From IMG/VR virus record IMGVR_UViG_3300025889_000484, positions 1 to 33,675 of that record: a stretch of DNA of 33,675 nt, one strand, 5' to 3'. Both the position numbers and the translations under genes were made by a program. Each line of letters starts with the position of its first letter. Positions within the stretch are counted from its first letter, which is position 1. This DNA comes from a virus. Under the pieces are notes generated by a model. That model was not told where the DNA came from, did no database searches, and saw nothing but the letters and a program-made list of their open reading frames with translations. Below, piece by piece: positions 1 through 33,675 of this stretch.

Positions 1-1
1 T

Positions 2-817
2 GCTCCCGCGGTTACTGCTGCAACTGGAGCGACAACCGGAACAGAAGGAACCCAGACAGTCAATCTTCAGGCAAAGCGTATTGCTGACGTAAACAGCCTG
101 TATCAGACGATTCTTGGACGAGTTCCTGATGCTGCTGGACTTGCGTTCTACAGCAATCCTGATTTCACGCTTGATCAGATTGAGGCCGATCTCCGCAACT
201 CTGCTGAGGCGAAAAATCGCGTCAATGTCACAGGATCAACCGCAACAACTGGCGGGACTAGTGGCGTAACCAGCGCCGTCACCGGAGCGACAACCGCAGG
301 AACTGGGGCAACTCAAACTGTACCCGTTGAGGATCGAACAGTTCCCAAAGAAACATCGTCAGTGCTGACCCCGGTTTCTACAGGTGTAGTGACGACTCCT
401 CGAGGCGAAGTTCCTGTCACCACCTACAACGTCCCAACGACTCAGACAACGATCACAAATAACCCATCGATTTCTCTGTTGGATCAGGCAACGATAGCTG
501 CATTGCTTGCTGGTGTTGGAGGACTTCTCAACCAAGATGGAGAAACAACCCCAACGGTCTCGCAGGATTACATCAACAGCATCATCAACGCTCCAAGGCC
601 GACTTATGGCACGGCACCGTTTGTTCCGGGTGTGATGCCTGGAGTCATTCCTGGAGTCATGCCTGGTACGCCATCCAACGTCTACGCCCCGTTTGGTGGC
701 TCGATGGGATATGGCGCAGGACGATTCGGAGCAACGGTTCAGCCGTTCGCACTTCCTGGTGGACTTCTCGGAACGATGGGTCGGCCTGCAACTCCTAGCG
801 GAACGTCACTTCTGTGA
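2..817 (+). CDS. DUF4214-type virion-region protein, 3' part (cut by the window edge)
   Basis: The frame is open from base 2 to the TGA at 815-817, with no start codon needed at the edge, so this is the C-terminal part of the gene that begins at 32457. About residues 30-72 form a DUF4214-like helical module (LYQTILGRVPDAAG, then FYSNPDF), also present once in the N-terminal half at the other end of the window. A Thr/Gly/Ala-rich low-complexity linker follows, then a Gly/Pro/Met-rich tail with a short repeat (PGVMPGVIPGVMPG). If the ends are joined through the shared 126 bp, the full protein is 628 residues and stays in frame. It lies between the portal and scaffold-like genes, so a virion role is likely, but its function is unknown. 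A GTG at 362 could open a shorter product, but I see no reason to prefer it. Confidence 0.8.
   Translation, partial: APAVTAATGATTGTEGTQTVNLQAKRIADVNSLYQTILGRVPDAAGLAFYSNPDFTLDQIEADLRNSAEAKNRVNVTGSTATTGGTSGVTSAVTGATTAGTGATQTVPVEDRTVPKETSSVLTPVSTGVVTTPRGEVPVTTYNVPTTQTTITNNPSISLLDQATIAALLAGVGGLLNQDGETTPTVSQDYINSIINAPRPTYGTAPFVPGVMPGVIPGVMPGTPSNVYAPFGGSMGYGAGRFGATVQPFALPGGLLGTMGRPATPSGTSLL
24..149 (+). repeat. 126-bp direct repeat, left copy
   Basis: Identical over 126 bp to 33550-33675. It codes in frame for a Thr/Gly linker and the start of a DUF4214 module. The bases just before it (2-23) resemble but do not equal those before the right copy: there are silent changes at two codons and two extra codons (gca act). 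The repeat is therefore either the assembly join of a circular genome with local variation, or one of several in-gene tandem units. Confidence 0.9.
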
Positions 818-1044
818 ATAAGTCAGAACGCGCTCGGACACTGATCGGTGATGAATGGTTCACTGGGGAAATAGACTGGATTCGATCAAGTCTTATCAGT
901 GTTATCACCAACTCAGACGAGACAGATATTGACATTCGAGAGAGAGCCTATTTGAAACTTCGCTTACTTGATGAAATAATGGGGCACTTTTCCTCAATAG
1001 CTTCTGAAGATCAATTGATCAAGAAGCGGTGGAAAATCCTCTGA
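814..1044 (+). CDS. Small conserved phage head-region protein (unknown function)
   Basis: A 76-residue, charged, helical protein. It starts at a GTG that overlaps the TGA of the upstream gene (GTGA), a sign of translational coupling. There are no Cys pairs, signal peptide or membrane segment. Small acidic proteins of this size often sit between portal and scaffold genes in podoviruses, but I do not recognise a named family. Short helices around residues 5-30 and 40-70 would suit a small virion accessory or assembly factor; that is inference from position only. Confidence 0.7.
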   Translation: MNKSERARTLIGDEWFTGEIDWIRSSLISVITNSDETDIDIRERAYLKLRLLDEIMGHFSSIASEDQLIKKRWKIL

Positions 1045-1049
1045 TGCGA

Positions 1050-1066
1050 GTCTGACGCTTTCAGAC
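1050..1066 (+). other. Intergenic hairpin before the scaffold gene
   Basis: GTCTGA, a five-base loop, then TCAGAC forms a 6-bp stem between the stop at 1044 and the next start at 1083. No T-run follows, so it is not an intrinsic terminator. It could be an mRNA processing or stability element, or chance. Confidence 0.35.
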
Positions 1067-1082
1067 AGAACTGAGGAACGAA

Positions 1083-2033
1083 ATGGCTGAGAACATGGCC
1101 CCGGAATCCGGGAATGTCTCAATGACGGTGAATGAAGCCGCAGGTGCGTTTTTGGGACTGATGGAGCCAACGGAAGCTGAACAAGCCGCCCCGGAAGCTC
1201 AAGACGAACCAGAACAAATCGAGGCGTCTGAACCTGAAGAAGTCGAGACCGAAGAAGCGCAGGAAGAAACCGCCCCGCAGCGATTCCGAGTGAAAGCCGC
1301 TGGTGAGGAACGGGAAGTCACCTTCGAGGAATTGGTTGATGGCTATCAGAAGGGGCTGGACTACACCAAGAAATCACAGACTCTTGCCGAGCAGCGTAAA
1401 GCTGTCGAAGCGGAGAGGCTGGCCGTAGATCAGGCCAAGCAAGCGCGGGATGCCTACGCGCAACGGCTGAATCTGATTGAAGAGTTCATCAGTAAACAAG
1501 ACACCGGGGAAAACCTCGAGGCGCTAAAAGAGGTTGACCCCATTGGTTACGCCGTCAAGGTAGCCGAGCGCACAGAGCGCGAGAAGCAGCTTGCGATGGT
1601 TCAGGCCGAGAAGCAGCGGATTGCTCAACAGCAAAACGCCGAGCGACAAGCCGAACTAGCCCAAGCCGTTCAGCGTGAAGCGCAGCGACTTGCGGAGGTG
1701 ATTCCCGATTTCGGACACCCTGAAAAGAGTACCGAGGTCAAGAAGATGGTTCGGGAGTTTGCCAAGTCCATCGGTTTTTCCGATCAGGAGTTGTCAAACG
1801 CTTACGATTCCCGAGCCGTTCAGGTTCTGTATATGGCCGCGCAATACGCGAAGTTGCAGAATCAGAAGCCTCAAGTGACCAAGAAAGTAAGCGAAGCGCC
1901 GAAAATGCTTCGTCCAGGCACGGCGGCAACCCAAAAGGTTGCAGCAGACGAGAATATCAAAAACGCCCATTCGCGGCTGAGGAAGTCTGGAAAAGTCTCC
2001 GACGCTGCTGCACTTTTTGAACGTCTACTCTAA
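1083..2033 (+). CDS. Putative capsid scaffolding protein
   Basis: A 316-residue protein placed directly before the major capsid gene, the usual scaffold position. The N-terminal 70 residues are strongly acidic (runs of Glu, Pro and Ala). A short folded element follows (RFRVKAAGEEREVTFEELV, about residues 67-85). Residues 105-200 are a long Glu/Gln/Lys/Arg coiled coil, and the C-terminus is basic and helical. This acidic-disordered plus coiled-coil layout matches phage scaffolds, which guide coat assembly and leave the procapsid. No catalytic protease motif is visible. The start ATG has a GAGGAACGAA-type ribosome site. The call rests on position and composition rather than on a diagnostic motif. 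Confidence 0.75.
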   Translation: MAENMAPESGNVSMTVNEAAGAFLGLMEPTEAEQAAPEAQDEPEQIEASEPEEVETEEAQEETAPQRFRVKAAGEEREVTFEELVDGYQKGLDYTKKSQTLAEQRKAVEAERLAVDQAKQARDAYAQRLNLIEEFISKQDTGENLEALKEVDPIGYAVKVAERTEREKQLAMVQAEKQRIAQQQNAERQAELAQAVQREAQRLAEVIPDFGHPEKSTEVKKMVREFAKSIGFSDQELSNAYDSRAVQVLYMAAQYAKLQNQKPQVTKKVSEAPKMLRPGTAATQKVAADENIKNAHSRLRKSGKVSDAAALFERLL

Positions 2034-2042
2034 GGAAAGATC

Positions 2043-2756
2043 ATGACCCAATTCCGTACCTATGCCGCCGTTGGTCTGCGCGAAGACCTGAGCGACATCA
2101 TCTATAACATCTCCCCCACCGATACGCCTTTCATGTCCTCTGTGGGCAAGACCAAGGCGACTGCCGTCTATCACGAGTGGCAGACTGACTCGCTGGCCGC
2201 TGCTGCTGCAAACGCCGCCGTTGAAGGTGCTGATGCGTCCACCGCGACTCTCAGCCCGACGACTCGCGTTGGCAACCGCACCCAGATCAGCCAGAAGACT
2301 GTCGGCGTGACCGGCACCCTGCAGGCTGTTGACAAGGCAGGCCGCAAGTCGGAACTGGCCTATCAACTGTCGAAGGCTTCGAGCGAGATCAAGCGCGACA
2401 TGGAGTTCACCTTCCTGAACAACACCGTTCAGAGCAACGGCTCGGCTGGTTCGACTGCCCGTGTTCTGGGTGGTCTTCAGACCTGGTTGGCAACGAACGG
2501 CGACTTCGGTTCGGGTGGCTCTGCTGGTGCTTCGGGCACGACTGCTCGTACCAACGGCACGAACCGCACCTTCACGGAAGACATCCTGAAGACGGTTGTG
2601 AAGGAAGTGTTCGAGTCCGGCGGTTCCCCGAAGGTGCTGATGGTCACGCCCGCTCACAAGCAGACCGTCTCCGCTTTTGCCGGTATCGCTGCACAGCGCT
2701 ATATGGCTCCGTCGGATGCCCCGACGACCATCATTGGCGCTGCCGACATCTACCTT
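2043..2756 (+). CDS. Major capsid protein, exon 1 (codons 1-238)
   Basis: Begins MTQFRTYAAVGLREDLSD with an AAGGAAAGATC ribosome site and sits right after the scaffold-like gene. The sequence resembles the DUF5309/SU10-type coat family: an N-terminal arm with ISPTDTPFMSS, then the region ending GAADIYL. The unspliced frame runs on only eight codons into intron sequence and stops at 2778-2780, which would truncate the coat. The exon ends exactly on a codon boundary (CTT at 2754-2756), and its last bases ACCTT pair with the intron guide GGGGT, with the expected U-G pair at the splice site. Joined to exon 2 it gives a 315-residue coat protein, a normal length for a HK97-fold capsid subunit. Confidence 0.9.
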
Positions 2757-3032
2757 AATGCTGGGGTCACCGTTCACTAAAGTGACGGAAGTAAACTAGG
2801 TGAATTCGGTGAAACTCTCAATCAGCCAACCGACTGGTGGAGACAATACCGAGCCAAGCCCGGAAACGGGAAGGTGTAACGACTAGAGGGAAACCTCGTA
2901 GAGCCAAGCGGCTCGAAGTGCCTAGCCCCTAACAGGTAAAGCTGAGGGTGAAGAGATAGTCTGATCTGTATGGCGACATACAGCAGCCAGAGATGGCGGG
3001 TAGGAAGTAGCGAATCCTACTGAACATTTTGG
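2757..3032 (+). ncRNA. Group I (IA-type) self-splicing intron in the capsid gene
   Basis: This 276-nt insert carries the conserved group I core. P4 pairs TTCGGT with ACCGA in the Q element (ATACCGAGCCAAGC). P6 is the hairpin CCCG-gaaa-CGGG. The R element is GTGTAACGACTA and the S element is AAGAGATAGTCT; their GACTA and TAGTC form P7. CTAGG upstream pairs with CCTAG to make P3. Two extra hairpins between P7 and P3, GAGG-gaaa-CCTC and GAGCC-aagc-GGCTC, are P7.1 and P7.2, the hallmark of subgroup IA. P8 is CCCT/AGGG, and P9 is CTGTATG-gcga-CATACAG with a GNRA loop. P1 (ACCTT/GGGGT) and P10 (TGCT with AGCG of exon 2) fix both splice sites, and the last base is G. No endonuclease gene is inside. 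Confidence 0.93.
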
Positions 3033-3266
3033 AGCGATTTCGGTTCGATGAGCGTTGTGCCCAACCGCTTCATGCTGTCGGGCAACTCCGCAAACGAAGT
3101 GGCCTTCGTGCTTGACCCCGAGTACGCTGCTGTGGCGTATCTGCGTCCCTTCCAGACCATTGAACTGGCGAAGAACGGTGACGCTGACCGCACCCAGTTG
3201 CTGGTGGAATACACGCTAGAGGTGAAAAATGAAAGTGCACACGGCATCTGCGCCGACCTTTCTTAA
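3033..3266 (+). CDS. Major capsid protein, exon 2 (77 codons plus stop)
   Basis: Exon 2 begins AGC GAT TTC, giving SDFGSMSVVPNRFM, which continues exon 1 without a gap. It then reads through the coat C-terminal domain (LDPEYAAVAYLRPFQTIELA, then QLLVEYTLEVKNESAHG) to the TAA at 3264-3266. Translation starting at the internal ATG (3048) would give only a 72-residue fragment that lacks the first strands and has no ribosome site of its own. Its function is therefore expected only after splicing. Confidence 0.9.
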   Translation, partial: SDFGSMSVVPNRFMLSGNSANEVAFVLDPEYAAVAYLRPFQTIELAKNGDADRTQLLVEYTLEVKNESAHGICADLS

Positions 3267-3289
3267 GCCGAGTTATCGGTGACAACCAA

Positions 3290-3318
3290 GGGGGCCGGGG
3301 AAACTCAGCCCCCTTTTT
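3290..3318 (+). terminator. Intrinsic terminator after the capsid gene
   Basis: GGGGGC, a 12-base loop, GCCCCC and then five T. It lies 23 bases after the capsid stop. It probably sets a high capsid mRNA level with partial read-through into the head-tail genes. The next start codon (3322) begins only three bases after the T-run. Confidence 0.85.
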
Positions 3319-3321
3319 CAC

Positions 3322-3651
3322 ATGAACATCAACGACATTGCCAAGAACACCAAGGTAGTCCAACGCAGGGCGCATTCCACTGATGATGGTGGAATCGTTA
3401 TCGAGAGTGCTCAGGATGTGGGTGGAATCATTGAGTCCAACCGCAAGCAGTTCAACGCATTCGATGAACGCGCTCGGTGGAGTGATCACCTTTTGGGTAA
3501 TAAGGTCGCTTCAGTGCCGATGGCGGTGATTGACGAACTCAACAGGCTTGGCATCATGCGTGGATTCCATGTGGTTGATCAGTCTCGATTCCGTGACTTT
3601 TTGAACCATCCTGACAATCGCGCCTGGCGCACCCGTCCGGGGAGGATTTGA
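3322..3651 (+). CDS. Conserved head-region protein (unknown function)
   Basis: A 109-residue protein following the capsid terminator. The C-terminal motif FLNHPDNRAWRTRPGRI resembles a segment I know from small proteins just after the coat gene in podoviruses, but I cannot name the family. Odd point: the ATG at 3322 has no Shine-Dalgarno sequence, only the terminator stem and T-run in front of it. Translation may depend on read-through ribosomes or on a start I cannot identify. Its stop overlaps the next ATG (TGATG at 3649-3653). A head-completion role is inferred from position. Confidence 0.75.
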   Translation: MNINDIAKNTKVVQRRAHSTDDGGIVIESAQDVGGIIESNRKQFNAFDERARWSDHLLGNKVASVPMAVIDELNRLGIMRGFHVVDQSRFRDFLNHPDNRAWRTRPGRI

Positions 3652-4271
3652 TGGCCATCGCTACCTACTCAGACCTCAAGACCGCTGTTGCCGACTATCT
3701 GGCGCGGTCTGATCTGACCACCAAGATTCCTGACTTCATCACATTCGCAGAGAACCGTCTTCGTCGGGATTTGCGGATTCGTCAGATGCTCAAGCTGGTC
3801 AATGGCGTCACCACGGCTGGTGATGCAACATTTTCAATACCAGCCGACTTCCTGGAGATGCGTGATATTCATCTGAACACGACTCCGAATCGGACTCTGG
3901 AGTACCTTGCTCCGAACATCTTTTACCGCAACGCAGACGCGACGACGACTGGAGTTCCAAGCAAGTACACGCTTCTTGCAGGCGATTTCCAGTTCGCCAA
4001 AATTCCTGACGACGCCTACAACCTTCGGATGCTGTACTACGCAGCGCCCACTTATCTGAGCGATTCCAACACGTCAAACGTATTCCTGGCCAACTGCTCA
4101 GATGCATTGCTCTACGCCTCTCTTGGAGAGGCAGAGCCGTACATCATGAATGATGAGCGACTGGCGACTTGGGCGGCTCTCTATCAGAGGGCAATCGACT
4201 CTATCAATACCTCAGATGATCGGGGAGAATACGCTGGTGTTCCCCTGACGATGACACTTGCACGGAGATAA
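3651..4271 (+). CDS. Head-tail adaptor protein
   Basis: A 206-residue protein beginning MAIATYSDLKTAVADYLARS, which I recognise as the pattern of phage adaptor proteins (SU10/gp6-like) that form the ring under the portal. Further family-like segments are FITFAENRLRRDLRIRQM and the C-terminal helical part with QRAIDSINTSDDRGEYAG. The start is the ATG at 3651, with GGAGG five bases upstream; a TTG one codon earlier is less likely. It lies in the head-completion block between the coat and the tail-region proteins. The function is from family memory plus gene order. Confidence 0.8.
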   Translation: MAIATYSDLKTAVADYLARSDLTTKIPDFITFAENRLRRDLRIRQMLKLVNGVTTAGDATFSIPADFLEMRDIHLNTTPNRTLEYLAPNIFYRNADATTTGVPSKYTLLAGDFQFAKIPDDAYNLRMLYYAAPTYLSDSNTSNVFLANCSDALLYASLGEAEPYIMNDERLATWAALYQRAIDSINTSDDRGEYAGVPLTMTLARR

Positions 4272-4273
4272 CA

Positions 4274-4660
4274 ATGTCCGAATTCAGCAACTATCTTGAG
4301 AATGCGCTTGTCAACGCAGTTCTCCGAGCCACTTCCTACACCAGTCCGACGACGGTCTATGTGGCGCTCTACACCACAGACCCGACTGATGCAGACACCG
4401 GAACCGAGGTAAGTGGAAACGCTTATGCTCGTCAATCGGTGACGTTCTCTGCCCCGTCAAACGGCGCGACCTCGAACTCGGCTGCGGTGGAGTTTCCACA
4501 AGCCACGGGTTCGTGGGGAACGGTGGCCTATATCGGTCTTCGGGATGCGTCTACTGGTGGGAATCTGCTGTTCCACACGCCGCTAGATGCTTCTAAAACC
4601 ATCGCCACGGGTGATGTGTTCCGCATCGCTGCTGGGTCGCTGACAGTCACGTTGACGTAA
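4274..4660 (+). CDS. Small structural protein (tail/head-completion type)
   Basis: A 128-residue protein starting MSEFSNYLENALVNAVLR and followed by TSPTTVYVALYTTDPTDAD. This pattern recurs in small phage virion proteins of siphoviruses and podoviruses near adaptor genes. It is rich in beta-prone Thr, Ser, Val and Gly, and no enzymatic motif is visible. It overlaps the next gene by one base (TAATG). It probably decorates or completes the neck or tail; I cannot say which. Confidence 0.7.
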   Translation: MSEFSNYLENALVNAVLRATSYTSPTTVYVALYTTDPTDADTGTEVSGNAYARQSVTFSAPSNGATSNSAAVEFPQATGSWGTVAYIGLRDASTGGNLLFHTPLDASKTIATGDVFRIAAGSLTVTLT

Positions 4661-5547
4661 TGGCCGATCTGCTCCCGCCGTGGACAATAGACTCCCTTGA
4701 TAACCTCAAGGCGAGTCTAGATGATCTGACGCTGACGCTTGATTCTCCGCTTTACGAGACAAGCGTTACACGGTGGGATGCATACGGATCAGTCTCTGCA
4801 AGTGCGAGTGTCACAGCAGACGGGACAAGGGTTCAGTTTGCTGCGGCATCCATAACCGCCAGTGCATCGGCAACGGCAGACGGCACTCGAGTCCAATTCG
4901 GATCGGGTGCGATAGACGCATCGGCGGCGGTCACCGCAAGTGCCCAAATCGTCAAGGACGCATCAGCGCAGATCACCGCATCTGCGACTGTCACGGCTCT
5001 TGGTGGGCTGGTTATCGATGGAGTTGCCCAGGTTTCGGGATCAGCTTCTGTTACTTGTTCTGCATCTCCGATATTTGCTGGTGTTGCTGCGATTGATGCG
5101 TCAGCGAGTGTCTCGGCGTCTGGCCAGATCGTTCTTGGTGGGTCTGCTGCGATCACGGCAAGTGCTGCGGTTAGTGCGGCAGGAATCATCGTCAAGGACG
5201 CATCGGCACAGATTTCCGGTGTCGCAACAGTCACTGCCAACGGTGGACTTGTCGCAAGCGCTCAAGCGCAAGTGACCGCATCTGCTGAGGTGTCTTGTTA
5301 TGCGAATGCAACCTTCTCTGCTTTTGCGTCTGTTTCAGGAGTGGCGACTGTCACTTGTGACGGATCGAAGCAAGGCCAAGAGTGGAGTGATGTGGTGGTT
5401 CCCGTTGATACGTGGACGGTTGTCACCGACGTTGAGACATCCTGGACGGTTGTGGCCAACGACGAGACCGCATGGACTGATGTAACAGACACCGCCACGA
5501 GTTGGACTCCTGTGGCCGCTGGTGGTGGAACATGGTCGAGGGTTTGA
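4660..5547 (+). CDS. Tandem-repeat tail-region protein (20-residue and 10-residue repeats)
   Basis: A 295-residue protein with three parts. Residues 1-43 are unique. Residues 44-236 hold ten repeats of exactly 20 residues with the pattern [small]-[I/V]-x-[A/G]-S-A-x-V-[T/S]-A, followed by a variable half that often contains G-x-x-V. Residues 250-295 hold five repeats of 10 residues with W-T-x-V at the same place (TWTVV, SWTVV, AWTDV, SWTPV, TWSRV). No charged active site is visible. Regular 20-residue Val/Ile/Ala repeats suggest a beta-solenoid or fibrous rod, and the W-T units may be a separate beta region. The gene lies between the adaptor-type genes and the stabilisation-like protein, so a tail or appendage role is likely but not known. 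Confidence 0.75.
   Translation: MADLLPPWTIDSLDNLKASLDDLTLTLDSPLYETSVTRWDAYGSVSASASVTADGTRVQFAAASITASASATADGTRVQFGSGAIDASAAVTASAQIVKDASAQITASATVTALGGLVIDGVAQVSGSASVTCSASPIFAGVAAIDASASVSASGQIVLGGSAAITASAAVSAAGIIVKDASAQISGVATVTANGGLVASAQAQVTASAEVSCYANATFSAFASVSGVATVTCDGSKQGQEWSDVVVPVDTWTVVTDVETSWTVVANDETAWTDVTDTATSWTPVAAGGGTWSRV
4789..5367 (+). repeat. Ten 60-bp coding repeats (20 residues each)
   Basis: The protein repeats are exactly 60 bp long; nine are full and the tenth is 13 residues. Units 3 and 7 are especially close (both end IVKDASA), as are 1 and 2 (both carry TADGTRVQF). This suggests stepwise duplication with later drift. Confidence 0.85.
5407..5544 (+). repeat. Five 30-bp coding repeats (W-T-x-V units)
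   Basis: Four full 10-residue units and one partial unit make up the extreme C-terminus of the repeat protein. Trp is fixed at position 3 and Thr at position 4 (Ser in the last unit). The period is exactly half that of the upstream 20-residue repeats. Confidence 0.8.
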
Positions 5548-5548
5548 T

Positions 5549-6964
5549 ATGCCTGAACAAAGAATTCAATTCGGAGAATGGCTCCCCGATCAACCGGGAT
5601 TGAGTGGCGCTCTCCAGGCCGCATACAACGTCTATCCGCAGCAAGTTGGATATGGGCCTATCCCTTCTCTTGCTGATTACTCAAACTCAGCCTCTGAGAA
5701 CCTGACTCGTGTCTATTCGGGCAAGATCAGCAGCGCATCAACGATGTTCGCTGGTGGTGCGTCAAAGTTGTTTAAGTTTGACTCGACAAACCGCAATCTG
5801 AATGATGTGTCCAAAGTCGGTGGATACACAAGTGGAGCGTGGAGTTTTGCTCAGTTCGGTGATGTGATCCTCGCCGCGAACGGCGCAGAGAAGATTCAAG
5901 CCTGGACGCTTGGAACCTCGACTGCTTTTGCTGATGTTGCTGCTGCGGCCCCAGTTGCAAAGTATGTGACCGTCGTCCGTGACTTTGTTGTCGGGGCGAA
6001 CGTAACTTCTTACCCGAACCGTGTTCAATGGTCTGACATCAACAATGAGACCAATTGGACTTCTGGCGTAACGTCCCAAGCAGACTATCAGGACATTCCT
6101 GATGGCGGTGACATTCAAGGAATCACTGGTGGAGAGTTCGGTCTTGTCCTTCTAGAGAAGGCAATCGCTCGGATGAGCTACATCGGCTCTCCATTGTTTT
6201 TCCAGTTTGACACCATCTCGCGTGAGATTGGATGTTACGAGCCTGGTTCGGTCTGTCAGTACGGGAACATTACGTTCTTCCTGTCTGATGACGGGTTCTA
6301 TATGTGTGACGGTCAAAGAGTCACACCCATCGGGGCTGAGAAGGTTGATCGATGGTTCTGGGACGATCTGTCGCCTGCGTACACGAAATTCAGCGCAGCG
6401 GTTGACCCCGTCAAAAAGGTGGTGATCTGGTGCTATCAGAACACCAATGCGGGTTATTCGCTCTTGGTCTACAACTGGCAATTGAATCGCTGGTCTTACG
6501 GTGCTACGGCTGCTTCGTACATCTCATCGGCAGCAACGGCTGCGGTGACGCTTGAGGGCCTTGATCTGTACTCTGCGTCTATCGATGCGCTTACCGTGTC
6601 CCTTGATGCTCGGCAATGGTTGGGTGGAAAGCTCGTGTTCGCGGGTGTGAGGGATGCCAAGATCGTGACCTTTGAGGGAACTCCCATGTCTGCATTCATT
6701 GAGACTGGAGACCTGACCTCAAGTGCAAGCCTGATCACATTGGCTCGGCCTCAAATCGACAACGGATCGGCTACTGTGGCGGTTGCATCGCGGGAGATGT
6801 TGGACGACACGATCTCGTACTCAACTGCGGTGGCCGCGAGTGATGAAAACCGCGTCGCTCTGAGAAGCTCTGGCAAGTACCATCGGATCAAGGTAGTCCC
6901 AACGGGGAACTGGACGACGATGGCAGCGGTTGATGTGAACATCGTTCCTAGGGGCCGTCGATGA
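5549..6964 (+). CDS. DNA-stabilisation / tail-hub-like protein (P22 gp10-like layout)
   Basis: A 471-residue beta-rich protein. The ATG at 5549 begins MPEQRIQFGEWLPDQPGL, one base after the previous stop and with GAGGG upstream; starting at 5522 would add nine residues inside the preceding gene. Recognisable segments include YNVYPQQVGYGPIPSLADYS, then WSDINNETNWTSG and the kelch-like DGFYMCDGQRVTPIG. These are typical of packaged-DNA stabilisation proteins and beta-propeller tail hubs of podoviruses, which close the portal after packaging. It sits downstream of the adaptor genes and upstream of the ejection-type genes. Family-level confidence is moderate. Confidence 0.75.
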   Translation: MPEQRIQFGEWLPDQPGLSGALQAAYNVYPQQVGYGPIPSLADYSNSASENLTRVYSGKISSASTMFAGGASKLFKFDSTNRNLNDVSKVGGYTSGAWSFAQFGDVILAANGAEKIQAWTLGTSTAFADVAAAAPVAKYVTVVRDFVVGANVTSYPNRVQWSDINNETNWTSGVTSQADYQDIPDGGDIQGITGGEFGLVLLEKAIARMSYIGSPLFFQFDTISREIGCYEPGSVCQYGNITFFLSDDGFYMCDGQRVTPIGAEKVDRWFWDDLSPAYTKFSAAVDPVKKVVIWCYQNTNAGYSLLVYNWQLNRWSYGATAASYISSAATAAVTLEGLDLYSASIDALTVSLDARQWLGGKLVFAGVRDAKIVTFEGTPMSAFIETGDLTSSASLITLARPQIDNGSATVAVASREMLDDTISYSTAVAASDENRVALRSSGKYHRIKVVPTGNWTTMAAVDVNIVPRGRR

Positions 6965-7743
6965 TGTTCCGTGTTCTTCCTCCATTCGGTGCCGATCCTC
7001 GCGGCATTTCGGAGGTAGTGAATGGTCTGATGAATGGCAAGTCCAACAACACCGGGACTATCACTCTAGCCACGGGTGGCGCACTCACTACGACTCTCTA
7101 CGACGAGAGAATCAGTCCTGACACGAAGATCATTCTGATCCCGTTCTCTGCTGCGGCTTATGCCGATCAGATTCCGTTCGGAGGATTCCAGGACACCACC
7201 GATCAGACGGCTGCATCGACGACAACCGCTTACGCGATCACCTACAACACCACGGATTTCTCCAATGGTGTGACGCTTTCGAATAGTTCCCGGATCAATT
7301 TCAAAAACGCCGGGACTTACAACATCCAGTTCTCAATCCAGTTTCAGAACACCGACACGCAGATTCACGACGTGGATGTTTGGTTCAGGAAGAACGGATC
7401 AGACATTGCTGGAAGTAACAGTCAGTTCTCCATCCCGAACTCTCATGGAGGGACGCCTGGACATCTGATCGCGGCGCTGAACTTCTTTGTCTCTGTGGCG
7501 GCGAATGACTACATCGAATTGATGTGGGCTACCACTAACACAGCGGTGACGATTGAGCAAATTCCTGCACAGACAAGCCCAACCAGGCCAGCGACTCCAA
7601 GTGTGATCGTCACGGTTTCATGTGTCTCAATGGCGAGCATCGCAAATGTGTACGTTTCATCGCAGACTCAGGGATCGGCAACTATCAGCCATTTCGCTAA
7701 TTCCACCGCCGATAAGACCTTTGCTTATGTGCTGGTGGGATGA
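6961..7743 (+). CDS. Virion protein with C-terminal jelly-roll-like domain
   Basis: A 260-residue protein overlapping the previous gene by four bases (ATGA). Residues 1-25 (FRVLPPFGADPRGISEVVNG) form a short conserved N-terminal piece. Residues 70-190 resemble a C1q/TNF-type jelly roll: TTTAYAITYNTTDFSNGV, then NAGTYNIQFSIQFQN and WFRKNGSDI. Such domains occur in phage tail or capsid-surface proteins and usually trimerise. The N-terminal piece probably attaches it to the particle. Binding to sugars or cells is possible but not shown. Confidence 0.75.
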   Translation: MMFRVLPPFGADPRGISEVVNGLMNGKSNNTGTITLATGGALTTTLYDERISPDTKIILIPFSAAAYADQIPFGGFQDTTDQTAASTTTAYAITYNTTDFSNGVTLSNSSRINFKNAGTYNIQFSIQFQNTDTQIHDVDVWFRKNGSDIAGSNSQFSIPNSHGGTPGHLIAALNFFVSVAANDYIELMWATTNTAVTIEQIPAQTSPTRPATPSVIVTVSCVSMASIANVYVSSQTQGSATISHFANSTADKTFAYVLVG

Positions 7744-8132
7744 TGGAAGTCCGATTGATTTCCCCGAACGATCTGCGACAATGGTGGCGATTCGTCAGAC
7801 CGGGACTCGAGCAGATTCTGCACAAGACACCGGAGGGATGGATTCCCGAGGATGTGTACGCTGATTGTCTTGCCGGGAAGTCCATGCTCTGGGTCGGTCT
7901 GTCTGACGCAAGGCCAGTCGGGTTCATGGTTCTCCAGCCCCGAGACGACGCACTCCATGTGTGGTGCGCGTACCTTTCCGAAGTCGGACACTTCGACGCA
8001 GGCTGGCAGCATCTTATGAACATTGCTCAACGTGGTGCAAGGCGCATCACATTTGAATCTTGGCGTCCTGGTTGGGCACGAAAAGCCAAGCAACTAGGAT
8101 TTAAGCCCCGTTCGTGGGCATTGGAGGTCTAA
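7740..8132 (+). CDS. GNAT-like small protein in the virion operon
   Basis: A 130-residue protein. ATG at 7740 or 7743 overlaps the previous stop. The layout suggests a small acetyltransferase-like fold: SMLWVGLSDARPVGFMVLQ followed by ALHVWCAYLSE, then a C-terminal RITFESWRPGWARKAKQLGF. The last segment matches the end of GNAT domains, where a helix precedes the final strand. The acetyl-CoA loop (R/Q-x-x-G-x-G/A) is not clear, so enzymatic activity is doubtful. Similar small proteins often occur in podovirus structural operons. Confidence 0.7.
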   Translation: MMEVRLISPNDLRQWWRFVRPGLEQILHKTPEGWIPEDVYADCLAGKSMLWVGLSDARPVGFMVLQPRDDALHVWCAYLSEVGHFDAGWQHLMNIAQRGARRITFESWRPGWARKAKQLGFKPRSWALEV

Positions 8133-8954
8133 ATGGGTGGTTCTACTCGCACGCAAACGACGACGAACGAACTCGATCCCGCAGTCCGTCCGTATGTTCA
8201 ATATGGACTGGGTGAGGCTCAGAGGCTCTACACCACTGAAACCCCTGAGTATTACCCCGGACAGACCTATGTCGGGCCGTCCGCACAGACTCAGCAGGCT
8301 CTAGGAGCGCTTCAACAACGAGCAGTGATGGGTTCTCCTCTTCTGCCAGGCGCTCAACAGCAGGCTCTGAACACGATTCAAGGCCAATATCTAGGTGGAA
8401 ACCCTTTCTTTCAGGGTGCATTCCAACCTGCTGCTCAGGCCGCACAGCAATCTTTTTATGACGCGATGCAGGGCATTTCTTCCCAAGCATCTCGCGCAGG
8501 ACGGTACGGCTCAGGAGCGATGGGTCAGCTTCAGGATCGGGCAACTGGTCAATTGGCTCAGACGCTTGCGAACACCGCAGGACAGTTGGCGTATCAGAAC
8601 TACGAAGCTGAACGTGCTCGACAGCAGGCCATGATCGGTGGTGCGCCAGCATTGGCGGCTGCGGACTACGGTGATATTCAGCAATTGATGGGTGCAGGCC
8701 AGACCGCAGAAGGCTATCAACAAGCCGCGCTTCAGGCTGATATCAACCGATTCAACTTCCTCCAGGGTCTGCCACAGGCTCAACTCCAGAACTATCTGGC
8801 GGCGGTTCAGGGTTCTCCACGGGGATCGGTGCAGACGACTCCTGTTTACTACAACCGAGCTTCTGGGGCATTGGGTGGCGCACTAGCCGGGGGACAGATG
8901 TTTGGCCCAGTTGGTGCAGCTGGTGGTGCTTTGCTTGGACTTTTGGGTGGGTGA
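8133..8954 (+). CDS. Candidate DNA-ejection / internal virion protein (Gln/Ala-rich)
   Basis: A 273-residue protein, very rich in Gln, Ala and Gly, beginning MGGSTRTQTTTNELDPAVRP. Helical Gln/Ala stretches (QQAALQADINRFNFLQGLPQ) are followed by a Gly/Ala-rich hydrophobic C-terminus (GALGGALAGGQMFG, then GAAGGALLGLLGG) that could insert into a membrane. It is the first of three consecutive genes of this style, a pattern typical of podovirus ejection proteins released into the host envelope to form a DNA channel. The role is inferred from order and composition. Confidence 0.7.
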   Translation: MGGSTRTQTTTNELDPAVRPYVQYGLGEAQRLYTTETPEYYPGQTYVGPSAQTQQALGALQQRAVMGSPLLPGAQQQALNTIQGQYLGGNPFFQGAFQPAAQAAQQSFYDAMQGISSQASRAGRYGSGAMGQLQDRATGQLAQTLANTAGQLAYQNYEAERARQQAMIGGAPALAAADYGDIQQLMGAGQTAEGYQQAALQADINRFNFLQGLPQAQLQNYLAAVQGSPRGSVQTTPVYYNRASGALGGALAGGQMFGPVGAAGGALLGLLGG

Positions 8955-8955
8955 T

Positions 8956-10263
8956 ATGAATGAACTCTTTGCTCAACTTTTTGGTCAGCAGCCGGGATAC
9001 GCTACTGCTTTATTGGGAGAAGATGAAGCGGCTCGTCTTCAAAGGCAAGCCCAACAGCAAGGACTCCTGAATGTAGGGCTTTCCCTACTCGCAGGGTCTG
9101 GCCCCAGCCCTCAGCGCAGGGGAATTGGTCAGCTACTCGCTCAAGGCGTGGCGGCAGGCCAGCAAGCCTACCAAGGCGCATACGACAAGGCTGTCCGTGA
9201 TCGGATGCTTCAAGAGCAGATCATGGAGCGCCAACAGGCTCGTCTTGAGCAGCAGATGGCCCAGCAGATTCTTCCTCAGATTTATCGTCCTGGCGCTGCT
9301 ATGCCGACCTTCTATGGTCAGCAAACGCAAATGCCGCTTCGTGATGATGAAGGCAATTTGATGCCCGGCGCTGGTATGACGATTGGGCAACCTCAGATTG
9401 ACATGGCTGCGCTTCAGCAGCTTCTTGCTCGTGCGCCTGGTGTGGCGATGAAGGTGATCCCGGCGATTGAAAATATCCGTAAGTTGACCGCTCCCGAGCG
9501 CATCAAGTTGGGTGCTGAGGAATCTTTGACAGAGATCACTCCTGAAGGTGAAGCTCGTTTGGTAGCCCGAGGCGTTGGCAAACCAAAAGAACAGAAATTC
9601 ACAGACATTGATGCAGGAAACGTCATCATCCGTTATCAAGACGGTGTAGAGATTGGTCGCATTCCAAAGGGTCTCGCACCAGAACGCCCAGTCTCTCTTC
9701 AGCCTATTGAGACTGAGGGTGGTTACATTGTTTTTAATCCTCGTACTGGGAAGATGGAGCCTCTCATGCAGGACGGTCAGCCTGTTATGGGTAAGGGCAT
9801 AAAACCAACGACAGATGAAACAAATGCAGCCGGGTTTGCTTCTCGCATGGTTTTGGCATCAAGCGTACTTTCTAAAACAAGTGGATCAGAGCGTCCTGGA
9901 TATGTTGAATCAATCACAAAAGCCATTCCGCTGATTGGAGACAAAATTCCAGCCGTTATTCCTGACAAAGTTGGTGGCTTGTCTCCTGACCGTCAAAGAT
10001 ACTTGCAAGCAGCAAACAACTGGATTCGTGCAAACCTTCGCAAAGAATCGGGAGCTGCGATTGGTGTTGATGAGTGGGCTGAAGAGTACAAAAACTACTT
10101 CCCACAAGTTGGCGATAGTGAGGACACTATTCGTCAAAAAGAGCAGTTCCGAAGAGTTGTCACTAACAACATGATTCGCGCTGGTGGCAAGTCATTCAAG
10201 ATACCCGATCAATTAGGCGACGAAGAAGACTTGTACAAGAAGTACGGTTTGACAAAGCGTTAA
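8956..10263 (+). CDS. Candidate DNA-ejection / internal virion protein 2
   Basis: A 435-residue protein. The start ATG at 8956 (MNELFAQLFGQQPGYATALL) lies one base after the previous stop; an earlier in-frame start at 8902 would run inside the upstream gene. The N-terminal 150 residues are Gln/Ala/Leu-rich helices, and the middle and C-terminus are mixed, ending KIPDQLGDEEDLYKKYGL. The C-terminal half uses noticeably more A/T-ending codons from about 9700 on than the genes around it, which may mark a mosaic boundary. Placed between two other ejection-type genes, it is probably a virion component delivered with the DNA; no enzyme motif is visible. Confidence 0.7.
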   Translation: MNELFAQLFGQQPGYATALLGEDEAARLQRQAQQQGLLNVGLSLLAGSGPSPQRRGIGQLLAQGVAAGQQAYQGAYDKAVRDRMLQEQIMERQQARLEQQMAQQILPQIYRPGAAMPTFYGQQTQMPLRDDEGNLMPGAGMTIGQPQIDMAALQQLLARAPGVAMKVIPAIENIRKLTAPERIKLGAEESLTEITPEGEARLVARGVGKPKEQKFTDIDAGNVIIRYQDGVEIGRIPKGLAPERPVSLQPIETEGGYIVFNPRTGKMEPLMQDGQPVMGKGIKPTTDETNAAGFASRMVLASSVLSKTSGSERPGYVESITKAIPLIGDKIPAVIPDKVGGLSPDRQRYLQAANNWIRANLRKESGAAIGVDEWAEEYKNYFPQVGDSEDTIRQKEQFRRVVTNNMIRAGGKSFKIPDQLGDEEDLYKKYGLTKR

Positions 10264-10272
10264 GGAGCAAAT

Positions 10273-12243
10273 ATGTCTCAGAACGTCGAACGTGTTAGCG
10301 GCAATCTTCGCAAGATGATTGAGGCCGGTGCTCCTGAAGATGACATCACCAACTATCTAAGGCAAGAAGGATTCAACAGAGATACATTCGTTCGTGCTGT
10401 TGATCTGTCAAAGAAAGCAGGTGGAAGAACGGCAGAGTTTGGGTTTGGTCGCGCACTTGCTCAAGGTCTTACCTTCGGGGCCGCTGATGAGCTTGAAGCT
10501 CGGGCTAGAGCATTGGCTGGGCAGGGGACTTACGAAGAGAACCTTGCCGCTCTGAATATCGCAAAACAAAAGTACGAGCAAGAGTCCCCTGTCGCGTCAA
10601 CGGTTGGTCAGTTGGTTGGTGGTCTTCCGTATGCTTTTGTTCCTTTCTTGGGGCAGGCTCGACTAGCTCAAATGGCTACCCAGGCCGGACGTGCTGGTAG
10701 GGCTGCATCAACAATTGCCCCGTCTGTCGTTGCAGGAACCACTACTGGTGCTTTGACTGCTGCTGGAGAAGCTGATCCGGGTCAGCGATTGGCTGCTGCG
10801 ACTGGTGGTGCAACGACTGGCGGCATTGTTGGTGCTGTTGCGCCTGGAGCCACAAAGGTCGCGGGTGCTATTGGCGGGAAGGTTGTTGATGTAACGAGTG
10901 GAATCCCTGGCGTACAGCGAGCAGGGCAAGCAATTGGAGCGGCTACTGGACAAACAATTGATGCTGCTAAACGAGCGCAGGAAAAGCTGTTAGAGGCGAT
11001 CTATCGAGACCAAGGCACTCCAGGATCGCTTGCGATGGATATTTTCCGTTCACGCGCCAGCGGCAAACCTCTTGGGATCGTTGATGTTGGCGGCGAGAAT
11101 GTTCGCTCTCTAGGCGACATTGTGCAGAAGTATCCTGGAACAACTCGACAGGCTGCTCGATTGGCGCTTGAGGAGCGTGGTGCGGAACAGGCACAGCGCA
11201 TCAAGGGAGACATCAATCGTTATCTCGCAGAGTTCCAAGACCCGTTTGAATTCTCCGCTCAAATCGCCACTAGGCAAAAAGAAACATCTGCGCCTTTGTA
11301 TCGCGCCGCCTATGACTATGGGGTGGTAGATGATCCTCGCATAGCGGGTTTCTTGAAGTTGCCTCAATTTAAGAAGGCATCCAAAGAAGCAAAGGACTTG
11401 CTTGAGGCTGAAGGACGTGAGATGGACTTGACTCGCCCAACGGTTGAGGTTCTTGACCAGATAAAGCGCGGCCTTGATGTCCTGATTGAGAAGGAAACTG
11501 ATGCTGTAACGGGTAAGGTGACGCAATTAGGCAAGGTCTACCGTGACAAGAAGAACGAGTTTCTTCGCACGATTGATGATGCTGTCCCTGAATATGGTCA
11601 GGCTCGAAAAGCATTTGCTGGTGATGCTGAGATCATTGACGCAACCCGGAGAGGCCAGGACTTTATGAAGTTGAGTCCTGATGCAGCAAAGAGGGAATTC
11701 AACAAGCTCAATCCTTCGGAGGCAGAGGCTTATCGGATTGGGGCGATTGACGCTCTCAGGCAAAAGATTGACACCGCTAAAGACTCTGCTGATATGCGTA
11801 AGCGTATTTTCGGATCGCAAGCGGAGCGTGATCGTATTAAAGTTCTGTTCCCAGATGAGGACTCATTCCGAGCGTTTGAGCGCAACATGAGCCTAGAGGC
11901 TTCTATGCGCTCAACTCAAGAGAAGATTCTTGGAAACTCTGCAACGATGCAGCGTCAACTTGCCGCACAAGGACTAGAAGAGTCTCCGACATTCATTGGT
12001 CAGATGATTGAGCAAGGCCCTATCAAGGGAACTCTCGGATACCTACGCGCACAAGGTCAAGGGGTTGCTGGTCAAACTGCCGAAGAACTAGGAAAGTTGC
12101 TATTCAAGTTGGGCGATCCTCGGGCAAATGTTCAGGCTCTTCGTCAACTGAGTGCTTATGAGCGATATTTGTTGGATGAAGCCGCAAAGAGGGCTGCTGG
12201 AACTGCCGGGGCCGTGTCTCTTGTTCCCGGACTGATTGAATAA
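10273..12243 (+). CDS. Large internal virion / ejection protein
   Basis: A 656-residue protein with a strong AAGGAG site before ATG 10273. It starts with a short helical domain (about residues 1-45). A Gly/Ala-rich hydrophobic stretch between residues 110 and 220 (VASTVGQLVGGLPYAFVPFL, then repeats of ATTGG and GAV) has several possible membrane or amphipathic segments. The remainder (220-640) is long, charged and helical. This is the usual layout of the largest podovirus ejection protein. No lytic transglycosylase or peptidase motif could be seen. It probably crosses the host envelope during DNA entry; this is inferred. Confidence 0.75.
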   Translation: MSQNVERVSGNLRKMIEAGAPEDDITNYLRQEGFNRDTFVRAVDLSKKAGGRTAEFGFGRALAQGLTFGAADELEARARALAGQGTYEENLAALNIAKQKYEQESPVASTVGQLVGGLPYAFVPFLGQARLAQMATQAGRAGRAASTIAPSVVAGTTTGALTAAGEADPGQRLAAATGGATTGGIVGAVAPGATKVAGAIGGKVVDVTSGIPGVQRAGQAIGAATGQTIDAAKRAQEKLLEAIYRDQGTPGSLAMDIFRSRASGKPLGIVDVGGENVRSLGDIVQKYPGTTRQAARLALEERGAEQAQRIKGDINRYLAEFQDPFEFSAQIATRQKETSAPLYRAAYDYGVVDDPRIAGFLKLPQFKKASKEAKDLLEAEGREMDLTRPTVEVLDQIKRGLDVLIEKETDAVTGKVTQLGKVYRDKKNEFLRTIDDAVPEYGQARKAFAGDAEIIDATRRGQDFMKLSPDAAKREFNKLNPSEAEAYRIGAIDALRQKIDTAKDSADMRKRIFGSQAERDRIKVLFPDEDSFRAFERNMSLEASMRSTQEKILGNSATMQRQLAAQGLEESPTFIGQMIEQGPIKGTLGYLRAQGQGVAGQTAEELGKLLFKLGDPRANVQALRQLSAYERYLLDEAAKRAAGTAGAVSLVPGLIE

Positions 12244-12253
12244 GGAATAAATC

Positions 12254-14239
12254 ATGGCAAAGACAAAGATTTCAGAGTTCTCGGCTACGCCGGGGAACAA
12301 TACTGACATTGATGGAATTAACCTGGCCGAGGGCTGCGCCCCATCTGGCATCAATGATGCCATCCGTGAACTCATGGCCCAGCTCAAGGACTTCCAGGCT
12401 GGTACTGCTGGTGACTCATTCAACGGCCCAGTGGGAACGACTACGGCTGCTGCTGGTGCGTTCACCACTCTGAGTGCGTCTTCTACTGTCTCAGGGGCTG
12501 GTTTCTCGACATACCTCGCGTCTCCTCCTGCGATTGGCGGGACGACTGCTGCTGCGGGATCGTTCACCACCCTCACCACCTCCTCCACCGTTACGCTCTC
12601 CGGAGGCACCGCCAACGGCGTGGCGTACCTCAACGGCAGCAAGGTGCTGACCACGGGGAGTGCGCTGACGTTTGATGGGACGAACTTTGGTATTGGCACC
12701 AACACTCTCACATATACGCTTAACGTCGCCGCGCCTTCGGCAAGAAGCACGTTTACTTCTACTGCCGGAACCAGTTCTGTTTGGCAGAACCATGTAAATA
12801 CTGGCGGTAATTTCTATATCGGCATTGAGAACTCTGCCGGTACTACTTTCGGCACCACTGCTTACGCAAGTGTTCTTTGGAGCACCGGCGCAACACCATT
12901 TGTGTTTGCAACTTCCGGTTCCGAACAAATGCGCCTCACCTCCACCGGGTTGGGCATTGGGACGAGTTCGCCTGCGTATAAGTTAGATGTTCTGTCAACC
13001 GCATTCACCATTGGACGATTTAGCCGTTCTGGTGCTGGCGGTTCTGCCGCGATTGACCTTGTTGAAGGTAGCGGCGGGTATGTTCGTCTTGCTTGTGATG
13101 GTGGCACAAACAACTTTAGCATCCGACCCGCAGGCACTACTACAGCCACTTTCGACTCCTCCGGCAACCTCGGCCTCGGGGTGACGCCGAGTGCGTGGTG
13201 GTCAAGCACTAAAGCAATGCAAATCGGTGCTGGCGGTGTAATTGCCGGAAGAACAGATACAGCCGCAAGAAATTATTTTGCATCTAATGCTTATTTAAAC
13301 GCAACTCCAGCGTGGACGTACATAGCCACAAATTACGCAACACGATACGAACAAAACGACGGACAGCATCAGTGGTACACCGCCCCCTCAGGCACCGCAG
13401 GAAACGCCATCTCCTTTACCCAAGCCATGACCTTGGATGCGACGGGTCGATTGCTCGTCGGGGTGACTTCTGGAAGTTATGCCCTTGATGTCGGTGATGT
13501 GTCCGGTGGAAATATGTTCCGGTTCACTCGCTCTGGTGTTGAGGTAAGTTCGTTCATCAGCGCAGGTCTGCCTTATTTTGGAACGACCTCCAATACCGAC
13601 CTTGTGCTGATGACCAACAGTACAGGCCGCGCCCGGATTACCTCGGGTGGGTATTTCAAGGCGAGTAATAACGGAACGTATTTAGGCAGCACTGGAACGT
13701 ATCATGAACTGACGGCTTCTGGAGCAGACGCAGATTACATCGTCAACATAACAACCCCAGTAGCAACCGCAGCAAATTGTTATGGTGCAAGAGTTTATTA
13801 CTCTGGTGCTGCTCCAAACGGCACTGGAAACGTATTTTTATCATGCCAAGATAACGCAGCAACAAGGGCGACCATTCGTTCCAACGGCGGAATCGCCAAC
13901 TACCAAGCCAACAACGTAGACCTATCGGATGCACGTACAAAGAAGGAAATCAATCCCGCTGCGTCAATGTGGAGCAAGATTGGCGCATTGGAAATTGTCA
14001 CCTACAAGTACAACGACCAGACGCACGACGATGTAAACCTCGGTGTTATCGCGCAGCAGGTGGAAACTGTTGAGCCGGTGTGGGTGGATGCGGATGGGTT
14101 TGGTGAAACGCCGGAAGATGGCATACCGTTTAAAACGGTCTATACCAAGGACATTTATTTCGCTGCCATCAAAGCCCTGCAAGAAGCAATGAAGCGCATC
14201 GAAGAACTGGAACGCCGCCTCGCAGCCGCAGGCATTTAA
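12254..14239 (+). CDS. Tail fibre with C-terminal S74 intramolecular chaperone
   Basis: A 661-residue receptor-binding fibre. Residues 1-45 form the particle-binding end (MAKTKISEFSATPGNNTDI and GINDAIRELMAQLKDF). Repeats of the type TTAAAGAFTTLSASSTV and GIGTSSPAYKLDVLSTAF make the shaft. The last 106 residues are an S74 chaperone domain: LSDARTKKEI, then LGVIAQQVE and a terminal coiled coil (MKRIEELERRLAAAG). In this family the chain cleaves itself just before the conserved Ser, here residue 558 (codon at 13925), after trimer folding. A GC-rich stretch near 12590-12660 differs in codon use from its flanks, as expected for a recombining fibre. Confidence 0.92.
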   Translation: MAKTKISEFSATPGNNTDIDGINLAEGCAPSGINDAIRELMAQLKDFQAGTAGDSFNGPVGTTTAAAGAFTTLSASSTVSGAGFSTYLASPPAIGGTTAAAGSFTTLTTSSTVTLSGGTANGVAYLNGSKVLTTGSALTFDGTNFGIGTNTLTYTLNVAAPSARSTFTSTAGTSSVWQNHVNTGGNFYIGIENSAGTTFGTTAYASVLWSTGATPFVFATSGSEQMRLTSTGLGIGTSSPAYKLDVLSTAFTIGRFSRSGAGGSAAIDLVEGSGGYVRLACDGGTNNFSIRPAGTTTATFDSSGNLGLGVTPSAWWSSTKAMQIGAGGVIAGRTDTAARNYFASNAYLNATPAWTYIATNYATRYEQNDGQHQWYTAPSGTAGNAISFTQAMTLDATGRLLVGVTSGSYALDVGDVSGGNMFRFTRSGVEVSSFISAGLPYFGTTSNTDLVLMTNSTGRARITSGGYFKASNNGTYLGSTGTYHELTASGADADYIVNITTPVATAANCYGARVYYSGAAPNGTGNVFLSCQDNAATRATIRSNGGIANYQANNVDLSDARTKKEINPAASMWSKIGALEIVTYKYNDQTHDDVNLGVIAQQVETVEPVWVDADGFGETPEDGIPFKTVYTKDIYFAAIKALQEAMKRIEELERRLAAAGI

Positions 14240-14254
14240 CCGAAAGGAACCATC

Positions 14255-14551
14255 ATGGAAATCATCATCAACCAAATGGATCGCGTAGCCGCAGACGGTT
14301 TCGTCACGGTAGTCCACTGGACAGTAACCAAGACTCAAGGCGAGTTCACTGCATCGCAGTACGGCACTGAGTCCTTCACCGAAGAAGGCACTTTCAAGCC
14401 ATTCAATCAACTCACCGAGAATGAAGTCAAAGGCTGGCTCAATGCTCGCTGGGGTGCTGAAGGTGTGGCTGCTAAGGAAGCTGCTCTGGATGCTCAGTTG
14501 GCTGCAATGGCCAATCCTCCTGTTCTTCATGGACTGCCCTGGGCGGCATAA
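14255..14551 (+). CDS. Small protein linked to the tail fibre (unknown function)
   Basis: A 98-residue protein with a good GAAAGGAACC site. The N-terminal half looks like one small beta domain (VHWTVTKTQGEFTASQYGT). The centre is a helical LTENEVKGWLNARWG motif, and the C-terminus is Ala-rich and ends in a Pro-rich stretch. I have seen this sandwich in small proteins encoded just after tail fibres in aquatic phages. It could be a fibre-associated or assembly factor, but no function can be assigned. Confidence 0.75.
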   Translation: MEIIINQMDRVAADGFVTVVHWTVTKTQGEFTASQYGTESFTEEGTFKPFNQLTENEVKGWLNARWGAEGVAAKEAALDAQLAAMANPPVLHGLPWAA

Positions 14552-14596
14552 CACGGGCAACCCGCTGGCCCTTGACAGCGGTATCAGGAGAAAACA

Positions 14597-14836
14597 ATGG
14601 GCAACAACAAAACCCCCACTGTGACGATTGACGGACAGGAATACGATCTGGATACTTTCTCTCAAGAGCAGAAGATGCTTTTGGAGCATTGTGTGGATTT
14701 GGATCGCAAGTTGGCCTCGTGCCAATTCCAACTGGATCAACTGAGGGTCGGGAAGGAGGCTTTCCTTTCCATGCTTAAAAACTCGCTGAGGAAAGATGAT
14801 GGTGACCGAGGTGGAAGCACGTCTAGCGACACATGA
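14597..14836 (+). CDS. DUF6447-like small protein
   Basis: A 79-residue protein. The start TVTIDGQEYDLDTFSQEQKM matches the pattern of small phage proteins that begin with a short beta pair (x-x-I-D-G-x-x-Y-x-L) and continue as a coiled helix (residues 25-65 here). It has no Cys or membrane segment. The 3' end overlaps the next start (14799). It precedes the lysis cassette in many phages; its function is unknown. Confidence 0.65.
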   Translation: MGNNKTPTVTIDGQEYDLDTFSQEQKMLLEHCVDLDRKLASCQFQLDQLRVGKEAFLSMLKNSLRKDDGDRGGSTSSDT

Positions 14837-14957
14837 GCAAGTCTGTGCGGAGCGCTATAGCGGCATCAATGCCCGTCTGAAGCGCTTAGAGACGATCCTG
14901 ATCGGTAGTGCAGGGGCGATCATCCTTCTCCTGCTCAATCTAGTGATCAAACTGTAA
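14799..14957 (+). CDS. Small holin-like membrane protein (XhlA-like layout)
   Basis: A 52-residue protein starting at ATG 14799 within the end of the previous gene. Residues 1-30 form a charged amphipathic helix (TEVEARLATHEQVC, then INARLKRLE). Residues 31-50 are one membrane helix (TILIGSAGAIILLLLNLVI), ending with Lys-Leu. This layout matches XhlA/haemolysin-type phage membrane proteins that assist lysis. Its stop overlaps the next start (TAATG). The lysis role is supported by position but not proven. Confidence 0.7.
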   Translation: MVTEVEARLATHEQVCAERYSGINARLKRLETILIGSAGAIILLLLNLVIKL

Positions 14958-15448
14958 TGGATCCGTTGACCGCAATGGCGGCGGTTTCTACCGCTGTCAA
15001 TCTGATCAAGAAAGCCTCGAAGACTGTCGATGATGTGCGGTCTTTGGGGCCTTTGCTTGGTAAGTATTTCGACGCAAAGCACGAAGCGACGAAGGCGGTC
15101 AAACAAGCGAAGAAGAAGGGCGGCTCCAACATGGGGGCTGCAATCCAGATTGAACTGGAGTTGATGCAACAAAAGCAGTTCGAGGAAGAACTGAAGATGT
15201 TGTTCTTCCAGACTGGCAATGCCGACGTATGGCAGGACATTCAGACCCGTGTTGCCATGATGAACCGGGATGATGCTCACGAGGCCAGGCGAGAGAAAGA
15301 AGCCGCTGAGAGGCGCAGAAAAGAGACCGCGGCGATGATTGAGGCAATGATTGGCGCAATGCTGATTGTGGGTGCTTTAGGAGGTCTTGGTGCGGCTGCG
15401 TATGTTGGTTGGGATCACTGCAAGGTGACGAAATCATGCGGATTCTGA
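14957..15448 (+). CDS. Membrane-anchored helical protein in the lysis region
   Basis: A 163-residue protein coupled to the previous gene by TAATG. Residues 1-115 are strongly helical and charged, with Lys/Glu/Arg-rich segments (ARREKEAAERRRKETA). Residues 120-152 are a hydrophobic membrane helix (AMLIVGALGGLGAAAYVGW), followed by a short tail with two Cys (CKVTKSCGF). The helical part plus one membrane helix recalls an inner-membrane spanin, but the helix is at the wrong end, so I leave the function open. Its 3' end overlaps the lipoprotein start. Confidence 0.7.
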   Translation: MDPLTAMAAVSTAVNLIKKASKTVDDVRSLGPLLGKYFDAKHEATKAVKQAKKKGGSNMGAAIQIELELMQQKQFEEELKMLFFQTGNADVWQDIQTRVAMMNRDDAHEARREKEAAERRRKETAAMIEAMIGAMLIVGALGGLGAAAYVGWDHCKVTKSCGF

Positions 15449-15615
15449 TTCTTCTCGTGTTCCTCGCTGGATGCCAGGAGCGCTTCCGGTATCCGTGCCA
15501 AGACCCTGCGAACTGGAACGATCCGTCCTGTCAGCGGCCTGGTTGTGCCGTGAATGGAGTGTGTCCTGATCAACTCAATCGTCCCACAGACATGAAGATG
15601 GAGAACGAGAAGTGA
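15436..15615 (+). CDS. Small lipoprotein (candidate outer-membrane spanin)
   Basis: A 59-residue protein from ATG 15436. A short signal (MRILILLVFLAGC) ends in a lipobox LAGC, so Cys13 would be lipidated. The mature part has four further Cys (YPCQDPANWNDPSCQRPGC, then GVC), perhaps forming disulfides, and a charged C-terminus. Its position overlapping a membrane-anchored helical protein and before holin and endolysin genes suits an o-spanin or a lysis-related lipoprotein. The Pro-rich nature common in o-spanins is only weak here. Confidence 0.7.
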   Translation: MRILILLVFLAGCQERFRYPCQDPANWNDPSCQRPGCAVNGVCPDQLNRPTDMKMENEK

Positions 15616-15905
15616 AGTACACACCTGAGCAACTTGACTCGATGCTGCGGTTCTTTATCGGGATCGTATTTGCGATGACAGTAATGGGCATGGTCTTCCT
15701 TGCTCTGTACTCTCTTGTGTTCATCACTCAGCCCATGAGTGGAATCGCTCCTGCTGACAAACAGTTCTTCTTTCTTCTCTCTGATATGAGCAAGTACATC
15801 CTGGGAAGTCTCGCCACTCTCCTGGCCATCAAAGGAAAAGATGTGCTGAATGACAAGCTGGCCGAAGAGAAGAAGCCTGACGTTCCTGAGTCAAAGGAAA
15901 ACTAA
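15612..15905 (+). CDS. Two-helix membrane protein (lysis region)
   Basis: A 97-residue protein starting at GTG 15612, overlapping the previous stop (GTGA). Residues 10-38 form a hydrophobic helix (FFIGIVFAMTVMGMVFLALY) and residues 60-75 a weaker one (SKYILGSLATLLAIKG). The tail is charged. It might be an accessory holin or anti-holin beside the 3TM holin. No family is certain. Confidence 0.65.
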   Translation: MKYTPEQLDSMLRFFIGIVFAMTVMGMVFLALYSLVFITQPMSGIAPADKQFFFLLSDMSKYILGSLATLLAIKGKDVLNDKLAEEKKPDVPESKEN

Positions 15906-16381
15906 TGCTGCCTATCATCGCTTCCATCGTCTCAGGACTGATCTCCAACGGTCTCCCAAAGGTTGCTGATGCGGTCATGGAGAAGGGCGTGGATTACGTC
16001 CAGCAGAAGCTCGGCGTTGAGCTAAAGCCTGAAGGCCAGATGGATGCGAACGATGTGGCCAAGCTCAAGGAAGCCGCCATGAAGCATGAGGAGTTCATGG
16101 CTGAGATTGACCTGAAGAATATGCAGGGCGCTCGTGAGATGCAACTCAAGGCGATGGACTCTGATGACCCATTGGTGCGCCGCTATGTTTATTTCTTCAT
16201 TACTTTTTGGTCTCTTTTGTCAGCAACCTATATCGGGTTCATCACGTTCGGTGAGATTCCTGAAGCAAACATCCGATTCGCTGACACGATCCTTGGATTC
16301 GTTTTGGGAACGATGGTGGCCTCGATGTTCCAGTTCCTGCTTGGGTCGAGCCTTGGATCGCGTAACAAGGACAAGAAGTGA
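15905..16381 (+). CDS. Holin of the 3TM family
   Basis: A 158-residue protein. It has an N-terminal amphipathic or hydrophobic segment (LPIIASIVSGLISNGLPK) and then a charged helical middle with EFMAEIDLKNMQGAREMQLK. Two strong membrane helices follow (YVYFFITFWSLLSATYIGF and FVLGTMVASMFQFLLG), and the tail is positively charged. The middle motif and layout match the 3TM holin family (PF11351) of GTA-like and many proteobacterial phages. It would permeabilise the inner membrane so the endolysin can reach the wall. Its stop overlaps the endolysin GTG by four bases. Confidence 0.8.
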   Translation: MLPIIASIVSGLISNGLPKVADAVMEKGVDYVQQKLGVELKPEGQMDANDVAKLKEAAMKHEEFMAEIDLKNMQGAREMQLKAMDSDDPLVRRYVYFFITFWSLLSATYIGFITFGEIPEANIRFADTILGFVLGTMVASMFQFLLGSSLGSRNKDKK

Positions 16382-17016
16382 TTGAGAAGCTCAAGGCCGC
16401 TGGAGTGAAGAACCCAGAAAGCTGGGTCTCTCACGTTGAAAGCGCTTTGGCCCGATATGGCATCTCATCTGAAAAGCAGATCGCGGCCTGGATTGCTCAG
16501 ACTGCCCATGAGTCAGGTGGATACACACTCCTTCAGGAGAATCTGAACTATTCAGCAGATGGATTGTGTGCGATCTGGCCCAACCGATTCGCCATCCTGG
16601 AGAACAAAAAGCCCGTCAAGAAGGACGGGAAGAACCAGCCCAACAAGTTCGCACTGGCTTTACATCGAAAGCCTGAATCGATAGCGAATGTGGTCTATGC
16701 CGCCAGGATGGGCAATGGGCCGATTGAATCCGGCGATGGGTGGAAGTTCAGAGGACGGGGGCTGAAGCAACTCACCGGAAAAACGAACTACACCAAATGT
16801 GGAGAGGGTATAGGGATTGATCTTCTCTCGAAGCCTGATCTCCTTCTCCAGCCTCAATACGCTGCTCTATCTGCGGTGTGGTTCTGGGTGGAGAACAAAT
16901 GTGGGCCATTAGCCGATGCTGATGATTTCGTTGGGCTGACGAAGCGCATCAACGGAGGAACGATTGGCATTGAGGACAGGACTCGGCGCTACCAGGCTGT
17001 CCTTGCTCTGAAATAG
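16378..17016 (+). CDS. Endolysin, glycoside hydrolase family 19
   Basis: A 212-residue protein starting at GTG 16378 inside the end of the holin gene. The chitinase-19/lysozyme core is clear: AWIAQTAHESGGYTLLQENL with catalytic Glu45, then NYSADGL, and later the conserved RGRGLKQLTGKTNYTKCG loop and INGGTIGIEDR near the end. It hydrolyses peptidoglycan glycan strands at the end of infection. No signal peptide is seen, so it depends on the holin for export. Its last 108 bp overlap a minus-strand gene, so the two transcription blocks converge here. Confidence 0.92.
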   Translation: MIEKLKAAGVKNPESWVSHVESALARYGISSEKQIAAWIAQTAHESGGYTLLQENLNYSADGLCAIWPNRFAILENKKPVKKDGKNQPNKFALALHRKPESIANVVYAARMGNGPIESGDGWKFRGRGLKQLTGKTNYTKCGEGIGIDLLSKPDLLLQPQYAALSAVWFWVENKCGPLADADDFVGLTKRINGGTIGIEDRTRRYQAVLALK

Positions 17017-17217
17017 CCTGCCGTCCTTGCACGGCCCCCTGGTGCGGTTGTCGCTGCACGTTCCGATTCCTCGAGTGCCCTTGTAGGGATTCATGTCACA
17101 TAACATCACTAGATGGTCTCCGTGATCTCTGTGCTTTCCGTATCCTTCTCTGTAGTGTTTGCACTGTAGGCAGAGTTCTCGGTCTTTGTCCCATGTGTAA
17201 CGGGGTAGCGTAAACAT
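16909..17217 (-). CDS. Cys-rich small protein at the convergent end (unknown)
   Basis: A 102-residue protein from ATG at 17217. The N-terminal 65 residues carry CLQCKHYREGYGKHRDHGDH, then LCDMNPYKGTRG and a CSD..CK pair, a pattern likely to bind zinc or form a small disulfide fold. The C-terminal third lies antisense over the end of the endolysin gene. It is the last gene of the minus-strand block. I believe the Cys-rich part is real; the tail may be constrained by the lysin on the other strand. Confidence 0.65.
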   Translation of the reverse strand: MFTLPRYTWDKDRELCLQCKHYREGYGKHRDHGDHLVMLCDMNPYKGTRGIGTCSDNRTRGPCKDGRLFQSKDSLVAPSPVLNANRSSVDALRQPNEIISIG

Positions 17218-17555
17218 TTCAGCGGTATGGCAAGATTGAAGACGCTCGAGGTCTTCAGGATGGATTTTTTCCGGGCCTCGTAGTCTCGTTTGACTGCGAG
17301 AGGGTTTGGCTTAGGCTTTCGAGTATTTGGCCCTGGCCCGAACGCATAGACCGCACGAGGATACTTCCTCTGACCGCGCTGGTCATACGTCCACGCGCAA
17401 ACATGGGCGCGTTGTGGGCATTTGGGAGAGGCTTTGATGAGCTTGAGCATCATCTGAGATGTGAGGTGTCTATCGATGCCGATGGCCTCTGCGATCTCCG
17501 CGCCTGTCATTGGGCCTGATTCAAGGACTTCGAGTGCTTGTCTGATTCGGTACAT
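17109..17555 (-). CDS. Winged-helix DNA-binding protein
   Basis: A 148-residue protein with an N-terminal helix-turn-helix: GPMTGAEIAEAIGIDRHLTS at about residues 14-33, followed by a wing-like part with WTYDQRGQRKYPRAVYAFG. The second half is basic and then Thr/Glu-rich, and overlaps the next gene by 109 bp in another frame. It resembles the minus-strand winged-helix gene at 20140-20415, suggesting related regulators. A role in controlling phage or host transcription is likely but not shown. Confidence 0.7.
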   Translation of the reverse strand: MYRIRQALEVLESGPMTGAEIAEAIGIDRHLTSQMMLKLIKASPKCPQRAHVCAWTYDQRGQRKYPRAVYAFGPGPNTRKPKPNPLAVKRDYEARKKSILKTSSVFNLAIPLKCLRYPVTHGTKTENSAYSANTTEKDTESTEITETI

Positions 17556-17740
17556 TTTCTATAAGCGCACATATAGTGAGATGGCCCCCAAGACCAGCAG
17601 CCTTCTGCGTGTGTGCTGACCTGGTTGAGTTCATCCATGATTGCCTTGATCACCTCTTCCTTGGTGGGTGATCTGTTTCCATCTGGTGTGTGGATGGTTG
17701 CTCCTATCAGATAGGCGTGGCAAAGCTCGATTGCTCTCAT
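17507..17740 (-). CDS. Small unknown protein
   Basis: A 77-residue protein. The N-terminal half is helical (MRAIELCHAYLIGATIHTPD), followed by SPTKEEVIKAIMDELNQV, and the C-terminal half has Cys, Trp and His residues (GCWSWGPSHYMCAYRKC). Its ATG overlaps the stop of the upstream 30-residue peptide and its 3' end overlaps the winged-helix gene by 49 bp. No family recognised. Confidence 0.6.
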   Translation of the reverse strand: MRAIELCHAYLIGATIHTPDGNRSPTKEEVIKAIMDELNQVSTHAEGCWSWGPSHYMCAYRKCTESDKHSKSLNQAQ

Positions 17741-17829
17741 TTGATGAACCTTCCACAGCGTTTACACCTGATGCGTTTGTTGATCATTGTTCGGGTGTGG
17801 AGTCCGAAAAAACACAGGATTTTCAGCAT
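17737..17829 (-). CDS. 30-residue peptide with a CxxC knuckle
   Basis: Reads MLKILCFFGLHTRTMINKRI and then RCKRCGRFIK. The C-terminal CKRCG looks like half a zinc ribbon (Com-like). It overlaps its upstream neighbour by seven bases and shares an ATGA with the downstream gene, which supports translation despite the small size. Function unknown. Confidence 0.5.
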   Translation of the reverse strand: MLKILCFFGLHTRTMINKRIRCKRCGRFIK

Positions 17830-17978
17830 CTGCGTTCCTCATAGGTTGCGAGTTGCCAGTTCTTTCCGAGAGTTCGGATAGAGCGAATCCATCTCTTTTG
17901 ATAGATGCGCTGTACGTCTTTAGGAATTTCTGGGTTAGTCCAGAGCTTCCTGGCGAGTTTGAGCATTTTGGTTTTCAT
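17823..17978 (-). CDS. 51-residue basic protein
   Basis: Starts MKTKMLKLARKLWTNPEIPK and continues with a strongly basic helical part (QRIYQKRWIRSIRTLGKNWQ). No Cys motif except a terminal Cys. The small size, positive charge and coupling in the chain suggest a nucleic-acid or host-factor binding peptide; this is inference. Confidence 0.55.
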   Translation of the reverse strand: MKTKMLKLARKLWTNPEIPKDVQRIYQKRWIRSIRTLGKNWQLATYEERRC

Positions 17979-18022
17979 TCTGCGATCACACAGAGTAGAC
18001 AAAAGAAAAGCCAGTCAATCAT
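17975..18022 (-). CDS. Possible 15-residue hydrophobic peptide
   Basis: Reads MIDWLFFCLLCVIAE. It exactly fills the gap between two neighbouring genes and has ATGA overlaps at both ends, the same spacing rule as the rest of the chain. It could be a tiny membrane peptide or only a ribosome relay. Weakly supported. Confidence 0.3.
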   Translation of the reverse strand: MIDWLFFCLLCVIAE

Positions 18023-18369
18023 GTTCTGCTCCTGATGATGGCAGCACAAGCATAGCCATGGCTTTCATGATCCATGTCTGACTTGTCGCTGTAGTCTTCG
18101 CACACTTTCGCGCAATCCTCTCGCTCTGCGGCTACCGCTTCAGCAACCAATTTCTGAACCGGCATGGCTATTTGGCAGTAGTCGCAGATGGCGTTTTCAG
18201 GGCATCCATCGGCGCATTCTTCTGGCTTGTCCTGTCCATAGAAGGACTTTCTCTCGGCAGCGGCGACAAGTTCAGCAAACTTAACAACCTGCGGGTCATG
18301 CCAGTTGAAGTCATGGTGCGGATCGTCAGTGGCTTGTTTCCACAGACGCTCAATGTCTTTGATGTTCAT
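18019..18369 (-). CDS. Unknown protein with C-terminal EREDCA module
   Basis: A 116-residue protein. The N-terminus is helical (NIKDIERLWKQATDDP). A Cys group lies in the middle (CADGCPENAICDYCQ). The C-terminus has AAEREDCAKVCEDY and then AIIRSRT, a module that recurs in the next gene upstream on this strand. Such EREDCA segments are common in accessory proteins of proteobacterial phages, with no known role. The start overlaps the stop of the upstream gene (ATGA). Confidence 0.65.
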   Translation of the reverse strand: MNIKDIERLWKQATDDPHHDFNWHDPQVVKFAELVAAAERKSFYGQDKPEECADGCPENAICDYCQIAMPVQKLVAEAVAAEREDCAKVCEDYSDKSDMDHESHGYACAAIIRSRT

Positions 18370-19022
18370 TTCCTGCTCCTGATAGCGTCACGGCACCGCA
18401 TCGCTGTACCGTCTTCTTGCCAGATGTCATCGCACAACTGGGCGCAATCCTCTCGCTCGCGCTGTGCCGCCACCTCCATCACGTTGTCAAGCAACCGCTT
18501 GAGATGGCCAGTAAGCGTGATGGGGCACTGCCCGATCTGATAAATCTCGTGATCTAAAACAAGGGCGGCGAAGTTGGCAAAGCCTTCAAGCCCCACGGTT
18601 TCCACCACGCCTTCAGCAAACCCCGCCTCCCGTGCCAGTCGGATGATGGTGTCCCTATCCATCCACGCCACCGACTGAGGTTCTGTGCGCGTGACCTCTT
18701 CAATCACTTGCGCTGTTCTTTCGGCGCTTACGGTCAGCATCTCTTCCGGCACCTCACCCATTTGCATATTGCCGTCGGCGTCTTGGTAGTAGCCGTAAGT
18801 GCGGAACTTGTACTCGGCGATGAAGGGTTGACCGGCCTCCTTCATCAAGTCTTGCAGGGCGTCTCTGTAGCCCTCGTATTGAGCCATCCATATCTTCCCC
18901 TCCATATCCTTGGTGCGGGGCAGTGTCACCCCCTCCTTAACCTTCTGAAGATATTGCTTCTTGAGGTCGTTGGCGTAGTTGGCGGCTTTGATGTGGATGC
19001 GTTCTTGCTCGTCACGATCCAT
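18366..19022 (-). CDS. Unknown protein with C-terminal EREDCA module
   Basis: A 218-residue protein. I chose ATG 19022 (MDRDEQERIHIKAANYANDL) because a GGAGGG site lies just before it; an earlier start at 19094 lies inside the small membrane gene. The middle has acidic and aromatic segments, including YKFRTYGYYQDADGNMQ and a helical ERTAQVIEEVTRTEP. The end, REREDCAQLCDDI and then RDAIRSRK, is paralogous to the end of the downstream gene. No enzyme motif seen. Confidence 0.65.
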   Translation of the reverse strand: MDRDEQERIHIKAANYANDLKKQYLQKVKEGVTLPRTKDMEGKIWMAQYEGYRDALQDLMKEAGQPFIAEYKFRTYGYYQDADGNMQMGEVPEEMLTVSAERTAQVIEEVTRTEPQSVAWMDRDTIIRLAREAGFAEGVVETVGLEGFANFAALVLDHEIYQIGQCPITLTGHLKRLLDNVMEVAAQREREDCAQLCDDIWQEDGTAMRCRDAIRSRK

Positions 19023-19125
19023 GTCTATCCCTCCACCATGCCTCAACGAAGCCCCAGATGATGCCGCCGCAGATGAGGCCGAGGATGGACCCAAGCAGGA
19101 ACACCGGGGAAATTTCGCAGGTCAT
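19012..19125 (-). CDS. 37-residue single-pass membrane peptide
   Basis: Reads MTCEISPVFLLGSILGLICG and then GIIWGFVEAWWRDRHGS: one membrane helix (about residues 7-28) followed by a charged aromatic tail. It starts in an ATGA overlap with its upstream neighbour and ends 11 bases inside the next gene, whose ribosome site lies within it. A small superinfection-exclusion or host-membrane role is possible, but unknown. Confidence 0.55.
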   Translation of the reverse strand: MTCEISPVFLLGSILGLICGGIIWGFVEAWWRDRHGS

Positions 19126-19316
19126 GCTTCCTCCATATCAATCCATTTCCACCCCAAACACCACAGCATCATCTTGCGGTGCAGCCAGATGGGTTTCTTG
19201 GTGAGGGAGATGGTGAAATAACTATTGGAATTGCCGATCCGATAACCCCCAACATACTTGGGCATCATGTCCGCCATCTTGAGCGAAGCGTTGTAGTTCA
19301 GTTGCTCGGGCGTCAT
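19122..19316 (-). CDS. 64-residue unknown protein
   Basis: Starts MTPEQLNYNASLKMADMMPK, then VGGYRIGNSNSYFTISLTKK and a Trp-rich end with WLHRKMMLWCLGWKW. It overlaps both neighbours by ATGA. It has a likely short helix, a beta pair and a hydrophobic amphipathic end. No family recognised. Confidence 0.5.
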   Translation of the reverse strand: MTPEQLNYNASLKMADMMPKYVGGYRIGNSNSYFTISLTKKPIWLHRKMMLWCLGWKWIDMEEA

Positions 19317-19720
19317 GCTTCCTCCTGCTTGATGCCGTGTGCTGCTTCAATGGCTCGGGCAAATTCGTTCAACGACAGGTCATAGCGGTCACCATCCACA
19401 TATTTCCTCAGACGCAATTCAATGCTCACGATCTCCTCATCCGTCAGCGGCTTGCGATGCTCACGCACGGCCTTCATTGCTGACCACCATCCAAAGTGAT
19501 AAGCATTTCTCTCGCCCTCTGTCTCAGCCTCTGGTGGGGGTGGTGGTATCTCAGGCTCCGCAAGCGCGGTGCGTAGGGCAGTGATGGCGGCTTGCACCTT
19601 TGCCCTGTCTTCGTGGGTGCTTTCGTCATCACCGGAATACACAATCATTTCCAGTTGGCCGATGTACCAATCACCGGCCTCCAACGCCTCAAGCGCCTGC
19701 TGCATCAGTTCTCTGCTCAT
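19313..19720 (-). CDS. Unknown helical protein with Pro hinge
   Basis: A 135-residue protein. The N-terminus (SRELMQQALEALEAGDWYIG, then AAITALRTALAEPE) follows the pattern of common phage accessory proteins with a helix pair. A PPPPP hinge near residue 60 separates it from a C-terminal domain with NAYHFGWWSAMKAVREHRKP and LTDEEIVSIELRLRKYV. Overlaps both neighbours by four bases. Function unknown. Confidence 0.65.
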   Translation of the reverse strand: MSRELMQQALEALEAGDWYIGQLEMIVYSGDDESTHEDRAKVQAAITALRTALAEPEIPPPPPEAETEGERNAYHFGWWSAMKAVREHRKPLTDEEIVSIELRLRKYVDGDRYDLSLNEFARAIEAAHGIKQEEA

Positions 19721-19980
19721 GTGTTCTTCTCCCGCAACCGCGCATCAACGGCCTCAACAAGCTTCATCCACCCTTGCGGCAACTGGCCTTCAAAGTCTTT
19801 GGCACAGTCCAAGACCTCATCCAAGGTCAGGGCGTTCCACTGGGACGGCTCAAGCGCGGCATGGAGCGCGGCGATGGCCTTAGCAATTTGCTCCGGTGTC
19901 TGCTCCTTTTCATGGCGGCACGCCATGTCCTCTAACTCCAACGCGTACAAAGCCAGCAGCGCTGCTTCTCGTAGGCTCAT
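19717..19980 (-). CDS. Unknown helical protein
   Basis: An 87-residue, Ala/Leu/Glu-rich helical protein (SLREAALLALYALELEDMAC, then EQIAKAIAALHAALEPSQW). It resembles the N-terminal part of the preceding gene product and may be a duplicate of that module. It is coupled to both neighbours by ATGA-type overlaps. No known function. Confidence 0.6.
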   Translation of the reverse strand: MSLREAALLALYALELEDMACRHEKEQTPEQIAKAIAALHAALEPSQWNALTLDEVLDCAKDFEGQLPQGWMKLVEAVDARLREKNT

Positions 19981-20150
19981 GCCTCACTCCTCAATGCCTT
20001 AATCGCAGCCTCAGCAGCCTCATAGACCGCTTCTTTCTCAGCCTCGTCCCTCATCTTTTCCTTTGCTGTGCGAGGAGTGAATTCCTCTGCGAATGCATCG
20101 CACTGGATGAACATCTCCAGGGCCTTGAGAGCCAGTGCTTTAGAGTCCAT
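19977..20150 (-). CDS. 57-residue helical protein
   Basis: Starts MDSKALALKALEMFIQCDAF and continues in one charged helix (TAKEKMRDEAEKEAVYEAAE). It fills the gap between two other genes. Its start lies 11 bases inside the winged-helix gene, and its stop shares an ATGA with the next start. Third of a set of short Ala-rich helical products; function unknown. Confidence 0.55.
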   Translation of the reverse strand: MDSKALALKALEMFIQCDAFAEEFTPRTAKEKMRDEAEKEAVYEAAEAAIKALRSEA

Positions 20151-20415
20151 GCTTCACTCCAATCACTCGGCGGTTGCGGCCAGATGCGCCTGGCTTGCGG
20201 AGTCCCGTATCCACCAGGATTCCTAAGCGCATCAGAGGCGCTATCCGGGGCGTGATGCTTTGAAGATCAATCTTCAGAGCCTGAGATATTTCCTCAGTGG
20301 TCATCGGGCCATGCGTGTTGATGACCTCAAAGACCATTCCCTCCAGCGTAGAGGTGTGAATCCTCGCCGCCTCGTGTGAGGTGTCTGGATCGGTGTTTCG
20401 TGCTAGTCCACTCAT
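20140..20415 (-). CDS. Winged-helix regulator (phage type)
   Basis: A 91-residue protein with the leader SGLARNTDPDTSHEAARI often seen in small phage winged-helix proteins. Residues 36-75 form the helix-turn-helix and wing: GPMTTEEISQALKIDLQSIT, then PLMRLGILVDTGLRKPGASG. The basic end (GRNRRVIGVKH) could contact DNA. A gap of 71 bp separates it from the upstream recombination genes, so it may have its own control. Its DNA target is unknown. Confidence 0.75.
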   Translation of the reverse strand: MSGLARNTDPDTSHEAARIHTSTLEGMVFEVINTHGPMTTEEISQALKIDLQSITPRIAPLMRLGILVDTGLRKPGASGRNRRVIGVKHGL

Positions 20416-20486
20416 TTCGGCTTCCTTTTGCTTAACGGACTGTGTAATGATAAGCCACCTTATGCATTGATGGCCTAGTGATTACC

Positions 20487-20732
20487 CTAGAACGGCACAT
20501 CCATGTCGTTCTGGCCTCGACGGGGTTTGTCAGACCTATCTTCTTCTGGCGGGTTCAGATAGGCATAGCCGTTCCAGCCTCCTTCAACAACTGGGATGCA
20601 GTCCCACTTCATCATCAGGCCGTTTTTTGTTTGGATAACGGCTCCCATCTTTAGGTAGCGGTTCTTCTCTTCACCATCCTTGTTCGTGTACTTTCCGATC
20701 ACGACTTTGATGTCATACATCAGCTTGGCCAT
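20487..20732 (-). CDS. SSB-tailed small protein in the recombination module
   Basis: An 81-residue protein: a small beta domain (MYDIKVVIGKYTNKDGEEKN, then YLKMGAVIQTKNGLMMKWDC) followed by a disordered tail ending DMDVPF. That ending resembles the acidic tip (DDDIPF) by which single-strand-binding proteins recruit partners. It directly follows the YqaJ exonuclease with a 20-bp overlap, so it may act at ssDNA or dock onto host repair proteins. The body is too short for a full OB fold to be certain. Confidence 0.65.
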   Translation of the reverse strand: MAKLMYDIKVVIGKYTNKDGEEKNRYLKMGAVIQTKNGLMMKWDCIPVVEGGWNGYAYLNPPEEDRSDKPRRGQNDMDVPF

Positions 20733-21372
20733 ACTGTTCCTTCAGTTTTGCTACGGTTGAATCGACTTCTGCCAGGAACTTGATGATCTCGGCTTCCATC
20801 GCGGCTATGAAGTTGTCGTCCCTTTCGATCCTGGCGACGAACATCTGCATACTCTCTGGCATCCTTGGGTCATAGACCACGAAGTCACACCACTTCTTAT
20901 CGGCACACTTCATCTGAAGCTGCATCTGCTTCATGTACTTGTCTGGGATTTTTCTGGTGAGGAGCTGGTCAATCATCGTCGCCGTTTCCGGGCACTTGAT
21001 CTCCACCAGGCCCTCTCCGACAACCCCATCCGGTGAGGCTCCGCACATCTCAATGGTAGGGTGAGGCATGAACCCCACCTCAGTCACTAAAACCCCGTAT
21101 CGGGCCTCATACGCCGCTCTGGCCTCCGCTTCAGTCTGGACACCCCATTCCATCGCGGCGTTGCTGTAGCTCTTGGCGGGTTGGCCTGTAAGCCTCTCCA
21201 CCACGAGCTGGGCTTTGTAGTTGTCCCGATCTGCGCCATATCCTGTTTTAGTCTTTGCCATGACCTTATACATGGATGATGCTGTGACCTTTCCGGCCCT
21301 TAGTTCAAACCATTTGGCGGTTCTTTGGGCCAATTGCTCATCAGCATCAGACCTAAAAAGTTTTTCCATCAT
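20713..21372 (-). CDS. YqaJ-family exonuclease (phage recombination)
   Basis: A 219-residue protein with the lambda-exonuclease/YqaJ nuclease core. RTAKWFELRAGKVTASSM forms the N-terminal motif; ASPDGVVGEGLVEIKCPE holds the catalytic Asp and E-x-K; QMQLQMKCADKKWCDFVVYD is the QxQ-type motif. It would resect DNA 5' to 3' to expose strands for the ERF annealing protein upstream. The start ATG (21372, or 21369) overlaps the stop of the preceding gene. Length is typical. Confidence 0.9.
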   Translation of the reverse strand: MMEKLFRSDADEQLAQRTAKWFELRAGKVTASSMYKVMAKTKTGYGADRDNYKAQLVVERLTGQPAKSYSNAAMEWGVQTEAEARAAYEARYGVLVTEVGFMPHPTIEMCGASPDGVVGEGLVEIKCPETATMIDQLLTRKIPDKYMKQMQLQMKCADKKWCDFVVYDPRMPESMQMFVARIERDDNFIAAMEAEIIKFLAEVDSTVAKLKEQYGQADV

Positions 21373-21590
21373 TCCCACACCTCTTTATCGTCCGGCCCTG
21401 CTGTATCGATCTGAAGTTCTGAGCCAAAAATCAGGGCTATCTCATCAAACGGAACTTTGGCATCTCTAAGGGTTTTCAAGATTTCATTGCATCGATCACA
21501 AAGGGGCTTGATTTCATCCCACAAAACGCGACCACGCTCAAGTGTTTCGTTGTACTCTTTCTCAAGTGCTCGGGCTTCTCCATTCTTCAT
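21369..21590 (-). CDS. Small helical protein between recombinase genes
   Basis: A 73-residue protein with a coiled helix (EARALEKEYNETLERGRVLW) and a possible Cys pair (PLCDRC), then LRDAKVPFDEIALIFGSELQ. Coupled to YqaJ by overlap. Its place suggests an accessory role in recombination, but nothing direct supports it. Confidence 0.6.
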   Translation of the reverse strand: MKNGEARALEKEYNETLERGRVLWDEIKPLCDRCNEILKTLRDAKVPFDEIALIFGSELQIDTAGPDDKEVWE

Positions 21591-21594
21591 GGCT

Positions 21595-21810
21595 TTAATC
21601 TTTCCCTAAAGGGCTTACATAAGGTTGTGGATATAGCTCATCCATGGTGTCTTGATATTGCTCTAATGCTTCGTGAGCAGAATCCCACCATCGACTTTTT
21701 TCCGCTGTGTCTTTGGTTGATAACAGCAAACATTCCAGCTCTAACGCAAGTCTTTTGGCGTGTGCTGCGATCTGGTGATCTTTGAAACATTCTTCGTACC
21801 ACTCCATCAC
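21595..21810 (-). CDS. Small unknown protein
   Basis: A 71-residue protein beginning MMEWYEECFKDHQIAAHAKR, largely helical, with WWDSAHEALEQYQDTMDELY near the end. It overlaps the upstream gene by four bases and leaves four bases before the next start. No family recognised. Confidence 0.55.
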   Translation of the reverse strand: MMEWYEECFKDHQIAAHAKRLALELECLLLSTKDTAEKSRWWDSAHEALEQYQDTMDELYPQPYVSPLGKD

Positions 21811-21989
21811 TTGACCCCCATCAGGTTCAGGATCGCATCAACGGTGGTCTTGTCATAAGACCCGTAGCACTCCAGCTTTGCAACTGGAGTCTTGGAGGTG
21901 TTCGTCACCTTGACGGTCACCAGGTACTTGTCGTTCTTATTCTTGGTCGGATCGGGAATGTCCATCCTTATTGCCTTTGGTTTATTCAT
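21807..21989 (-). CDS. Small beta-rich protein
   Basis: A 60-residue protein. After a Pro/Lys-rich start (DIPDPTKNKNDKYLVTVKVT) come two or three beta strands (KTPVAKLECYG) and a terminal helix (KTTVDAILNLMGVK). Its ATG overlaps the ERF stop. The position suggests a recombination accessory; unproven. Confidence 0.55.
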   Translation of the reverse strand: MNKPKAIRMDIPDPTKNKNDKYLVTVKVTNTSKTPVAKLECYGSYDKTTVDAILNLMGVK

Positions 21990-22600
21990 TTCGCCGCATC
22001 CTTCTTCAGCTTGTCGCCGTTTACTTTCCAGAACCTACTCTTGGCAGATGAGGCCGGGATTGATTGGAACATCGCTTCAAGAGCAGCAATTCCACCTTTA
22101 GAGGCAAGCATTAGCTCTGGAAGATAGGTCTCCTCAAATAGCTGATCTTCGTTTTCCATGTCTTCAGACACGACCTCATATGTCTGGTTCTCTGTGTCGT
22201 TATCACCCTCTGTGGGGATAGCGAATGCTTGGAATGCTGCATACTTGTACGCTGCTGACATGGCTTTATTGGTAGCCTTGTCGCCAGAGTCCATCGCTTC
22301 CCCAAAGGTCTTGATGGTGTGCTTCGATCCGTCCTCTGCGCTCACCAGGTCGAACTCCATCTCGACAGTGACATAGAACAATGCACCTCCGCTTTTTGAG
22401 TGGCGCTCCACACACTCGCGGCTCAAGACCCGAGGCAGGATGCACAGACCATGTTGAGCCAGGAGAGGTGAGACGACGTTATACACATCATCGATGCCTC
22501 GGAAGTTGTAACCATTTCCTTGGTTGTTGCGGCGGCTCTTGGTGATGCCGATCTTCGAAAGTTCGGCCTGGACAGCGTTGATTGCTTTGTAGACGTTCAT
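21986..22600 (-). CDS. ERF-family single-strand annealing protein
   Basis: A 204-residue protein from ATG 22600 (MNVYKAINAVQAELSKIGIT). It shows the ERF hallmark: YNFRGIDDVYNVVSPLLAQH near residues 31-50, then KSGGALFYVTVEMEFDLVSA, and DSGDKATNKAMSAAYKYAAF with the aromatic segment around residue 120. ERF proteins anneal homologous single strands, working with the YqaJ exonuclease found four genes later. The ten extra residues from an earlier in-frame start lie inside the membrane peptide gene and are unlikely. Confidence 0.9.
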   Translation of the reverse strand: MNVYKAINAVQAELSKIGITKSRRNNQGNGYNFRGIDDVYNVVSPLLAQHGLCILPRVLSRECVERHSKSGGALFYVTVEMEFDLVSAEDGSKHTIKTFGEAMDSGDKATNKAMSAAYKYAAFQAFAIPTEGDNDTENQTYEVVSEDMENEDQLFEETYLPELMLASKGGIAALEAMFQSIPASSAKSRFWKVNGDKLKKDAAK

Positions 22601-22719
22601 AGGAAAAAGAAGAAGAAGGTTGCACCACACAGACCGAGAAAGATGGCAAACAGCACATCCATAGCCGCCTCACGGCGAGACTCGATCCGTTCTTGATGGG
22701 GACGATAGACGTATCTCAC
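22597..22719 (-). CDS. 40-residue membrane peptide
   Basis: Starts at GTG 22719, overlapping the upstream stop (GTGA), and reads MRYVYRPHQERIESRREAAM before a C-terminal membrane helix ending GATFFFFFL. Its stop shares an ATGA with the ERF start, and the ERF gene has no clear ribosome site, so translation through this peptide may feed ERF. An internal ATG at 22662 would give a 21-residue version. Confidence 0.55.
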   Translation of the reverse strand: MRYVYRPHQERIESRREAAMDVLFAIFLGLCGATFFFFFL

Positions 22720-22931
22720 AGATCAAACTCCGTCGAGTACGCATCGTCATAGACCCACAGATCACCATCGGGGCCGCACTTGTTGCCCTGGAGACGGGCA
22801 GTAGTGCAGAAGCAGGGTTGTGGCTCTCCAGTGATCACGTTGATCACCTTCAACGAGTCATGGCCACACTTGGAGTTCATCAAAATATACGGGTCTTCGA
22901 TGAAGTGGGCGCATCGCTTACAGGGGTTCAT
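22716..22931 (-). CDS. Cys-rich small protein, first gene of the minus-strand block
   Basis: A 71-residue protein. I chose ATG 22931 because AGGAG lies seven bases upstream; a longer frame from 23021 would cover the promoter region. It begins MNPCKRCAHFIEDPYILMNS, then CG, and later EPQPCFCTTARLQGNKCG: about seven Cys in zinc-like pairs, followed by an acidic end. It is probably a metal-binding early protein. No named family. Confidence 0.7.
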   Translation of the reverse strand: MNPCKRCAHFIEDPYILMNSKCGHDSLKVINVITGEPQPCFCTTARLQGNKCGPDGDLWVYDDAYSTEFDL

Positions 22932-22947
22932 GCTTACTCCTAAAAGA

Positions 22948-22961
22948 CCGCAACATTGCGG
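22948..22961. promoter_or_regulatory. Perfect 6-bp palindrome (CCGCAA-CA-TTGCGG) in the divergent region
   Basis: It lies just inside the expected 5' leader of the minus-strand transcript, about ten bases after the candidate -10 box. It could be the operator for the Cro-like protein or an RNA hairpin. The opposing gene (23141) starts 180 bp away. Confidence 0.45.
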
Positions 22962-22971
22962 CATGGAAAGA

Positions 22972-23000
22972 ATGATAAGCGATCTAATCAGCACCATCAC
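22972..23000 (-). promoter_or_regulatory. Candidate promoter for the minus-strand early block
   Basis: On the minus strand, TATCAT (five of six to consensus) lies 17 bases after a weak -35 (GTGATG). It is about 40 bp upstream of the first minus-strand gene. The -35 matches poorly, so an activator may be needed. Confidence 0.35.
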
Positions 23001-23021
23001 TAGGACATACCCTAAGCCCAC

Positions 23022-23043
23022 TTACACTAATCAGGCTTACACT
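23022..23043 (+). repeat. Two TTACACT direct repeats 15 bp apart
   Basis: TTACACT occurs at 23022 and again at 23037, in the divergent region. The spacing of about one and a half helical turns could suit a regulatory protein, but two copies may be chance. Confidence 0.3.
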
Positions 23044-23109
23044 CTGCCTCAAGCCGGGGTGTGTGTTAGCGATGCACCGTTTTTTTCAGGTCTTACCGTG
23101 GACAAATCC

Positions 23110-23118
23110 TGCTATATG
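23110..23118 (+). promoter_or_regulatory. Candidate extended -10 promoter for the Cro-like gene
   Basis: TGCTATATG fits an extended -10 (TGn followed by TATATG), 22 bases before the ATG at 23141. No clear -35 lies 16-18 bases upstream. Confidence 0.35.
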
Positions 23119-23140
23119 GAACCGGCCCCAAAGGACAGAC

Positions 23141-23302
23141 ATGACACCGCAGGAACTGGCTCGAAAAGCGGGGGGAGTGACGGCACTGGCGAAGTTGCTG
23201 GGCATCACTCGGCCTGCGATTTATCAATGGAAGACAGTGCCCCAGGCTCGGATGTGGCAACTGAAGACCCTTCGTCCCGAGTGGTTTGAGGAGCAGAAAT
23301 GA
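23141..23302 (+). CDS. Cro-like helix-turn-helix repressor
   Basis: A 53-residue protein reading MTPQELARKAGGVTALAKLL then GITRPAIYQWKTVPQARMWQ. This is the YdaS/Cro-type fold: helix, LAKLLGI turn, recognition helix RPAIYQWK, then a C-terminal RPEWF. It lies at the head of the plus-strand early genes opposite the minus-strand block, the classical place for a switch protein. The palindrome at 22948 or the repeats at 23022 are possible targets. No CI-like partner or integrase was found, so it may regulate timing in a lytic phage. Confidence 0.8.
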   Translation: MTPQELARKAGGVTALAKLLGITRPAIYQWKTVPQARMWQLKTLRPEWFEEQK

Positions 23303-23460
23303 AGAAACTTGCTATCGCCGCGGCTCTGATGCTGCTTGGTGCTAACGCTCATGCGGCCTGCAGCACACATTCCTACATCCTGAACGGCAAGGTGATCGTA
23401 TGCACCACCTGCTGCTACGGAGAGGGCCAGTTCAGGACTTGCACAACGACTTGCAATTGA
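23299..23460 (+). CDS. Secreted Cys-rich peptide
   Basis: A 53-residue protein overlapping the repressor stop (ATGA). It has a clear signal peptide: MKKLAIAAALMLLGANAHA with an AHA-A cleavage site near residue 19. The mature 33 residues have six Cys (one, one, a CC pair, one, one), enough for three disulfides in the periplasm. An early phage peptide sent to the periplasm could alter the host envelope or block other phages, but no function is shown. Confidence 0.7.
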   Translation: MKKLAIAAALMLLGANAHAACSTHSYILNGKVIVCTTCCYGEGQFRTCTTTCN

Positions 23461-23466
23461 TGTAGA

Positions 23467-23608
23467 GTGAGAACGCGCCGTGAGAAGCGCATAAGGTGGG
23501 CCTGGATCAGTGTCCTTGGGTGGACGGCTTCAGGCCCGAAATAGCCCGTAATGGGTTGGCCCGCCTCGGAATTCTCACCCTGAGGCTGTCCCCCCAAGGA
23601 TCACTGAT
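23467..23608 (+). ncRNA. Structured RNA leader, candidate translational switch
   Basis: GUGAGAA (23467-23473) pairs with UUCUCAC (23572-23578) to close the element. Inside are a GCGC hairpin (23475-23490) and a 9-bp helix, AGGUGGGCC with GGCCCGCCU (23494-23502 with 23558-23566). That helix encloses GUCC-uugggu-GGAC (23512-23525) and AGCCC-GUAAU-GGGUU (23543-23557). The hairpin loop UUGGG can pair with CCCAA at 23593-23597. Extended pairing of 23506-23520 with 23593-23608, 15 bp with one bulged base, would cover the Shine-Dalgarno AAGGA and the first two bases of the ATG at 23607. GUGAGAA also occurs at 23480-23486, and GGGCCUG can pair with CAGGCCC, so alternative folds exist. Class unknown. 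Confidence 0.6.
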
Positions 23609-24362
23609 GCATTACTATCAGTTCAACATCAAGGATTACCAGTCCCACACTGGACACCTTGATGAGTTTGAGGACTTGGCATATCGCCGACTTCTCGATT
23701 GGTGTTACCTCCACGAGCGCCCTCTTCCACTAGAACAAGACGAGATTGCCCGTCTGATTAGGATGCGAACGCATAGCGAATGCATTGCGTCCGTTCTGCG
23801 AGAGTTCTTCGTTCGCACAGAAGATGGTTGGATTTCTCCGCGAGTGATGCGCGAGATTGACGCTGTGAACGACAAGTCTGAGAAGGCTAGGAACAGCGCC
23901 ATGGCTAGGTGGGACAAGCAACAGGATGCGAACGCATTGCCAACGCAATCCGAAGGCAATGCTCCCATAACCCATAACCCATTACCCACTACCCAAGTAA
24001 AAGAAGCTAACGCTTCTTTGTCGGGAACGGGGTTCCCGCCTTGTCCGCAGCAGGAGCTTTTGAGTCTTTACCGAAAGCACCTTCCTCATCTGCCGTATCC
24101 GCGCATCTGGGAAGGAACACGGTCAACGCATATGCGTCAGCGGTGGATTCAGGCCGGGAAGCCCAGCAGCTACTCGCCGGAAGGCTACAAGACCCAGCAG
24201 GACGGGCTGAAGTGGTGGGACTCGTTCTTTGCCTACATCGCCGCCGATACCAAGCTCAGAGATGGGTTTGAGTCAAACGGTAGGGTGTGGAGGCCAGACC
24301 TGGCCTGGATCGTCAACGCCAACAATTTCGCCAAGATCATCGACGGGAAGTATCAAAAATGA
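23607..24362 (+). CDS. DUF1376 replication-type protein
   Basis: A 251-residue protein beginning MHYYQFNIKDYQSHTGHLDE, then LAYRRLLDWCYLHERPLPLE: the DUF1376 domain, a winged-helix-like module found at the start of many phage replication proteins. A Gln/Asn/Thr-rich linker follows, then a C-terminal domain with YKTQQDGLKWWDSFFAYIAA and WRPDLAWIVNANNFAKIIDG, typical of proteins that load host replication factors. It probably recruits the host replisome to the phage origin. The frame is open back to 23496, but the family start and an AAGGA site fix ATG 23607. Its translation may be gated by the leader RNA. Confidence 0.8.
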   Translation: MHYYQFNIKDYQSHTGHLDEFEDLAYRRLLDWCYLHERPLPLEQDEIARLIRMRTHSECIASVLREFFVRTEDGWISPRVMREIDAVNDKSEKARNSAMARWDKQQDANALPTQSEGNAPITHNPLPTTQVKEANASLSGTGFPPCPQQELLSLYRKHLPHLPYPRIWEGTRSTHMRQRWIQAGKPSSYSPEGYKTQQDGLKWWDSFFAYIAADTKLRDGFESNGRVWRPDLAWIVNANNFAKIIDGKYQK

Positions 24363-24526
24363 CATTCAAGAAAGCAGATGTTCCACAAGAGATGGACGAC
24401 TACAAGCGTCTGATGTGTTCCTATCCGAACTGCCAAAACCGCTGGACTGTCTCAATCGAAAGCCCTAAGTGCTCATTCCACCAGTGGGGCACGACCTGGT
24501 ACAAAGAGAAGAAGGACAAAAAGTGA
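24359..24526 (+). CDS. Small zinc-finger-like protein
   Basis: A 55-residue protein overlapping the previous stop (ATGA). It has CSYPNCQNRWTVSIESPKCS then FHQWG, a Cys-x4-Cys and Cys/His pair likely to bind zinc. Small finger proteins of this shape often follow DUF1376 genes. It may be a partner in replication initiation. Confidence 0.75.
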   Translation: MTFKKADVPQEMDDYKRLMCSYPNCQNRWTVSIESPKCSFHQWGTTWYKEKKDKK

Positions 24527-24735
24527 ACTACTTTGAAGCTGTAAAACTCTTGAACGAGGTCAAAGATGGAATCAACCACTCCACAGAATCCATTACATAC
24601 GCTCTCTTCCTCACAGGAGACATTTCGATTGGAGACGGAAGCCATCCATTGGATTCAGACCTTCAACGCAATGAAGGCCGATCATGGCCTCATTCAAGCC
24701 TCGGCCTGGTGGGGTCAAACGATACGAGACATTGA
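24523..24735 (+). CDS. Small protein; 3' part overlaps the next gene
   Basis: A 70-residue frame from GTG 24523 (GTGA overlap with the zinc-finger gene). The first 35 residues (NYFEAVKLLNEVKDGINHST, then ITYALFLTGDI) look like a conserved phage helical domain. The rest loses that character, and from 24566 a second frame covers the same DNA. Either two genes overlap, or a +1 frameshift joins them. Confidence 0.5.
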   Translation: MNYFEAVKLLNEVKDGINHSTESITYALFLTGDISIGDGSHPLDSDLQRNEGRSWPHSSLGLVGSNDTRH

Positions 24736-24799
24736 AAGACGACGAGGCCAGAAGGCTGCTCAAGAATTACGAGACGCAATGAACAGGCTGAGAAAATGA
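24566..24799 (+). CDS. Small helical protein (unknown)
   Basis: A 77-residue frame. From about residue 25 it is clearly protein-like (AIHWIQTFNAMKADHGLIQA, then WWGQTIRDIERRRGQKAAQE). ATG 24566 has GAGG upstream; a TTG at 24629 with AGGAGA eight bases before it is another possible start and would avoid most of the overlap. It ends in an ATGA overlap with RusA. Confidence 0.55.
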   Translation: MESTTPQNPLHTLSSSQETFRLETEAIHWIQTFNAMKADHGLIQASAWWGQTIRDIERRRGQKAAQELRDAMNRLRK

Positions 24800-25224
24800 C
24801 ATTCATGGTTGTCTTTACCGTCGATGGGATTCCTCAAGGCAAAGGAAGACCCAGATTTCGAAGGGCTGGAAACTTCGTCCAGACCTACACCGACGCCAAG
24901 ACCAAGACCTACGAAGAAGCGATCAGGTCGGCATCAGGCGTTGCAATGGGGTCAGCAAGTCCCCTAGAAGGGCCTGTGAGCGTCGATCTGTACATCAGGG
25001 TGCCCGTACCTCAGTCCTACTCAAAAACGCGCCGTGCGATGTGTCTTGAAGCAGTCGAGCGCCCACTGAAGAAACCTGACATCGACAACGTGATCAAGGC
25101 ATATTTGGATGCAATGAATGGCATTGTTTACATTGACGATACTCAAGTTGTCAGGGTATCAGCAAAGAAAACATATTCATCTGTTGCTGGTGTAGATGTT
25201 TGCATAATGGAAGAAAGTAAATGA
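24796..25224 (+). CDS. rusA: RusA-type Holliday-junction resolvase
   Basis: A 142-residue protein with the RusA core: TVDGIPQGKGRPRFRRAGNF at the start and KKPDIDNVIKAYLDAMNGIV followed by YIDDTQVV near residues 93-118, holding the catalytic Asp residues. Length matches the family. It resolves branched DNA formed by replication and recombination so that packaging can proceed, complementing the ERF/YqaJ pair on the other strand. It overlaps the preceding gene by four bases (ATGA). Confidence 0.93.
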   Translation: MTFMVVFTVDGIPQGKGRPRFRRAGNFVQTYTDAKTKTYEEAIRSASGVAMGSASPLEGPVSVDLYIRVPVPQSYSKTRRAMCLEAVERPLKKPDIDNVIKAYLDAMNGIVYIDDTQVVRVSAKKTYSSVAGVDVCIMEESK

Positions 25225-25523
25225 CATACAGCATTCTCGAATTAGAAATACTACGTTGGGCAGAGGCTCGACAGATCATTCCAAACAGCACAACAGAGAA
25301 ACAACTCCTCAAGTGCATGGAAGAACTCGGTGAATTGGTTGGCGCGACATTAAAAGGAAACCGAGAAGGCCAGATAGACGGGTTCGGGGATGTTCTTGTG
25401 ACTTTAATCCTGGCGGCAGACTTGGCAGGGCTTGATCTGATGACCTGTCTGAATAAGGCATACGAAGAAATAAAAGACAGGAAAGGTACTCTCCATGCTA
25501 ATGGAATATTTGTCCGAGAGTGA
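25221..25523 (+). CDS. MazG-like nucleotide pyrophosphohydrolase
   Basis: A 100-residue protein with the MazG signature: KQLLKCMEELGELVGATLKG (E-E-x-x-E) and later DGFGDVLVTLILAADLAGLD (D-x-x-x-D), which bind the metal that cuts nucleoside triphosphates. Phage MazG proteins are thought to reduce ppGpp or to clean the nucleotide pool during infection. The frame overlaps RusA by four bases and the next peptide by 29. Confidence 0.85.
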   Translation: MTYSILELEILRWAEARQIIPNSTTEKQLLKCMEELGELVGATLKGNREGQIDGFGDVLVTLILAADLAGLDLMTCLNKAYEEIKDRKGTLHANGIFVRE

Positions 25524-25587
25524 GATATTCATTTCCATAGCAATCATGGCTGCATTCCTCAAGACACTACAAAGACTCATCAAGTGA
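25495..25587 (+). CDS. 30-residue membrane peptide
   Basis: Reads MLMEYLSESEIFISIAIMAA and then FLKTLQRLIK: one short hydrophobic helix and a basic end. It starts inside the MazG gene and its stop overlaps the next GTG (GTGA), which supports translation. Function unknown. Confidence 0.45.
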   Translation: MLMEYLSESEIFISIAIMAAFLKTLQRLIK

Positions 25588-25910
25588 ACGCACACGCCGC
25601 CATCGACTTCATCATCAGAAACGCAGGTGATTACGCCAAGGCAAAAGCCCAGCGTGTACTTCTTGAAGAATTCAGGAAGAGTAAGAAGGCTTTGTTGATG
25701 AAGGAAGCGATGTCCAAGTTCGAAGCGGTCAACGCTCAAGAGAGGGAGGCTTACTCACATCCTGAGTACCAGGAGCTTCTGAAGGGACTGGCGGCGGCGA
25801 TAGAGGTCGAGGAAGAGTTGAAGTGGAAGCTGGAGGCAGCGAGGATGAGGACTGAGGTCTGGAGGACTGAACAAGCCAACGCTCGGGCTGAGGGAAGGGC
25901 GACAGAGTGA
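25584..25910 (+). CDS. Coiled-coil protein (unknown)
   Basis: A 108-residue protein starting at GTG 25584. After residue 25 almost the whole chain is a charged helix (LLEEFRKSKKALLMKEAMSK, then AAAIEVEEELKWKLEAARMR). No Cys, no membrane segment. It lies before the HNH-type nuclease with a GTGA overlap. Possibly a structural or partner subunit; unknown. Confidence 0.7.
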   Translation: MNAHAAIDFIIRNAGDYAKAKAQRVLLEEFRKSKKALLMKEAMSKFEAVNAQEREAYSHPEYQELLKGLAAAIEVEEELKWKLEAARMRTEVWRTEQANARAEGRATE

Positions 25911-26176
25911 ACAACAAGCCAACCGCTCAGGAGCGTCTTCACTTAGCAAAGATCAAGGAGATGCCTTGCGGGGTTTGTGGCGTATCAGGCCCGAGCGACG
26001 CTCACCACATCGTCCAGCACAATCAGTACCTCACCATTCCGCTTTGTAAGGACTGTCATCAGGGATCGTTCAATGGCATTCATGGGCAGGCTCGAATCTG
26101 GAAGGTCTACAAGCAAGACGAGATGAGCGTCCTCAACGAGACCATCAGGCTATTGACAAACGCCCCAAAGCGGTAG
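25907..26176 (+). CDS. Ref/HNH-type nuclease
   Basis: An 89-residue protein with CGVCGVSGPSDAHHIVQHNQ, then LCKDCHQGSFNGIHGQARIW: paired CxxC zinc ligands around a His-His core. This is the layout of the phage Ref-like HNH fold (P1 Ref is RecA-dependent). It could nick phage or host DNA to start recombination or to close replication. It is free-standing and could in principle serve the capsid intron, but the motifs do not favour a homing enzyme. Its stop lies inside the next promoter. Confidence 0.75.
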   Translation: MNNKPTAQERLHLAKIKEMPCGVCGVSGPSDAHHIVQHNQYLTIPLCKDCHQGSFNGIHGQARIWKVYKQDEMSVLNETIRLLTNAPKR

Positions 26177-26179
26177 AAT
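26153..26179 (+). promoter_or_regulatory. Strong sigma70-like promoter
   Basis: TTGACA (26153-26158), 15-bp spacer, TAGAAT (26174-26179). The -35 is perfect and the -10 matches five of six; the spacer is short. It sits at the end of the HNH gene and faces the late operon. Expected RNA start near 26186. Confidence 0.6.
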
Positions 26180-26209
26180 GGTGATGCCTCTCAACGCAGT
26201 TGCCGGGGT

Positions 26210-26231
26210 GGGGCCAATGGCCCCTTTTTTT
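26210..26231 (+). terminator. Intrinsic terminator just after the promoter
   Basis: GGGGCC-aat-GGCCCC followed by seven T. It begins about 25 bases after the expected RNA start, so most transcripts would stop at roughly 45 nt unless an antitermination factor acts. An ATG at 26184 opens a 25-codon frame that runs through it. Confidence 0.85.
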
Positions 26232-26242
26232 CTGGAGAAATC

Positions 26243-26395
26243 ATGCAGAAGAAAACCGTAGAAGAGATGCAGAAGTATCTCAACCAGAACAAGCGCAAGT
26301 ACCACCAGACCAAACCGATGAAAGCCTACAAGATGGCTGATGAGTTTGGGAAGGGGTATGAAGCGATTGAGATGCAGAAGGTGATGAAGAAATGA
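26243..26395 (+). CDS. Small Lys-rich protein
   Basis: A 50-residue protein with a TGGAGAAATC site. MQKKTVEEMQKYLNQNKRKY is a basic helix, and MADEFGKGYEAIEMQKVMKK follows. Strongly positive; may bind nucleic acid or act with the terminator. It is the first gene after the terminator, and overlaps the next start (ATGA). Confidence 0.65.
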   Translation: MQKKTVEEMQKYLNQNKRKYHQTKPMKAYKMADEFGKGYEAIEMQKVMKK

Positions 26396-26859
26396 AGTGC
26401 CCCATCGCCACCCAGGACATCGAGGTCAACCTCAAGAACCGAGACCACGCTTTCGAGGAGTACGGCTACGGCCCTGCAAACCCGGAAGAGCCTGGTGAGT
26501 TCTGGGATGAGCGGGCAGAGGAGTGGAACACCACTCCAGAGATCGCACAGACCATGAGGTGTGGGAACTGCGCGGCATTCATTCAAACGCCCGAGATGAT
26601 GGGCTGCATCACCGCCGGGATTCAGCAAGAGGAGTCTGACGACGAGACCTATGCTCCCGAGGTTGTGGAAGCTGCCGATCTAGGTTATTGTGAGTTGTTC
26701 GAGTTCAAATGCGCCGCAGACAGGACTTGCAGTGCATGGTTGACTGGTGGCCCGATCACGAAGATGACCGAAAAGCGCCGCCAGATGCTCCAAATGGCCA
26801 AGTACAACGCACGAAAGGGCGAGTATGAAGATGACTCCGAAGGGCCAGAAGAAAGCTGA
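26392..26859 (+). CDS. Cys-rich protein with HiPIP-like spacing
   Basis: A 155-residue acidic protein. Its Cys residues occur as MRCGNCAAFI, then GCITAGIQ, later GYCELFEFKCAADRTCSAW. The last group resembles the cluster-binding part of small high-potential iron-sulfur proteins and is conserved in several environmental phages as far as I recall. A redox or metal-binding role is possible; zinc binding cannot be excluded. The ends are Glu/Asp/Lys-rich and probably flexible. Confidence 0.65.
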   Translation: MKCPIATQDIEVNLKNRDHAFEEYGYGPANPEEPGEFWDERAEEWNTTPEIAQTMRCGNCAAFIQTPEMMGCITAGIQQEESDDETYAPEVVEAADLGYCELFEFKCAADRTCSAWLTGGPITKMTEKRRQMLQMAKYNARKGEYEDDSEGPEES

Positions 26860-26986
26860 CAAGGTTTTCAAGGAGTTCGGCAAGGGCCAGCTCCACAGCG
26901 GCAAGGGTGGGCCTGTGGTCAAGAACCCTCGCCAAGCGGTTGCCATCGCCATGAGTTCTGCCCGGAAAGCGATGAAAAAGAAATGA
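26825..26986 (+). CDS. DUF6496-like small basic protein
   Basis: A 53-residue protein (ATG 26825, or 26831). It reads MKMTPKGQKKADKVFKEFGK, then GQLHSGKGGPVVKNPRQAVA and ends in a Lys-rich helix. The pattern GxLHSG-KxG-x-V-x-N/S-x-x-Q-A-x-A-I-A is common in small phage proteins grouped as DUF6496; role unknown. It starts inside the previous gene and ends overlapping the next ATG. Confidence 0.7.
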   Translation: MKMTPKGQKKADKVFKEFGKGQLHSGKGGPVVKNPRQAVAIAMSSARKAMKKK

Positions 26987-27153
26987 AGAAGCCTGGATCA
27001 CCCGGACTCTACGCAGCAATTCACGCCAAGCGTGAGCGCATAGAGCGCCAGAAGGCCGCCGGAAAGACTCCTGAGCGCATGAGGAAGCCTGGAACAAAGG
27101 GAGCGCCGACTGCTGCTGCTTTCAAGGCTGCTGCTAAGACGGCAAAGAAATGA
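26983..27153 (+). CDS. Small Lys/Arg-rich protein
   Basis: A 56-residue protein: KKPGSPGLYAAIHAKRERIE, then RMRKPGTKGAPTAAAFKAAA. The LYAAIHAKR and RMRKPG-x-KGAPT pieces recur in small phage proteins beside the DUF6496 type. Very basic, probably binds DNA or an acidic partner. Coupled by overlap on both sides. Confidence 0.7.
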   Translation: MKKPGSPGLYAAIHAKRERIERQKAAGKTPERMRKPGTKGAPTAAAFKAAAKTAKK

Positions 27154-27422
27154 TTAAGCGCGGCAAGGAGCAGTTCCAGGGCTATAACCAGCCCAAGCGA
27201 ACGCCCAACCACCCCACAAAGAGCCACGCAGTCCTGGCAAAGAGTGGGGATGAGGTAAAGCTCATTAGATTCGGTCAGCAAGGCGTAAGCGGCTCCCCAA
27301 AGAGGGAAGGGGAGTCAGAAGCCGATAAAAGGCGCAGGGAATCATTCAAGGCCAGACACGCCGAGAACATCCAAAAGGGAAAGATGAGCGCAGCGTACTG
27401 GGCGAACAAGGTTAAATGGTAA
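27150..27422 (+). CDS. Conserved basic phage protein
   Basis: A 90-residue protein. The segment KSGDEVKLIRFGQQGVSGSP followed by KREGESEADKRRRESFKARH and SAAYWANKVKW is well conserved in podovirus genomes, usually near DUF6496-type genes. It is basic and ends in a helix plus the W-A-N/D-K-V-K-W tail. Function unknown; DNA packaging or gene regulation are guesses. Confidence 0.75.
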   Translation: MIKRGKEQFQGYNQPKRTPNHPTKSHAVLAKSGDEVKLIRFGQQGVSGSPKREGESEADKRRRESFKARHAENIQKGKMSAAYWANKVKW

Positions 27423-27476
27423 GATTTCTTACGCAACCGTAAACTTTTTTACCCCGATGGCCCGAAAGGAGTCGGA

Positions 27477-28733
27477 TTGAACATCGAAAAGATCGACATC
27501 TCCGTGCTGATCCCATACGCACGGAACGCAAGAACCCACAGCGACGAGCAGATCGCCCAGATCGCCGGAAGCATCAAAGAGTTTGGGTTCAACAACCCTG
27601 TCCTGATCGACAAGGACAACGGGGTTATAGCGGGGCATGGGAGACTGGCTGCGGCAAGGAAGCTGGGCCTCAATGAAGTCCCCTGCATCCGTCTAGAGCA
27701 TCTCACCGAGACCCAGAGGAAAGCCTACATCCTGGCAGATAACAGGATCGCCCTAAATTCAGGGTGGGAGGCCGAACTTCTAAGCCTGGAGCTAAGTGAG
27801 CTTCTGGATGGCGGGGTCAACCTGGAAAGCCTAGGTTTCGACGCAGACGAGATCGACGCCCTGCTGAACAAGATAGAACCGACAGAAGGGCTGACGGACG
27901 AGGACGCAACGCCGGAAGTTCCAGAGGAGCCAGTCACAAAGCCTGGGGATGTTTGGATTCTCGGCAAGCATCGTCTGATGTGCGGGGACAGCACTAGCAT
28001 CGAACAGGCAGAAAAGCTCATGGGCGGCGTTAAAGGAGACATGGTTTTTACTGATCCTCCATATAACGTTGCGTACGAAGGTCGCGGAGAAAAAAATAAG
28101 CTAGGGCCGATCAAGAACGACAATATGTCGGATGAGTCCTTTGAGCAGTTTTGCCGGGATGTTTTTGCGACTTATCACTCAATCATGAAGCCGCTTGCCT
28201 GCATTTATGTCTGTCATCCAGACAGTCAGACCGCACCTAAGCTTGCTTTTGAGAAGACATTCGGAGAGTTATTCAAGAAATCATCAACGGTTATTTGGGT
28301 CAAGCAATCGGCTGGGATGGGCTGGCAGGACTATCGTGCACAGCATGAGCCAATCCTTTATGGGTGGAAGGAAGGCTCAGGCAAACATTTTTATTGCGGG
28401 GACAGATCAAAGACAACGGTCTGGAAGATTGGCCGCGATGCACAAGCCAGCTATGTGCACCCAACTCAGAAGCCAGTTGCCTTGCCGGAAGAGGCTATAA
28501 ACAACAGCAGCAAAGGCGAAGACGTCATCATTGACCTGTTTGGCGGCTCTGGCTCCACACTCATTGCCTGCGAGAAGACCGGACGAGTCAACCGAAGCAT
28601 GGAGCTTGACCCAAAGTATTGCGATGTCATAGTAAAACGCTGGCAGGACTTCACAGGCAAGCAAGCAACACTAGAGTCAACAGGCCAAACCTATAGCGAG
28701 CTTACCAATAAATCGGAGATACAAAATGGGTAG
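27477..28733 (+). CDS. ParB-like domain fused to a DNA methyltransferase
   Basis: A 418-residue protein. The start is TTG 27477, six bases after AAGGAG. Residues 1-90 are a ParB/Srx-type domain (ARTHSDEQIAQIAGSIKEFG, then VIAGHGRLAAARKLGL and ILADNRIA). A linker of about 40 acidic residues leads to a beta-class amino-methyltransferase: FTDPPYNV (catalytic motif, near residue 195) comes before FGGSGSTLIACE (AdoMet-binding, near 350). It probably modifies adenine N6 or cytosine N4 to hide phage DNA from restriction or to mark it for packaging. No partner nuclease is nearby. The stop overlaps terS. Confidence 0.9.
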   Translation: MNIEKIDISVLIPYARNARTHSDEQIAQIAGSIKEFGFNNPVLIDKDNGVIAGHGRLAAARKLGLNEVPCIRLEHLTETQRKAYILADNRIALNSGWEAELLSLELSELLDGGVNLESLGFDADEIDALLNKIEPTEGLTDEDATPEVPEEPVTKPGDVWILGKHRLMCGDSTSIEQAEKLMGGVKGDMVFTDPPYNVAYEGRGEKNKLGPIKNDNMSDESFEQFCRDVFATYHSIMKPLACIYVCHPDSQTAPKLAFEKTFGELFKKSSTVIWVKQSAGMGWQDYRAQHEPILYGWKEGSGKHFYCGDRSKTTVWKIGRDAQASYVHPTQKPVALPEEAINNSSKGEDVIIDLFGGSGSTLIACEKTGRVNRSMELDPKYCDVIVKRWQDFTGKQATLESTGQTYSELTNKSEIQNG

Positions 28734-29067
28734 TGGTAACCCTCATAAGCCAACCGAAGAGAATCGTAAGGTTGTCAAAATGCTGAGTGCAGTAGGTACT
28801 CGGTATGAGGACATTGCTGCCAAGCTGGATATTACCGACGACACCCTTCGCAAGCACTACAGGAAAGAACTGGACGAGGGCCGGATTGAGGCCAATGCTT
28901 CTGTGGCGCAGACTCTTTATCAACAAGCCAAGAACGGAAACACCACAGCGGCTATCTTCTGGCTAAAGACCAGGGCACAGTGGCGGGAGAATGACCGCCT
29001 GGAGGTGACTGGCGCTAATGGCGCTCCTCTAGAGATGGTGGTCTCATGGGCAAACGAGAAATCGTAA
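28726..29067 (+). CDS. terS: Terminase small subunit
   Basis: A 113-residue protein. HKPTEENRKVVKMLSAVGTR and then EDIAAKLDITDDTLRKHYRK form an N-terminal helix-turn-helix for the packaging site. The centre (VAQTLYQQAKNGNTTAAIFW) is the oligomerising helix pair, and the C-terminal LKTRAQWRENDRLEVTGANG is known from many small terminases. It overlaps terL by 22 bases. It recognises phage DNA and feeds it to the large subunit. Confidence 0.88.
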   Translation: MGSGNPHKPTEENRKVVKMLSAVGTRYEDIAAKLDITDDTLRKHYRKELDEGRIEANASVAQTLYQQAKNGNTTAAIFWLKTRAQWRENDRLEVTGANGAPLEMVVSWANEKS

Positions 29068-30308
29068 TCCCCTACTCTCCGCGAGAGCCACAACTCGCCA
29101 TCCACGAGATGATGCGAGACAACCGCTTTGGGGTGGTGGTGGCTCACCGTCGAATGGGTAAGACAGTCGCTGCTCTGAACCACATCATTCGGGATGCGGT
29201 GGAGAACCAAAAAGAAGCCCCACGGTATGCTTATATCGCCCCGACCTATGGCCAGGCCAAGCGGGTGGCATGGGACTACCTCCTGAAATACACCCTGCCT
29301 TTAGGAGCGACGCCGAACATCTCGGAACTCCGCACGGACTTCTGGGGCAGGCGGATTCAGCTCTACGGCTCAGACAACCCTGATTCCCTTCGAGGCCAGT
29401 ACTTCGATGGTGTGATCATTGACGAGATCGCCGACCAAGACCCGCGCATCTGGACTGACATAGTTCGTCCTGCTCTCTCAGACCGCCTTGGGTGGGCGCT
29501 GTTTCTCGGTACTCCAAAGGGAAACAACCACTTCAAAGACCTCCGCGACCAGGCCGAAGAGGAGGAGGACTGGGGCTTGCTGGAGTTCAAGGCCAGCCAG
29601 ACCAAGCTCATTGACGCAAACGAACTTCACGCCGCCCGTAGAGAGATGGGTGACGACAAATATAACCAGGAGTTCGAATGCTCCTTCAACGCCGCTGTAG
29701 AGGGTTCTTACTATGGGAGCCTGATCAACGACTTGGAGGAAAAGGGTCGGATGGTCAACATTGACCGGGACGATCTCTGCCGCACCTATACAGCTTGGGA
29801 CTTGGGGATGGGTGATTCCACCGCTATCTGGGTGGTTCAGGTCACCGGACAAGAGTATCGGGTGATGGATTTCGTGGAAAACCACGGTCAGGGGCTGGAT
29901 TGGTATGTCAACTGGATCAAAGAGAACCATTGGCACACCGCAGAACACATCTTGCCTCACGACGTAGAAGTGCGAGAATTAGGGACAGGACGCAGCAGAA
30001 AGGAAATGCTGCAAGAGGCAGGGCTACAGATTACGGTTGCTCCGCGCTTGTCCGTTGCAGATGGTATTCAGAGTGTCCGAAGGATTCTCCCGAAGTGCTG
30101 GTTCAACACGCCGAGGGTGAAACAAGGACTTGATGCTCTGAGGAACTATCGGCGCAACTATGACGAGAAGAGAAGCGTGTTCTTTGACACCCCGTTGCAC
30201 GACTGGTCAAGTCACGCCAGCGACGGATTTCGGTACTTCGCAATCGGACTCCAAGAAAGAAACGACTGGAGCAAACCGATCAGCGTCAACACAAGGTGGG
30301 TGGTCTAA
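29046..30308 (+). CDS. terL: Terminase large subunit
   Basis: A 420-residue packaging motor. Walker A: AHRRMGKT at residues 33-40. Walker B: DGVIIDE at 122-128, followed by LFLGTPKG (coupling motif). The nuclease domain has TAWDLGMGDSTAIWVV with the first metal Asp, PHDVEV, and HASDGFRYFA near the end. It cuts concatemers and pumps DNA into the head through the portal. Length is normal. Its stop is coupled to the next gene (TAATG). Confidence 0.95.
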   Translation: MGKREIVIPYSPREPQLAIHEMMRDNRFGVVVAHRRMGKTVAALNHIIRDAVENQKEAPRYAYIAPTYGQAKRVAWDYLLKYTLPLGATPNISELRTDFWGRRIQLYGSDNPDSLRGQYFDGVIIDEIADQDPRIWTDIVRPALSDRLGWALFLGTPKGNNHFKDLRDQAEEEEDWGLLEFKASQTKLIDANELHAARREMGDDKYNQEFECSFNAAVEGSYYGSLINDLEEKGRMVNIDRDDLCRTYTAWDLGMGDSTAIWVVQVTGQEYRVMDFVENHGQGLDWYVNWIKENHWHTAEHILPHDVEVRELGTGRSRKEMLQEAGLQITVAPRLSVADGIQSVRRILPKCWFNTPRVKQGLDALRNYRRNYDEKRSVFFDTPLHDWSSHASDGFRYFAIGLQERNDWSKPISVNTRWVV

Positions 30309-30508
30309 TGTGGATGCAGCCTCAAGGTAACGTCAATGCAAAGATCGTGGAGCTGGAGCGCCGACTATCGGAAGCCGAATCCCGCATCAAAGCGTTAGAG
30401 GGAAAATATGAACCGAATCAGCCTGAAGAGCCTGCTCGACGCAGAAATCGATGGAGCAATCGGGTATCTCCAGACGGAGACAACCGAGCAGCGAACCCGA
30501 GCACTTGA
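30308..30508 (+). CDS. Small coiled-coil protein overlapping the portal gene
   Basis: A 66-residue protein from ATG 30308 (TAATG with terL). Residues 10-36 form a heptad helix (NAKIVELERRLSEAESRIKA). The last 34 residues are basic and Pro/Arg/Asn-rich and lie over the first 101 bp of the portal gene in another frame, an unusually deep overlap. Perhaps a packaging accessory. Confidence 0.55.
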   Translation: MWMQPQGNVNAKIVELERRLSEAESRIKALEGKYEPNQPEEPARRRNRWSNRVSPDGDNRAANPST

Positions 30509-32453
30509 GTATTACCTTCGCTACCCCTACGGCAATGAGGTAGAGGGTCGCAGCCAAATCGTCACCGGAGAGGTGGCCGAGGTCATTGATGGGGCGATCC
30601 CTCAACTGATCCGCATCTTCACCGCCTCAGACGACATCATCCGCTACGAGCCAGTAGGCCCTGGAGACGAACAGGGCGCGAATCAGGCCACGGACTATTC
30701 CAACTGGGTGTTCTACAAAGACAATCCCGGTTTTGCGATCCTCCACGATTGGTTCAAGGATGCGCTGCTTGAGAAGGTTGGGGTAGTAAAAGCCTACTGG
30801 GACAACCGAATCGACGTCATCAAGGAGACTTACGAGAACCTCTCCGATGACGAGTTGACGCTTCTCCTTGCGGACGGAACGCGAGAGATCATTGAGCAAG
30901 ACTCCACGCTGATCCAGGTGCTGAACATGGACGGCACTCCCGCTATCGGGATGGATGGAATGCCGATCATGCAGGCATCCAACAGCGTCAAGGTCAAGAA
31001 GAAGAACCAAGTGGGTCGGGTGGCCATTGAGAACATCCCGCCCGAGGAGTTCCTGATCTCCAAGAAGGCGCGGACGATCCAGGACTCACCGTTCGTTGCT
31101 CATCGTCGGCTGATTCCTCGCTCCGATCTGGTGGCGATGGGCTTCCCAGAGGATGTGGTGCGAGACCTACCGTCCTATGACGATCTGAGCTTCTCTCCTG
31201 AGCGGGTGGCTCGATTCTCTGAAGGCGAACAGCCCAGCAATGACGCCAGCCTTGATCCTTCAATGCAGGACATTGAGGTGTACGAGTGCTATGTCCGTGC
31301 CGACATGGACGGTGACGGCTTGGCTGAACTGATGCAGGTTTGGTACGCAGGGCGAGAGATTCTTGAGGAGACGGAGACGGATTACGTCCCGTTTCACTCA
31401 ATCTGCCCGATTCCTGTGCCGCACAAGTTCTACGGACTTTCGCTTGCGGACAAGGTGGTCGATCTTCAGCTTCAAAAGTCCACCATCACGCGACAGATGC
31501 TGGACAACCTGTACCTGACGAACAATTACCGAGTCGGTGCGGTTGATGGCCAGGTGAATCTGGACGATCTCATCTCTCCAACTCCGGGCGGTGTGGTGCG
31601 GATGAAGAACCCGAATGCGGTGGTTCCGATGGCCGTGCAGCCTGTGGCCAATCAAGCCTTTCCGATGTTGGAGTACCTTGATGGAGTCCAAGCGAAGCGA
31701 ACGGGTGTATCGGATGCCACGCAGGGTCTTGATCCGAACGTCCTACAGAACGTCACTGCGACTGCTGTGGCTGCATTCCAGAACGCATCAGCGGGTAAGC
31801 TGGAACTGATCGCTCGCAACTTCGCCGAGACCGGGGTAAAGAGTCTGTTTAAGGGCATCCTGCATCTTCTGTGCAAGTACCAAGACCGTCCACGGGTCAT
31901 TCGGATGCGTGGCCAGTACGTCCCAATGGATCCGCGAGAGTGGTCGAATCAGTACGATGTGAGCATCTCTGTCGGGTTGGGGACTGGAAACAAGCAAGAG
32001 CAGATGGCCATGCTTGCGATGATTCTTTCAAAGCAAGAGGGCATTCTTCAGCAGTTTGGCCCTGCAAATCCGCTGGTTACAGTGGGTCAGTACCGGGAGA
32101 CTCTCGGCAGGATGATCGAAGCCGCAGGGTTCAAGGACTCGGCAATGTTCTTCAAGCCAATCACGCCTGAGATTGATCAGCAACTGAGCAACCCGCCTCC
32201 GCAGCAACAGCAGCCTGACCCGAACATCCAGGCCCTGATGATGCAGGCTCAGGCTCAGATTGAGGTTGACCGCCAGAAGGCGATGGCCGACATTCAAGCC
32301 AAGCGCGAGAAAGCAGCGGCTGAGATTCAACTGGCTCGAGAAAAAGCAGCAGCAGAGATGCAACTCAAGCGCGAGGAGTTCGAGGCTGAAGTTCAACTCA
32401 AGGCTGCGAAACTTGGTGCAGGCATTAGCTCAAACGTAGAGATTCCGGGGTAA
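30408..32453 (+). CDS. Portal protein (P22 type)
   Basis: A 681-residue protein with a GAGGGAAAAT site. N-terminal LEYYLRYPYGNEVEGRSQIV and EVAEVIDGAIPQLIRIFTAS are typical of P22-like portals, as is VPFHSICPIPVPHKFYGLSL. Residues 600-681 are a long Gln/Ala/Lys/Glu coiled coil (AREKAAAEMQLKREEFEAEV), resembling the P22 barrel. It forms the ring through which DNA enters and leaves the head, and its presence with no tail-tube genes is the main reason to call this a podovirus. Confidence 0.93.
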   Translation: MNRISLKSLLDAEIDGAIGYLQTETTEQRTRALEYYLRYPYGNEVEGRSQIVTGEVAEVIDGAIPQLIRIFTASDDIIRYEPVGPGDEQGANQATDYSNWVFYKDNPGFAILHDWFKDALLEKVGVVKAYWDNRIDVIKETYENLSDDELTLLLADGTREIIEQDSTLIQVLNMDGTPAIGMDGMPIMQASNSVKVKKKNQVGRVAIENIPPEEFLISKKARTIQDSPFVAHRRLIPRSDLVAMGFPEDVVRDLPSYDDLSFSPERVARFSEGEQPSNDASLDPSMQDIEVYECYVRADMDGDGLAELMQVWYAGREILEETETDYVPFHSICPIPVPHKFYGLSLADKVVDLQLQKSTITRQMLDNLYLTNNYRVGAVDGQVNLDDLISPTPGGVVRMKNPNAVVPMAVQPVANQAFPMLEYLDGVQAKRTGVSDATQGLDPNVLQNVTATAVAAFQNASAGKLELIARNFAETGVKSLFKGILHLLCKYQDRPRVIRMRGQYVPMDPREWSNQYDVSISVGLGTGNKQEQMAMLAMILSKQEGILQQFGPANPLVTVGQYRETLGRMIEAAGFKDSAMFFKPITPEIDQQLSNPPPQQQQPDPNIQALMMQAQAQIEVDRQKAMADIQAKREKAAAEIQLAREKAAAEMQLKREEFEAEVQLKAAKLGAGISSNVEIPG

Positions 32454-32456
32454 GCC

Positions 32457-33675
32457 ATGAGAACTGGGACAACGATTTCAGGTGGACTGTTGGTGCGCTC
32501 TGACAATGAGCTAACCCGATCCGAGAAGATCGCCAATCTCCTAGCAAACGCTGACCCGTCAGCCCGTGCAGGGATGATCCAGTCTTATCGAAACAACCCG
32601 AATATTCCTGCTGATTTGCTTGCCGAAGGGCTAGACCTTGCCAAATCGCTTGGCGTATCAACGGAGCCGCAAATGGCCACACAAGCACAGATCACTGATC
32701 TCTATCGCCAGTATCTTGGGCGAGAGCCTGATGCGGCAGGACTGAAGTTCTACTCAAATCCTGACTTCAGTCTTGATCTGATCCGAAGCGACATCGCAAA
32801 CAGTGCAGAGGCGCAATCGTATGCACAAGCGCAGGCGGTAGCAGCACAAAGGCAAGCCGAGATTGATGCCCGTGAAGCCGCCGCCACCGCTGGTGCAGGG
32901 GTTGGTGCCCCGACTGGTGTTACGCCCACATCAAATCTTCTTCCTGCTGACATAGCTTGGTTGTCTCAAGGGAAGGGGATGTTCGGGAATCCGCTTTATT
33001 ACGATCCGACTTCCCCGATCACTTTGGCGTTGCAGGCAGGTATTGGTGTTCCTGGCACTGATTTCCTTGTAAGTGCCGCATCCAATGCTCTTGGATTGAC
33101 TGAGGCGTCAATGATCGCCCAAGATGCCAAGTCGCTTGCTAATGCTGGGCTTACTGAAGACCAAATCATTAGCACGTTGCAGGCAAGCGGAGTTCCGTCT
33201 AGCGCCGCTGTTCAGGCCGCTGGTGATGCCGCATCAGGCGCATCAACATTCGATATTGCTCAGAACATCTCTGGAACAACGTATAAGGGTGGAACAACCG
33301 CTGCGACTTCGTTGCCGTCAGTCCCTGCTTCAACGGGAGCGACAAGCGGCGTTACTGGGACTCCTGTTCAGGTCACGGGAACTGGTGGTTTATTGACCAC
33401 CCCGGCCGCATCTGCTGTAACGGGTGCAACGGGTTTGCTTGGTGCAATCCAGCCGTCAGAAGGCGGACAAGTTCAAGTAACTGGAACAACTCAACCCGCG
33501 ACAACCGGATTGCTTGGTGGCACTAGCTCAGTTGCTCCTGCTGTTACTGCTGGAGCGACAACCGGAACAGAAGGAACCCAGACAGTCAATCTTCAGGCAA
33601 AGCGTATTGCTGACGTAAACAGCCTGTATCAGACGATTCTTGGACGAGTTCCTGATGCTGCTGGACTTGCGTTCT
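32457..33675 (+). CDS. DUF4214-type virion-region protein, 5' part (cut by the window edge)
   Basis: ATG 32457 lies three bases after the portal stop. The frame stays open to the window end, 406 codons. After a helical start (MRTGTTISGGLLVRSDNELT) comes a DUF4214 module near residues 79-120 (LYRQYLGREPDAAG, then FYSNPDFSLDLIRSDIANSA). Next is a folded region with YYDPTSPITLALQAGIGVPG and ASMIAQDAKSLANAGLTED. A Thr/Gly-rich linker (TGATSGVTGTPVQVTGTGGL) leads into a second DUF4214 module that is cut off. It continues in the gene at the left edge. DUF4214 modules occur in secreted and adhesive proteins; a virion role here is inferred from position. Confidence 0.85.
   Translation, partial: MRTGTTISGGLLVRSDNELTRSEKIANLLANADPSARAGMIQSYRNNPNIPADLLAEGLDLAKSLGVSTEPQMATQAQITDLYRQYLGREPDAAGLKFYSNPDFSLDLIRSDIANSAEAQSYAQAQAVAAQRQAEIDAREAAATAGAGVGAPTGVTPTSNLLPADIAWLSQGKGMFGNPLYYDPTSPITLALQAGIGVPGTDFLVSAASNALGLTEASMIAQDAKSLANAGLTEDQIISTLQASGVPSSAAVQAAGDAASGASTFDIAQNISGTTYKGGTTAATSLPSVPASTGATSGVTGTPVQVTGTGGLLTTPAASAVTGATGLLGAIQPSEGGQVQVTGTTQPATTGLLGGTSSVAPAVTAGATTGTEGTQTVNLQAKRIADVNSLYQTILGRVPDAAGLAF
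33550..33675 (+). repeat. 126-bp direct repeat, right copy
   Basis: Identical to 24-149. The preceding 16 bases (33534-33549) differ from the left copy by silent codon changes and by lacking two codons. If joined here, the circle would be 33526 bp, counting only bases 24-33549. Confidence 0.9.

Follow-up and report, generated by a model that had tools for sequence, protein, structure and literature searches.

An endonuclease-free group I intron at a conserved site in the major capsid gene of an uncultured phage, and related introns in other phage capsid genes

The DNA analysed here (the window, 33,675 nt at its full length) is the genome of an uncultured phage, the ends of which overlap by a 126-bp direct repeat (24-149 = 33550-33675). 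The join of these ends is spanned by two other contigs and the genome therefore maps as a circle of ~33.5 kb; window bases 1-23 have no support from the two spanning contigs. A 418-aa DNA methyltransferase with a ParB-like N-terminal domain (phrog_498) is encoded at 27477-28730 on the plus strand. Moreover, among the 142 small ORFs of the window one matches P22 Cro (8.3e-11) and another YdaS (2.3e-6), a hint of a temperate-type switch in this phage.

The major capsid gene lies on the plus strand and is interrupted. Its first frame (2043-2780) ends ~24 nt inside an insert and a second frame gives the C-terminus, as a preliminary description made from the letters alone had noticed. Joining the flanks yields a 315-aa SU10-type major capsid protein that matches SU10_MCP (PF17236) at 6e-103 and phrog_1328 (major head protein) at 3.8e-112, so the comparison with coat families proposed in that description upheld its reading of the gene. 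With PF17236 matched on the joined protein and the junction placed by homology, exon 1 spans 2043-2755 and ends with the first two bases of codon 238, and exon 2 (3032-3266) runs from the last base of that codon to the stop codon. In the unspliced message translation ends after 245 codons at an in-frame stop codon (2778-2780). The intron-free relatives that it had likewise proposed to seek do exist: with up to 95% amino acid identity to the window capsid, they lack the insert, and their alignment breaks off at 2755 and picks up again at 3033-3036. A single uninterrupted capsid chain is kept in more than 70 close relatives. That the interruption is an assembly artefact or a chimaera is exceedingly improbable, given that the identical intron and flanks occur in three contigs from different datasets (the window and two further contigs of the same phage), two of which span the join of the window ends.

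The insert, 276 nt long and without an ORF, occupies 2756-3031 on the plus strand (alternatively 2757-3032) and was identified as a group I intron of the P7.1/P7.2 type (IA-like) from Rfam RF00028, junction comparison and the intron-free relatives. The RF00028 match, the only RNA family found by Rfam in the window, covers 2746-2983 (+) and scores 65.2 bits (E 1.4e-14), above the gathering score of 50 bits. An unconstrained minimum-energy fold yields P1, P2, P3, P4, P5, P6a, P7.1, P7.2, P8, P9 and a P9.1-like stem (z -2.76), into which the P7 pseudoknot, a perfect 5 bp, was put by hand. In P1 (2752-2767), ACCUU (2752-2756) pairs with the guide GGGGU (2763-2767), with U-G wobbles at the 5′ splice site; the terminal U2755 of the 5′ exon is paired to guide G2764, and the terminal base of the intron is G3031. 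P3 (2796-2801/2920-2925) encloses P4, P5, P6 and P6a over 2796-2925. P7 pairs GACUA (2881-2885) with UAGUC (2957-2961) and would form the guanosine site, whilst between P7 and P3 stand P7.1 (2886-2889/2894-2897) and P7.2 (2901-2905/2910-2914), the arrangement that marks subgroup IA. The P9 hairpin lies at 2966-2983 and the P9.1-like hairpin at 2999-3021; P10 in the window has just 3 bp.

Covariation was assessed over ten helices in 19 homologous introns, using an alignment built without regard to structure. Helix cells were paired in 95.3% of cases compared with 73.9% in shuffled alignments, both sides had changed in 33 of the 47 pairs, and the covariation score was 0.548, whereas shuffles gave 0.154 and slid helices no more than 0.109. 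P7, P7.1, P7.2 and P9 were paired in 100% of cells across all 19 introns, with double changes in 4/4 pairs of P7.1 and 4/5 of P7.2. Moreover, P1 carries a compensatory exon/guide change, the window having ACCUU/GGGGU and the relatives L118 and L120 ACGUU/GGCGU. These patterns indicate that the intron structure is under selection. The insert therefore has the conserved, covarying P3-P9 core of a group I intron, including the P7 pseudoknot; its removal restores the reading frame, and the corresponding site is empty in relatives. Earlier claims of a complete group I core, of the IA-like type and of an endonuclease-free intron were all borne out, as was the expectation of an RF00028 match over this region.

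The same elements bear on the notion that splicing has been lost, with the capsid produced as two polypeptides from 2043-2780 and 3048-3266. Translation could conceivably start separately for the second, as GGAG at 3031-3034 precedes the ATG at 3048. However, all core elements are intact and covarying, the terminal G and the splice-site U-G are kept, the intron is identical in both other contigs of this phage and the close relatives retain a single chain, whilst L118 and L120 have no GGAG at the corresponding place. We therefore regard this arrangement as very improbable and favour a gene that is spliced.

The exact junction required comparison with relatives, the last intron base being ambiguous from the window alone (G3031 or G3032). 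Both junctions keep the frame and give the same protein, codon 238 being CTG with an intron at 2756-3031 or CTT with one at 2757-3032, each leucine. All six relatives with an intron at the same site have C immediately before AGT, which puts the obligatory terminal G one base further upstream. Their exon reads ...TAC GT/C AGT GAT, where the slash marks the junction, and by homology that of the window reads ...TAC CT/G AGC GAT. Codon 238 at distinct empty sites is CTG in 37 of 132 cases and CTT in 0 of 132. Because of the terminal G in these relatives and the codon counts at empty sites, we set the intron at 2756-3031, which sequence comparison makes likely to be correct. The preliminary description was thus right about the 276-nt length and the in-frame junction, but its position of 2757-3032 probably lies one base too far downstream. 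The exon-exon junction 2755/3032 would read ...ATCTACCTG/AGCGATTTC, and the junction 2756/3033 of the preliminary description ...ATCTACCTT/AGCGATTTC. A search with a pattern fitting both junctions matched only other phages, with no spliced cDNA or intron-free copy of the window phage among the matches.

The group I intron of the window is real and almost certainly functional. We infer that the transcript folds and binds guanosine at P7, and that it would be cut after U2755, which P1 pairs with the internal guide. Exon 1 would then be joined to exon 2 and the intron ending in G3031 released, restoring codon 238 (CTG) and with it an intact 315-residue capsid protein. It is reasonable to suppose that capsid output depends on splicing efficiency. 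Few phage proteins are made in such quantity as the capsid protein, and splicing must therefore either be very efficient or limit virion output.

Related introns were sought by scanning IMG/VR with a stretch of the intron core (P7.2 to P3) picked without reference to the capsid. The first core pattern recovered 26 contigs, two of the window phage and 24 others, and in 24/24 of the others the major capsid gene contains the intron or introns; the capsid families concerned are phrog_1328 (SU10), phrog_267 and phrog_3437. With a second pattern, drawn from a different region of the core, the matches listed had mixed host genes, including RNA polymerase, ribonucleotide reductase and DNA polymerase, which rules out capsid genes as the only hosts. 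SU10_MCP was the most frequent family with this pattern (13/147 fragments among the matches listed), and we retain the view that capsid genes are a major host of related introns. A pattern for the 5′ exon/intron boundary gave, beyond the contigs of this phage, six chance matches in which the intron is absent, and a P3-region pattern matched this phage alone.

Profile search and exon mapping place the introns of SU10 capsid genes at three fixed sites, A near residue 25, B near 109 and C at 238, the last of which is occupied by the window intron. Site A is filled in 18 contigs, site B in 12, and site C in the phage of the window and six others (L118, L120, L248, L278, L310 and L313). In two contigs, L223 (7161-7339) and L241 (5377-5555, minus), a more distant SU10-type capsid gene has an intron of another lineage near site C; both contigs were excluded from the site C counts as the exact position of the intron is uncertain. 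The related capsid introns are ~260-330 nt long and none has room for an endonuclease. All three sites are filled, by three different intron lineages, in both L118 (5998-7457, minus) and L248 (272-1684). Outside the SU10 family, phrog_267-type major head genes have two group I introns each in L103 (1-606), L105 (646-1415) and L121 (11017-11773), and the phrog_3437-type major head gene of L102 has two or three (3933-4143, 4215-4426 and a weaker match near 4951). A first capsid survey ranked single uninterrupted segments and was biased towards intron-free genes; when it was redone with an uninterrupted middle exon, the sites were still mostly empty.

When 68 distinct intron cores were placed in a tree, the introns of site A formed one group (92/93), as did those of site B (99/99). 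The window intron and the six other site C introns form one clade (98/81), though the capsids of those six are ~48% identical to that of the window. L223 and L241, if scored as site C despite their uncertain position, fall elsewhere, so that site C as labelled needs two changes. The tree indicates that each site has its own intron lineage, these two doubtful contigs aside. On the capsid tree the minimum number of changes is 5 for site C, 7 for B and 3 for A, and the nearest (sister) capsids of the window are intron-free. With introns scattered in this way, gain or loss must be much faster than capsid divergence. L313 is filled at site C and L243 is empty, and their adjoining exons are 96.9% identical.

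The differences between these two alleles are concentrated at the insertion site. Over 300 bases on each side there are 20 differences in total, 8/25 positions differing from -18 to +7 compared with 12/575 elsewhere, and the window differs from an empty relative (L001) at the same positions -3, +2, +3, +4 and +7. These short runs of synonymous change are shared by filled sites and missing from near-identical empty ones. Such a flank haplotype is the mark expected of homing with co-conversion. Selection for P1/P10 pairing could instead explain -3 and +2 to +4, but it explains -9, -18 and +7 less easily. Near-identical filled and empty alleles such as L313 and L243, with their short converted flank, offer a natural system for the movement of endonuclease-free introns.

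Patchy presence at one site and seemingly co-converted flanks are features that the window intron has in common with homing introns; however, it encodes no homing endonuclease. HNH, HNH_3 and GIY-YIG profiles had no match in the circular genome of the window phage, and its 142 small ORFs, when scanned against Pfam (the one search that covered LAGLIDADG), included no convincing endonuclease. One HNH_5 match among these ORFs, at E 0.009, is about what chance would give. An HNH_3 gene was absent in 24/27 intron-bearing records searched, the window included (23/26 relatives), most of these records being fragments. The exceptions include L303, with a free-standing HNH_3 gene at 2025-2492, 365 nt downstream of the intron-bearing capsid gene, and L244, with one at 981-1481 (minus), ~1 kb downstream. 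Their products are candidate trans-acting homing enzymes. In T4-related phages, trans-acting endonucleases promote homing of ORF-less introns (reviewed in PMC3984707), and collaborative homing is discussed in PMC10448857. Since neither the intron nor the genome has a recognisable endonuclease, the cut was probably made in trans, and mobility of the window intron is probably driven in trans or lies in the past. The intron would have come from an intron-bearing phage, through homing or gene conversion that also converted a short flank, and collaborative homing with a trans endonuclease is the mechanism of spread that we would prefer. Taken together, we hold it very likely that 2756-3031 is a functional self-splicing IA-like intron, recently gained at site C, most likely through homing or gene conversion, with the cut probably made in trans. 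More tentatively, and with somewhat less than even confidence, we suggest that capsid genes of uncultured phages may be a standing niche for endonuclease-free, site-tied intron lineages, which would spread via trans endonucleases with short co-conversion tracts; the endonucleases, free-standing or from co-infecting phages, would cut empty capsid sites.

Alternatively, the intron may be kept as a regulator of capsid synthesis, as a splicing switch or through a truncated modulator of 245 residues, rather than as a merely near-neutral mobile element. Introns acting as GTP-sensitive switches have been discussed (PMC11878797), the truncated product would be defined by the stop codon that lies 24 nt inside the intron, and introns recur in capsid genes at three conserved sites. 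However, presence is patchy among phages ~96% identical at the exons, which near-neutral gain and loss fits better, and three unrelated sites point to opportunistic insertion. Regulation is thus an unlikely reason for its retention, and a near-neutral mobile element remains our preferred reading. Up to three introns in a single capsid gene make the demand on splicing efficiency explicit.

Group I introns of the P7.1/P7.2 (IA) type occur in the td, nrdB and nrdD genes of T4-like phages. The window intron shares with these the complete core, P7.1/P7.2, the terminal G, the splice-site U-G and insertion at a conserved coding motif, but its host gene is a capsid gene rather than one of nucleotide metabolism, and it has no ORF. 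A survey of Bastillevirinae emphasises that most split phage genes belong to nucleotide and DNA metabolism (PMC11878797), and the Jug phages have a mean of 18.5 group I introns per genome (PMC12363816). The preliminary description had called an intron of this kind unusual in a coat gene, which holds for cultured phages; yet a capsid-gene intron is documented in mycobacteriophage LittleE, and among uncultured phages related introns are common in such genes. The LittleE intron, most likely group I, also lies in a major capsid gene with intron-free relatives, and its splicing was proven by RT-PCR and N-terminal sequencing (Pope et al., PMC3706429). Unlike that of the window it is ~820 bp long, with a putative homing endonuclease gene, and sits in another capsid at another site. 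A 265-bp intron in a tail gene of mycobacteriophage BAKA, for which splicing was also shown, resembles the window intron in being endonuclease-free, of similar size and in a virion structural gene, though of the tail and not the capsid; the same paper cites an intron in the Tuc2009 capsid gene (PMC3706429).

The top-ranked match from a cultured phage is the nrd intron of Rhizobium phage RHph_N3_13 (MN988507), 72.6% identical over 196 nt of the intron, which differs in its ribonucleotide reductase host gene and in an annotated ORF between the two nrd parts. The six other site C introns share gene family, position to the base, lineage and absence of an ORF; they differ in core identity (~77-78%) and capsid, and all but some are accompanied by one or two further introns. 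Capsid-gene introns as a type are thus already known and the host gene is uncommon, the wider pattern being of more interest than the single case. Within the open-licence literature we found no description of endonuclease-free introns invading one capsid family repeatedly and at several sites. Reading such genes unspliced splits the capsid, and occasional misannotation of capsid genes in viromes is therefore probable. Lastly, ORFs beside group I introns match a PHROG named Srd anti-sigma factor in 9/147 fragments among the matches listed, and such an ORF lies at 1734-2180 of L090 (MN988507); the name may be misleading, and the products may be DNA-binding proteins or endonucleases carried by the introns.
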